Shown one piece after another: positions 1 to 51,649 of a DNA stretch of 51,649 nt. This DNA is from Paracoccaceae bacterium (GTDB taxonomy: Bacteria > Pseudomonadota > Alphaproteobacteria > Rhodobacterales > Rhodobacteraceae). Both the position numbers and the translations under genes were made by a program. Location of the stretch: positions 1-51,649 of the forward strand of contig WOZM01000009.1 in NCBI GenBank assembly GCA_011620265.1, in the 5' to 3' direction. Numbering within the stretch: the stretch's first letter is position 1; each line of letters begins with the position of its first letter. The notes below the pieces were generated by a model. The model had not been told where the DNA came from. It worked only from the letters and a program-made list of their open reading frames with translations, and made no database searches.

Positions 1-26
1 CCTGACAGAATCGTTTGGTCGATCAT
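1..26 (-). CDS. rsmG: Possible start of rsmG (16S rRNA methyltransferase), partial
   Basis: An ATG at 24-26 on the minus strand overlaps the TGA stop of mnmG in an ATGA arrangement, and the frame stays open to the window edge (M-I-D-Q-T-I-L-S). In alphaproteobacteria mnmG is usually followed by rsmG (gidB) and then parA-parB. The identity therefore rests on gene order and on the overlap, because eight codons are too few to recognise a family. Confidence 0.4.
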
Positions 27-1897
27 CCGGTGGACCGCTGTCTTTCGGAGCGACGGAGCGACGCGAGAATCAGCGTCAGCGCCGCCGGCGTCATCCCGTC
101 GAGTCTGCCAGCCTGCGCCAGCGTCCGGGGCCGCGCCTGCGAGAGCTTGCCTTTCAATTCGTTCGAAAGGCCGGTCAGCGCCGCATAGTCGAAATCGTCC
201 GGGATTCCATGCGCTTCTTCCCGTTGCATCGCTGCTACGTCGGCGGATTGCCGGTCGATATAGGTCGCATAGGTTGCGTCGCGCGCCAACTGTTCCTTGA
301 TCTCGGTCGGAATCGCCGCCAGCTCCGGCGCCGCCCGTTCGAGATCCGTGAAGGTGATCCCTGGGAAGGACAGAAGCCGGAAGCCTGTCCGTCGCTGGCC
401 GTCTTGGCCGACAGGGATTCCGTATGCAGCGGCCTCGCGCGGCGTCAAGGACAGTGTGTCCAGCGTCGCGCGCCCGGCTTCAAGCGCCTCCATCTTAGCC
501 TCGAAGGCTTGCCGCCGACCCGCGTCCACACAACCAAGCGCGACACCGAGGCCGGTCAATCGCTGATCGGCATTGTCAGCCCTGAGCGACAGCCGGAACT
601 CTGCCCGCGAGGTGAACATCCGGTAGGGCTCCGTGACGCCGCGCGTGACCAGATCGTCGATCATCACGCCGATATAGCTTTGCGACCGGCTGAAAACCAC
701 GTCCTCCCTGCCCCGCGCGGACTGCGCTGCGTTGAAGCCAGCAACAAGACCTTGTGCCGCGGCCTCCTCATATCCTGTGGTTCCGTTGATCTGCCCCGCA
801 AGATAGAGGCCGGGCACGTCCTTCAGTTCCAGCGTCGGCCGCAACGCCCGGGGATCAACGAAGTCGTATTCTATGGCGTAGCCAGGCTGAAGGATGGTCA
901 CATTCTCAAGTCCCGCGATCGAACGCACATAGGCCTCCTGAACGTCGCGCGGCAGCGACGTCGAAATCCCGTTCGGATAGATCGTCGGGTCGTCCAGCCC
1001 CTCGGGTTCGAGGAAGACCTGATGCGCGCTCTTGTCGGCGAAGCGCACGACCTTGTCCTCTATTGAGGGACAGTAACGCGGGCCGACGCCCTCGATATGG
1101 CCGCCATACATCGCCGACCGGTCGAGATTGTTCCGGATCAGCGCATGGGTGCGTTCGTTGGTATGGGTGATGCCGCAACTGACCTGCCGCACGAACGGTC
1201 GGTCGTTCAGGAACGAAAAGAGCGTCGGGTCGTCGTCGCCGGGTTGCATCTCGAGCCCGACCCAATCGATCGTTCGGCCATCGAGCCGCGGCGGCGTGCC
1301 GGTCTTCAACCGCCCGAGCGGCAGGCCGAACCCGTCGATCCGCTCCGCCAGTGCGACGGAGGGACGATCCCCCATCCGGCCGCCGGGCTGCCGGACGTCA
1401 CCGATATGGATGACACCGCGAAGGAACGTCCCGGATGTCAGAACAACAGCGTGGGCATGGATCTCGCTACCATCGGCAAGCCGGACGCCAGCGACACGCC
1501 GACCGTTCATGATGAAGTCGACCGCTTCGCCCTCGACGATCATCACGTTCTCACGCGCCTCCGTTTCGGCCAGCATGGCATCGCGGTAGATGCGCCGGTC
1601 GATCTGCGCCCGGGGCCCCTGCACGGCAGGCCCCTTCCGCCGGTTGAGAAGCCGGAACTGGATCCCCGCCCGGTCGGCAATCCGCCCCATGACGCCATCG
1701 AGCGCGTCGATCTCCCGCACCAGGTGGCCCTTGCCGAGCCCGCCAATCGCCGGGTTGCAAGACATCACCCCAATGGCATCGCGCCGCAAGGTCACAAGCG
1801 CCACTTCCACGCCAAGACGCGCGGCCGCATGCGCGGCCTCCGTGCCTGCATGGCCACCACCGACGACGATGACCTCAAGATGTTTCACGTGAAACAC
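23..1897 (-). CDS. mnmG: tRNA uridine-5-carboxymethylaminomethyl modification enzyme MnmG (GidA)
   Basis: This is the FAD-dependent partner of MnmE. Together they install the (carboxymethyl)aminomethyl group on the wobble uridine (U34) of certain tRNAs. The 624-residue length is normal. Residues 10-21 carry the GxGxxG dinucleotide-binding motif ([12 protein letters not shown]). A CNPAIGG motif lies near residue 47, a [11 protein letters not shown] motif near residue 275, and the C-terminal helical domain (GLSNEL...[11 protein letters not shown]) binds MnmE. The start is a GTG at 1895-1897, and codons 1-6 (M-F-H-V-K-H) are encoded by a parS palindrome. A later start would fall just before the FAD motif, so some N-terminal residues may be optional. 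It lies 3 nt after mnmE and is probably cotranscribed with it. Confidence 0.97.
1881..1896. promoter_or_regulatory. parS: parS, ParB centromere site (perfect 16-bp palindrome)
   Basis: TGTTTCACGTGAAACA is a perfect inverted repeat and equals the bacterial parS consensus bound by ParB to nucleate the chromosome partition complex. It overlaps the start of mnmG, encoding its residues 1-6. parS sites normally cluster close to oriC, which agrees with the candidate origin about 3.4 kb away and with parA-parB usually lying just beyond mnmG-rsmG. Confidence 0.93.
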
Positions 1898-1900
1898 TCC

Positions 1901-3196
1901 TTACTTGCCGATGCAGAAACTGGCGAAGATATCGTCCAGAAGATGCTCAACATCAACACGGCCGACCAGCGAATCAAGGAACCGAATGGCCCGTCGCAAA
2001 TGTTCTGCGGCGAACTCGATCCTGCTCGGCCCGTTCCTTACCTCATCGCGTGCCGATTCCATAGATGAAATGGCCATGCTCATCGCTTCTTGATGCCGGG
2101 CTCGCGTCATCACACCCGCCGAAGCGGCGCGCGATCCGAGTTCCGCAGCAATCCGCGCGATCAACTTCGTAAGGCCAAAGCCGGTCACCCCGGAAACATG
2201 AATGACGCCTTCCTCCTCCGCCGACCCAAAATCCGCCTTGCTACGCGCCAGGATATCCCCAGGCTGCCGCTCCAGCATCGGAACGCCGGCATCGTAATCG
2301 AGCAGAAAGACCCGCAGATCCGCCGCAATCGCGCGCTCGACCGCACGCCGCACGCCGATCTCCTCAATGCTGTCCGTCGCCTCGCGCAGACCGGCGGTAT
2401 CGAGGAGCGTGACAGACAGCCCGCCGAGATCCATCCGGACCTCGATCACGTCCCGCGTCGTCCCGGCAACCTCCGACGTGATCGCCGCCTCCCGCCCCGC
2501 CAGCGCGTTGAGCAAGGTCGACTTGCCGGCATTCGGCCTCCCGACGATCGCGACCTCGAACCCGTCGCGGATCCGCTCTGCCGCGCCGACCCCACGCAAT
2601 TCCCGATTCAGCCCTTCGGCCACGTCCCCGATCAGACCAAGAACCTCCGTTGTGACATCCACCGGCACGTCTTCGTCGGAAAAGTCGATCGTCGCCTCTA
2701 GAAGCGCCGCCGCCCGGATCAGGTCGCGCCGCCAGGCCTCCGCACAGGCCCCGATCGCACCGGACAAGACCTTCAGCGCCTGCTTGCGCTGGGCCTCGGT
2801 CTCGGCCTCGATCAGATCCGCAAGCCCTTCGACCTGCGCAAGATCGAGCCGGCCATTTTCCAGCGCGCGCCGGGTAAACTCCCCGGGCTCCGCCAACCGC
2901 AATCCCGGATGCGCGCCGAGCGCTGACAAGACCGCCCGCACCGTCGCGGTCGCACCATGCACATGCAGTTCCGCCGATTCCTCTCCCGTAAAGCTCGCGC
3001 CTGTGGCGAAGGTCAGCACCAGCGCATCGTCCAGCGCATCGTCACCGAAGCGGAGCCGACGCAATCCGGCGTAGCGCGGTTCAGGAAGGCGGCCAGCGAG
3101 GGCCGCCACCGCCTCCCATGCCCCAGGGCCCGAGATCCGGATCACGCCAACACCGGCCTTCCCCCGCGCCGAGGCCAGGGCGTAGATCGTATCCAT
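1901..3196 (-). CDS. mnmE: tRNA modification GTPase MnmE (TrmE)
   Basis: This is the GTPase and formyl-folate-binding half of the MnmE-MnmG complex for wobble uridine modification. It has 431 residues: an N-terminal TrmE domain (about 1-115), a helical domain, and an inserted G domain. The G domain shows the P-loop GRPNAGKS at 219-226, GTTRD near 245-249, DTAG at 266-269 and SKAD at 319-322. The G4 motif is SKAD where NKxD is usual, a conservative change. The C-terminal FCIGK (427-431) carries the family's conserved cysteine. The ATG follows an AT-rich gap with a 14-bp palindrome. mnmG begins 3 nt after the stop. Confidence 0.97.
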
Positions 3197-3208
3197 AGAA
3201 TTAACCTA

Positions 3209-3222
3209 TTGTTTTAAAACAA
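3209..3222. repeat. 14-bp AT-rich perfect palindrome between rho and mnmE
   Basis: TTGTTTTAAAACAA is a perfect palindrome in the 30-bp gap between the rho stop and the mnmE start. It is too short and too AT-rich to be a convincing intrinsic terminator. It could be part of an mnmE promoter, an operator, or chance. It is one of very few AT-rich spots in this GC-rich neighbourhood. Confidence 0.4.
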
Positions 3223-3226
3223 CAAG

Positions 3227-4498
3227 TCAGGCGTTCATCGAGTCGAAGAACTCGGAATTCGTCTTCGTCTGCTTGAGCTTTGAGATCAGGAACTCGATCG
3301 CATCCGTGGTGCCCATCGGGTTCAGGATGCGGCGCAGCACATAGGTCTTCTGCAGGTCGTTCTTGTCGACCAGCAGGTCCTCTTTCCGCGTCCCCGACTT
3401 GAGGATATCCATCGCCGGGAACACCCGCTTGTCCGCCACCTTGCGGTCGAGCACGATCTCGCAGTTTCCGGTACCCTTGAACTCCTCGAAGATCACCTCG
3501 TCCATCCGGCTGCCGGTGTCGATCAGCGCGGTGGCGATGATGGTCAGCGACCCGCCTTCCTCGATGTTCCGAGCGGCACCGAAGAACCGCTTCGGCCGCT
3601 GCAGCGCGTTGGCGTCGACGCCGCCGGTCAGCACCTTGCCCGAGGACGGCACCACAGTGTTGAACGCCCGGCCGAGGCGCGTGATCGAATCGAGCAGAAT
3701 CACAACGTCACGCTTGTGCTCGACGAGGCGCTTGGCCTTCTCGATCACCATCTCCGCCACCGCGACGTGCCGCGTCGCCGGTTCATCGAAGGTCGAGGAC
3801 ACGACCTCGCCCTTGACGCTCCGCTGCATGTCGGTGACTTCCTCCGGACGCTCGTCGATCAGCAGGACGATCAGATAGCATTCCGGATGGTTCAACGCGA
3901 TGGAATGGGCGATGTTCTGCAACAGTACCGTCTTGCCGGTCCGCGGCGGGGCGACGATCAGGCCCCGCTGCCCCTTGCCGATCGGCGCCACGAGATCGAT
4001 GATCCGGGCCGAGCGGTCGCGGATCGTCGGGTCCTCGATCTCCATCTTCAGCCGCTCGTCGGGATAAAGCGGCGTGAGGTTGTCGAAGGCCACCTTGTGG
4101 CGCGCCTTTTCCGGATCCTCGAAATTGATCGCCGTCACCTTGGTCAGCGCAAAGTAGCGCTCGTTCTCGCCCGGAGCGCGGATGACGCCCTCGACCGAGT
4201 CGCCGGTGCGCAGCGAATACTGCCGCAGCATGTCGGGGCTGACATAGATGTCGTCGGGACCCGGCAGGTAGTTCGCTTCAGGCGAACGCAGGAAGCCGAA
4301 GCCGTCCTGGAGCACTTCCAGAACCCCGTCGCCGCCGATCTCCCAGCCTTCCTCGGCATGCTCCTTCAGGATCGAGAACATCATCTCGCCCTTGCGCATG
4401 GTCGAAGCATTCTCGATCTCCAACTCCTCCGCCATCGACAGAAGGTCGGCGGGGCTCTTGGCCTTGAGATCGGCAAGGTTCAGGCGTTCATGGGGCAT
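3227..4498 (-). CDS. rho: Transcription termination factor Rho
   Basis: This is the hexameric RNA-dependent ATPase/helicase that ends transcription at Rho-dependent sites. From the chosen ATG (4496-4498; [16 protein letters not shown]) it is 423 residues, matching Rhodobacterales Rho. The frame is open for 22 more codons upstream, but that part does not resemble Rho. An N-terminal Rho_N helix-extended-loop and an OB-fold RNA-binding domain ([20 protein letters not shown]) precede the RecA-like ATPase. The ATPase has Walker A (APPRTGKT), Walker B ([11 protein letters not shown]) and the Q/R-loop segment ([20 protein letters not shown]). It lies between hemJ and mnmE in a leftward run leading away from the candidate origin. 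No strong Shine-Dalgarno sequence was seen. Confidence 0.96.
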
Positions 4499-4629
4499 CT
4501 TGGAAAAACCACTCGTGTCGGCACGGGGCCAGGGGCCGGTGCGATGTATCATCAGGGGAAACACCCCGGTCCGGACGGAGGGGCTTGCAGCGCGAATACA
4601 CCCGCGACCGACGCGGAGTCAACCGAGCG

Positions 4630-5082
4630 TCAGAATTTCACGATCACCGACAGGACGATGACGATCATCAGCACCGTCGGCACCTCGTTCATCATCCGGT
4701 AGGTGCGTCCGCTCCCGCTGTTGGTCCCGCCGACGAAATCCTTCCGCTGGTAGCCGAGCCAGTGGTGAAACCATGTCATCGCCAGGACCGACGCGGTCTT
4801 GGTCCAGGGCCAGACCGCCGACCAGTCAACGATTCCCGGCGTGAAGACCAGCGCAATGCCGAAGATCCAGGTCGCCATCATCGCCGGGTTCATGATCAGC
4901 CGCAGGAGCTTCCGCTCCATCACCTGAAAGAGCTTGTCCGTTTCGCTTCCCGGCATGACGGTCTCGACGTGGTAGACGAACAGCCTCGGCAGATAGAACA
5001 ACCCCGCCATCCAGGCGATCACCGAAATCACGTGAAATGCCTTCGTCCAGGGATAGACCGAAGCCAGAAAATCGCTGATCAC
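4630..5082 (-). CDS. hemJ: Protoporphyrinogen IX oxidase HemJ
   Basis: This is an inner-membrane haem-b enzyme that oxidises protoporphyrinogen IX to protoporphyrin IX, the penultimate step towards haem (and bacteriochlorophyll where made). The 150-residue length fits HemJ. It has four hydrophobic segments and the conserved N-terminal block KAFHVISVIAWMAGLFYLPR with His17 and a second His (YH) at 38, plus a following MERKLLRLIMNP block. The start is a GTG at 5080-5082, chosen because an AAAGGA Shine-Dalgarno lies 6-7 nt upstream and because the family starts here. The frame remains open further upstream, but that stretch is low-complexity and belongs to the intergenic origin candidate. Confidence 0.92.
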   Translation of the reverse strand: MISDFLASVYPWTKAFHVISVIAWMAGLFYLPRLFVYHVETVMPGSETDKLFQVMERKLLRLIMNPAMMATWIFGIALVFTPGIVDWSAVWPWTKTASVLAMTWFHHWLGYQRKDFVGGTNSGSGRTYRMMNEVPTVLMIVIVLSVIVKF

Positions 5083-5146
5083 GCCGGGTCCTTTCACAAC
5101 GTTGGCACGAGGCCTTCTAATAAAAGTAAAGAAAAAGAAAAGAGAT

Positions 5147-5159
5147 GTTGTTGTTGTTG
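5147..5159. repeat. GTT trinucleotide repeat in candidate origin
   Basis: Four tandem GTT units plus a G follow an A/G-rich tract and lie 4 nt before a pair of DnaA-box-like sequences. The order box-box, short GC-rich spacer, trinucleotide repeat, AT-rich tract resembles the basal unwinding system described for other bacterial origins, in which DnaA loads onto trinucleotide DnaA-trios. The assignment is by layout only. Confidence 0.45.
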
Positions 5160-5278
5160 ACCCTGTGGACGATGTGGATTTCCGGCTTTTCCGGGCATTG
5201 CCGCACAGCTCGGCAAGGCTGTGGGCGAATGCGGGACAAACCCGGAGAATGAGACAATAACACAAAAATGATAAATAT

Positions 5279-5291
5279 TTTCAAACGGTTA
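5279..5291 (+). promoter_or_regulatory. IHF-like binding site in candidate origin
   Basis: TTTCAAACGGTTA matches the IHF consensus WATCAANNNNTTR at every fixed position except one (T for A at position 2). It lies inside the AT-rich element 5253-5300. IHF bending is a known component of several proteobacterial origins. A single 13-bp match in AT-rich DNA could be coincidental. Confidence 0.4.
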
Positions 5292-5488
5292 CAAAGACTA
5301 CCGCCATTGTCGCACTGTGAATTCTTTTCCGGATATTGCGACGGAACCCCCAGACTTCCCACAGCCCGCCAAGATCGCCTTCCACATGGGCAGAAAATCC
5401 CCCGGTTCTTGACAGGTCACCCGTTTTGTCCCCAGTTCCCGCCTGACACCGGCTTTTCCCCAGTTCCATCCGCTTCCATCCCCCTCCC

Positions 5489-5497
5489 TTACCCACA
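5489..5497 (+). promoter_or_regulatory. Near-consensus DnaA box
   Basis: TTACCCACA differs from the DnaA box TTATCCACA by one base. It lies 10 bp before the maf start codon at the right edge of the candidate origin. Alphaproteobacterial origins often use boxes that depart from the E. coli consensus. Confidence 0.4.
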
Positions 5498-5506
5498 GAG
5501 TCGTCC

Positions 5507-6109
5507 ATGACCGCGCCCTCGCTCATCCTCGCCTCCGGGTCGGAGATCCGCGCCCGGCTTCTGCGGAATGCCGGCCTTGCGCCCGAGATTCGTCCCGCCC
5601 GCATCGACGAAGAGGCGATCCGCGCCGCGCTCGCGGCCGAGAACGCAAGCCCCCGCGACCTCGCCGACACGCTGGCCGAGATGAAGGCGCAGCGGGTGAG
5701 CGATCGCTTCCCCGACGCCCTCGTCCTCGGCTGCGACCAGATCCTCGAATGCAACGGCACGGTCTTCGCCAAGCCCACAGGTCCCGCTGACGCGCGCACC
5801 CAGCTTCGCGCGCTTTCCGGCCGGACCCACCGCCTTCTCTCCGCCGCCGTCATCTGTCGCGCGGGTGCGCCACTCTGGCGCCATGTCGGCGAGGCGCGGC
5901 TGACGATCCGCGATCTATCCGAGGCCTATCTCGACGACTATCTCGCGCGGAACTGGGAAAGCATCCGTCACAGCGTCGGCTGCTACAAGCTCGAGGAGGA
6001 GGGCGTGCGGCTTTTCTCACGCATCGACGGCGATTACTTCACCATTCTCGGCCTGCCGCTGATCGAAGTCTTGACCGTGCTCGGCATTCGGGGCGACATC
6101 GCCAAATGA
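5507..6109 (+). CDS. maf: Maf-family nucleoside triphosphate pyrophosphatase
   Basis: Maf proteins hydrolyse non-canonical or methylated nucleotides (such as dTTP/UTP or m7GTP, depending on subfamily) to monophosphates, cleaning the nucleotide pool. The 200-residue protein starts with the family signature (LILASGSEIRARLLRNAG, residues 5-22), has the catalytic region LVLGCDQILE near residues 72-81, and ends with the typical SVGCYKLEEEG and YFTILGLPL blocks. I cannot settle the YhdE-like versus YceF-like subtype from motifs alone. The ATG is the first of the rightward operon maf-aroE-coaE-dnaQ, and it overlaps aroE by 4 nt. Confidence 0.93.
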   Translation: MTAPSLILASGSEIRARLLRNAGLAPEIRPARIDEEAIRAALAAENASPRDLADTLAEMKAQRVSDRFPDALVLGCDQILECNGTVFAKPTGPADARTQLRALSGRTHRLLSAAVICRAGAPLWRHVGEARLTIRDLSEAYLDDYLARNWESIRHSVGCYKLEEEGVRLFSRIDGDYFTILGLPLIEVLTVLGIRGDIAK

Positions 6110-6945
6110 CCGACCATCCCCGCATCCCGCTTGCCGGCGTCATCGGCTCGCCCATCGCACATTCGAAATCGCCGCGGCTGCACGCCCACTGGCTGACGGC
6201 CTACGGCATTGCTGGCTACTACATCCCGATGGATGTTTCCCAGGCCGATCTGCGCGAGGTCATCGCGGCCCTGCCGAAGGCCGGGTTCGTTGGCGTCAAC
6301 GTCACCATCCCCCACAAGGAAACCGTGCTCGCCCTCGCCGACGTGGTAACCGACCGCGCGGCGCTGATCGGGGCAGCGAACACGCTCATCTTCCGCAAGG
6401 ACGGCCGGATCCACGCCGACAATACCGACGGCTACGGCTTCATCGCCAACCTGCGCCAGAACGCCCCCGGCTGGAACCCCACCGCCGGACCCGCCGCGGT
6501 GATCGGCGCGGGGGGCGCGGCGCGGGCAGTTATCGCCTCGCTCATCGAGGTCGGCGTGCCCGAGATCCGCCTCGCCAACCGCACCCGCACCCGGGCCGAG
6601 GCGCTGAGGCAGGAATTCGGCGCCAAGATCGTCGTCCATGACTGGGTCCAGGCGGGCAATATGATGGAGGGCGCGACGACGGTGGTGAACACCTCCTCGC
6701 TCGGCATGGTCGGGAAGCCGGATTTCCGGGTGCCGCTCGACGCGCTTTCGCCGAATGCCGTCGTGACCGACCTCGTCTACACCCCGCTCCGCACAAGGCT
6801 CCTGGAGGAAGCGGCCGAGATCGGCTGCGTGACAGTCGACGGGCTCGGCATGCTGATCCATCAGGCCGCCCCGGCCTTCGAACGCTGGTTCGGGGTCCGG
6901 CCCGAAGTCGATCAGGCGGTGCGCGACGCGGTCCTGGCGGAATGA
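6106..6945 (+). CDS. aroE: Shikimate dehydrogenase (NADP+)
   Basis: It reduces 3-dehydroshikimate to shikimate with NADPH in aromatic amino acid synthesis. The 279-residue protein has the substrate-binding N-terminal GSPIAHSKSP motif (residues 11-20), catalytic NVTIPHKE near residue 65 (Lys), NTDGYGF near residue 105 (Asp), and a Rossmann GAGGAARAV motif near residue 131. Its ATG overlaps the maf stop and its stop overlaps the coaE ATG, each in ATGA form. This implies translational coupling. Confidence 0.97.
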   Translation: MTDHPRIPLAGVIGSPIAHSKSPRLHAHWLTAYGIAGYYIPMDVSQADLREVIAALPKAGFVGVNVTIPHKETVLALADVVTDRAALIGAANTLIFRKDGRIHADNTDGYGFIANLRQNAPGWNPTAGPAAVIGAGGAARAVIASLIEVGVPEIRLANRTRTRAEALRQEFGAKIVVHDWVQAGNMMEGATTVVNTSSLGMVGKPDFRVPLDALSPNAVVTDLVYTPLRTRLLEEAAEIGCVTVDGLGMLIHQAAPAFERWFGVRPEVDQAVRDAVLAE

Positions 6946-7544
6946 GCCGGCCGTTCCTGCTCGGCCTCACGGGGTCCATCGGCATGGGCAAGTCGACGAC
7001 CGCCGCGATGTTCGCCGCGGAAGGCGTACCGGTCTGGGATGCGGATGCCGCCGTCCACCGGCTCTACATGCCTGGCGGCGCCGGCGTCGACGCGATCATG
7101 GCTTTGCGCCCCGAAGCGGTTCACGAAGGCGCGGTCGACCGGGCGCGGCTGAAGGAGTGGATCGCCGCCGACCCCACCGCCCTGTCGCGGATCGAGGCGG
7201 TCATCCACCCGCTCGTCGCCGCCGACCGCGCCGCCTTCATCGCCGCCGCCGCGGCAGAGGGCGCCCCTCTCGTCGTCCTCGACATCCCGCTTCTCTTCGA
7301 GACCGGCGCCGATGCACAGATGGACGCGACGCTTGTCGTCTCCGCCCCGGCGGAGGTCCAGCGCGAAAGGGTTCTCGCCCGGCCGGGCATGACTGATGCG
7401 CAATTCGCGACGATCCTCGCCCGCCAGATGCCCGACACCGAAAAGCGCGCCCGCGCCACCCACGTGATCGAGACCCAGACCCTTGATGCCACCCGCGCCG
7501 CCGTGCGAAACCTGATCGACAGCATCGGAGCCGCCCATGCGTGA
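6942..7544 (+). CDS. coaE: Dephospho-CoA kinase
   Basis: It phosphorylates the 3'-hydroxyl of dephospho-CoA, the last step of coenzyme A synthesis. The 200-residue cytosolic P-loop kinase has [13 protein letters not shown] at residues 5-17 (Walker A), [12 protein letters not shown] next, and a conserved [10 protein letters not shown] segment near residue 109. It overlaps aroE by 4 nt and dnaQ by 8 nt. Confidence 0.96.
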
Positions 7545-8229
7545 GATCGTCCTCGATACCGAGACCACCGGGTTCGAACCCGCCGAAGGCCACCGCATCG
7601 TCGAGATCGGTGCGATCGAGCTTCTGAACCACATGCCCACGGGCCGGGTCTATCATCAGTATATCAACCCCGAACGGATGATGCCGAAGGAGGCGTTCGA
7701 GGTGCACGGCCTCGGCGACGAATTCCTCCGCGACAAGCCGCCCTTCGCCGCCGTGGGGACGGCGTTCCTCGATTTCATCGGCCCGGATTCGCGGCTGGTG
7801 ATTCACAATGCCGCCTTCGACATGAAGTTCCTGAACGCCGAGCTCGGCTGGGCCAGCCTGCCCGTCATCCCGATGGACCGCGCGCTCGACACCGTCGCTA
7901 TCGCGCGGCGCAGGTTCCCGGGCTCTCCGGCCTCGCTCGACGCGCTCTGCCGGCGCTTCGCCATCGACAATTCGGCGCGCGAGAAACACGGCGCGCTTCT
8001 AGATAGCGAGCTTCTGGCGGAGGTCTATCTGGAACTGATCGGCGGACGGCAGCCCGATTTCGGGCTGTCGGTCGCGGGCAGCGGGTCCGGCCCGTCGGCA
8101 TCCGAGGCCTGGCGCCCGTCCCCGCGCCCGTTCCCGTTGCCCCCGAGGCTCAGCGCCGGGGAAGCGGCAGCACACGAGGCCTTCGTCACCGGGCTGGGCG
8201 ATGCCGCAATCTGGAAGCGGTTCGCCTGA
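7537..8229 (+). CDS. dnaQ: DNA polymerase III epsilon subunit (3'-5' proofreading exonuclease)
   Basis: This is the proofreading exonuclease of the replicative polymerase. DEDDh-type active-site residues are visible: Asp7 and Glu9 in the LDTETTG motif, Asp95 in HNAAFD, and His151 and Asp156 in [11 protein letters not shown]. At 230 residues it has the short C-terminal tail that normally contacts DnaE. It is the last gene of the maf operon. Its stop codon abuts the stop of the opposite-strand sugar transferase with no spacer; in many relatives secB lies close by instead. Confidence 0.95.
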
Positions 8230-8901
8230 TCAGACGCCGGTGGCGCGAAGCACGACAATGACGGTGCGGGCGAGGATCGAGAGGTCGGTCCAGAGGCTCA
8301 TATGGGTTCGGTAGACGCTGTCATAGGCGGACCGCTCGCCGAAGGAGCCGCGATTGCGGCGGCTCACCTGCCAGAGGCCGGTGAGTCCCGGGCGCAGGCG
8401 GTAGTAGTCGGCATCCGCCCGCCCGTTGCGGTAAAGCTCGCGCTGTTCCGGGGTAAAGGGCCGCGGCCCGACAAGGCTCATCGTGCCGTTCAGCACATTC
8501 CAGAGCTGCGGCAGTTCGTCGAGGCTGGTCCGCCGCAGGAGCGCCCCGAACCGGGTCACGCGCGGATCGCGCGCGAGTTTCTGGGTCTTCCTCCACTCCT
8601 CGGCCAACGCCCGGTCGTCGCGCAGGATCCGCGCCAGCGCGGCATCGGCGTCGGGGATCATCGTCCGCACCTTCCAGCACCTGAACAGCCGCCCGTCGCG
8701 CCCGACGCGAATCTGGGAATAGAGCGCCCGTCCGCCGCCCAGCGCCGTGACGAAAAGGATCGCCGCGATGAGCGGAAGCACGACCGGGATCATCAGGGTG
8801 AGCAGCGTCAGGTCGAGAAGACGTTTTCCGAACGCGGGATAGACCCGACGCGGCGCAACGGGCGCGACATTATCGCGAAACTCGAAAAGCGGGGCAGCCA
8901 T
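8230..8901 (-). CDS. Undecaprenyl-phosphate sugar-1-phosphate transferase (ExoY/PssY-like)
   Basis: This is a monotopic membrane transferase of the bacterial sugar transferase family. Members start exopolysaccharide or O-antigen repeat units by moving a hexose-1-phosphate from a nucleotide sugar to undecaprenyl phosphate. From the ATG at 8899-8901 (AAGGAG Shine-Dalgarno about 8 nt upstream) it is 223 residues. It has one hydrophobic segment (LLDLTLLTLMIPVVLPLIAA), KVRTM, DELPQLWNVLNGTMSLVGPR and the C-terminal RPGLTGLWQVSRRN block. No glycosyltransferase or polymerase genes are adjacent, so the polymer is unknown. Its upstream gap (8902-9181) is comparatively AT-rich and probably holds its promoter. 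Confidence 0.88.
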   Translation of the reverse strand: MAAPLFEFRDNVAPVAPRRVYPAFGKRLLDLTLLTLMIPVVLPLIAAILFVTALGGGRALYSQIRVGRDGRLFRCWKVRTMIPDADAALARILRDDRALAEEWRKTQKLARDPRVTRFGALLRRTSLDELPQLWNVLNGTMSLVGPRPFTPEQRELYRNGRADADYYRLRPGLTGLWQVSRRNRGSFGERSAYDSVYRTHMSLWTDLSILARTVIVVLRATGV

Positions 8902-9156
8902 CCCGGATTCTCCTTGCCAGGTTGCTCCGGAAAACCCCCACTCTCCGGTCACATGAGTTAAACTATGAGTTGAATTGTTACGGATTCGTTAAGCATAATT
9001 CTCGCCCGCTCCGGAAACGTGGAAAAAGCGGCGGATTCATGCCAGGGCGCCGGGCGCTATTGGTGCAATTACGCCATTTCGCGGAATCCGGGCGCCTAAG
9101 CGATGGGAAACACGCGCAAAAAATCATCCGCAAGCGAACGACCTCGGGCCGCGGGG

Positions 9157-9178
9157 CGAATCGCGGCGCACCGATTCG
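9157..9178 (-). terminator. Weak hairpin downstream of xylA
   Basis: CGAATCG and CGATTCG form a 7-bp stem around an 8-nt loop just after the xylA stop on the minus strand. A T6 run follows only about 35 nt later, so this is a poor intrinsic terminator and may simply be a chance stem. Confidence 0.25.
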
Positions 9179-9181
9179 GGG

Positions 9182-10486
9182 TCAGACGGAGCGGTTCCAG
9201 AGGTTCTCCAGCCGCTCCTGCCGGCCCGAGCGCGGCTCGGGGTCGAGGCCGGAGGCCAGAACCCGGGCCGAGATCGACTCGAGCGTTCCCGACGCCAGCA
9301 TCGCGGCATTCGCCGGTTCGTCCCATCCCGCATAACGCTCCGCCCGCGCCTTTTCGAGCGAGCCGTCCACGATCAGCGCCGCCGCAGCCTTGAAGGCGCG
9401 CGCGCAGACATCCATCGCCCCGGCATGGGCGAGGATCAGGTCCTCCGGATCCAGCGACTGGCGGCGGAGCTTGGCGTCGAAATTGGTGCCGCCGGTGGTG
9501 AAGCCGCCGGCGCGGATCACCTCGTAATAGGCGCGCGCCATCTCCGGCACGTTGTCGGGGAACTGGTCGGTGTCCCAGCCCGACTGGTAGTCGTTGCGGT
9601 TCATGTCGATCGACCCGAAGAGCCCGAGCGAGGCGGCGAGCGCCAGTTCGTGTTCGAAGGAATGCCCGGCAAGGATCGCGTGGCCCTGCTCGATATTCAC
9701 CTTCACCTCGGATTCCAGCCCGAAGCGCCTGAGGAAGCCGTAGACCGTCGCGACATCGTAATCGTACTGGTGCTTCGATGGCTCCTGCGGCTTCGGCTCG
9801 ATCAGGATCGTGCCCTTGAAGCCGATCTTGTGCTTGTAGTCGACGACCATCCGGAGGAAGCGCCCGGCCTGCTCCGCCTCACGCCCGAGATCGGTGTTGA
9901 GCAGCGTCTCGTAGCCTTCGCGCCCGCCCCAGAGCACGTAGTTCTGCCCGCCAAGCTTGTGGGTCGCATCCATGCAGGCCTTCACCGTGGCCGCCGACCA
10001 GGCAAAAACGTCCGGGTCCGGATTGGTAGCCGCCCCGGCCATGAAGCGGCGATGCGAGAATAGGTTCGCGGTGCCCCAGAGGAGCCGGGTGCGATGGGTT
10101 TCCATCTTGGTGCCGAAATAATCGACGATCTCTTCGAAATTCCGGAGGCTTTCGGCGAAGCTCGCCCCTTCCGGCCGGATATCGGCGTCGTGGAAGCAGA
10201 AGAACGGCACGCCCAGAATGTCGAACATTTCGAACGCCACGTCGGCCTTCAGTTTCGCCAGCGCCATCGTGTCACCGAACCACGGCCGGTCGAAGGTCTG
10301 GCCGCCGAAGGGATCGCCGCCCGGCCAGGCGAAGCTGTGCCAGTAGGCGACGGCGAAGCGCAGGTGATCCTCCAGACGCTTGCCCATGACCATCTCGTCG
10401 GGATCGTAATGGCGGAAGGCGAAGTCGTTCGCGCTCTTCGGGCCTTCGTGGCGAAGCGGCGGAATGCCTTTGAAGAAGTCGGTCAT
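9182..10486 (-). CDS. xylA: Xylose isomerase
   Basis: It converts D-xylose to D-xylulose with two divalent metals. The 434-residue length is standard for class II enzymes. Visible motifs include [30 protein letters not shown] (active-site His/Asp region), [24 protein letters not shown] (metal-binding Glu) and [18 protein letters not shown]. The ATG at 10484-10486 was chosen because it starts [15 protein letters not shown] and overlaps the xylB TGA in ATGA form. The frame stays open far upstream only as antisense-like GC-rich readthrough inside xylB. It forms an operon with xylB. Confidence 0.97.
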
Positions 10487-11919
10487 GTCAGTCCCCTGAT
10501 GGCGATTTGGGCGGCGCGGAAGCGGGCATGGCCTTCGTCGAAGGCAGCCGCCAGCGCCGGATCCGGGGGGAAGGTGCGCTCGGTGGCCGGCGGCGTCGCG
10601 ATCTCGGCCCCCGCGCCGGTCGCGGCCATGAGGCCGAGCCGCGCGGCCCCGAAGGCGCCGCCGTAATCGCCGGCAACCGGAACCGCGACAGGCGTGCCGA
10701 GCGCCGTGGCGATGGCCGAGAGCCAGTAGGCCGATTTCGATCCGCCGCCGACGGCGAGCAGCCGGTCGATCCGGGTGCCGGTCGCGGCCAGCGCATCGCG
10801 ACAGTCGCGGATCGCGAAGGCAACCCCTTCGAGGACGGCACGGGTCGCCGCCTGCCGGTCGGTCGCATGTTCGAGGCCAATGAACGCGCCGCGGATCGCG
10901 GCGTCGTTCAAAGGCGTGCGTTCGCCGCCGAGATAGGGCAGGAAGCGGGTCTTGCCGGGCGCGCGAAGCGGGCCGAGCCCGTCGGTCAGCGCCTGGGCAC
11001 CAGTCCCGGCAATGCCGGCGAACCAGTTGAGCGCGTCGGTTGCCGCAAGGATCACCCCCATCTGGTGCCATTTGCCGGGCAGGGCGTGGCAGAAGGTGTG
11101 AACGGCCGTCGCGGGGTCGGGCTGGTAGCCGTCATTTGCCGCAAAAAGCACGCCCGACGTGCCGAGCGAGACGAAGGCCTGACCGGCGGAGACGACGCCG
11201 ACGCCGATCCCCGCCGCCGCGTTGTCGCCGGCACCACCGGCCACCACCGCCGTCGCGGGGATGCCGAAGCGACCGGCGATCTCGGGCCGGATCTGGCCCG
11301 ACACGTCGGAGCCTTCGACGAGCCGTGGCATCGCATCCACGCCGAGGCCGGTCGCTGCCAGCAGCTCCTCCGACCAGGCGCGGCGCCCGGTATCGAGCCA
11401 GCTTGTTCCCGCCGCATCCGACATCTCGGCCACATGCGCGCCGGTCAGCCAGAGCCGCAGGTAGTCCTTCGGCAGAAGCACCCGCGCCACGCGGGCGAAG
11501 ACCCCCGGCTCGTGCCGCTTCAGCCAGACGAGTTTCGGCGCGGTGAAGCCCGGGAAGACGATGTTGCCGGTGATCGCGCGGAAACGCGGATCGGCATCAA
11601 GCTCCGCCGCCTCGCGATGCGAGCGCGTGTCGTTCCAGAGGATGCAGGGGCGGAGAACGTTGTCGGCCCGGTCGAGAAGTGTCGCCCCGTGCATCTGCCC
11701 CGAAAGACCGATGCCCCGGATCGCCGTCCGCGCCACGGCGGGCAGCGTGCCGATCACCGCCTCGGCCGCCGCGATCCAGTCGGCCGGCGATTGCTCCGAC
11801 CATCCGTCCTGTGGCCGCGACACCGACAGGGGCGCCGTCGCCTCGGCCACGACCCGCTGGTCGTCGTCGATCAGGACACCCTTGAGCCCGGACGTGCCGA
11901 GGTCGAGTCCGAGATACAT
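10483..11919 (-). CDS. xylB: Xylulokinase
   Basis: It phosphorylates D-xylulose to xylulose-5-phosphate, feeding the pentose phosphate pathway. The 478-residue FGGY-family kinase starts with [16 protein letters not shown] (phosphate-binding loop, residues 3-18). It has the GLSGQMHG block near residue 73, ILWND near residue 93, and the C-terminal [18 protein letters not shown] signature region near residue 391. It lies directly upstream of xylA with a 4-nt overlap. The divergent ROK regulator at 12295 is the likely controller. Confidence 0.96.
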
Positions 11920-11920
11920 G

Positions 11921-12085
11921 TCAGGCGCCCTTTACCGGCATCTTGCCGAGCGTGTCGCTCACGATGTGCGTCCCGACAGGCTGGCCGTTACCAGTCACGC
12001 TCGCCCGGTCGCAGGACTTCAACACGTTTTGGGTGCCCTGCGCGGCGGTCGATACAAGGCCGGCGGCCGGGACGGACGTGTTCAT
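11921..12085 (-). CDS. Hypothetical 54-residue protein upstream of xylB
   Basis: A small open frame starts at ATG 12083-12085 with GAGGAG 3-4 nt upstream, and ends with TGA at 11921-11923, one nucleotide before the xylB ATG. The product begins MNTSVPAAGLVSTAAQGTQN, contains one Cys, and has no membrane segment or motif that I recognise. The tight junction with xylB suggests it could be translated as the operon's first cistron. It could instead be a remnant of a lost gene, for example a xylose transporter component, or a non-coding leader. Confidence 0.3.
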   Translation of the reverse strand: MNTSVPAAGLVSTAAQGTQNVLKSCDRASVTGNGQPVGTHIVSDTLGKMPVKGA

Positions 12086-12160
12086 GTGCTCCTCGCGCCA
12101 GAAGGGCTTCTGAGCCCGGGTCGGCGGGTTTGCCGAACTCCTGCAAGGCTGCCGCGAATA

Positions 12161-12177
12161 AATTTGCTTGTCAAATT
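12161..12177. promoter_or_regulatory. Candidate ROK/XylR operator upstream of xylBA
   Basis: AATTTGCTTGTCAAATT is a 17-bp inverted repeat with perfect 6-bp arms (AATTTG/CAAATT) in an AT-rich island. It lies 76 bp upstream of the small ORF and about 118 bp upstream of the divergent regulator start. On the minus strand it contains TTGACA, so it may overlap a -35 element of the xyl operon. The TTTG...CAAA form resembles operators reported for ROK-family xylose repressors. The assignment is by inference. Confidence 0.55.
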
Positions 12178-12294
12178 AAAATAGCCGGACCAGACTGAGA
12201 GCGCGCAAGAAACTTACGTTTGAGGGTGCGTCATGAGGCATCATCGTACGATTTTGTGCGGTCCTGCGGCACTATTTGTTAGGTTGTCTAAATA

Positions 12295-13581
12295 ATGAAT
12301 GATCGGGGGCGCGGCGGCACACAGTGGATGGGGTCGGCGTCGCGCGGCTGCGGGCCGCTGATTCCATCCCCGTCCGAAGCGTCGCGACCGCTCCGCCGGC
12401 AGATCTTCGAGCGTGTGCGGGCGGCAGGGCTGATGCCGCGCGTCCATGTCGCGAAGGAACTGGGCGTCAGCCCCGCCTCGGTCACGACCCTCACGTCCGA
12501 ACTCATCGAGATGGGGCTTCTGGTCGAGGTCCCCGCCCGGCGCGACATCGCCGATACCGGGCGCGGCCGGCCGGCGGTGGCGCTCGGGGTCAAGGCAGAT
12601 GCGCGGCTGGTCGCGGGGATCAAGCTTTCGGACCGCGAACATACGGCAGTGATCGTCGACTTCGCCGGCAATCTCGTCGCCGACGAGGCGATCCCGCGCG
12701 CTCCGGGCGCGATGGATCTGTCGGGGCTGGTCGAGGCGACCGATGCGCTCGTCGCCCGCGTCGGCGCCCGCGCCGGGATCGCCGTCGGGCAGCTCGGCGC
12801 CATCGGCCTCGGCGTGCCCGGCTTCGTCGATTCCGACAGCGGCATCGTCCACTGGTCGCCGGTCCTCTCGTCCCGCCACGTGCCGCTGGCCGCCGCCGCG
12901 ACCGAACGGCTCGGCGTTCCGGTCCATATCGACAACGACGCCAACCTCGTCACGCTGGCCGAACTGTGGTTCGGCGCCGGGCGCGGCCTGTCGGACTTCG
13001 CCGTCGTCACGATCGAGCATGGCGTCGGCATGGGGTTCGTCCTCAACCACCGCATCTATCGTGGTGCCCAGGGTTTGGGGATGGAGCTTGGCCATACCAA
13101 GGTGCAGCTCGACGGCGCGCTCTGCCGCTGCGGCCAGCGCGGCTGCCTCGAAGCCTATGTCGCCGACTACGCGCTGGTGCGCGAGGCGACGACGGCACTC
13201 AACTGGACTGGCCGCGAGACGCAGTCGGTCAACATCCTTCTGGAGAGCCTCTTCGACCACGCCAAGGCCGGCAATTCCGCCGCGCGGTCGATCTTTCACC
13301 GCGCCGGGCGCTACCTCGCGCTCGGCCTCGCCAACGTCGTCAATCTGTTCGATCCGGGGCTGATCATCCTGTCGGGCGAACGCATGCGCTATGATTACCT
13401 CTATGCCAACGAGACGCTGGACGAGATCAAGGCGCTGGCGCTGAATACCGGCCGTCCGCTGCCGAAGATCGAGATCCATGCCTGGGGCGACCTCCTCTGG
13501 GCGCATGGCGCCGCGGCGTTGGCACTGTCGGAGGTGACAGAGGGCCTGCTGAGCCCGGCGCGGGAAATGGCGGCGCAATGA
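12295..13581 (+). CDS. ROK-family transcriptional regulator (XylR-like)
   Basis: This is a 428-residue regulator. The N-terminal winged helix-turn-helix (about residues 25-90) is followed by a ROK sugar-kinase-like domain. It contains the ROK signature (GLGVPGFVDSDSGIV; HIDNDANLVTLAELWFGAGR) and the zinc-binding cluster CRCGQRGCLEAY near residues 278-289. Being divergent from xylBA it probably represses them, with xylose or a derivative as inducer. It ends in an ATGA overlap with the FG-GAP protein gene, an unexpected partner for a sugar regulator. Confidence 0.88.
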   Translation: MNDRGRGGTQWMGSASRGCGPLIPSPSEASRPLRRQIFERVRAAGLMPRVHVAKELGVSPASVTTLTSELIEMGLLVEVPARRDIADTGRGRPAVALGVKADARLVAGIKLSDREHTAVIVDFAGNLVADEAIPRAPGAMDLSGLVEATDALVARVGARAGIAVGQLGAIGLGVPGFVDSDSGIVHWSPVLSSRHVPLAAAATERLGVPVHIDNDANLVTLAELWFGAGRGLSDFAVVTIEHGVGMGFVLNHRIYRGAQGLGMELGHTKVQLDGALCRCGQRGCLEAYVADYALVREATTALNWTGRETQSVNILLESLFDHAKAGNSAARSIFHRAGRYLALGLANVVNLFDPGLIILSGERMRYDYLYANETLDEIKALALNTGRPLPKIEIHAWGDLLWAHGAAALALSEVTEGLLSPAREMAAQ

Positions 13582-15101
13582 CCCGGGTGCTTGCAGTTCT
13601 GATCCTACTGGCGAATCCGGCCGGTGCTGAGCCAGTTTTCAGCGACCGCTCGACCGGCCTTCCGGCCCCGCACATTTATGGCGGCGGCTGGGAACATTTC
13701 GTCGGCGGCGGTGTCGCGGTCCTCGACTGCAACGGCGACGGGCGGCCAGATCTCTTTGCCGCAGGCGGTGAGAACCCCGCGCGGCTCTTCGTCAACGCGA
13801 CCGAGGCCCCGGGGGTGCCGGTCCGGTTCGAGGCCGGCGCGCTGCCCGGCCTCAGCCATGTCACCGGGGCCTACCCGCTCGATGTCGACGGCGACGGCGT
13901 GCTCGACCTCGCGGTGCTCCGGGTCGGGCCGGACCGGCTTCTGCGCGGCGGGCCGGACTGCACGTTCACCGACGCCTCCGACGCGTGGGGCTTTCATCCG
14001 CGCGACGCCTGGAGCACCGCGTTCTCGGCGACCTGGGAGGAAGGGCAGGCCCTGCCGACGCTGGCCTTCGGCCACTATGTCGACCGCGCCGACCCCGAAG
14101 GCCCGTTCGAGGCCTGCGACACCTCCGACCTCTACCGCCCGGCCGGCCGCCGCTACGGCGCGCCGGAGGTGATCGCCCCCGGCTTCTGCGCCCTCTCGAT
14201 GCTAATCACCGACTGGCGGCGCGCGGACGAGCCGGAGCTGCGCATCTCGAACGACCGGCACTACTACATCCGCGGCGGCTATGAGCAGATGTTCCGGCTG
14301 AACCCCCTTAGCGAGCGGACCGGGGACTGGCCGCATGTCTCGCTCTGGGGGATGGGGATCGCCAGTCAGGACATCACCGGCGACGGGCTGCCGGAGGTGA
14401 TGATGACCTCGATGGGCGATCAGCTCTTGCAGTTCAACACCGGCACCGGCTTCGTCAACGCGCCCTTCGCCATCGGCACCTATGCCCAGCGACCGCATGT
14501 CGGCGATGACGGGCGGCCCTCGACCGGCTGGCACGCGGAGTTTGGCGATATCGACAATGACGGGCGCGACGACCTCTTCATCGCCAAGGGCAATGTCGAC
14601 CAGATGCCGTCTAACGCGATCCACGATCCGAACAACCTTCTGATGCAGCAGCCGGACGGGACATTCGTCGAAAAGGCCGCGATCGCCGGGATTGCCACGA
14701 CCGAAAGGTCGCGCGGTGCGGCGCTGGCCGATCTCGACGGTGACGGGCGGCTCGATATCGTGGTCGTCAACCGGCGGGCGCCGATGGAGGTCTGGCAGAA
14801 CGAGACGCCGGAAACCGGGCATTGGGCCGGAATAGAGCCGCATATGGGCGGCAACACCGCCGCTGTCGGGGCCTGGGTCGAGCTTCGCGCGGGCGGCAAG
14901 GTCACGGCGCGCGAGGTGACGGTCGGCGGCGGTCATGCCGGCGGTCGGGCGGGACCGCTGCATTTCGGCCTTGGCGCCGCGACCGGGGCGGACCTGCGGG
15001 TGATCTGGCCCGACGGCACCGCATCGGACTGGACACCGGTGCCAGCCGACCGCGTGACGAGGGTAGGCCGCGACGGTGCCGCGCTGACGCTCGGCCGCTA
15101 G
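13578..15101 (+). CDS. Secreted FG-GAP/VCBS repeat protein with ASPIC/UnbV domain (CRTAC1-like)
   Basis: This 507-residue exported protein has a short signal peptide (about residues 1-17, ending AGA). A predicted beta-propeller of FG-GAP/VCBS repeats follows. Calcium-binding-like loops are visible: DCNGDGRPDLF, DVDGDGVLDLA, DITGDGLPEVM, DIDNDGRDDLF and DLDGDGRLDIV. The C-terminal 90 residues match the ASPIC/UnbV type (WVELRAGGK...VTVGGGHAGG...FGLGAATGADLRVIWPDGT). Its biochemical function is unknown to me. Its start overlaps the ROK gene by 4 nt, and its TAG stop shares the tetranucleotide CTAG with the stop of the convergent di-haem peroxidase. Confidence 0.85.
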   Translation: MTRVLAVLILLANPAGAEPVFSDRSTGLPAPHIYGGGWEHFVGGGVAVLDCNGDGRPDLFAAGGENPARLFVNATEAPGVPVRFEAGALPGLSHVTGAYPLDVDGDGVLDLAVLRVGPDRLLRGGPDCTFTDASDAWGFHPRDAWSTAFSATWEEGQALPTLAFGHYVDRADPEGPFEACDTSDLYRPAGRRYGAPEVIAPGFCALSMLITDWRRADEPELRISNDRHYYIRGGYEQMFRLNPLSERTGDWPHVSLWGMGIASQDITGDGLPEVMMTSMGDQLLQFNTGTGFVNAPFAIGTYAQRPHVGDDGRPSTGWHAEFGDIDNDGRDDLFIAKGNVDQMPSNAIHDPNNLLMQQPDGTFVEKAAIAGIATTERSRGAALADLDGDGRLDIVVVNRRAPMEVWQNETPETGHWAGIEPHMGGNTAAVGAWVELRAGGKVTAREVTVGGGHAGGRAGPLHFGLGAATGADLRVIWPDGTASDWTPVPADRVTRVGRDGAALTLGR

Positions 15102-16408
15102 CGATCGACCGGCAGGCCGCTCGGCACGCTGTCGGGCACGCCGAACCGGCCGTTGATGGCCTCCTGATCGCGCAGGGTTTCGAGGAAGGCGATGATCGCC
15201 GCGATCGCGGTGTCGTCCAGCGCCTTGCCTGCAACCGCCGCCGCGTCGATGGCCGCGACCTCTTCCGGCGCGTCGAGGATCGCCCAGTCGGACTTCGCCA
15301 GCGCGATCTCGGGCAGGACGGCGAGCGCACGGTCGTAGCCGCCGAGCCCCGCCGAGGGGTCGGCGTGATGATCAAGGAACGCGGGCAGATCCGACCAGGC
15401 GCCGCTATGCCCCCAGGGCCCGGTCGCGGTAACATTGCGCAGCGACGGTGTGCGGAAGGCGAAGGCGTCCGCCTCCCGGTTCGTGACCCGCATCCGGCCG
15501 ACATCGCGGGAATGGCTTTCGAACCGCTCGGCCTTGCCGGGGCCGATCTGCGGTTCGCCCATCGCGTGGAACCCCTGATCGGTCTGGAACTTGCCGGAAT
15601 GGCAGGCGGCGCAGCCGGCCTCGCCGTAGAAGAGGGACATGCCCGTCGCCGCCGCGGGCGGCAGCGACGGCCCGCCGCGCAGCATCGCGTCGAAGGCAGA
15701 ATTGTCGGCGCGCCACTCGAAAGAGATGAAGGCGGCGATGGCGTTGGAGAGGTCGGTGAAGGCCACGGGCCGGCCGGCGGCGATCTCGGGGTAGGCGGCG
15801 TCGAAGAGCGCCGTGTAGGCAGGGATCGCAGCCACCCGGTCCGCAAGGATGTTCCACGCGCCGCCGGGACCGGTGATGAGCCCCTCGCGGACCGCCGTCG
15901 AGACGTCGTTCTCCTGATAATGCCCGGCCATTTCGTCCGGCGAGAGCACCGGGAACATGGTCTGGGCCGAGAGGACCGAGGCGAAGCCCATCACCATGTC
16001 GTCCTCAAGCGGCGTCCTGAGACCGGAGGGCCGAGCGGGATCGGCCTCGATCCGGCCGTCATGGAACATCACGGTGAACTCGCGCGCCCCGAGATTGAAG
16101 AGCGCCGGCGCGTTCCGCGGGACGCGCTGCTCGGGCAGGTTCGCGGGATCCGGCTTCCGCTCCGGCCCGAGGCCGATCCCGCCTTCGCCGAGGCCGAGCG
16201 ACAGCCCGTCGGAGGTGGCGAAGCGCGGATGGTGGCAGGTGGCGCAGGAAATGTTGCGGTTGCCCGACAGGATCGGGTCGTAGAAGAGAAGCTGGCCAAG
16301 CCGCGCCTCGGCTTCCGACACCGGCGCGTAGTCCGCATCCGTCACCGGCGCGGGCACCTCCGCCCCGGCGACCCCGGCGATCAGCACGAAAACGGGTGCA
16401 AGGCGCAA
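15098..16408 (-). CDS. Di-haem cytochrome c peroxidase/MauG-family protein
   Basis: This is a periplasmic protein of 436 residues with a signal peptide (residues 1-16, ending AGA). It has two c-type haem sites: CATCH in NISCATCHHPRF near residue 57 and CAACH in GCAACHSGKF near residue 260. The LRNVTATGPWGHSGAW block near residue 324 is typical of this family. Members either reduce H2O2 with cytochrome c electrons or, like MauG and MbnH, oxidise residues of a partner protein. At 436 residues it is longer than classic peroxidases (about 330). It is convergent with the FG-GAP protein gene and overlaps it by 4 nt. Confidence 0.88.
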   Translation of the reverse strand: MRLAPVFVLIAGVAGAEVPAPVTDADYAPVSEAEARLGQLLFYDPILSGNRNISCATCHHPRFATSDGLSLGLGEGGIGLGPERKPDPANLPEQRVPRNAPALFNLGAREFTVMFHDGRIEADPARPSGLRTPLEDDMVMGFASVLSAQTMFPVLSPDEMAGHYQENDVSTAVREGLITGPGGAWNILADRVAAIPAYTALFDAAYPEIAAGRPVAFTDLSNAIAAFISFEWRADNSAFDAMLRGGPSLPPAAATGMSLFYGEAGCAACHSGKFQTDQGFHAMGEPQIGPGKAERFESHSRDVGRMRVTNREADAFAFRTPSLRNVTATGPWGHSGAWSDLPAFLDHHADPSAGLGGYDRALAVLPEIALAKSDWAILDAPEEVAAIDAAAVAGKALDDTAIAAIIAFLETLRDQEAINGRFGVPDSVPSGLPVDR

Positions 16409-16500
16409 GACGAATCCTCCCAGTCCGGTTGATAGCCCCGGCCGGGCGGCAAGGCCACAATCGGATTGCGGCCGGGGAGCGGTCGGGCGAACATGGACGA

Positions 16501-17355
16501 ATGAACCGGAGACCGGATGCCGTGATCAATCCCGCCTACCTCTTGCGGCTCGCCTCTGCGGTCTGGAACGCGATGGACGAACGCAACCTGGGTCTGATCG
16601 CCGCCGGCGTCGCCTTCTACACCATGTTCGCGATCTTTCCGGGCATGGCGGCGACCATCGCGATCTGGGGGTTCTTTGCCGATCCGGTGGTGATGCGTGA
16701 ATACCTCGACCAGATCCACGGGCTGATCCCGGATGCCGCCTTCGGGGTGATCGAGGCGCAGTTGACGACGCTTCTCGCCACGACTTCGAGCACACTCGGC
16801 TGGACCACCGTGCTGTCGTTCGCCGTCGCGCTCTATTCTGTCCATAATGCCGTCGCGGCGCTGGTGACCGGACTCAACGCGATCCACGCGCGGCGGCACC
16901 GGCCGGGGCTGATGCGGATCGTCGCGTCGATCCTTCTCACGACGATGCTGATCGTGCTGGTCCTGGCGGCGCTGGTCGTCGTGGTGATCGTGCCGATCGT
17001 TCTCAATGTCGTCACGCTCGGCCCGGCGGAGGATTTCATCCTGCGCTATCTGCCCTGGATGGTGATGTTCGTCGTCCTGATGATCTTGCTCGGGATGTTC
17101 TACCGCTGGGGACCGAATATGGAGGACGGGCGCCATTCCTGGCTGACGCCCGGGGCGTTCCTCGCGGCCTTCCTTTGGGCTGTCGCTTCGATGACGTTTT
17201 CCGCCTACCTCGCGAATTTTGGCAGCTACAACCGCATCTACGGCTCCATCGGCGCGGTGATCGCGCTGCTGATGTGGCTTTATATCTCGGCCTATATCCT
17301 GCTTCTGGGTGCGGTCGTGAATGCCGAGCGCAGCCGGCTGGCGCGCGCTCAGTAG
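16501..17355 (+). CDS. YihY/virulence factor BrkB family membrane protein
   Basis: This is a 284-residue inner-membrane protein with about six hydrophobic segments. It has the family's N-terminal GLIAAGVAFYTMFAIFPG block and the WGPN...HSWLTPGAFLAAFLW motif, followed by the C-terminal YGSIGAVIALLMWLYISAYILLLGAVVNAE block. The family was once called ribonuclease BN, an assignment since withdrawn; its role is unsettled. The ATG at 16501 was chosen because it precedes the conserved part; 35 further codons are open upstream but look non-coding. It overlaps the tamB end by 7 nt in convergent orientation. Confidence 0.88.
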   Translation: MNRRPDAVINPAYLLRLASAVWNAMDERNLGLIAAGVAFYTMFAIFPGMAATIAIWGFFADPVVMREYLDQIHGLIPDAAFGVIEAQLTTLLATTSSTLGWTTVLSFAVALYSVHNAVAALVTGLNAIHARRHRPGLMRIVASILLTTMLIVLVLAALVVVVIVPIVLNVVTLGPAEDFILRYLPWMVMFVVLMILLGMFYRWGPNMEDGRHSWLTPGAFLAAFLWAVASMTFSAYLANFGSYNRIYGSIGAVIALLMWLYISAYILLLGAVVNAERSRLARAQ

Positions 17356-20300
17356 TCGCGTTCGTAGTAGATGCCGATGCCGGTATTGCCGTCCGAACCA
17401 AGTGTGCCGCGCGCTTTCACGCCGGAGCGGATGTCGAGATTGAGGTTGACCTCGCTCTTGCCGCCGGAACCGATCGAGACATCGGTATAGATTTTTTCCG
17501 ACAGGTACCTGCCGGCGCGGAGCCCGGCCGACCCGTCCTCGCCCGTCGTCACGTCGAGATCGTCGAGGCCGAAGCTTTTGCGCAGGTTCCCGACAATCCC
17601 CTCGCCGCCCTTGCCGGCGAGCGTCGCGACGGCAGAGGCGAGCTGCGCGGCCTGCAAGGGCGACAGGCTGATGAGGCTGCGGCCGAAGAGCAGTTGCGCG
17701 ATCACCTCTTCCTCGGGCAGTTCGGGCGAGGAGAGGAAGCGGATTTCCGGCGCCGAGGCCTCGCCCTCGATCACGATGGTCGCGGTGATGCCGTCGGCCT
17801 CCGTCGCGGCGGAGAAGCGTATATAGGGCGTGAGCGCGCCCTGAAGCGCGACCAACCCTTCGTCGATGGTGAAGCGCTTGCCGAGAATGTCGAGCCGGCC
17901 GCGGATCAGATTGAACTGGCCCGAGGGCACGATGTTCGCGGTCGTCCCGGTCAGCCGCAGCGCCCCGCCCATCTCGGCGTCGAGCCCGCGGCCGCGCACG
18001 AAGATCCGCTCGGGCGCCGAAATCGAGAGGTCGAGCCCGTAGCCTGGCCCGCGCTCGCGCGTGGCTCCGTCGGGTTTGGCGAGGCCGGCGCGGATGCGGG
18101 TCTGGTGGACCGCGGCCGGCTCGTTCAGATGGCTGACCCCGGTCAGCGTCGCATTGCCGCCGAGCCCGGTCGAGGGCACCCGCACCTCGGTCCGGCCGAG
18201 GGACACGGCGCCCGAGATCAGCGCGCCGCCAAGGAACGGGCCGCGCAACGTGACCGCACCGCTGACGGTGGTGTCGTAAAGGTCGGGGTCACGCAGCCGC
18301 ACCTCGGCCAGCCGGATCGAGAGATCGCCGTCATAGGGCCGGGACAGCGTGACCGGTCCGGAAATGTCCACCCGCCCGCCGCCGCGCACATCGGCACCGC
18401 CGGAAAGCGTCGCCTGCCCGCCCGAAAGGTCGGCGGCAAGGCGCATCGCCTCGAGCTCGAACCCGAAAGTGGGTGCCACGAGCCGGGCGTTGTCGAGCCC
18501 GACCCGGCCCGAAAGCGCGCCGAGCCGCAGGGGGCCGCTGAGCCGGAGGTCGAAGGAGACCGGCCCCTCGATATTGCGGGGCGCGATGAAGGGATTGACG
18601 ATGGCCGATTGCGCGCCGCCGGTGATCGCGAGGTCGGCGCTGCTGAAATCCGGCACGAGCGTGCCGGCGATGCGGGCCGAGGTCGCGCCCGGCCCCTCGA
18701 CGCCGAGGTCGACGGCATAGCCGTCGGTCGTCTCGGTCACCCGGCCTTCGGCGGTCAGCGGGCCGGGAAAGCCCGGTGCCAGAAGTGCCATGTCGGCAAG
18801 GCGGGCCGAAAGGTCGATGCGCCGCGCGGATTCTTCGATGACGCCTTCGGCCGTCACCGAAAGCTGCGGGTTCGAGAGCCGGAAGCTATCGAGACGGACC
18901 CTGCCATCGCGTTCCTCGGCCGTGACGCGCAGCTCCGACGTACCGGCGAGCAGTCGGTCGGCCGCTGCCTGGCCGATGCCGAGCCCCGTCGCGTCGGCGG
19001 CAAGGGTGAAATGCCGGGCGCCGCCCTCCTCGATCAGCCGCGCCTCGCCGGTCATCGCCCCCCGGTAGCGGTCGCCGAGGACGGAGAGATCGGCGAAGTC
19101 GAGCGCTGCGGTCACGTCGCTCGCCCCGGTGCGGAGCCGCCCGGTGGCCGAGAGGCTCAAGGTCGCGGCCGTGAGGTCGAGCCTGCGGATCTCGATCCCC
19201 ACGGTGTCGCGGTGGACCGAAGTGACGATGCGGGTCTCGTCGCGCAGAAGCCGGTCGAGTTCGGGCTGGTCGAGGGTGAGGTCGAGGCCCTTCACCGTGG
19301 CGTCGATGTCGAAGAGCCCCGAGAGGACGGCGCCCGAACCCGACAACGACAGTGTCGCGCTGCCGCCGAGCGGACGCGCGACGAGGCCGGAGAACCGGCC
19401 CATGTCGGCGACATCGGCTTCGACCCGACCGCCGAGAACAGCGCCGTCCTCGGGGCCGGAAAGCGTGAACCCGCCTTTCGCGCCATAGCCCTGACCGGTC
19501 ACTTCGAAGACCGGCACCCGCAAGGGCGCGCCTTCCTGCCAGTTAAAGATCGCGCGGCCGGAGAGGTCGGGGCCGAGCGCCTCGGCCAGCGCCGGATCGG
19601 TTGGCGCAAGCCCGTTGGAAGCGAAGGTGATCGTGCCGCCGACCCGCGCAGCGTCGACACCGCTCTGCCCCGGCCGGGCGATGCGCCCCGATCCGTCGAG
19701 GGTCATGGCGCCGATGGCGATCCCGGCACGCCGGAAGCCGTGCACGGTCCCGCCAATCTTCCAGCCGTCGCCGCGCGACCGGTCGTAGCGGAAGGTCAGC
19801 TCGGCCGCCCTGAGATAGGTCTTCTCGCCCGGAAGCGGCAGCAGCACATCCGCGCCGCTGGCCAGGCCGATCCGGGTGGTGAGCGCGGCCTGCAACGGCA
19901 ACCCGCCGGGCGCGAGGCTGAGCCGGCCGCTGATGTCGACACCCCGGGAGCCGAGGACCAGACGGGTGAGGTCGAGCCGACCCGAAGCCGCGCGTTTGCC
20001 CTCCGCTTCCAGCGTCACGTCGGTGCCGAAGAAGTCCTGATATTCCGGCAGCAGAAGCGGCGCGATGTCGCCGCCGAGAACCGCGCTGAAGCTGCGTTCC
20101 GGCGCCGCGCCCCCGGTCGCGGTGGTCAGGAGCGTGACCTTGCCGTTCAGCCTCGGCGCGCCATCGGTCATCAGCGCGATATCGGTCTGGAAATCGTCGA
20201 TGATGCCGTTGCCATGCACGGCGAGTTCGACCGACGGCGTGCCGGGCAGGCCGATCAGGTTGGCCGCAATCCCGTCGGCTTCTTCCGAGACCAGAAGGTC

Positions 20301-20894
20301 GAGCGTCGCCTTGCGCGTCGCGTTGGCATAGCTGCCGGTCAGCGACACCGTGCCCGCGCGCCCGTCGATGCGGGCGACCGAGAGGTCGGCCGAGCCTTCG
20401 CCGCCTTCGAGCTGCATCGTGCCGTCGAGCGACACTTCGGCCGCCGCGCCGAAAAGCGCCTCGCCCAGCACCACGCGGTCGGCGCGGATCGTGCCGATCT
20501 GCACCGCAACCGGCAGTTCGGGCAGGCTGAAGCCTGACGCCTCGGCCGCAGGCTTGCCGGCGCCGGGCCGGCGCGGCAGCTCGATCTCGGCCGCCGTCAT
20601 CTCGCTGATCTCGACCCGGCCGGAGAGAAGGGCGCTGCGGTTCCAGCCGATCGCCCCGTCGCGGATCGTCAGCCAGATGCCGTCGGCATCGGCGATGGTC
20701 ATCGTGTCGAAGGTCGCCCGAGAGGACAGCGCACCGGCGAACCCGTCGATCCGGATCGTCCGGCCGAGGCCAGAGAGGTTGTCTTCGAGGAACGCGGTCA
20801 GGAAGTCGCGGTCCCGCTCCGTTGTCGCCTCGTCCTGCGCCGGGGCGGCGAGGGGCAGGAGCGTGAGCAGAAGGCCAAGGAGAAAGCGCCGCAT
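17349..20894 (-). CDS. tamB: Translocation and assembly module subunit TamB
   Basis: TamB is a large inner-membrane-anchored beta-helical protein that spans the periplasm. It works with TamA in outer-membrane protein insertion and, in relatives, phospholipid transport to the outer membrane. The 1181-residue protein has an N-terminal signal/anchor (MRRFLLGLLLTLLPLAAPAQ), long beta-rich repeats, and the C-terminal TamB (DUF490) domain with RGRLDILGKRFTIDEG, PEIRFLSSPELPEEEVIAQLLFGR and the terminal YYERDY. Its ATG overlaps the tamA stop by 1 nt (TGATG form), so the two are translationally coupled. Confidence 0.94.
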   Translation of the reverse strand: MRRFLLGLLLTLLPLAAPAQDEATTERDRDFLTAFLEDNLSGLGRTIRIDGFAGALSSRATFDTMTIADADGIWLTIRDGAIGWNRSALLSGRVEISEMTAAEIELPRRPGAGKPAAEASGFSLPELPVAVQIGTIRADRVVLGEALFGAAAEVSLDGTMQLEGGEGSADLSVARIDGRAGTVSLTGSYANATRKATLDLLVSEEADGIAANLIGLPGTPSVELAVHGNGIIDDFQTDIALMTDGAPRLNGKVTLLTTATGGAAPERSFSAVLGGDIAPLLLPEYQDFFGTDVTLEAEGKRAASGRLDLTRLVLGSRGVDISGRLSLAPGGLPLQAALTTRIGLASGADVLLPLPGEKTYLRAAELTFRYDRSRGDGWKIGGTVHGFRRAGIAIGAMTLDGSGRIARPGQSGVDAARVGGTITFASNGLAPTDPALAEALGPDLSGRAIFNWQEGAPLRVPVFEVTGQGYGAKGGFTLSGPEDGAVLGGRVEADVADMGRFSGLVARPLGGSATLSLSGSGAVLSGLFDIDATVKGLDLTLDQPELDRLLRDETRIVTSVHRDTVGIEIRRLDLTAATLSLSATGRLRTGASDVTAALDFADLSVLGDRYRGAMTGEARLIEEGGARHFTLAADATGLGIGQAAADRLLAGTSELRVTAEERDGRVRLDSFRLSNPQLSVTAEGVIEESARRIDLSARLADMALLAPGFPGPLTAEGRVTETTDGYAVDLGVEGPGATSARIAGTLVPDFSSADLAITGGAQSAIVNPFIAPRNIEGPVSFDLRLSGPLRLGALSGRVGLDNARLVAPTFGFELEAMRLAADLSGGQATLSGGADVRGGGRVDISGPVTLSRPYDGDLSIRLAEVRLRDPDLYDTTVSGAVTLRGPFLGGALISGAVSLGRTEVRVPSTGLGGNATLTGVSHLNEPAAVHQTRIRAGLAKPDGATRERGPGYGLDLSISAPERIFVRGRGLDAEMGGALRLTGTTANIVPSGQFNLIRGRLDILGKRFTIDEGLVALQGALTPYIRFSAATEADGITATIVIEGEASAPEIRFLSSPELPEEEVIAQLLFGRSLISLSPLQAAQLASAVATLAGKGGEGIVGNLRKSFGLDDLDVTTGEDGSAGLRAGRYLSEKIYTDVSIGSGGKSEVNLNLDIRSGVKARGTLGSDGNTGIGIYYERDY

Positions 20895-22702
20895 CAGAAC
20901 GCCTGCCCGATGCCGACATAGATCTGCACCCCGTCATTGGTGGGACCCGAGACCGGCATCCCGACATCGACCCGGATCGGTCCGATCCCGGTAATGTAGC
21001 GCAGGCCCAGCCCGGCGCCGGCATGCCATTCGCCGTTGCCGCCGAACAGCTCCTCGTCGCTGACAAAGCCCGCGTCGTAGAAGGCGACGGCGCCGATCTT
21101 CTCGGTGATGTTGGCGCGGAACTCGCCCGAGAGCCCGGCGAAGCTCAGCCCGCCGGTCTCGACCGTGATCGTCGGCGTCCGCGCCAGCGGTACGCCGAGC
21201 GACTGGTAGGGCTGGCCCCGGACTGTACCGCCGCCGCCGGACCAGAAGAGATAGTCGGGCGGCGTCGCGGCCAGCGAGGATCCGATCACCGTGCCAAGCT
21301 GGAGCCGGCCGGCCAGGACGAAGCGCTCGTCGGTGCCGAAAGCCCGGTAGGCGCGCGCATCGGCCTTGATCTGACCGCCCGAGCCGGTGGTGCCGAACCC
21401 GTGGAAGGGCGTCACGCCGGCATCGAGGTAATAGCCCTTGCGCGCGTCGAGCGGCTTGTCGCGATTGTCCCAGGTGATCGAGATGGGCAGCGCCACAGCC
21501 TCGTAATCGACGCTGCCGGCCGCATCCTTCGCGGTGGCGGTGATGTAGGAAATCCCCGCCTCGGCAGAGATGTGGTCGCCGAACTCCCGCGTCAGGCCGA
21601 AGCTGAACTCGAACCCGTCCACCGTCAGGTCGACGATCTCCCGTCGTGCCGCCCTCACCTCGACGAAGGCCGAGGCGTCGGTGACGGGCGTGGCCGGCCG
21701 GTCGATGCGGACGCCGAAATCGTAGCCGATCCCGTCCACATCCTGCCCGCCGATCCGGTCGAACGCGCCATCGACGCGCAGCCGCTCGGCCCCGCCGAAA
21801 AGGTTGCGGTGCAGCCAGTAGCCGGACAGGCTGAGGCCCTCGGAGCTCGACACTTCGGCGCCGAAGCCGAACCGGCGGAGCTTTTCCTCGGCCACGACGA
21901 GCCCGATATCGAGCGTGCCGTCGGGGCCGGGCCGCTCGGCCTCGGTCAGCGCGACGGAGCGGAAGGCGCCGGTGCGCCGGAGCCGGGTCGCGGCCTTGTC
22001 GAGCGCCTTCGGATCGAAGACCTCGCCGGTCGGGAAGCCGGCGATCCTGGCGATCCGCTCCGGCTTCATGCGCTCATAGCCCGACATCGAGAGCCGGCCG
22101 AAGCGCAGGCGCGGGCCGGGTTCGAGCAGGATTTCCGAGGAGAGCGTGGCGTTGCGGTGATCGGCGGTGATGTTCTGGCCGGCGATTTCGGCCTTGGCAT
22201 GGCCGATATTGCGCCAGCCCTCGACGCCGGCATCGGCGGCATCGACGATGGCGCCCGACCTGGCGACCTTGGTGTCGCCATAGGCGGGCGGCAGCCTGGT
22301 GCCCCTCGCATAGGGCTTCATACGCGCCTGCGAGAAGGTGAAGCGCGGGTCGGGCGTCACGCTGATCTCCACCTCGCGGATCGTCGCGGGCGCGTCGAGG
22401 GGCGGGATCTCGGCCACCTCGCGCCCGTCGATGCGGATGTGGATCACGCCGGAATAATAGCCCTCGGCATAAAGCGCGCCGATCAGCCGGGCATAGTCGG
22501 CGCGCGCGGCGGCGAAGACGCTCTGGCTGTCGGTCTGGCCGCTTCGTTCGGCATCGGCCACGAGCGAGGCGGCGCGGAGCCGGTCGGTCAGCGCCTTGTC
22601 GGCGCCGGGCGCGGTCAGGACGAACCCATCCAGCGCCTGCGCAGGTGCGAGCGGCATGGCGAGAAAAGGGCAAAGCAGCGCGGCGCAGCCTGCCCTCCAC
22701 AA
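20894..22702 (-). CDS. tamA: Autotransporter assembly outer-membrane protein TamA
   Basis: This is an Omp85-family beta-barrel with N-terminal POTRA domains (about residues 30-280) that pairs with TamB. The barrel half carries FGFGAEVSSSEGLSLSGYWLHRNLFGGAERLRVD and ends GVQIYVGIGQAF with a terminal Phe, as outer-membrane barrels do. I chose a TTG start at 22700-22702. It has AAAGGAG (22712-22718) 9 nt upstream and gives a clean signal peptide (WRAGCAALLCPFLAMPLAPAQA), 602 residues in all. Starts further upstream would put charged, non-homologous sequence before the signal peptide. Confidence 0.9.
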   Translation of the reverse strand: MWRAGCAALLCPFLAMPLAPAQALDGFVLTAPGADKALTDRLRAASLVADAERSGQTDSQSVFAAARADYARLIGALYAEGYYSGVIHIRIDGREVAEIPPLDAPATIREVEISVTPDPRFTFSQARMKPYARGTRLPPAYGDTKVARSGAIVDAADAGVEGWRNIGHAKAEIAGQNITADHRNATLSSEILLEPGPRLRFGRLSMSGYERMKPERIARIAGFPTGEVFDPKALDKAATRLRRTGAFRSVALTEAERPGPDGTLDIGLVVAEEKLRRFGFGAEVSSSEGLSLSGYWLHRNLFGGAERLRVDGAFDRIGGQDVDGIGYDFGVRIDRPATPVTDASAFVEVRAARREIVDLTVDGFEFSFGLTREFGDHISAEAGISYITATAKDAAGSVDYEAVALPISITWDNRDKPLDARKGYYLDAGVTPFHGFGTTGSGGQIKADARAYRAFGTDERFVLAGRLQLGTVIGSSLAATPPDYLFWSGGGGTVRGQPYQSLGVPLARTPTITVETGGLSFAGLSGEFRANITEKIGAVAFYDAGFVSDEELFGGNGEWHAGAGLGLRYITGIGPIRVDVGMPVSGPTNDGVQIYVGIGQAF

Positions 22703-22839
22703 TCCCGATTGCTCCTTTCGCACGACAGCCCCCGCCCGCAACTCTCTACGTTCTCCTAACTCGCAGCAATCCGCGGCGAATTCCAGCGTCGGCGGGCACG
22801 TCACGCGCGATTTGGCCGATCTCCGGTGAAAATGTGAAC

Positions 22840-23871
22840 TCAGTTGCGGCTCAGCGCCGCGTTCCACTCGTCGAGAAAGCCGCGCCGCTTCAGCCCGTCG
22901 AGGAAGACCAGCAGCCCGGGATCGAGCCGCATCGGCCTGAGATGCGGCCTGCCGGAGAGGGCGGCTTCGTCGATGGGCGGCAGGCCGGCCTCGTCACGCA
23001 AGAGCCTTTGTCCCTCGGGTTCAAGCAGGAAATCAAGAAAGAGGCCGCCGAGATCGGGCGCTTCCGCAGCGACCGGGATGAGCCCGGTCCGCAGGAGTGT
23101 CAGCGTGTGATCCTCAAGCTCGATCACCGCGGCGTCGGGATCATCGGCAAGCCGCGGCTCGGCATAGCTGCCGAGGGCGTTGTAGGCGAGGAGGAGTCGG
23201 CCTTGTTTCAGATCCGCAATCATTTCGTTCGAGGTGGTATAGAGGCGCGGCGCGAGACCGCCCATCACCTCGGCCAGGCGCCAGAAGCTGTCGGATTGCC
23301 GGGCGTCCTGGGTGGCGAAAAGGTAGCCCGCGCCAGAGAGTTCCGGGTCATAGGTGCCGATCTTGCCGCGAAAGCGGTCGGGATTGTCACGCAACAATTC
23401 GATCAGGTCGCGACGGGTCTGCGGCAGCCGCAGGTCGCCGAGCCCGGATCGCGAGGCGATCAGCACGACGTTTTCCTGCGCGAAGGCGAAAAGCCGGTTC
23501 TGCCAGCGCGCCCAGCCCGGCAGCCCGGCCGTCGCGGTCGATCCGTAAGGGGCGGCGAACCCGTCATTGGCGAGCTTCATCTGCAGGTCCATCGCCGATG
23601 AAATCACAAGATCGAAGCTGAGACCTTCGTCATGCACAGCGGCATAGACGGCCTGGGAATTGGCCATGGTGTAGCGCAGGGCCACATCGGGCCGACGCGC
23701 CTGAAAGCCGGCGATGAGCGGCCGCAGGATCACGGTGTCGGTGGTCGAGAGGATCGACAGCACCCGCTGTTCGTCGCCGGTCGCGGGGAAAAACGTTTCC
23801 TCCTCCACTTGGAAGGCGGCGGCGAAGGCCGCGTGAAGGATCAGCCCAAGGGCAAGAACAATCGCGCGCAT
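22840..23871 (-). CDS. Periplasmic ABC-type (iron-like) solute-binding protein linked to TctDE
   Basis: This is a 343-residue extracellular solute-binding protein with a signal peptide (MRAIVLALGLILHAAFAAA). It resembles Fe3+-type binding proteins in layout (LIAGFQARRPDVALRYTMANSQ; FDLVISSAMDLQMKLA; AFAQENVVLIASRSG). No permease or ATPase gene is nearby. It overlaps the histidine kinase gene by 31 nt and has a strong AAGGAGG Shine-Dalgarno inside it. This suggests it serves as a ligand-binding accessory to the TctE sensor rather than in an ABC transporter. Its ligand is unknown. Confidence 0.82.
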   Translation of the reverse strand: MRAIVLALGLILHAAFAAAFQVEEETFFPATGDEQRVLSILSTTDTVILRPLIAGFQARRPDVALRYTMANSQAVYAAVHDEGLSFDLVISSAMDLQMKLANDGFAAPYGSTATAGLPGWARWQNRLFAFAQENVVLIASRSGLGDLRLPQTRRDLIELLRDNPDRFRGKIGTYDPELSGAGYLFATQDARQSDSFWRLAEVMGGLAPRLYTTSNEMIADLKQGRLLLAYNALGSYAEPRLADDPDAAVIELEDHTLTLLRTGLIPVAAEAPDLGGLFLDFLLEPEGQRLLRDEAGLPPIDEAALSGRPHLRPMRLDPGLLVFLDGLKRRGFLDEWNAALSRN

Positions 23872-25214
23872 GCGCCGCCTCCTTCCCGTTCGGTCAGTTC
23901 GAACCGCCCGCCATGGGCCGCCGCGACCTCTTCAACGATGGTCAGGCCGAGGCCGGAGCCGATGACATCGCCGGCATTCTCGCCCCGCGCGAAGCGCTTC
24001 GAAAGCCGCGCCTGCGCCTGACCGGAAAGCCCCCGCCCCCGGTCGGCAACCTCGATCCGCGCCTCGGGCCCGCCGGTGAGGCTGAGGTCGATGGTGGTTT
24101 CGTCGGCCGAATACTTGACCGCGTTGTCGAGAAGGTTCCGCAAGGCCGCCTCGATCAGCGGCCGGTCGCCCTGCACGATCACCGGCGTGTCGGTGCCCGA
24201 CAGCCGGATCGTCAGATCCTTGAGGTCGGCGGTGGGCCGGAACGCCTCGGCCTGCGTCTCGACCAGCTTCGCGAGGTCGAACCGTTCGTCGGCCATCCGG
24301 TCGGAACGGTAGACCACCGTCGCATGGTCGAGAAGCTGCCCGGCGGAGCGGCTGCTTTCCTCGACCGCGCGGATTACGGCGCGGAGCGTCTCGCGGGTGT
24401 CTTCGGACGTGCTTTGCCGCATGGCGATCTCGGCCCGGGCCCGCACGGTGGCCAGGGGCGTGCGGATGTGATGCGCGGCCTCGGCGATGAAGGTCTCGGT
24501 CCGGCTGAGCGCGCCCCTGAGCCGGGCGATGAAGCCGTTCAGTGCGGTGATCAGCGGGCGCAGTTCCGCCGGCGTCGGGTGATCGACCGCGCGCAGGTCC
24601 TGCGGCCCGCGCTGTCCGACCGCGTCGGCAAGCCGGTTGATCGGGCGAAGCACACTGCCGGCGGTCAGAAGCGACAGCGCGGCGGCCAGCGCGAAGGAGC
24701 CGAGGCCGAGGGCCGCCGCGCGCTGGGCGACGCGCTGGGCGATGGCTTCCTGCCCCTGCCTTGTCTGGGCGACGAGGACGAGCACCGGCACCGGTTTCCG
24801 CGCGACGAGGACCATCCGGCCGACGGCGGCGATGCGGACCTCGGTATCGCGGTAGGCCCGCGTGTAGAAGACCGGCGTTACCGCTGCACCCGCCGCTTCC
24901 GGCAGCGGCAGGTCGTCGTAGCCGGTGAGCGTCGTCCCGCCCGCCTCGATCCGGTAAAAGACCCGGTCGGCCGAAATCGAACCGAGGATCGAGAAGGCCT
25001 CATAGGGCAGATCGACGCCGACATCGTCATCGCCGCCTTGCAGTCTTTCGGCGATGGCAAGGGTCGCGGCACCGAGCACCCCGTCCTGCGTTGCCTCGGC
25101 CGCCTGATCGGCGACGGTGCGGACGGTGAAATAAAGGACGATCGCCAGAACCGCCGCGATCCCCAAAAGCTGGAGCACCAGCCGCAGTCGCAGGGACAGC
25201 GGCGCGCGCCTCAT
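23841..25214 (-). CDS. tctE: Sensor histidine kinase, TctE-like
   Basis: This is a membrane sensor of a two-component system controlling tricarboxylate-type uptake. The 457-residue protein has an N-terminal transmembrane helix (about 13-31), a periplasmic TctE-type sensory domain (about 35-165), a second helix (about 172-190), a HAMP-like linker, and a HisKA domain with the H-box EAAHHIRTPLATVRARAE. The ATPase domain has the N-box ALRNLLDNAVKYS and the G-box GSGLGLTIVEE. The ATG at 25212-25214 overlaps the response regulator stop in ATGA form. Confidence 0.92.
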   Translation of the reverse strand: MRRAPLSLRLRLVLQLLGIAAVLAIVLYFTVRTVADQAAEATQDGVLGAATLAIAERLQGGDDDVGVDLPYEAFSILGSISADRVFYRIEAGGTTLTGYDDLPLPEAAGAAVTPVFYTRAYRDTEVRIAAVGRMVLVARKPVPVLVLVAQTRQGQEAIAQRVAQRAAALGLGSFALAAALSLLTAGSVLRPINRLADAVGQRGPQDLRAVDHPTPAELRPLITALNGFIARLRGALSRTETFIAEAAHHIRTPLATVRARAEIAMRQSTSEDTRETLRAVIRAVEESSRSAGQLLDHATVVYRSDRMADERFDLAKLVETQAEAFRPTADLKDLTIRLSGTDTPVIVQGDRPLIEAALRNLLDNAVKYSADETTIDLSLTGGPEARIEVADRGRGLSGQAQARLSKRFARGENAGDVIGSGLGLTIVEEVAAAHGGRFELTEREGGGACARLFLPLG

Positions 25215-25876
25215 CCCGAGGTCAGCCGGTAGCCGATGCCGCGCACCGTCTCGATCCGCGCGCCGGAGCCTTCGAGCTTCTTGCGGAGCCGGGCGACATA
25301 GACCTCGATCGCATTGTCGGTGACGCTCTCGGCGTAGGAAAAGAGCCGGTCGCAGATCTGGCTTTTCGAGAAGATCCTCTCGGGTGCTGCGAGCAGGATC
25401 TCCAGCAGCCGCAGTTCGCGGTTTCTGAGGTCCCGCACCTCGCCACCGACCGAAAGACTGGCGTTCAGCGGGTTGAAGGTGAGCCCCACGAAATGCTGCA
25501 CAGTCTGCAAGGCAGTCCCCTTGCGGCGCAGAACCGCGCGGCAGCGCGCCTCCAGTTCGGCGAAATCGAAGGGCTTGGTCACATAATCGTCGGCCCCGAG
25601 ATCGAGCACATCGACCCGGTCCGACACCTCCGCTCGCGCGGTCATGACGATGATCGGCGTATCGCGCCCCGAGCGCCGTTCGGCAGCCAGAAATGTGCGG
25701 CCATCGCCGTCGGGCAGGGAAATATCCAGGAGAATCAGGTCGTAAGACGCCGCCGCAAGGCAATCGCGCGCCTCGGCAAGCGAGGCGGCGGGATCGACGG
25801 CATGACCGTCGAGCCTCAGCCGGTCGGCGACGGATTGCGCCAGATCGGGACTGTCCTCGACCAGAAGAAACCGCAC
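25211..25876 (-). CDS. tctD: Response regulator, TctD-like (OmpR family)
   Basis: This is a 221-residue OmpR/PhoB-type regulator. The receiver domain has an acidic pocket (LLVEDSPD), the phospho-acceptor Asp at about residue 51 (DLILLDISLPDGDG) and the switch Lys (YVTKPFDFAEL). The winged-helix DNA-binding domain is C-terminal (RERIFSKSQICDRLF... VYVARLRKKLE). The start is GTG at 25874-25876 with AGGAAG upstream. It is divergent from tctCBA, and a 16-bp palindrome sits in the shared promoter gap, so it probably activates the transporter when TctE senses substrate. Confidence 0.93.
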   Translation of the reverse strand: MRFLLVEDSPDLAQSVADRLRLDGHAVDPAASLAEARDCLAAASYDLILLDISLPDGDGRTFLAAERRSGRDTPIIVMTARAEVSDRVDVLDLGADDYVTKPFDFAELEARCRAVLRRKGTALQTVQHFVGLTFNPLNASLSVGGEVRDLRNRELRLLEILLAAPERIFSKSQICDRLFSYAESVTDNAIEVYVARLRKKLEGSGARIETVRGIGYRLTSG

Positions 25877-25898
25877 GAGTCTTCCTACTCCACAGTCA

Positions 25899-25914
25899 TG
25901 ACAGGTTCCTGTCA
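25899..25914. promoter_or_regulatory. Palindromic operator candidate between tctD and tctC
   Basis: TGACAGGTTCCTGTCA has perfect 7-bp arms around a TT centre. It lies in the 134-bp divergent gap, 23 bp from the tctD start and about 97 bp from tctC. The placement fits a TctD or other regulator site controlling both directions. Confidence 0.5.
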
Positions 25915-26010
25915 GCTTTTACGCTAATCGTGGCGCATGCAAGGGGGTCGGTCACGGCGGGAAAGACCGTCGGGGGCTGCCTGGCACGAAAAATGTCTGG
26001 GAGGACACCA

Positions 26011-26979
26011 ATGAAATTCACCTTTCTGAAGGCGCTGGGCACCAGCGCCGCGATCAGCCTCATGGCCGCCTCGTCGGCCTGGTCGACCGAATGCATCGCG
26101 CCCGCCAATCCCGGCGGAGGCTGGGATTTCACCTGCCGGCAGATCGGCAAGATCCTGTTCGATATCGGCCAGGTCGATGCGCCCGTGCAGGTGACGAACA
26201 TGGCCGGCGCCGGTGGCGGCCTCGCCTTCTCGACCGTCGTGGCCGAGCGCAATACCGATGCCGACCTCATCGTGGCGGCTTCGTCCGCGACCACCACTCG
26301 CCTCGCGCAGAAGGCCTTCGGCGACGCGACCGCCGATCAGGTCCGATTCGTCGGCGCCATCGGCGGCGATCCCGGCGTCATCGTCGTGGCCAAGGACAGC
26401 CCGTTCCAGACCCTGGGCGACATGGTCGAGGCGATCAAGGCCGATCCGGCTTCCGTCGCTTTCGCGGGCGGCTCCGCCGCCGGCGGCTTCGACCACATGA
26501 AGCCGTTGATGGTCCTCAAGGCCGCGGGCTTCGACGACATCACCGCGGTGAAGTATATCGGCGTCGATGGCGGCGCGGATGCGATCACCCAGACGGTCGG
26601 CGGCTTCACCCAGGCGATGACCGGCGACATGTCGGAGATCGTCGGCTTCATCAAGTCGGGCGAGGTCCGCGCGCTTGCAGTCCTGACCGAAGAGCGTGTG
26701 CCGGGATTCGAAGACATCCCGACCGCGAAGGAGCAGGGCTTCGACGTCGTCGCGGTAAACTGGCGCGGGCTCTATGTCCCCGGCGGCATCTCGGACGCCG
26801 ACTTCCAGAAATGGGCCGACCGGCTTCAGGCCGTCGCTGACAGCGCCGAGTGGAAGGAAGCCATGGCCGCGAACGGTCTTGCCCCCTTCACCAAGGTCGG
26901 CGGCGATTTCCAGTCGTGGATCGACGAGGTGATCGCCCAGACCGAGGATCTCAGCCGCGAAATCGGCGTGATCCAGTGA
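26011..26979 (+). CDS. tctC: Tripartite tricarboxylate transporter substrate-binding protein TctC
   Basis: This is the periplasmic binding protein of a TTT-family secondary transporter (Bug family). It has 322 residues with a signal peptide (about 1-26, ending AWS) and the Bug-fold hallmarks IAPANPGGGWDFTCRQIG near the N-terminus, TNMAGAGGGLAFSTV, and a carboxylate-binding region GGSAAGGFDHMKP. The ligand is probably an organic acid. The ATG follows GGGAGG by 6 nt; it is the first gene of tctCBA, and its stop overlaps the tctB ATG by 1 nt. Confidence 0.93.
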   Translation: MKFTFLKALGTSAAISLMAASSAWSTECIAPANPGGGWDFTCRQIGKILFDIGQVDAPVQVTNMAGAGGGLAFSTVVAERNTDADLIVAASSATTTRLAQKAFGDATADQVRFVGAIGGDPGVIVVAKDSPFQTLGDMVEAIKADPASVAFAGGSAAGGFDHMKPLMVLKAAGFDDITAVKYIGVDGGADAITQTVGGFTQAMTGDMSEIVGFIKSGEVRALAVLTEERVPGFEDIPTAKEQGFDVVAVNWRGLYVPGGISDADFQKWADRLQAVADSAEWKEAMAANGLAPFTKVGGDFQSWIDEVIAQTEDLSREIGVIQ

Positions 26980-27419
26980 TGAAGACCGACCGCATCTTCG
27001 GAGTGGTCGTGATTCTTGTGGCGCTCGCGTTCATCGTGAGCGCCTACAACCTTCCGGCCGGAAACATCTTCGACAAACTCGGCCCGAAGGCCTTTCCGAT
27101 CATCGTCGGCATCGGCATGATCCTGAGCGCGGCGATGCTGGTCATCAAGCCGGACCCGGAGCCGGACTGGCCCGCTCTGCCGACGCTCCTCGCGCTCGGC
27201 CTCGCGACGGTGGTGCTGGTGGGCTATGCCTATGCGCTGAAACCGCTCGGCTTTCTCTTGCCGACGGCCATCGCTGCGGCCATTCTGAGTTACCAGATCA
27301 CTCCGAAGCGGGTGCCTGCCATGCTGACCGGCCTCGGCCTGTCGGTCGCGCTTTTCGTCATCTTCAAATATGCGCTCGGGCTCAGCCTCTTGGCCCTGCC
27401 GCGCGGCATGATGGGCTGA
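26979..27419 (+). CDS. tctB: Tripartite tricarboxylate transporter small membrane subunit TctB
   Basis: This is the small integral membrane subunit with four predicted helices (residues about 8-26, 36-54, 66-84, 95-140 containing two). Its 146 residues fit TctB. It begins MKTDRIFGVVVILVALAFI and contains FDKLGPKAFPIIVG, a TctB-like block. It lies between tctC and tctA, spaced 1-nt overlap and 10 nt respectively, so the three form one operon. Start chosen by the TGATG coupling with tctC. Confidence 0.92.
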   Translation: MKTDRIFGVVVILVALAFIVSAYNLPAGNIFDKLGPKAFPIIVGIGMILSAAMLVIKPDPEPDWPALPTLLALGLATVVLVGYAYALKPLGFLLPTAIAAAILSYQITPKRVPAMLTGLGLSVALFVIFKYALGLSLLALPRGMMG

Positions 27420-27429
27420 GGGAAGATAC

Positions 27430-28935
27430 ATGGACCTCTTTTCGAACCTCGCTCTCGGCTTCGGCGTGGCACTCTCGCCGATGACCCTCTTCCTCGCGGT
27501 CGTGGGCTGCTTTCTCGGCACGATCATCGGCGCGCTGCCGGGGCTCGGCCCGTCGAACGGCGTCGCGATCCTCATCCCGATCACCTTCTCGCTCGGCCTC
27601 GACGCGACGGCGGCGCTGGTGCTGCTGACCTCGGTCTATTACGGCGCGATGTATGGCGGGCGGATCAGCTCCATCCTGCTCAACATCCCCGGCGACGAGC
27701 CGGCGATGATGACGACGCTCGACGGCTATCCGATGGCGAAGAACGGCCGCGCCGGCGATGCGCTGGTGATCTCCGGCGTCGCCTCCTTCGTCGGAGCGCT
27801 TCTCGCGACCCTGGCGCTGGCGCTGGTCGCGCCCTATCTCGCCCGGATCGCCTACAAGTTCGGGCCGGCGGAATACTTCGCGCTCTACGCGCTCGCCTTC
27901 GCGACGCTCGGCGGCATGGCCTCGAACAACCAGGCCAAGGCGGCGCTCGCCTCCTTCATCGGGCTCGCCATCGCGCTGATCGGCCTCGACAACAATTCCG
28001 GCTTCACCCGCTTCACCGGCGGCAACCTGCATCTGAGCGACGGCGTCGATTTCCTCGTCGCCATCGTCGGGCTCTTCGCGGTGTCCGAGGTCTTCGTCTT
28101 CATCGAGACCCACGGCAAGTCGAGCGCGGTCGGGGTCACGCTTGGCAAGGTCACCGTGCCGTGGAAGGACTTGTGGGAGACGCGCTGGACCATGCTCCGC
28201 TCCTCCGCCGTCGGCTTCGTCGCGGGGATCCTGCCGGGGGCCGGGGCCTCGCTCGGGTCGTTCATGACCTACATGATGGAAAAGGGCATCGCCGGAGAAA
28301 AGGGCGGGTTCGGCACCGGCGTCGCCAAAGGCGTGGCGGCCCCCGAGGCCGGCAACAATGCCGCCGCCGGCGGGGCGCTGGTGCCGATGCTGACGCTCGG
28401 CGTGCCGGGATCGGGGACGACGGCGGTGCTGCTCGCCGTCCTCATGACCCTCAACATCACCCCCGGCCCGACGCTCTTCACCGACCGGCCGGACGTGGTC
28501 TGGGGCCTCATCGCCTCGCTCCTCATCGCGAATTTCGTGCTTCTGGCGATGAACGTGCCGATGGTGAAGGTCTTCGTGAAGATTCTGATGGTGCCGCCGG
28601 CGATCCTCTTGCCAGGGGTCACGATGATCTCCTTCGTCGGCATCTATTCGCTGTCGGGGAGCTATTTCGACCTTGTGCTGATGATCGCCTTCGGTGTCAT
28701 GGGCTATGCCTTCCGCAAGATGGACATCCCGACCGTGCCCGTGATCCTCGGCATCCTCCTCGGCTACCAGATGGAGAACAACCTGCGTCACGCGATGACG
28801 CTGTCGGGGGGCGAATGGACCTATCTCTTTTCCTCGCCGATCGCCTCCGTCCTCTGGGTCGCCGCGATCCTCGGCTTCTTCGCGCCGATCTTCCTCAGGC
28901 GGTTCCTGAAGAAGCCGCAGCTGACGGAGGATTGA
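27430..28935 (+). CDS. tctA: Tripartite tricarboxylate transporter large membrane subunit TctA
   Basis: This is the large permease subunit of the TTT transporter, 501 residues with about 11-12 membrane helices. It has the conserved GALPGLGPSNGVAILIP motif (residues 36-52), YYGAMYGGRISSILLNIPG (residues 74-92) and the second-half repeat GILPGAGASLGSFMTYMME. It probably imports a di- or tricarboxylate by cation symport. The AtuA-like gene begins immediately after its stop, hinting that the imported acid is processed by those enzymes. Confidence 0.95.
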   Translation: MDLFSNLALGFGVALSPMTLFLAVVGCFLGTIIGALPGLGPSNGVAILIPITFSLGLDATAALVLLTSVYYGAMYGGRISSILLNIPGDEPAMMTTLDGYPMAKNGRAGDALVISGVASFVGALLATLALALVAPYLARIAYKFGPAEYFALYALAFATLGGMASNNQAKAALASFIGLAIALIGLDNNSGFTRFTGGNLHLSDGVDFLVAIVGLFAVSEVFVFIETHGKSSAVGVTLGKVTVPWKDLWETRWTMLRSSAVGFVAGILPGAGASLGSFMTYMMEKGIAGEKGGFGTGVAKGVAAPEAGNNAAAGGALVPMLTLGVPGSGTTAVLLAVLMTLNITPGPTLFTDRPDVVWGLIASLLIANFVLLAMNVPMVKVFVKILMVPPAILLPGVTMISFVGIYSLSGSYFDLVLMIAFGVMGYAFRKMDIPTVPVILGILLGYQMENNLRHAMTLSGGEWTYLFSSPIASVLWVAAILGFFAPIFLRRFLKKPQLTED

Positions 28936-28936
28936 G

Positions 28937-30295
28937 ATGACGAGAGTCCTGATCCCCACCGGCGCGCTCGGCCTCGGCTACGACCGGACGGCACTGGCGC
29001 GCGGAGTCGCGGCCGGGCCCGACATCATCGCGGTCGATGGCGGCTCCACAGATAGCGGGCCAGCCTATCTCGGGCGGGCCGTGTCGAAATATTCGCGCGC
29101 AACGACGAAGGCCGAATGGCGCGACCTGATGCTGGCGCGGGCCGAGGCCGGGGTGCCGCTGGTGATCGGTACCGCAGGCACCTGCGGGGCCGATGCGGTG
29201 GTCGACTGGCTCTTTGAAATCACGTGTGAACTGGCCGACGAACTGGGCCAGAGCCTGCGCGTGACAAGGCTCTATTCCGGCCAGAACCCGTCCGAGATCG
29301 CACAATCATTCGCCGCTGGCCGCATCGCGGCCCTGCCCGCCGCGCCGGAGATCGACGCCGACACGATCCGCGCCTGCAGCAATATCGTCGCCCTCGCCGG
29401 GGCCGAGCAGGTGCAGGCCGCCCTCGCCACCGGTGCCGACATCGTCATCGCCGGGCGCACGACCGACACCGCGATCATCGCCGCCCTGCCGCTTGCCCGG
29501 GGCTGCCATCCCGGTGGCGCCTGGCACGGCGCCAAGATCGGCGAATGCGGGGCCATAGCGACGACCCATCCGGCTTCCGGTACGATCCAGATCGACTTCG
29601 ACGACACCGGCTTCACCGTGGAGCCACTCGGCGCCACGGCGCGGGCGACGCCCTACACGGTCTCGGCCCACATGCTCTACGAGAACTCCGACCCGTTCCT
29701 GCTCCATGAACCGGGCGGCGTGCTCGACGTGACCGGCGCGCGCTATGAGGCGCTCGATGCCCGTCGCGTCCGCGTCGAAGGCTCGGTCTGGCGGCCCGGA
29801 CCTTATACGGTAAAGCTGGAAGGCGCCCGGATCGCCGGCTATCAGACCGTCAGCCTGACGCTCTTGCGCGACCGCCGCTATGTGGGGCAAGCGCGGACCT
29901 GGGCCGATCAGGCCGCCGCCCGCGCCCGCGGCGACGTAGCGGCCCGGATGGGGCTCTCGGAGGACGATTACACGATAGAGTTGCGGCTTATCGGTATCGA
30001 CGCCACGCTCGGGGCGCTGGAAACCGGGGGCGCGCTGCCCGTCGAGGTCGGGGTTCTTGCAATCGCCACGGCGCCCACCGAGGCGCAGGCGGGCGAGATC
30101 GGCAAGATCCTCAACCCCTATCTGCTCCACCATGCACTGACCGAGGAGGAACCGATGCCGACCTTCGCCTTTCCCTTCTCGCCGGCGGAAGTGAATCGCG
30201 GCGCGCTCTACGAGTTCTGCCTGCACCACGTGCTCGCGCCCGCCGACCCGATGGACCCCTTCCGGCTCGTCACCGAAGAGGTCGGCCATGGCTGA
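28937..30295 (+). CDS. Acyclic terpene utilisation AtuA-like protein (DUF1446)
   Basis: This is a 452-residue cytosolic protein of the AtuA/DUF1446 family. It begins with the family-like GALGLGYDRTALARGVAAGPDIIAVDGGS region (residues 8 onward), and carries GTAGTCGADAVVDW and VIAGRTTDTAIIAALPLARGCHPGGAWH. Some members lie in terpenoid or acyl-CoA degradation loci, but the reaction is not established here. It starts 1 nt after the tctA stop with GGAGG upstream, and overlaps the DUF4387 gene by 8 nt. This places it in the tct operon, probably acting on the imported acid. Confidence 0.85.
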   Translation: MTRVLIPTGALGLGYDRTALARGVAAGPDIIAVDGGSTDSGPAYLGRAVSKYSRATTKAEWRDLMLARAEAGVPLVIGTAGTCGADAVVDWLFEITCELADELGQSLRVTRLYSGQNPSEIAQSFAAGRIAALPAAPEIDADTIRACSNIVALAGAEQVQAALATGADIVIAGRTTDTAIIAALPLARGCHPGGAWHGAKIGECGAIATTHPASGTIQIDFDDTGFTVEPLGATARATPYTVSAHMLYENSDPFLLHEPGGVLDVTGARYEALDARRVRVEGSVWRPGPYTVKLEGARIAGYQTVSLTLLRDRRYVGQARTWADQAAARARGDVAARMGLSEDDYTIELRLIGIDATLGALETGGALPVEVGVLAIATAPTEAQAGEIGKILNPYLLHHALTEEEPMPTFAFPFSPAEVNRGALYEFCLHHVLAPADPMDPFRLVTEEVGHG

Positions 30296-30590
30296 ACTTG
30301 GTCAGATCGCCGACAAGGTCCGCTCGAAGAACGCCGGGCCGTTCTGGCTGACGATCGATGTCTTCTGCGGGAACAGAGCTGCTTTCGACCGGATATCGGC
30401 CGGCCTCGACACCGCGCGCGTCGCCGCCCTGTTCCGCGTCGACCCGGCGGTCCTCAAGCGCTTCGACATCGCCGAACTGAACGTCGTCAAGTTCTCCCTC
30501 CCCCGGCCCGCTGTCCAGGGCACACGCGCCGACCGCGACATGCACGGGGCCGCCTGGTCGGTCCTGCTGGAGGAAATGGAGATCGGCTGA
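30288..30590 (+). CDS. DUF4387 family protein
   Basis: This is a 100-residue cytosolic protein with the family core VRSKNAGPFWLTIDVFCGN (residues 12-30) and a C-terminal DRDMHGAAWSVLLEEMEI block. DUF4387 proteins are commonly encoded next to AtuA-like proteins, and in some cases are fused to them. It is therefore likely a subunit of the same enzyme. The function is unknown. It is the last gene of the tct operon, ending at a large inverted repeat. Confidence 0.85.
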   Translation: MAELGQIADKVRSKNAGPFWLTIDVFCGNRAAFDRISAGLDTARVAALFRVDPAVLKRFDIAELNVVKFSLPRPAVQGTRADRDMHGAAWSVLLEEMEIG

Positions 30591-30592
30591 CC

Positions 30593-30691
30593 GGCTTCAT
30601 CTTGCAATAAATATCCCCGCCGGAGGCAAGATTCCCAAGAAGCCGGGGGCCAGCCCCCGGACCCCCGGGATATTTCTTGCAAGATGAAGCC
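30593..30691. repeat. 99-bp nested inverted repeat (possible bidirectional terminator)
   Basis: Outer arms of 25 bp at 30593-30617 and 30667-30691 are inverted copies differing at one base (GGCTTCATCTTGCA...AAATATCCC). The 49-bp interior carries a second perfect stem, CCGGGGGC-CA-GCCCCCGG. It exactly fills the gap between the convergent DUF4387 and idi genes. The layout fits a bidirectional terminator or a dispersed REP-like intergenic element. Confidence 0.85.
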
Positions 30692-30693
30692 AG

Positions 30694-31221
30694 TCAGGCG
30701 GCGAAAATCCGGGCGCGGTGATCGGCCAGATAGATCCGCAGCCAGGGCGTGAAGCGGTCGGGCGCAGCCTCGACCTCGTCCATGAGTTCGGTGAGCGCGA
30801 TCCAGCGCACCTCCATCACCTCGGACGGGTTCGGCGCGACGGTCAGATCGTGCGGCGCGCGGGCGGTGAAGATGTCCACCACCTCGTGCTCGGTCATGCC
30901 GCCGCCGACATCGGCGCGGTACTCGACCTGGCCCGCGAAGACCGGGGTCAGCCCCTCGATCCCCAGCTCCTCGCGCAGCCGGCGTACGGCGCAATCCTTG
31001 GGCGCCTCGTCCCAATGCGGATGGGTGCAACAGGTATTCGCCCAGAGGCCGGGGGTGTGGTACTTCCCGAGCGCACGGCGCTGGATCAGCACCGTGTCGC
31101 CGTCCATCACGAAGACCGAGACCGCCTTGTGGCGGCGGCCTTCCAGATGCGCGGCAAGCTTGTCGATGGGCACGAGGCGCCCTTCGATCCAGGCCGGAAC
31201 AAGGTCGGACGGCGCTGTCAC
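30694..31221 (-). CDS. idi: Isopentenyl-diphosphate delta-isomerase, type I
   Basis: It interconverts isopentenyl and dimethylallyl diphosphate for isoprenoid synthesis. The 175-residue Nudix-fold protein has the active-site cysteine block LWANTCCTHPHWDE, a Nudix-like RRLREELGIEG, and the catalytic Glu region GGGMTEHEVVDIF. The start is a GTG at 31219-31221 overlapping the secB TGA (GTGA form), chosen because the conserved VPAWIEGRLVPIDKL follows directly. It is coupled to secB, and the nested inverted repeat lies directly after its stop. Confidence 0.95.
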   Translation of the reverse strand: MTAPSDLVPAWIEGRLVPIDKLAAHLEGRRHKAVSVFVMDGDTVLIQRRALGKYHTPGLWANTCCTHPHWDEAPKDCAVRRLREELGIEGLTPVFAGQVEYRADVGGGMTEHEVVDIFTARAPHDLTVAPNPSEVMEVRWIALTELMDEVEAAPDRFTPWLRIYLADHRARIFAA

Positions 31222-31718
31222 GACACCTGTTCGGACGGCTTCTGCGCCGCCGCGCGGCGGGCGAGTTCCTGGCGGTAGAGGGCGAGGAAATCGACGGTAT
31301 CGATGTTCAGGGGCGGGAAGCCGCCGTCGCGGGTCACGTCCGAGATGATACGGCGCACGAACGGGAACACCATGCGCGGGCATTCGATCAGGAGGAACGG
31401 GTGCAGCTGGTCTTCCGGCACGCCCTCGATATGGAAGATCGCGCCGTAGTCGAGTTCCAGCAGGAAGAGCGGCGCCTTGTCGGCGGTGTTGTTCGACGTG
31501 ACCTTGAACTTGCTCACCACCTCGTACTGGTGATCGACGGCGCGCTTGCGGGCGTCGAGACTGACCTGGACCTGGATGTCCGGCTGGACGTCCGCGTTGG
31601 AAATGCCCTTCTGCGCCACGACGTTCTCGAAGGACAGGTCGCGGATGAACTGTCCCAGCACCTGCATCTTCACCTGCGGCGCCTGTTCGGGCGCGGCCCC
31701 GTTGCCGTTCTCGGCCAT
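31218..31718 (-). CDS. secB: Protein-export chaperone SecB
   Basis: This is a tetrameric cytosolic chaperone that keeps preproteins unfolded and hands them to SecA. The 166-residue protein has the SecB core (QFIRDLSFENVVAQ; YEVVSKFKVTSNN; LFLLELDYGAIFHIEGVP; LIECPRMVFPFVRRIISDVTRDGGFPPL). The ATG at 31716-31718 has GGGAGAG upstream. In many relatives this gene sits next to dnaQ; here it is about 23 kb away. Its stop overlaps the idi GTG. Confidence 0.97.
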   Translation of the reverse strand: MAENGNGAAPEQAPQVKMQVLGQFIRDLSFENVVAQKGISNADVQPDIQVQVSLDARKRAVDHQYEVVSKFKVTSNNTADKAPLFLLELDYGAIFHIEGVPEDQLHPFLLIECPRMVFPFVRRIISDVTRDGGFPPLNIDTVDFLALYRQELARRAAAQKPSEQVS

Positions 31719-31777
31719 CTGATACTCTCCCAAGAAATCCCAGTCGGCGAGCGGTGTAGCACCTTGAGGCGGACGCC

Positions 31778-32257
31778 TCAATGCCGCGTCCAGCCCGAGG
31801 GGCGGCGCGGCAGCGATTCGTCGGGATCGACCTCGTGGAACTCGCCGTCGATGACGTCGGGCCGGTAGGGTTCCCGGCGCGGGGGAGCACCGCCGACGGT
31901 GAATCGCTCCACCCGGACCCGTGCGGCGAGGTAGCGCAGCACCGCGGCGCGGACCGGCGGGATCAGGAGGAGGATCCCCATCGCATCGGTGAAGAACCCC
32001 GGCGTCAGGAGGAGCGCGCCGGCCAGGAGGATCAGCGCGCCGTGCGCGATGGGCTCCGTCGGATCCCGTAGCTCGTTCAGCGAGCTCCTGAGCTGCGCGA
32101 GGGCCAGCGCCCCCTGCATCCGCACCAGCCAGCTGCCGACGACGGCCGTCAGAAGGACGATCGCCAGCGTCGGCCACAGGCCGATCAGCCCGCCCACCTT
32201 GATGAAGAGGCCGATTTCGATCAGGGGAACCGCGATGAACGCGATCAGAAGCCACAT
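31778..32257 (-). CDS. fxsA: FxsA family membrane protein
   Basis: This is a 159-residue inner-membrane protein of the FxsA family (the E. coli member suppresses F-mediated exclusion of phage T7). It has N-terminal hydrophobic segments (MWLLIAFIAVPLIEIGLFI; LWPTLAIVLLTAVVGSWLV), the conserved GALILLAGALLLTPGFFTDAMG block near residues 73-94, and a charged C-terminal tail. The ATG at 32255-32257 follows AAAGGAG by 5 nt. It is encoded between secB and the divergent Tim44-like gene, a conserved alphaproteobacterial order. Confidence 0.92.
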   Translation of the reverse strand: MWLLIAFIAVPLIEIGLFIKVGGLIGLWPTLAIVLLTAVVGSWLVRMQGALALAQLRSSLNELRDPTEPIAHGALILLAGALLLTPGFFTDAMGILLLIPPVRAAVLRYLAARVRVERFTVGGAPPRREPYRPDVIDGEFHEVDPDESLPRRPSGWTRH

Positions 32258-32375
32258 GGCATCTCCTTTCCGGGTCGCGGAGTGGACTTGACCCCACACG
32301 TGACTTACATAGGTAGAGAGTGAGAAAGATACCAACCCTGCCGCAATCCGGTCGCGGCAATAGAGGCCCTGACAC

Positions 32376-33032
32376 ATGTCCAATGCCGTTATCCAGCTGC
32401 TTGTCCTTGCCGGGATCGCGATTTTCCTGATCCTGCGGCTGAAAAGCGTCCTGGGCACACGTGAGGGTTTCGAAAAGCCCCCCGTTCCGGCGCGACTGTC
32501 GGATGCCCGCAAGAGCAAGTTCGAGGTGATCGAGGGCGGGCCAGACCGCGACATCACCGATCACGTCGCCGAAGGCAGCGACGCCGCCCGGGCGCTCGCG
32601 GCGATGAAGGAGGCGGAGCCGAGTTTCTCGGTCTCGGAATTCCTCGGCGGGGCGCGCGGCGCCTACGAGATGATCCTGATGGCTTTCGAGAAGGGCGATC
32701 TCGGCAAGGTCAAGCCGTTCCTGTCCGAGGAGGTCTACGACACCTTTGCCGAGGTGGTGGCGGCCCGTGCCGCCCGTGGCCTGACGGTCACGGCCGAATT
32801 CCTGGGCATCCGCGAGGTGAGCCTGCAGGGCGCCGAGTTCGATCCGGTGAGCCGTGAAGGCGAAGTGACGGTGCGGTTCGCGAGCGAACTCGTCTCGGCG
32901 GCGCGCAATGCCGAAGGCGAGGTGGTCGAGGGCAACCCGAAAGAGGTCCGCCGCCAGCGGGATGTCTGGACCTTCGCCCGCAAGATGGGGTCGAACGACC
33001 CGAACTGGCTTCTCGTCGCCACCGGCGAGTGA
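32376..33032 (+). CDS. Tim44-like domain protein
   Basis: This is a 218-residue protein with one N-terminal membrane helix (about residues 5-21) and a C-terminal Tim44-like domain (about 85-218: YEMILMAFEKGDLGKVKPFLSEEVYDTF...VTVRFASELVSAARN). Bacterial members (TimA) are thought to be linked to the inner membrane, and the mitochondrial relative tethers the import motor. It overlaps mltA by 1 nt and is divergent from fxsA across a 118-bp gap that should carry both promoters. Confidence 0.9.
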   Translation: MSNAVIQLLVLAGIAIFLILRLKSVLGTREGFEKPPVPARLSDARKSKFEVIEGGPDRDITDHVAEGSDAARALAAMKEAEPSFSVSEFLGGARGAYEMILMAFEKGDLGKVKPFLSEEVYDTFAEVVAARAARGLTVTAEFLGIREVSLQGAEFDPVSREGEVTVRFASELVSAARNAEGEVVEGNPKEVRRQRDVWTFARKMGSNDPNWLLVATGE

Positions 33033-33952
33033 TGCGGGCGGCGCGGCGGCTGGCATTTTCCCGGCTGGCCGGCTGGGCCGAGGATGACCACGCCGCAGCT
33101 CTGGCCACCTATGCGCTGACCGTTGATCTGCTTGGCCCGGACTGGCCGCGCCCGGAGGGTGACGACGCCCGCGCCTTCTTCGAACGGCACTTCCGCCCTG
33201 TCCTCATCGGTACGCCGCCGGCGCTTCTGACCGGCTATTATGAGCCCGAGGTCGCGGGCACCGAGGCGCCCGACGATATCTTCCGTCATCCGCTCTATGC
33301 CCCTCCCCCCGATCTCCCCGCCGACCGACCCTGGCTGAGCCGCGCGGAGATCGAGGCGGGAAACCTCCTCGCCGGGCGCGAGCTTGTCTGGCTCGACAGC
33401 CCGGTCGAGGCGTTCCTTGCGCAAGTCCAGGGCTCCGTCCGGGTGCGGCTGGCGGACGGGCGGGTCCGGCGCTTCGGCTTTGCCGGGAAGAACGGTCAGG
33501 ACTACCGCTCCATCGGCGCCGAGCTGGTTCGGCGCGGCGAGATTGCGGCGGCGGAGATGTCGGCGGGGGCGATCCGGGACTGGTGCGCGCGCCATCCCGG
33601 CCGCGTGGCGGACCTCCTGCGGCACAGTCCGTCCTTCGTCTTCTTCCGGGCGCTCGACCTGCCCGAGGGGTCCGGGCCGCTCGGCTGCATGGGCCGGCCG
33701 GTGACGGCGGGCCGGTCACTTGCGGTCGATCCCGATCATGTCCCGCTCGGCGCGCCGGTCTGGGTCGAGGGGGACGCCTCGGCTTCGCTGATGATCGCGC
33801 AGGACACCGGCAGCGCGATCAAGGGCGCTGAGCGCGGCGATCTCTTCTGCGGTTCGGGTGCCGAGGCGGGCGAACGTGCCGGAAAAATGCGGATTTCGGG
33901 CAGGTTAGTGACGTTTCTGCCCGTAAGCCTGGCCGAAGGGATCGCCCGGTGA
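33032..33952 (+). CDS. mltA: Murein transglycosylase A family protein
   Basis: It cleaves peptidoglycan glycan strands to 1,6-anhydromuropeptides. The 306-residue protein has the MltA core (LLTGYYEPEVAG) near residue 67 and the C-terminal 3D domain (AQDTGSAIKGAERGDLFCGSG) that carries catalytic aspartates. No signal peptide or lipobox is visible at the start (MRAARRLAFSRLAGW). I used the ATG at 33032, which overlaps the Tim44-like stop by one base; a GTG at 33029 adds one residue. No upstream in-frame start exists that could supply an export signal. Confidence 0.87.
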   Translation: MRAARRLAFSRLAGWAEDDHAAALATYALTVDLLGPDWPRPEGDDARAFFERHFRPVLIGTPPALLTGYYEPEVAGTEAPDDIFRHPLYAPPPDLPADRPWLSRAEIEAGNLLAGRELVWLDSPVEAFLAQVQGSVRVRLADGRVRRFGFAGKNGQDYRSIGAELVRRGEIAAAEMSAGAIRDWCARHPGRVADLLRHSPSFVFFRALDLPEGSGPLGCMGRPVTAGRSLAVDPDHVPLGAPVWVEGDASASLMIAQDTGSAIKGAERGDLFCGSGAEAGERAGKMRISGRLVTFLPVSLAEGIAR

Positions 33953-34533
33953 GCCGGCGCAAGCGCGGATTGACGCCCGAGGAGCGGGAACTTTGGGGCC
34001 GCGTCGCGTCCTCCGCCCGGCCAATCCGGCCGGTTCATGCGCCCGCCGCCGAGGCCGGGCCGAGGCCGAAGCCGACCCATCCCAAGCCTCTGCCTTCGGA
34101 TTTCCATATCGGCCAGATGGCGCGGCCGATGACCGCCGCGCATGACCTCGTCCCGGCGCTCGAGGACCGGCTCGCGGCGCAGCCGGTGCGGATGGACCGG
34201 CGCACCCATCAGCAACTGACGCGCGGAAAGCTCCGCCCCGAGGCGCGGATCGACCTGCACGGGATGACGCTGGCCGAGGCGCATCCCGAACTGATCCGCT
34301 TCATTCTCGGCGCCCATGGCTCCGGCAAACGGCTGGTTCTCGTGATCACCGGAAAGGGCAAGCGCAGTGAGGATCACGGTCCGATCCCGCAGCGCGTGGG
34401 CATCTTGCGCCATCAGGTGCCGCATTGGCTGACCCAGCCGCCCCTCGGCGCGCTGGTGCTTCAGGTCACGCCGGCGCATCTGAAACATGGTGGCGGCGGC
34501 GCTTTCTACGTCTATCTGAAGCGCCGAGCCTAA
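33949..34533 (+). CDS. Smr domain protein
   Basis: This 194-residue protein has a basic, proline-rich N-terminal half and a C-terminal Smr (small MutS-related) domain (about 98-190) with the ARIDLHGMTLAEA and LVLVITGKGKRS motifs. Smr domains bind nucleic acids and some have nicking or ribonuclease activity. The GTG start at 33949 overlaps the mltA TGA (GTGA form). The gene ends convergently with the lipoprotein hydrolase gene, overlapping by 4 nt. Confidence 0.93.
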   Translation: MSRRKRGLTPEERELWGRVASSARPIRPVHAPAAEAGPRPKPTHPKPLPSDFHIGQMARPMTAAHDLVPALEDRLAAQPVRMDRRTHQQLTRGKLRPEARIDLHGMTLAEAHPELIRFILGAHGSGKRLVLVITGKGKRSEDHGPIPQRVGILRHQVPHWLTQPPLGALVLQVTPAHLKHGGGGAFYVYLKRRA

Positions 34534-35651
34534 GGTGCGATGCCCGAGATCGCGGTGACCGGCGACAGGACGATCCGCGTTGCGCTCCGCACCGTCAGAA
34601 CCGCGCCCGGCAACAGCCCGGTCCGCCCCGCCTGTTCGGTCGAAAGGGCCGCGTCGACGTCGGAAATCCGCCCGAGAAGCGCCAGAAGCACCGGCGAGTT
34701 TCCAGCGTTGAAATGGCCGTCGCCAACCGAATAGGCGGTGGTGTCCAGCAATGTCACCTTGAGGTCCGCGATCTCGGACACATCGGTCAAATTGCCGAGC
34801 CGGTCGCGCTGCCCGGAAAGCCGCGCCGAGAGTGCCAGCGCGCGGTCCTTCTTCGAGGTGAAGATGAGAAAGGGTTGCGGCAGCGTGCCGATCCGCATCG
34901 CCTCGGCGCGGAACACATCGACATCGAGATCCGGTGAGATCAGGACGACGCCGGCGATCCGCCGCTGCACGCGCGTGTTGCCCGAGATGGCGACTTGCCG
35001 CAGCGTCTCCATCGTCAGCGCCGAGCCCATCGAATGGGCGAGGATCAGCACGCGCTCGGCCCCCGCCGCCACGACCTCATCAAGGAGCAATTCGAGCCCA
35101 TCGCGCGCGAAAAGCGCGCTGTCGCGGTCATAGGCATAGCCGAGCGGATGACCGAGCGAGGGCCAGGAGTAGTGCACCAGCACGCCGCCGAGATCGAGGT
35201 CGTGGCCAAGTTGCGCCAGTCGGTAGGCGCCCTCGGCGAAGGTGGTGTTGAAGCCATGGACGAAAACCACCGCCTCGCGCGTGCCACGCCGCTCGCGCGA
35301 GAGCGCGCGGGCAAGATCGGCGCGGAAACCGGGGGCGCCGGAATAGAGCTGTTCCCGCGTCGTCAGGAATTCGGTGCGCGAATCGGGCGCGCGCCGCGGC
35401 GGCGTCCAGCGGATCTCGCCAGGGCTCCGGTCGGGCGGAATCGCGATGTCCAGCCGGGCATAGCGTGTGGACTGGTTTCGCACCTTGCTGAACGCGTTGC
35501 CGTCCTCGGGGTCGACCCCCCGGGTCGTGCCGATGAACACGGTCTCGACCGCGTTGGCTCGGGCCGCCTCGGGCACCACGACGATAGCGCCGCGCGGCTC
35601 GCAGGCGGCGAGGCTGAGGAGGATCAGTATTGCCGCAAGGGTCCGGCCCAT
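34530..35651 (-). CDS. Alpha/beta-hydrolase lipoprotein (DUF900)
   Basis: This is a 373-residue lipoprotein. The signal peptide (MGRTLAAILILLSLAAC) ends in a lipobox with Cys17 as the acylation site. The alpha/beta-hydrolase fold carries VVFVHGFNTTF near residue 125 and the nucleophile elbow LILAHSMGS near residue 206. The candidate His is in VGDGHFN near residue 317. DUF900 hydrolases have no settled substrate; location in the outer membrane or periplasmic face is inferred from the lipobox. Confidence 0.87.
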   Translation of the reverse strand: MGRTLAAILILLSLAACEPRGAIVVVPEAARANAVETVFIGTTRGVDPEDGNAFSKVRNQSTRYARLDIAIPPDRSPGEIRWTPPRRAPDSRTEFLTTREQLYSGAPGFRADLARALSRERRGTREAVVFVHGFNTTFAEGAYRLAQLGHDLDLGGVLVHYSWPSLGHPLGYAYDRDSALFARDGLELLLDEVVAAGAERVLILAHSMGSALTMETLRQVAISGNTRVQRRIAGVVLISPDLDVDVFRAEAMRIGTLPQPFLIFTSKKDRALALSARLSGQRDRLGNLTDVSEIADLKVTLLDTTAYSVGDGHFNAGNSPVLLALLGRISDVDAALSTEQAGRTGLLPGAVLTVRSATRIVLSPVTAISGIAP

Positions 35652-35714
35652 CGTCGCGCCTGTTGTCCGCTTCCGTGCCCTGATTAGCGCAACCGGCGCG
35701 GGCGCGCCAGCGGA

Positions 35715-37019
35715 TCAAAGTACGTAACGGCTGAGATCGGTGGAACGGGAGAGGTCGCCGAGGTTTTTTTCCACGAAATCGGCGTCAACCGTCACCTTGT
35801 CGCCCGCCCGGTCGGGGGCGGCGAAGGAAAGCTCCTCGAAGACGCGCTCCATGACGGTATAGAGCCTTCTTGCGCCGATATTCTCGACGCTGCGATTCAC
35901 TTCGGCGGCGATGCGGGCAAGCGCGGCGATGCCGTCCTCGGTGAAGCTGACCGTTACCTCCTCGGTGCCCATCAAGGCCGCATATTGCCGGGTCAGGGCG
36001 TTGTCCGGCTCGGTCAGGATGCGGACGAAGTCCTCTTCGGTCAGCGCGCGCAGTTCCACCCGGATCGGCAGGCGCCCCTGCAATTCTGGCAGGAGGTCCG
36101 AGGGTTTCGCGATGTGGAACGCGCCCGAGGCGATGAAAAGGATATGGTCGGTCTTCACCGCGCCATATTTCGTGCTGACCGTGGTGCCCTCGATGAGCGG
36201 CAGGAGATCGCGCTGCACGCCCTCACGGCTGACATCGGCGCCGCGCGTCTCGGCCCGGGCGCAGACCTTGTCGATCTCGTCGAGAAAGACGATGCCGTTT
36301 TCCTGGACCGCGTCCAGCGCCGCTGCCTTCACCGCCTCGTCGTCGAGAAGCTTGTCGGCCTCTTCCGAGATCAGCGCCTCATAGCTCGCCGCCACGGTCA
36401 TCTTCTTGCGGATCTTCCGCCCGCCGAAGGCCTTGCCGAAGATATCGCCAAGGTTCATCGAGCCCATGCCGCCCGGCTGGCCGGGAATGTCGAGCATCGG
36501 CATCGGATTCGAGGTGTCTGCGACCTCAAGCTCGATCACGGTGTTGTCAAGCTCACCCTTCTTCAGTCGGGTGCGGAACATCTCGCGCGTCTGTTCGCGC
36601 GCGTCGGTGCCGGCGATGGCCTCGATCACCCGGTCCTCGGCGGCCTGGTGGGCGCGGGCCTTCACGTCCTCGCGCATCCGCTCGCGGGTCTCGATCATCG
36701 CGCCGTCGGTCAGGTCGCGGATGATCTGTTCGACGTCGCGGCCGACATAGCCGACCTCGGTGAACTTGGTCGCCTCGACCTTGATGAAGGGCGCCTTGGC
36801 GAGCTTCGCGAGGCGCCGCGAGATTTCGGTCTTGCCGACGCCGGTCGGGCCGATCATCAGGATGTTCTTCGGGTAAACCTCCTCGCGCAGGTCGTCGGCC
36901 AGTTGCTTGCGCCGCCAGCGGTTGCGGAGCGCGACGGCAACGGCACGCTTGGCGTCCTTCTGGCCGATGATGAAGCGGTCAAGTTCCGAAACGATTTCGC
37001 GCGGGGTGAGATCGGTCAT
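35715..37019 (-). CDS. hslU: ATP-dependent protease ATPase subunit HslU (ClpY)
   Basis: This is the AAA+ unfoldase that feeds the HslV peptidase. The 434-residue protein starts [20 protein letters not shown] at ATG 37017-37019, has Walker A GPTGVGKT near residue 57, an inserted I domain, Walker B FLDEID near residue 246, sensor II region ENIGARRL, and the C-terminal tail LSRYVL that docks into HslV. It is separated from hslV by a membrane-protein gene with which it overlaps by 4 nt. Confidence 0.97.
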
Positions 37020-38104
37020 GGGGTCTCCAAATAGGGCGGAAGCCGGTCCTTGCCGGGAAAGTCGGGCAGCGCGCGCATGATCAGCCCGCGCAACTGCACC
37101 CACCAGGTGCCGAGCGCCGTGAACATCGCGCCGAGGATGATCAGCACTACCGCCCAGTCGCGCGGCGCGCCACGCCCCTCACCGATCACCGCCCAGTAGA
37201 TCAGCGCCGCGATATAGACGATGCCCGCCGTCAGGATCGAGCGGCGGTCCACCACCAGCGCCACCAGCGCGAAGGCGCAAAGCGCCAGCGCCGTGGCCGG
37301 CAGGCTGCCCGCGCCGCCAGCGTAGAGGTTGCCGGCGACGGTGTTGACCAGCGTGGCGCCGGCCAGCAGGTGCAGCCAGAAGGCGGTGGCCGAATGGCGG
37401 GTGATCCGGTGCGGGTCGCGCAGATCGAACCACATCGCGCCGATGAAGGCGCCAAGCCCGAAAACCAGCGAGGCGAGCCGGAGATTGGCGCCCGGCCGGA
37501 AGCTGTTGGCCCAGGCGTCGAGAGTGTCGAAACTGCCGCCAGGATTGTAGCGCGCGAAAAGCGAATAGGTCGCCATCAGCGCGAAAAAGCCAAAGACGAA
37601 CATCGCGAAGGGCAGCCGGAAGCGGGCGAACCAGGCCAGCACCGCGGCCGCCGCCAGCAGCGCCGAGACCAGCGCCACACCCCTCAGACCGAGGTCTATC
37701 TGCCCCAGAAGCGTCAGGGCAGAAACGTAGATTCCGCCGGAATAGGCACTGACAAGCACCATGGATGGCAGGTTCATCCGCCGCTTCAGCGTGAAGTATC
37801 CCGCCATCCACCAGGCGATCAGCGCGAGGATTGCCGGGATCGCGATCAGGATCGTCACGCCGCCGACGATCGTCAGCAAAAGCGCGACGCCGCCGAGCAG
37901 GATGGAGAGGCCGAGCGCGATGAAGATCTCGGCAAAACCGCGAAAGAACTCGAACGGCTCGTCCTCGGCCGGCAAGGCCGCGCGCTTGCCCGCCCGGTCA
38001 TGCGCGAGCGCGGTGATGCCCGCCGCCTGCGCTTCGGTCACGAGGCCGGAAGCGACGGCGGCGCGCAGGTCGGCCGGGCCGAAGATCGCCGGTTCGTCAG
38101 CCAC
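37016..38104 (-). CDS. DUF2157 family membrane protein
   Basis: This is a 362-residue inner-membrane protein. A short soluble N-terminus resembling DUF2157 (residues about 1-60, [13 protein letters not shown]) precedes about ten hydrophobic segments. I recognise no catalytic motif. It sits between hslV (8-nt overlap) and hslU (4-nt overlap), so it is translated from the same message. Whether it has any role with the protease is unknown. Confidence 0.82.
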
Positions 38105-38654
38105 GGATGGTCTCCACCGTCAGGTTGCCGTTGGTGTAGACGCAGATATCGGCGGCGATGGCCATTGCCTTCCGGGCGATCTCCTCGGCCGAAAGCCCGG
38201 TCTCCATCAGCCCCCGCGCGGCGGCGAGCGCGAAATTCCCGCCCGAGCCGATGGCGGCCACGTCATGCTCCGGCTCCAGCACGTCGCCGGCGCCGGTCAC
38301 CACGAGAAGCGTCGTCCCGTCGGTCACGATCAGCATCGCCTCGAGCTTTTGCAGATACTTGTCGGTGCGCCAGTCCTTGGCAAGCTCCACGCAGGCGCGC
38401 ATGAGTTGCCCCGGCGCCGCCTCGAGCTTCTTTTCCAGCCGCTCCAGCAGGGTGAAGGCATCCGCCGTCGATCCGGCGAAGCCGCAAACCACGTCGCGCC
38501 CGCCGGGGTTGAGCCGACGGACCTTGCGCGCGGTGCCCTTGATCACGGTCTGGCCAAGGCTCACCTGCCCGTCGCCCGCGACCACGACCTCGCCGCCTTT
38601 GCGCACGCCGATGATCGTCGTGCCATGCCAGCCGGGAAACTCGTCTTTCGCCAT
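38097..38654 (-). CDS. hslV: ATP-dependent protease peptidase subunit HslV (ClpQ)
   Basis: This is the proteasome-like peptidase of HslUV. The N-terminal nucleophile Thr appears in [13 protein letters not shown]. The 11-residue extension before it ([11 protein letters not shown]) is typical of alphaproteobacterial HslV and implies processing. The 185-residue protein has AGDGQVSLG and [17 protein letters not shown]. It is the first gene of the hslV-DUF2157-hslU run. Confidence 0.96.
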
Positions 38655-38718
38655 GCGGCCCTCCGTTCGTCACGATCCTATATGGCGGTCACCGCCCGTG
38701 CCCGCAACCGGACAAGCA

Positions 38719-38742
38719 AAAGGGCGCCCGGAGGCGCCCTTT
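38719..38742 (-). terminator. Rho-independent terminator of trxA
   Basis: AAAGGGCGCC and GGCGCCCTTT form a perfect 10-bp stem with a 4-nt loop. On the minus strand it is followed by a short T-rich stretch (TTTTGCTT), about 20 nt past the trxA stop. This is a classic intrinsic terminator. Confidence 0.88.
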
Positions 38743-38762
38743 GTCATCCGATCCCGGCCAGA

Positions 38763-39083
38763 TCAGATCGCCGATTCGATCCAGCTCTGCAGCGCGGCCT
38801 TCGGGGCGGCGCCGACCTTGTTGGAAACGACCTGCCCGTCCTTGAACATGAAGAGCGCGGGGATGCCGCGGACGCCCATCTGCGCCGGCGAATCGGGGTT
38901 CTCGTCCACGTTCACCTTCACGATCTTGACCTTGCCCGCATATTGCGTGGAAAGCTCTTCCAGCGCCGGGCCGATCTGCTTGCAGGGACCGCACCATTCG
39001 GCCCAGAAATCGACGACTACGGGAATGTCGGACTGCCGGACTTCGGTGTCAAAGGTGGCGTCGGTGACGGCGACGGTGGCCAT
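38763..39083 (-). CDS. trxA: Thioredoxin
   Basis: This is the general cytosolic disulphide reductase. The 106-residue protein has the WCGPC active site (Trp30-Cys31 to Cys34) in [13 protein letters not shown], the cis-Pro segment [13 protein letters not shown], and the usual length. The ATG at 39081-39083 follows GGAGAA. It lies 58 nt after addA and ends at a strong terminator, so it may be the last gene of the divL-addA run or have its own promoter. Confidence 0.97.
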
Positions 39084-39141
39084 GTCGGTTCTCCAGGTTC
39101 GGGATGCGTTGGCAGGAACGTATGAATGGCCGAGGGTGCCG

Positions 39142-42100
39142 TCAAGGGATGGTGGTGCGCAACAGGGCATCCCTCACGATGTCGCGAGGCAGCGGCATCA
39201 GCGCGCCGCTCTTCGTCCAGAGGATCGCGGTCTCGACCCGACGGCCGGGATAGATCCGTTCCAGCATTGCCGCATAGGCGCCCATCTGCCTCAGGATACC
39301 ATCGGGCACGTCCTCGGCGCGGGCGGGAATGACCGCGTTGGACTTGTAGTCGATGGCGAGAACGCGGTCGGCCTCGATCAGCAGCCGGTCGATCGTCCCG
39401 TGCACGATCCGCCCGCCGAGCGCGTCGAGCGGCGCGGTCAGTTCGACCTCGCTCAGCGCCCCCGTCCCCAGAAGCGTTGCCATTCCGGTAGAGCCCAGAA
39501 CCAGGCGCGCCTCGTCCAGGATCGTCTCTGTCTCGGCCGAAGACGCGATGTCGTCGCCGGTCGCCATGAGCGCCGCCGCGATTGCCGGCCAGTCGGCCTC
39601 GGGCCAGAGCGGCAGGTGTTCGAGCAGAAGATGCAGCCAGGTGCCGCGCCGCTTCGCGGTTTCCTCGTCCAGCCCCTCTTCGCCCGGCAGCGCCTTGGCC
39701 CCGCCTAGCGCGGAGGGCGAGAGCGGCGCTTGCGGCCCCGCCTGCGCCGGCGCGCCCGCGCTTGACCAGCCGGGCAGGCCCACCGGAGGCTCGGTCGTCG
39801 CCGGCCGCCGCGGCAGGTCCGCCGGCCACGCGCCGTATTCGTGGCGCCGGCCTGTGCCGCCCTCGGTCGCGAGGTCGACGGCGCCGGCCTTCTCGACCGC
39901 CTCGGCGGCAAGCGAATACCAGCTCTCCGCCCCCTCCCCCACATCGCCCGCGCCGCAGACGATCAGCCAGACCTCGGCCCGCGTCATCGCGACATAGAGA
40001 AGCCGCATGCGTTCCTCGCGCTGACGCTCCTGCATGGCGCCGCGAACCGCCGCGATCCCGGCGGGGCTTTCGTCGGCCCGCGTCTTCCAGACCGGGTGCC
40101 CGTCGAGGAGGAAGATCTCGTCGCGCGGATCGTCGCGCCGCTTCGCCGTATCGGGCAGGATGACGATCGGCGCCTCGAGCCCCTTGGCGCCGTGGACGGT
40201 CATCACCCGGATGGATTTCGAGGCGGAATCGAGCCGTCTCTTGATCTCCACATCGTCGGTTTCCATCCAGACGAGGAAGCCGGTGAGGCTCGGCACGTCC
40301 GACTGCTCGAAGGCCAGCGCCTGGTTGAGGAGCGCGTCGATCCCGTCCTCGGCCTCTGGCCCGAGGCGGGCGATCAGCCGGTCGCGGCCGCCATGCCGGG
40401 TCAGCATCCGCTCGATGAGGTCGTAGGGCCGCAGGAAGTCGGCCTGGTCGCGCAGATCGTTCAGCATCGCCAGCGTTTCGGGATACGCCCCGGCGCGGTC
40501 ACGCAGCGCGGCCCAGAGATAGGCGTCGCCCCGTCCCTCGGCAAGTTCGTAGAGCATGCCCTCGGACCAGCCGAAAAGCGGCGAGCGCAACGCGGCGGCG
40601 AGCGACAGGTCGTCCTCGGGCGTGGCGAGGAACCGCAGGAGCGCGCCGAGATCCTTCACCGCGAGTTCTCCGCCGATCTTCAGACGGTCAGCGCCGGCAA
40701 TGTCGAGCCCGGCCGACTTGCAGGCGCGAATGATCTCGAAGAAGAGGTCGGAGCGGCGCTGGACGAGGATGAGGATATCGCCCTCGTCGACCGGCTTCAG
40801 CCCCTTCTTCGTCGGGATGCACGCGCCCGCGTCGATCATCCGCCGGATCCCGGCGGCGATGCGGCGGGCGAGGACGACGGTCTCATGCTCGTCCGGAAGG
40901 ATGTCGGTCGGGTCGTACCAGTTCTCCGCCTCGGGCTTGTCGGCCCTGGGGATCGCCGGCCAGATGTCCACCCGCCCCGGCAGGTCGGCATGGAAGGCCA
41001 GGTGCTTCGGATCGCCGCCGAGGCCGCGATTCACGCGCTCGTCGAAGGTCAGGTCGACCACCCTGAGGACGGCGTCGGAGGAGCGGAAGGAATGCTCGAG
41101 TTCCAGCCGCTGGAACCCGATGCCGACCTCGGCGTATTTCGTGGCGAAATGGCTCTGCATCGCGTCGAACGCGGCAAGATCGGCGCCCTGAAAGGAATAG
41201 ATCGACTGCTTCTTGTCGCCGACGACGAAGACCGTCCGCCCCTGCCCCCGCGCGCTTTCGCCCGAGGTGAAGTCGTCGGCCAGACGCTCGACCACCTGCC
41301 ATTGGCCCGGACTGGTGTCCTGCGCCTCGTCCACGAGGATGTGGTCGATCCCGCCGTCGAGCCGGAAGAGCACCCAGGCCGCGACACCGGGATCGGAGAG
41401 AAGCCGGGCAGAACGGGTGATGAGGTCGTCGAAGTCGAGCCAGCCGCGTTCGGCCTTGCGCGAAGCGTAGCGCGGCAGGAACGCGGCGGCGAAGCGGTGC
41501 AGCGCCAGCGTCTTCTCGGCGGCGGCCAGTGCATTGAGTCGGCCGAGAGCCTCTGCCACCCGGGTCATCAGCCCCTGGAAGTCCTCCAGCCACGGGCCAA
41601 TCGCCTTCTGTGCGCTCTTGGTTGGCACGGTGCCGGTCTTCGCCTCTGCCCGGAACCCGCCCCCGCTCTGCCGATAGAGGAACACCGAGCACAGCGCGTC
41701 GAAGGCTTCGGCCGGGCGGCCCGCCGTGTCGAGGCCGGCAAGCAGATCGGCCAGTTCGACCATCGTCTTGCTTTGCGTTCCGAGGATCGGGACGACGGCG
41801 GCAAAAAGCGCGGGTTCCGAGCCGTCGAAGGCGGTCGCGACGCCTGCGGCGGCGTCGAAATCCGCCGGAAGGCCGAAGAGCCCCAGCGCCCCCGCCCGGT
41901 CGAGCGGGTTGGAAAAAGCGTCACTCAACCGGCACAAAGTGCCCAGCAGGCCGGAAAGATCGTCGCCGGAGAAGATCCCGGCGATGGCGTCGACCGCGGC
42001 CACGTCGCCGCCCGCGGCCAGTTCCTCGACGATCTCGTCCCGCATGAGTTTCGCCGCCCGGTCGTCCATCTCGGTGAAGTCCGGCGAGATGCCGGCCTCG

Positions 42101-42507
42101 AGCGGAAAGCGGCGCAGGAGCCCGGCGCAGAAGGAGTGGATCGTCTGGATCTTCAGCCCGCCCGGCGTCTCGATCGCGCGGGCGAAGAGGCGGCGGGCGC
42201 GCAGGAGCGTATCGGCGTCGATGCCGCCCTCGACGCCCAACTCCCCCAGCGCCTCGCGCAGCTTCGGCTCCGGCAGCATTGCCCATGCGCCGAGCCGCTG
42301 AAAGAGACGGTTCTGCATCTCGCTCGCCGCCGCCTTGGTGTAGGTCAGGCAGAGGATGCGCTGCGGCTCGGTCCCGGCCAGAAGCAGCCGCGCCACACGG
42401 TCGATCAGGACACGGGTCTTGCCCGATCCGGCATTCGCCGAAAGCCAGGTGGACTGCACCGGGTCCGCCGCCTGGACCTGCCGTTCGCTCGCCGCCGACC
42501 GCGTCAT
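39142..42507 (-). CDS. addA: Double-strand break repair helicase-nuclease AddA
   Basis: This is the UvrD-type helicase and nuclease subunit of AddAB, which resects double-strand breaks to load RecA. The 1121-residue protein has Walker [10 protein letters not shown] near residue 26, motif Ia [11 protein letters not shown], motif [15 protein letters not shown] near residue 392, motif [14 protein letters not shown], and a C-terminal RecB-type nuclease with LAIDYKSN. The ATG at 42505-42507 was chosen by the ATGA overlap with addB and by [10 protein letters not shown] leading into the conserved region. Confidence 0.95.
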
Positions 42508-45449
42508 CCGACATCCTCCGGCTCGGGCGGGTCGCCCATCTGCCACTCGCCGAAGCGGGCAAGGTGGTCGTAGTCGCCCTCCATCCGTGCCGAGAAGACC
42601 GCCCGGCGCGAGGCATAGCCGGTGGCGCGGCGGTCGTAGGAGACGATGAGGCGCGCGAGTCCGTCCCAGGTCCGGGCAAGGATCGTGTCGTCGATCGTGA
42701 TCGCCCGCTCCTCGCCCGCGCCGCCGATCCGGATATAGGTCGCGCCCTCGACCTCGCGTCTGCCGAGCGTCGGGAAGCCGCCGCGCTCCGCCATCGCCGC
42801 TTCCAGAAGCAGCTGCTTGTCGAAGGCTTCCTCCTGCTTCCCGGTCGGCGGCTTTCCGGTCTTGTAGTCGTAGATATGGACCCGACCGTCCGCCAGAAGG
42901 TCGATCCGGTCGGGCCGGGCGGTGAGGATGAAATCGCCGGTTTCCAGCGGGACAGAGCCCTTTTTCTCAAGGATCACCGGCCGACCGAGGCGCGCGCGTT
43001 CGGCCTCCGCCACCGCGAACCTGTCGGCGATGCGGCCAAGCCGCGACAGCCAGACGCGCTGGGCGGCGGGCCAGGGGATCTCTTCGCCGAGCCTCGCCTC
43101 GGCAAGCGTCAGCAGGCGCCGGGCTGCGGCCTCCTCCGTTTCCCCTTCGGGGCGGTCGAGAATGAACTGCTCCATGATCTTGTGCAGGACCGTGCCGCGT
43201 TTGCGGGCGTCGGGCTCGGCCCGCAAGGGATCGAGCGGGTAGAGCCGCAGGATACGGCGGACATAGACCTCGTAGGGATCGCGGATCAGCGTCCGGATGC
43301 CCGTGACCGGAAGCTCGCGCGGGCGCTTGTCGACCGGCGGGCGCGGCGCGGGGCGGCGCGCGGCGGCCATGCGTTCCGGCGTCTCGAGTGCGCGGGCGAG
43401 GCGCAGCCAGCCTTCGCCGCGGTCGCGCATCGCCTGCAGCGCCTCCGCCCCGCCCCGGTCCGGCAGGCCCTGAATCAGGTTCGTCAGCCGGGCGACCCAG
43501 CGCGAGGCGACGGTCTCCGCCTCCTCGTCGCGGACGGCGCGGGTCAGCACGACCTCGGCGGCGCCCGCCGCCTGCTGGAAATCGTGCGCGGAGAGGCCGA
43601 TCTGGCGTTCGGGCAGCAGGAGCCCTGCCTTCAGACGCATCTGCCGCGAAAGCCACGGATCGGGCGCGGGGCTGGCGGGCCAGATCCCCTCGTTGAGCCC
43701 GGCGAGGATCGCGAGGTCGGCCCCGCCCGCCCGCGCCTCGAGCGTGCCCTGGATCGCGATCAGCGGATGCGCGGAGGCGGCCTGCCGGACGCTGCCTTGT
43801 GACAGGAGCGCGGTCACGAGGTTGCTGTAATCGGATGGTCGGAACGCGCCGCCATTCGGCGCCTCGGCCACCAGTTCCGCCATCGTGCGGAAGGCGAGTC
43901 GACCCGCCTCCTCGCGCCAGAGTTCGCTGGCCTCGACCTGGCCTCCGGGACCGGCGGCAAGGGCGCCGGCAAGCCTCAGATGCGTGTCTGCAAAGGCGGA
44001 AAGTGGCCTTTCGTTCGAATCGGCGCTGCCGTCGAGGGTCCGGGAAATCCACTCCGCCCAAAGCGCCCGCCCACCGCCGCCGGTCTTGCCGGCCCAGGCG
44101 TGCAGGTCGGCCCCCGTCGGGAAGGGCGGGCCGAAGCGGCGGAGCGACAGTTCGAGGTCACGGGTATGGCGAAGGTGGTTGCCGCGGTCGCCGGCCCCGG
44201 TCGCCGCCAGCGGATGCTTCAGCACGACAAGAAGCGCCTCGGCCGTCAGGGGCCGCCCGATCAGCGCCGTGACATGGCGAAGGAACCGCCCCGGCGCCGA
44301 CTGGACGAGCGGCAGTCCGGCGCTGTCGTCGGGCACGATCCCCCAGCGGTCGAGCGCGGCGGTGACGCGGCGCGTGAGCATCCGGTCGGGCGTGATCAGC
44401 GCGGCGCGCTGCCCGTCCTCGGCGGCCTTGCGGAGCCGGAGCGCGATGGCCAGCGCCTCGGCCCGCGGCGAGGGCGCCTCGATCAGGGTGAGGCCGGCGG
44501 TGGCGGGGCCGAGCGGGCCGAGCGCCGCCCCGTCCGACATCCATTGGTCGGTGACCGGCGCCGGCCGCAGCGCCAGCGAGAGGAGCCGGTTTCGTTCGGG
44601 TGCCGGCGCCGCGTCGTCCGACCACGGGCGGACCGATCCCGGCGTCGTGTCAAGCATCCGGCAGAGGTTCAGGAACCGGTATTGCGGATGATCCTCGGAT
44701 GGGATCGGGCCGGAACAGAGACTGTTCCAGGCGCGATCCGGCATGTCGAAGTCGAAACCGGGCAGCAAGATCGCACCCTGCGGAAGCCGGGCCACGGCCT
44801 CCATCAGCACTTGCGTCGCCCCGCGCGAGCCGGTGGAGCCGGCGACGATCACCGGATCGGCCGGCGGCCCGCTTTGCCACCCAAAGGTCAAGGCCTCCAC
44901 CACCCGGCGCTGGCGCGCCTCGGGGTCGGGCGCGCTGTCGGCATCGAAATAGCGGGCGATGATGCGGATGAAGGCAAGGCTGCGCTCCCAGTGCGCGGCG
45001 TGGTTCTCGGCCAGATCCGCCGCCTCCAGTGCCGCCGGGTCGATGCCTTCGCCCTGCATCTCGTCCATCAGCCGGGCGAGGCCGTCGGCGAGATCGAAGA
45101 TCGCCGAGCGGGCCGCGAAATCGCGGTCGCGGCGCACCAGTTCGGCGACCAGCCGGGCGAGGTCGAGCCGTCGCCGCAGCGGCGGAACGGCGGGCGGCAG
45201 GCCCGGCAGCGGATCGCGGCCGAGATCGGTGATGAGCCGCAGGCGCGGCAGGAAGCGGGCGCCGTGGCGGTCGAAAGCGGCCCGCACCGCCCGCTGCATC
45301 CGCGCGGTGTTGAGAAATAACGTGACCCGCGCCATCGCCTCGGGCGGCGCGTCCGCCATCCGCGCGACGAGGCCACCGACGAGCGCCTTGGGAAAGTCCG
45401 CGCCGGGGGGCAGGCCGAAGAGGCGCGGCGTGGGGGAGGGCTCAAACAC
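42504..45449 (-). CDS. addB: Double-strand break repair protein AddB
   Basis: This is the second subunit of AddAB, with an inactive helicase-like body and a RecB-type nuclease domain near the C-terminus (RGTVLHKIMEQF; HIYDYKTGKPPTGKQ). The chosen GTG at 45447-45449 gives 981 residues and starts VFEPSPTPRLFGLPPG, overlapping the murU stop by 8 nt. I see only two cysteines (LCSGPIPS, LNLCRML), both in the N-terminal half, so the iron-sulphur cluster of firmicute AddB is absent. Confidence 0.92.
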   Translation of the reverse strand: MFEPSPTPRLFGLPPGADFPKALVGGLVARMADAPPEAMARVTLFLNTARMQRAVRAAFDRHGARFLPRLRLITDLGRDPLPGLPPAVPPLRRRLDLARLVAELVRRDRDFAARSAIFDLADGLARLMDEMQGEGIDPAALEAADLAENHAAHWERSLAFIRIIARYFDADSAPDPEARQRRVVEALTFGWQSGPPADPVIVAGSTGSRGATQVLMEAVARLPQGAILLPGFDFDMPDRAWNSLCSGPIPSEDHPQYRFLNLCRMLDTTPGSVRPWSDDAAPAPERNRLLSLALRPAPVTDQWMSDGAALGPLGPATAGLTLIEAPSPRAEALAIALRLRKAAEDGQRAALITPDRMLTRRVTAALDRWGIVPDDSAGLPLVQSAPGRFLRHVTALIGRPLTAEALLVVLKHPLAATGAGDRGNHLRHTRDLELSLRRFGPPFPTGADLHAWAGKTGGGGRALWAEWISRTLDGSADSNERPLSAFADTHLRLAGALAAGPGGQVEASELWREEAGRLAFRTMAELVAEAPNGGAFRPSDYSNLVTALLSQGSVRQAASAHPLIAIQGTLEARAGGADLAILAGLNEGIWPASPAPDPWLSRQMRLKAGLLLPERQIGLSAHDFQQAAGAAEVVLTRAVRDEEAETVASRWVARLTNLIQGLPDRGGAEALQAMRDRGEGWLRLARALETPERMAAARRPAPRPPVDKRPRELPVTGIRTLIRDPYEVYVRRILRLYPLDPLRAEPDARKRGTVLHKIMEQFILDRPEGETEEAAARRLLTLAEARLGEEIPWPAAQRVWLSRLGRIADRFAVAEAERARLGRPVILEKKGSVPLETGDFILTARPDRIDLLADGRVHIYDYKTGKPPTGKQEEAFDKQLLLEAAMAERGGFPTLGRREVEGATYIRIGGAGEERAITIDDTILARTWDGLARLIVSYDRRATGYASRRAVFSARMEGDYDHLARFGEWQMGDPPEPEDVG

Positions 45450-46140
45450 CGGCGGCCTCGCGCAGGAGCGCCTCGGCGAGCGGGATCGCCTCGGGCCGGC
45501 CGACATCGCACCAGCCGCCGTCATGGACAACGCCGAAGAGCCGTCCGTCCGCCAGCATCCGGTCCCAGAGGAGGTTGAGCGAGAACACCCGATCCGGGAT
45601 CGCGGCCAGGCCACCGGTCGCGACGATCTGGGCGCCGGTATAGACGAAGCTTCGCCCCCGTCGCAGGCGGCCGTCAGCGTCGCGGTCGAAATCGCCGGGT
45701 CCGGCATGGCCGGTCGCGCGGCCCGAGGGCACGAGAAGCATCAGCCCGTCCATGCGCGCGGGATCCCAGGCGGCACGAAGCTCGGCCAGCGGATTGGCAC
45801 CGGTCCAGACCGCATCGGTGTTGAGCGTGAAGACCGGCCCGTCGCCGAGAAGCGGCAGCGCCTTCCGCAACCCGCCGCCGGTTTCGAGAATCGTCTCTGT
45901 TTCGTCGGAAAAGCGGATGTTTCCCCGCCCGGAAAGATGCGCCGTGATCCGATCGGGGAGATAGTGGAGATTGGCGACGACGCGCCCGATCCCGGCCCCG
46001 TCCACCTGCGCCAGCGCGTGATCGACGAGCGCCCGGCCGCCGACCTCGATCAACGGTTTCGGCCGGTCGGCGGTCAGCGCGCCCATCCGGGCGCCGAGAC
46101 CGGCGGTGAAGAGCATCAGAGCGTCGGGTGTCGTCCGCAT
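45442..46140 (-). CDS. murU: Nucleotidyltransferase, MurU-like (N-acetylmuramate-1-phosphate uridylyltransferase)
   Basis: This is a sugar-phosphate nucleotidyltransferase of 232 residues with the signature LFTAGLGARMGALTADRPKPLIEVGG (residues 10-35; loop GxGxRM and PKP) and the metal-binding FTLNTDAVW near residue 108. Next to AmgK it probably makes UDP-MurNAc from MurNAc-1-phosphate in peptidoglycan recycling, by-passing de novo synthesis. The ATG at 46138-46140 lies inside amgK (25-nt overlap). A mannose-1-phosphate guanylyltransferase role is the alternative. Confidence 0.86.
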   Translation of the reverse strand: MRTTPDALMLFTAGLGARMGALTADRPKPLIEVGGRALVDHALAQVDGAGIGRVVANLHYLPDRITAHLSGRGNIRFSDETETILETGGGLRKALPLLGDGPVFTLNTDAVWTGANPLAELRAAWDPARMDGLMLLVPSGRATGHAGPGDFDRDADGRLRRGRSFVYTGAQIVATGGLAAIPDRVFSLNLLWDRMLADGRLFGVVHDGGWCDVGRPEAIPLAEALLREAAGV

Positions 46141-47135
46141 TGGTCCTTGATCCTTTGAACCCGCTCCGGCGTCGGCGCCGGCAGGCCTTGATGCACCGCC
46201 CGGGCAAGATCGCCAAGTGCCGGATGGGCGAGGTTGCGCCCGAGGTAGCGCCAGACACGCGGCAGATAGTCGAGGTAATGCGCCTTGCCGTCGCGGAGTG
46301 TAAGCCGCGCGAAGATGCCGGCGATTCGCAGCGCGCGCTGGGCGCCGAGAAGGGCGTAGATCGCGCCGAAACCGGCCGGGTCGAGCGCCTTGGCCACGGT
46401 ATAGCGCGCGACCATCGCCGTTTCGGTCGCCTCCGAAACATCGCGGCGCGCGTCCTGGAGAAGCGAGACGAGATCGTAGGCCGGATGGGTCGCGACCGCG
46501 TCCTGGAAGTCGAGAAGCCCGAGACGGGCATGGCCGGAGCGCTCGGGCAGCCAGATCAGGTTCTCGGCATGGAAATCGCGGAGCGAGGTCACGACCCTGC
46601 CGTCGCCGAGGCGCTCGAACGCCGCGCGGATCAGGTCCGGCACCGCGTCCGCCTGCGGGTTTCCGGCCGCGCGGACCCCAGGCAGATACCAGCGCGGCAT
46701 CAGCGCGACGAGTTCGGCAAGGCCGGATCCGTCGAGCGGGGCGACGAAATCCGGGGCAGGGTGCCGGTGCAGGTCGCCGAGGAAATCGGTCGCGGCGGCG
46801 TAAAGCCCGGCCTCGCGCGACGGATCGGCGGCGAGGAGGTGCGCGAAAAGCGCGTCGCCGAGGTCTTCGAGGAGGAGAAAGCCCTCCGTGTGGTCTTCGC
46901 CCAGGATCTCCGGCGCGGAATAGCCGTGGCCCGACAGCCACCGGGCCATGCGGGCGAAGCGTTCGGTGCTTTCGCCGAGGCCGGGCGGCGCATCCATCAG
47001 CACCGCCTTCCGCCCGTCGAGGGCCAGCCGTTCGTAGTGCCGCGCAGAGGCGTCGCCGGCCAGCGGCGCGCGCCCGGCCGCGCCCCAGCCCGCTTCGCTC
47101 AGGAAGCGCGCGGCAAGGGTGCGCCGGTCAGTCAT
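46116..47135 (-). CDS. amgK: Anomeric N-acetylmuramate/N-acetylglucosamine kinase AmgK-like
   Basis: This is an aminoglycoside-phosphotransferase-fold kinase of 339 residues, with the catalytic loop SLRDFHAENLIWL near residue 200 and the metal-binding LLDFQDAVATHPAYDL near residue 221. In the AmgK-MurU recycling route it phosphorylates MurNAc at C1. The ATG at 47133-47135 starts MTDRRTLAARFLSEAG and overlaps tsaE by 8 nt. The pairing with the nucleotidyltransferase supports the specific assignment. Confidence 0.86.
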   Translation of the reverse strand: MTDRRTLAARFLSEAGWGAAGRAPLAGDASARHYERLALDGRKAVLMDAPPGLGESTERFARMARWLSGHGYSAPEILGEDHTEGFLLLEDLGDALFAHLLAADPSREAGLYAAATDFLGDLHRHPAPDFVAPLDGSGLAELVALMPRWYLPGVRAAGNPQADAVPDLIRAAFERLGDGRVVTSLRDFHAENLIWLPERSGHARLGLLDFQDAVATHPAYDLVSLLQDARRDVSEATETAMVARYTVAKALDPAGFGAIYALLGAQRALRIAGIFARLTLRDGKAHYLDYLPRVWRYLGRNLAHPALGDLARAVHQGLPAPTPERVQRIKDQCGRHPTL

Positions 47136-47646
47136 GCCGATGCCATTCGGCCGACGCGAGGCTGTCGAGAACGGGTCGCCAGCGCGGATCGCGCGCGGAT
47201 ATACGGGCGCTGCGCGCCATCGCATCGGCACCGGGCGCGATGTCCACGCGAAGCGCGGTATCCGGTGTCATGTCGCCGAGCCGGTCGGGCCATTCGACAA
47301 GGCAGATCGCCCGCTCGAACGCCTCGTCCAGCCCGAGTTCGGCCACGTCTTCGGCTGCCGTCAGCCGATAGAGGTCGGCATGCCAGAGCTCCACCCCGTC
47401 AAGCTCGTAGACCTGCACCAGCGTGTAGGTCGGCGACGGAACATCCTCCATCCGGCCGAGCGCCTTGAGCCGGGCCTGGATCAGACTGCGGCAGAAATGC
47501 GATTTTCCGGCGCCGATGGGCCCGTCGAGGAGGATCACGTCGCCGGCTGCGAGCCGTGGCGCGAGCCACCGCGCAAGGGCGGCGGTGGCGTCGGGCGTCG
47601 GCAAGTCGAGCCGGGCGGAAAAGGGGGGCGGCGCCGTGTCGTTCAT
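47128..47646 (-). CDS. tsaE: tRNA threonylcarbamoyladenosine biosynthesis ATPase TsaE
   Basis: This is the ATPase of the TsaBDE complex that makes t6A37 in ANN-decoding tRNAs. The 172-residue protein has Walker A GPIGAGKSHF near residue 42, SPTYTLVQVYE near residue 71, the LWHADLYRL block near residue 87, and VEWPDRLG. It overlaps amgK by 8 nt. It lies 54 nt after the DivL-like gene, probably in one operon. Confidence 0.95.
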   Translation of the reverse strand: MNDTAPPPFSARLDLPTPDATAALARWLAPRLAAGDVILLDGPIGAGKSHFCRSLIQARLKALGRMEDVPSPTYTLVQVYELDGVELWHADLYRLTAAEDVAELGLDEAFERAICLVEWPDRLGDMTPDTALRVDIAPGADAMARSARISARDPRWRPVLDSLASAEWHRHD

Positions 47647-47700
47647 GGCGCGATTCTGACCGCCCTCGTCCCCGCCCGCAAGGCGATAGCGCGCCGTCGC

Positions 47701-49305
47701 TCAGGCCCGGACGGTTTCGCCGGCGGGAGCGGTGTCGTGGCGGTGCCGGCGGGTGCGGCGCACCAGCGGGCGGTCGGGCGCGATGCGTTCGAACCCCACG
47801 AGCGTCGTCCCGCCGGACAGCGGCACGATCCGGCACGCAAGCGTGCCCCCTGCCGCGAGCGGCACGTCTGCGGTCCATTCGGCCCGTTCGTCCATCGTCG
47901 TCACGAAATCGCGGATATCGCCGAGCACCGGGTTCGGCCGCGTCAGTTCCTGCCAGTGGCGGAGCGAATCCATGATCGTCATGGTGCCGAGCGTCAGGCC
48001 CGGCTCGACGCCCCAGAGATCCTCGTAGGCGGTGTTCGACAGGATCAACTCGCCCGCCGGCGAGAAGACGGCGATCGCCTCGTCCAGCGTATCGACCACC
48101 GACTGGCCAAGCTCGATCTCGGAGCGGAAGCGGCGGGTCAGGGCGATCTCGGCGGTGATGTCCTCGATCAGGAAGGCGACCGCGCCGTCGGGGTGGGGCC
48201 GGCCGGTGACGTGATAGGTCTGCCCCGACGGCAGCGTCCAGGTGTCTTCGTAAAGCCCGCTCGCCGCCGCCTTTTCGAGATCGAGCATCTGCTGGCGCCA
48301 GCTGCCATAGTCCTTCGGCTCCGGGATCACCTGCACCTCGCGCAGCCGGTCGAGAAAGGCGAAAAGCGTCGGCCGGGCGGACAGGAACTCCGCCCCGGCC
48401 GAGGTCAGGTCGACCAGCGCCGGGTTGAAGAGCGCGAGCTGCCGCTGACGGTCGAAGATCGCGAGGCCGATGGGCAGGTGGGCGAAGGTCTTGGTCAGGG
48501 TCTGGATGAACTCGCGCAGCGATGTCTCGGCCCTGACCACCGTATCTGCGGGCAGCGCGAAGTGAAGCCGGCCGCCGGTCGCCGGGTAGGAATGGCATTC
48601 GTACCAGTGCCCGCCCGCGCCATCCGCCGAGGCGAGCTTCTTGCGCCTGGAGCCGACGGCCGGGTTCGCGGAGCATTCGGGAAAGAGCGCCGGAACCGGC
48701 CAGGTCATTTCCCCTTCCTCGCCGTCGCCCTGTTCGGCGACGCAATCGAGATAGGCATGGTTGGCCCAGATCACCGCGCCATCGCCATCGGTCCGCCAGA
48801 CCGGAAACGGCGCGGCCGCGACGGTTTCGCGCAAGGAGGCAAGCTCTGCCTCCTGCGCCCGCTGGCTGAGCCCGTCGACGAGCACACCCTGCCCTTCGAC
48901 CGACAGATCGGTGACCGTCAGCCGCGCCATCTGGCCAAGCCATTCGGCCCGGACGCGGAACCCGTCATCGTCCTCGCCCCGCATTTCCACCTCGCCGTGT
49001 TCGGCGAGCCCGCGCATCTCGGATTCGAAGCCGCGCAGGCGCTGGGACAGGTATCCCGAAAGTCGGGTCCATTCGGAACCGGGGCCGGGAATGGCACCGA
49101 GAAGCGCGCGTCCGGAGCTGGTCGCATCGACAAGCTCGCGGTCGTCGAAGAGGAAGATCGCCTGCTCGAGCGGCGCGCCGAGCTGCGACAATCCCGGCGT
49201 CTTCCTCTTTCGCTGCGGCACGGCCGACAACAACAGCAGGGCGACCAGCGCGGCGGCGATCGACGTCGTAACGACGACAGCCGCAAGCATCAGCGGTGTA
49301 ATCAT
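47701..49305 (-). CDS. divL: PAS-domain protein, DivL-like, without a kinase domain
   Basis: This is a 534-residue membrane-anchored protein: one N-terminal helix (about 4-27), an N-terminal sensory region, and three PAS-like stretches (about 153-250, 285-390 and 395-510, e.g. AAAPFPVWRTDGDGAVIWAN, HLPIGLAIFDRQRQLALFN, TLDEAIAVFSPAGELILSN). It ends without any HisKA or ATPase domain. In Caulobacter divL lies next to tsaE. Rhodobacter capsulatus DivL is a PAS protein acting on the CckA-ChpT-CtrA pathway. The upstream CtrA and DnaA boxes support this identity. Confidence 0.65.
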   Translation of the reverse strand: MITPLMLAAVVVTTSIAAALVALLLLSAVPQRKRKTPGLSQLGAPLEQAIFLFDDRELVDATSSGRALLGAIPGPGSEWTRLSGYLSQRLRGFESEMRGLAEHGEVEMRGEDDDGFRVRAEWLGQMARLTVTDLSVEGQGVLVDGLSQRAQEAELASLRETVAAAPFPVWRTDGDGAVIWANHAYLDCVAEQGDGEEGEMTWPVPALFPECSANPAVGSRRKKLASADGAGGHWYECHSYPATGGRLHFALPADTVVRAETSLREFIQTLTKTFAHLPIGLAIFDRQRQLALFNPALVDLTSAGAEFLSARPTLFAFLDRLREVQVIPEPKDYGSWRQQMLDLEKAAASGLYEDTWTLPSGQTYHVTGRPHPDGAVAFLIEDITAEIALTRRFRSEIELGQSVVDTLDEAIAVFSPAGELILSNTAYEDLWGVEPGLTLGTMTIMDSLRHWQELTRPNPVLGDIRDFVTTMDERAEWTADVPLAAGGTLACRIVPLSGGTTLVGFERIAPDRPLVRRTRRHRHDTAPAGETVRA

Positions 49306-49340
49306 GTCAAATCCGTTCTTCCCGTTGAGGTCTTTGCCTC

Positions 49341-49349
49341 TTATCCACA
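49341..49349 (+). promoter_or_regulatory. Perfect DnaA box upstream of divL
   Basis: TTATCCACA is the exact DnaA-box consensus, 36 bp before the divL start codon in the 108-bp gap after regB. Because the box lies so near the start, DnaA binding could affect divL transcription. Its isolation from the candidate origin argues for a regulatory role. Confidence 0.7.
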
Positions 49350-49365
49350 GGTTTCACCTATTGGG

Positions 49366-49380
49366 TTAACGGGGCGTTAA
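49366..49380. promoter_or_regulatory. Perfect CtrA box (TTAA-N7-TTAA) upstream of divL
   Basis: TTAACGGGGCGTTAA matches the full CtrA site TTAA-N7-TTAA, and also the TTAAC-N5-GTTAA form noted in Rhodobacterales. It lies 61-75 bp upstream of the divL start, where it could cover a -35 region. A full match is unlikely by chance in such GC-rich DNA. Confidence 0.78.
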
Positions 49381-49413
49381 TAGTGCAACCTTTTGGCGAA
49401 TTGATGGCAAATC

Positions 49414-50823
49414 CTACGAAACGATCTGCCGGTTCTCGCCGAGCCCTCCGGTCGCGACCGTCTCGATCTTCGACCGCGGCCAGATGACCTCGACCACCGC
49501 GCCGGAACGCTCGGGACGCTCCTCCTCGGTCAGGAACGGGTCGGAGCCGTTGGTGAAGCGCAACTCGGCGCCGGTGCGTTCGAGAAGCGTCTTGGCGATG
49601 AAGAGGCCGAGCCCCATCCCGTCGTATTCGGGGCGCTTCGCGGCATCGTCGTCGCGCCGGCGCGGCAGGAACGGGTCGCCGATCCGGCCGAGCAGATGCG
49701 GCGGAAAGCCTTCGCCGTCGTCGGCGATGCGGATCGTCAGCGCCTTGTCGCTCCATTCCGCGTCGACCCAGACGCCGGAGCGGGCGAAATCGACGGCGTT
49801 CTGGATCAGGTTCCGCAACCCGTGGATGATCTCGGGCTGGCGCAGGATCTCAGGCTGTCGGCCGGCGCCGGGCGCGTCGTCGAGATCGAAATGCAGTTCC
49901 TTGCCGCGACCGAGATGCGGTTCGGCCGCCTCGCGGATGACGGCCGAGACCGGGGCCGAACGCAGATGCAGGTCCTGCTTTCCCGCGCGGCCCATCGACC
50001 GCAGGATATCGCGGCAGCGGTCGGCCTGTTCGCGAATCAGTTCGGCATCGGCCCGCAGTTCCGGTTGGTCCGCAAGGTCGCGGGCAAGCTCGTTGCTGGT
50101 CAGCTTGATCGTGGCGAGCGGTGTGCCAAGCTCATGCGCCGCCGCCGCGACGACCCCGCCGAGATCGGTCAGCTTCTGTTCCCGCGCGAGCGCCATCTGG
50201 GTGGCCAGAAGCGCGTCGCCCATGACGTGGATCTCGAGCGCCACCCGGCGCGCGTAAAGCCCGAGGAATACCACGCCGATGACGATGGCAAGCCAGAAGC
50301 CGAACTCGAAGATCGCCGGCACGGTGATCAGCGTGCCGTCGAGCGTCCGGAGCGGTACGTGAAGGAAGGCGACGAGCGTCACGAGCGCGATGGTGACGAG
50401 CCCGACGAAGACCGTGGCGCGGGTCTGCAGCGCGGTCGCGGCGATGGTCGCGGGCGCGAGGATCAGAAGCGCGAAGGGATTGTTGAGCCCGCCGGTCAGG
50501 AAGAGCAGCAACGACAGTTGCAACGTGTCGAAGAGCAGCGTCAGCATCGCGCCGGCCTCGCTCAGCCGGGTATTCTCGGGAAAGGCAAGGGCCGCGATCA
50601 CATTCGCGAGAACGGCGGCGCCGACGACAAGAAGGCAAAGGACGATGTCGAGGTCGATGTCGTAGTATTTCCAAGCCACCAGGATCGCCGTGGCCTGACC
50701 GAAGATCGCCGTCCAGCGCAGGAGGACCAGCGTCCGCAGCCGCACCCAGTCGCCATGCCCGATCCGCGCGGCGAAGGCGCCGTTCGGGAGAGGGGGCTGG
50801 GAAACGGGGGCCGGCGGGTTCAT
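49414..50823 (-). CDS. regB: Redox-responsive sensor histidine kinase RegB/PrrB
   Basis: This is the membrane kinase of the RegB-RegA global redox system (photosynthesis, respiration, nitrogen and carbon fixation in relatives). From ATG 50821-50823 it has 469 residues. Six hydrophobic segments occupy about 30-200. The quinone-binding motif GGLNNPF is at 111-117, the H-box AAAAHELGTPLATIKL has His230, and the redox Cys270 sits in ADRCRDILRSMG. The 40-residue His-Cys spacing matches the R. capsulatus pair (225/265). The ATPase region ends with GMGLGLFIAKTLLERTGA. It is divergent from senC. Confidence 0.96.
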   Translation of the reverse strand: MNPPAPVSQPPLPNGAFAARIGHGDWVRLRTLVLLRWTAIFGQATAILVAWKYYDIDLDIVLCLLVVGAAVLANVIAALAFPENTRLSEAGAMLTLLFDTLQLSLLLFLTGGLNNPFALLILAPATIAATALQTRATVFVGLVTIALVTLVAFLHVPLRTLDGTLITVPAIFEFGFWLAIVIGVVFLGLYARRVALEIHVMGDALLATQMALAREQKLTDLGGVVAAAAHELGTPLATIKLTSNELARDLADQPELRADAELIREQADRCRDILRSMGRAGKQDLHLRSAPVSAVIREAAEPHLGRGKELHFDLDDAPGAGRQPEILRQPEIIHGLRNLIQNAVDFARSGVWVDAEWSDKALTIRIADDGEGFPPHLLGRIGDPFLPRRRDDDAAKRPEYDGMGLGLFIAKTLLERTGAELRFTNGSDPFLTEEERPERSGAVVEVIWPRSKIETVATGGLGENRQIVS

Positions 50824-50917
50824 CACGGGGGTCCTGTTGTCGCATTCCGGCGCTTCCGAATTGATAGTCGGCGCATGATCGGCGATCAATGGCGGCGCAA
50901 GGAATAGGGGGCCACGG

Positions 50918-51553
50918 ATGGCTGTATCCACCAAGAGCTATGCCGTCGCGGCGGTATCGGTCGCGGCAATCTTCATGATCGCGATCTATCAGTACTCGCG
51001 CAACGGCGGTGAGGACCGCTTCGCGCCCTGCCGGAGCAGCGCCGTCTCGGGCGGCGCCGGCGCGATCGGCGGACCCTTCACCCTGACCGACGAGGACGGG
51101 CGCCAGGTGACCGACAAGGACGTTCTGGCGGGGCCGAGCCTCGTCTATTTCGGATATACGTTCTGTCCCGATATCTGCCCGACCGACACCGCCCGCAATG
51201 CCGAGGTCATAGATGCGCTGGAAGAGACGGGATATAACGTCACGCCGGTCTTCATTTCCGTCGATCCCGCCCGCGATACGCCCGAAGTCCTGAAGGAATG
51301 GACGGAATACATCCATCCGAAAATGGTCGGCCTCACCGGAACGCCGGAACAGATCGGATCGGTCGCGAAAGCCTACCGGACCTATTACAAGGTGCCCGAA
51401 AATCCGACCGACGAATATTACATCGTCGACCACATGACCCAGACCTACCTGATGCTTCCCGAATACGGCTTCGTCGAGTTCTTTTCCCGCGAGGATACGC
51501 CCGAGGACATGGCCAATCGCACCGCCTGCTTCATCGACGCCGCGATGAAGTGA
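50918..51553 (+). CDS. senC: SCO1/SenC/PrrC family copper chaperone
   Basis: This membrane-anchored periplasmic protein delivers copper to cytochrome oxidase and is linked to redox signalling. The 211-residue protein has an N-terminal helix (about 8-25) and the copper-binding motif FCPDICPTD (Cys83, Cys87) with His172 in VDHMTQTYL. It lies between divergent regB and co-directional regA, the standard Rhodobacter order. Its ATG follows the AGGAATAGGGGG stretch, a loose Shine-Dalgarno. Confidence 0.95.
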   Translation: MAVSTKSYAVAAVSVAAIFMIAIYQYSRNGGEDRFAPCRSSAVSGGAGAIGGPFTLTDEDGRQVTDKDVLAGPSLVYFGYTFCPDICPTDTARNAEVIDALEETGYNVTPVFISVDPARDTPEVLKEWTEYIHPKMVGLTGTPEQIGSVAKAYRTYYKVPENPTDEYYIVDHMTQTYLMLPEYGFVEFFSREDTPEDMANRTACFIDAAMK

Positions 51554-51613
51554 AATTGACCGCCGGGCCCTGACGCCCTAGAACCGGTGAACGCGCGGGA
51601 ACAGGGGGTGAGA

Positions 51614-51649
51614 ATGGCCGAAGACGAGTTTGCCGAGCTGGGTCCGGAC
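51614..51649 (+). CDS. regA: Response regulator RegA/PrrA, start only
   Basis: An ATG at 51614 with a GGGGGTGAG Shine-Dalgarno begins MAEDEFAELGPD, which continues past the window edge. The sequence is like the RegA/PrrA N-terminus and the position after senC is the expected one. RegA is the DNA-binding partner of RegB. Confidence 0.88.
   Translation, partial: MAEDEFAELGPD

Follow-up and report, generated by a model that had tools for sequence, protein, structure and literature searches.

The 108-bp gap between regB and divL, at the right end of the window (the whole 51,649-nucleotide stretch of Paracoccaceae DNA analysed here), is very likely a CtrA-activated promoter for the short form of DivL that operates in a feedback loop, with the DnaA-box match in the same gap being incidental. 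This model is built on the motifs, conservation, geometry and gene identities obtained in this analysis, and from these we infer that CtrA binds here and activates divL, and which sign the loop has. In the model, phosphorylated CtrA would bind the full site at 49366–49380, which spans roughly −38 to −24 relative to the predicted transcription start, and would assist RNA polymerase at a weak −10 element (49349–49354). More DivL would then alter CckA activity and in turn CtrA phosphorylation, and the loop would be closed jointly with a CtrA site before cckA.

The features of the locus are collected in Table 1. All genes from regB to addA were found on the minus strand, with the divL ATG at 49305. 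For the AmgK-like kinase the top NCBIfam model was AmgK, with 262 bits, under its cut-off of 500. The genome (G000; 3,908,192 bases in 309 contigs), on which all genome-wide motif counts were made, encodes one CtrA, over the family cut-off, and one DnaA. Its named relatives comprise two Defluviimonas genomes and three MAGs labelled Rhodobacterales, Alphaproteobacteria and Rhodobacteraceae.

Table 1. Genes, motifs and predicted promoter elements from regB to addA, in window coordinates
Feature	Position	Strand	Remarks
regB, redox sensor kinase	49414..50934	-	NF045988 over cut-off; ORF as listed, start codon uncertain
Genus-level conserved element TTCGCCAAAAGGTTG	49386..49400	-	Directly upstream of CtrA site; from a profile over 21 promoters of the genus
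CtrA full site TTAA-N7-TTAA, palindromic, TTAACGGGGCGTTAA	49366..49380	.	Exact match; −38 to −24 from predicted divL start
−10-like element AAACCT	49349..49354	-	A at second and T at sixth place; putative
DnaA-box match TTATCCACA	49341..49349	+	Exact; spans −7 to +2 of predicted start; probably incidental
Predicted divL transcription start (A)	49342	-	Inferred from A at −11 and purine start of R. sphaeroides promoters (PMC6180460)
Small hairpin GAGG-CAAAGA-CCTC	49327..49340	-	+3 to +16 of predicted mRNA; four pairs; part of genus
divL, short PAS-only form, 534 aa	47701..49305	-	PAS-type Pfam matches
tsaE	47128..47646	-	PF02367 and TIGR00150 over cut-off
AmgK-like kinase	46116..47231	-	PF01636; listed ORF, start probably further downstream
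MurU-like nucleotidyltransferase	45442..46119	-	PF12804
addB	42504..45707	-	TIGR02786 over cut-off; ORF as listed
addA	39142..42546	-	TIGR02784 over cut-off

We identify the 534-aa product as the short form of DivL reported from Rhodobacterales (PMC9430884), because its domains are of the PAS type only and because it is homologous to long proteins with a tyrosine in the H-box. Pfam searches returned PAS-type matches and found neither HisKA nor HATPase, and zero NCBIfam models matched the protein. Long homologs from other alphaproteobacterial families aligned to it across the PAS part. Five of these, from five families, were fetched among 18 class-level genomes with a match, the first ATG being taken as the start. 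In all five, the sequence SYxLRxPL lay inside the HisKA domain and a tyrosine replaced the kinase histidine. A tyrosine at the phospho-acceptor place is what we take to be the mark of DivL. In none of the five long genes did the 400 bp next to the first ATG contain an exact CtrA site.

The exact TTAA-N7-TTAA that the earlier note had described upstream of divL was confirmed at 49366–49380, where it lies 61–75 bp 5′ of the divL ATG. The motif is above chance genome-wide: the exact full site occurs at 12 places, compared to 2 for the pattern read backward. Within the window there were two CtrA sites with at most one mismatch versus 0.41 expected, a number reached by 5 of 100 shuffles. Conservation was followed in 107 divL orthologs, made up of 27 loci (21 from the same genus) and a further 80 that were fetched. 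The 27 were those used of 30, with L042, L053 and L054 omitted for a missing N terminus, and the 80 were the best-ranked of at least 180 matching genomes, with an alignment start at or before residue 47 and not yet in the set. L020–L024 (three duplicate genomes, and L023 and L024, also with exact sites) stand outside the 107.

We found that the CtrA box is kept in relatives, a check that the earlier note had proposed: the 300 bp preceding the divL match contained an exact full site in 100 of the 107 orthologs (87 genera), and the other seven promoters had sites with one mismatch (six) or two mismatches (L067). Alternative half-site spacings from 0 to 15 were each seen in 0–3 of the 107 promoters, and zero exact sites were found in a distal control region 400–700 bp upstream of divL, which is partial for L039 with its 469 bp of upstream DNA. 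The extended consensus of the 100 exact-site promoters was TTAACC-N3-CG-TTAACCATT. The gap appears by eye to be more AT-rich than the flanking genes, and both motifs could in principle be chance AT-rich matches within it. Such a reading is scarcely credible given a half-site spacing of exactly 7 in 100 of the 107 promoters, and for the CtrA site a chance origin is refuted by the conservation. The connection between CtrA and divL is a very constant regulatory link across the genomes examined, and through it CtrA probably boosts its own helper, DivL. Elsewhere in the genome, three consecutive TTAA half sites at G000:C207:26320-26345 (L008, L009) form two overlapping exact full sites. For the remaining genomic CtrA sites and DnaA boxes the ORFs were ambiguous in the GC-rich DNA, and a gene was assigned for the cckA site only.

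In CtrA-activated promoters of Rhodobacter sphaeroides the CtrA site is reported to lie near −35, with an A at −11, and transcription to begin at a purine (PMC6180460). Transferred to the window, this geometry would put the divL start at 49342, with the CtrA site extending from −38 to −24. Counted from the CtrA site, A at +27 was combined with T at +31 in 52 of 100 divL promoters, versus 5% at other offsets. The CtrA site therefore appears to sit near −35 of the predicted start with a −10 at fixed distance, matching the R. sphaeroides arrangement. No consensus sigma-70 promoters were found in 47000–49600, and no CcrM site (GANTC) was found in the regB–divL gap. The DnaA-box match was rejected as the −10: the family-wide signal consists of positions +27 (A) and +31 (T), and TGTGGATAA contributes to that hexamer with its first base alone (+31).

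This geometry also bears on the direction of control. CtrA can repress as well, and in C. crescentus its repressing half sites are reported to overlap the −10 (PMC6180460), so that CtrA might repress divL in a negative feedback. We consider this unlikely, since the site here is a full one near the −35 of the inferred promoter, which is the place of activating sites, and since divL was reported to be down, not up, in the Dinoroseobacter shibae ctrA mutant (PMC4046655). Activation of divL by CtrA is thus the reading that we prefer. Adjoining the CtrA site on its upstream side, a second element, TTCGCC-N-AAAGGTTG, was conserved in the majority of the 21 promoters from the genus; for example, position −18 is C and position −7 is T in 18 of them. 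Its form in the window, TTCGCCAAAAGGTTG, is the sole exact match in the genome. As a genome-wide motif the element was rejected: when as many as two mismatches were allowed, it had 33 matches and the control 30.

The exact DnaA box that the earlier note had placed in the divL promoter was confirmed as a string at 49341–49349, 36–44 bp 5′ of the divL ATG, and the gap between the CtrA and DnaA motifs was found to be 16 bp rather than the 17 bp given there. The match overlaps the predicted start, reaching from −7 to +2, and bound DnaA should therefore repress; DnaA on TTATCCACA could in this way block the CtrA-activated start and so connect divL in this species with the initiation of replication. 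The box is a perfect consensus with only 7 copies in the genome, it lies over the predicted start, and DnaA is encoded. Furthermore, if the 7 boxes fell uniformly over the genome, the expected number lying no more than 50 bp from one of the 12 CtrA sites would be only about 0.0025, a figure to be read in the light of the pair having been chosen after reading the sequence and of both motifs favouring AT-richer gaps.

We nevertheless regard this dual control as improbable. The exact box is as frequent in the genome as its backward control (7 versus 7). The window has three boxes with at most one mismatch where 1.6 would be expected; 21 of 100 shuffles had at least as many, and the other two boxes are distant (5489 and 22438), leaving no second nearby box at that threshold. 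When conservation of the box in relatives was checked, as the earlier note had also proposed, the exact box was found upstream of divL in 1 of the 107 orthologs, namely the present genome, and it was not intact in the two closest congeners, which share 88% and 86% protein identity and read TGTGGTTAA and TGCGGGTAA at this position. Boxes with at most one mismatch within 250 bp upstream were present in 7 of 107, a result equalled or exceeded by 11% of 150 permuted motifs, and 7% of the permuted motifs had an exact match in at least one of the 107 divL promoters. A conserved DnaA box was rejected by these promoters and controls. The small pairing expectation favours a DnaA pairing but, without conservation, does not outweigh the rest, and the match is probably private to this genome, coincidental and non-functional.

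The analysis thus separates the two halves of the double control of divL by CtrA and DnaA that the earlier note had suggested as a feedback. The CtrA half is supported by evolution, by the promoter geometry and by the expression reported for D. shibae (PMC4046655); the DnaA half found no support, and a link of divL to replication through DnaA should not be carried forward without a binding test. Counting against our model of an incidental DnaA box in a CtrA-activated promoter are the seven divL promoters without an exact CtrA site, its absence from the five long divL genes, and the perfection of the DnaA-box match itself.

CtrA sites elsewhere in the phosphorelay were compared in 30 genomes from the divL ortholog set. 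In these, divL had an exact site in 28 and a site with at most one mismatch in 29, and cckA had an exact site in 29. The name cckA was given from the best NCBIfam CckA matches, of 523 and 439 bits (cut-offs 1000), together with a PAS-HisKA-HATPase-receiver architecture. Upstream of ctrA, 1 of 28 genomes had an exact site and the remaining 27 a site with one mismatch (G019, with no match, and G236, with a partial match, were left out). The deviation at ctrA was constant, a G replacing the first T to give GTAAC-N6-TTAA in 25 of the 28 genomes (loci L135 and L139–L165). As a negative comparison, chpT had a CtrA site within 400 bp upstream of the HPT domain in 1 of 29 genomes (G116, with a weak match only, was left out). 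Taken together, CtrA sites stand before divL, cckA and ctrA and are as a rule absent before chpT. The cckA gene of G088 (L212), the sole exception among the 30, has no CtrA site with at most one mismatch.

We tentatively propose that the CtrA circuit of the host family is wired with graded sites, perfect at divL and cckA and one base off at ctrA. Phosphorylated CtrA would then need a smaller dose to switch on its activators than to switch on its own gene, and this would set a threshold for on/off decisions in these bacteria. Doubtful as it may be, this dose hypothesis is directly testable through the contrast between the divL/cckA and ctrA sites.

The surroundings of divL are also largely constant, with regB upstream in 29 of 30 loci (not L052) and tsaE downstream in 29 of 30 (not L037). 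In 27 loci no more than about 250 bp separate the tsaE start from the aligned end of divL; the gaps are longer in L043 and L046. No terminator-like sites were found in 47000–49600, and it is possible, judging from the sequence, that the divL promoter reads through to tsaE-amgK-murU-addBA. In L037 (G018), where no tsaE was present in the 1.5 kb downstream of divL, the operon is broken or rearranged.

The small hairpin at the start of the predicted mRNA was evaluated in an alignment of 15 of the 21 same-genus promoters, picked after inspection. Standard pairs made up 88% of its pair cells, a level reached by 12 of 500 shuffles, and a covariation score as high as the observed one came up in 1 of 500 shuffles and in none of the slid controls. 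The controls were mixed, however: the two pairs changed on both sides were equalled in 179 of 500 shuffles and in one slid control, and the number of pair types in 177 of 500 shuffles and two slid controls. The single-sequence fold mildly beat shuffles (z −1.4, 15/200).

The link between CtrA and divL is already in print, and what is added here is the scale of its conservation and the contrast between the divL/cckA and ctrA sites. In the literature covered by titles and abstract beginnings, there was no report of a constant ctrA-site deviation, nor of a DnaA box at a Rhodobacterales divL. Other regulators may also act at this promoter, as binding of FnrL near divL has been suggested in R. capsulatus (PMC7232146).

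A close comparison is D. shibae, in which divL expression was reported to be reduced in ctrA, cckA and chpT mutants (Wang 2014; PMC4046655). CtrA sites were predicted there before ctrA, cckA, divL and clpP, and clpP was unresponsive in every mutant despite its site, so that a CtrA site alone is no proof of control. Sites at divL, ctrA and cckA are common to D. shibae and the present family, and that study reports no chpT link. Its divL homolog was described as weakly conserved, with further putative homologs in the genome (PMC4046655), and a later paper uses the name divL for two D. shibae genes, Dshi_3433 and Dshi_3346 (PMC6473078). The D. shibae divL (Dshi_3433), compared here by gene name, has expression data, whereas the present divL has conservation.

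For the Rhodobacterales of cluster B, Brilli 2010 predicted that CtrA controls itself, cckA and divL (PMC2877005). This predicted control, a DivL without a kinase domain and the isolation of the circuit from DnaA are shared with our system. That study differs in covering fewer genomes and in using matrix-based prediction, and the window has an extra DnaA box, absent from the cluster and read here as chance. The short DivL of Rhodobacter is likewise reported to be PAS-only, without a pseudo-kinase domain, and active in the CtrA pathway (PMC9430884, PMC6473078; Westbye 2018 through citations), and DivK is reported to be absent in Rhodobacterales (PMC9430884). The ortholog in the window has the same PAS-only composition without a pseudo-kinase domain and is characterised from its sequence. 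Finally, the R. sphaeroides flagellar promoters have in common with the predicted divL promoter the site near −35, the A at −11 and the purine start. Their sites are reported to be partly atypical, with 6-bp spacing, and to have been mutated and mapped, whereas the divL site is a perfect full site known from sequence.
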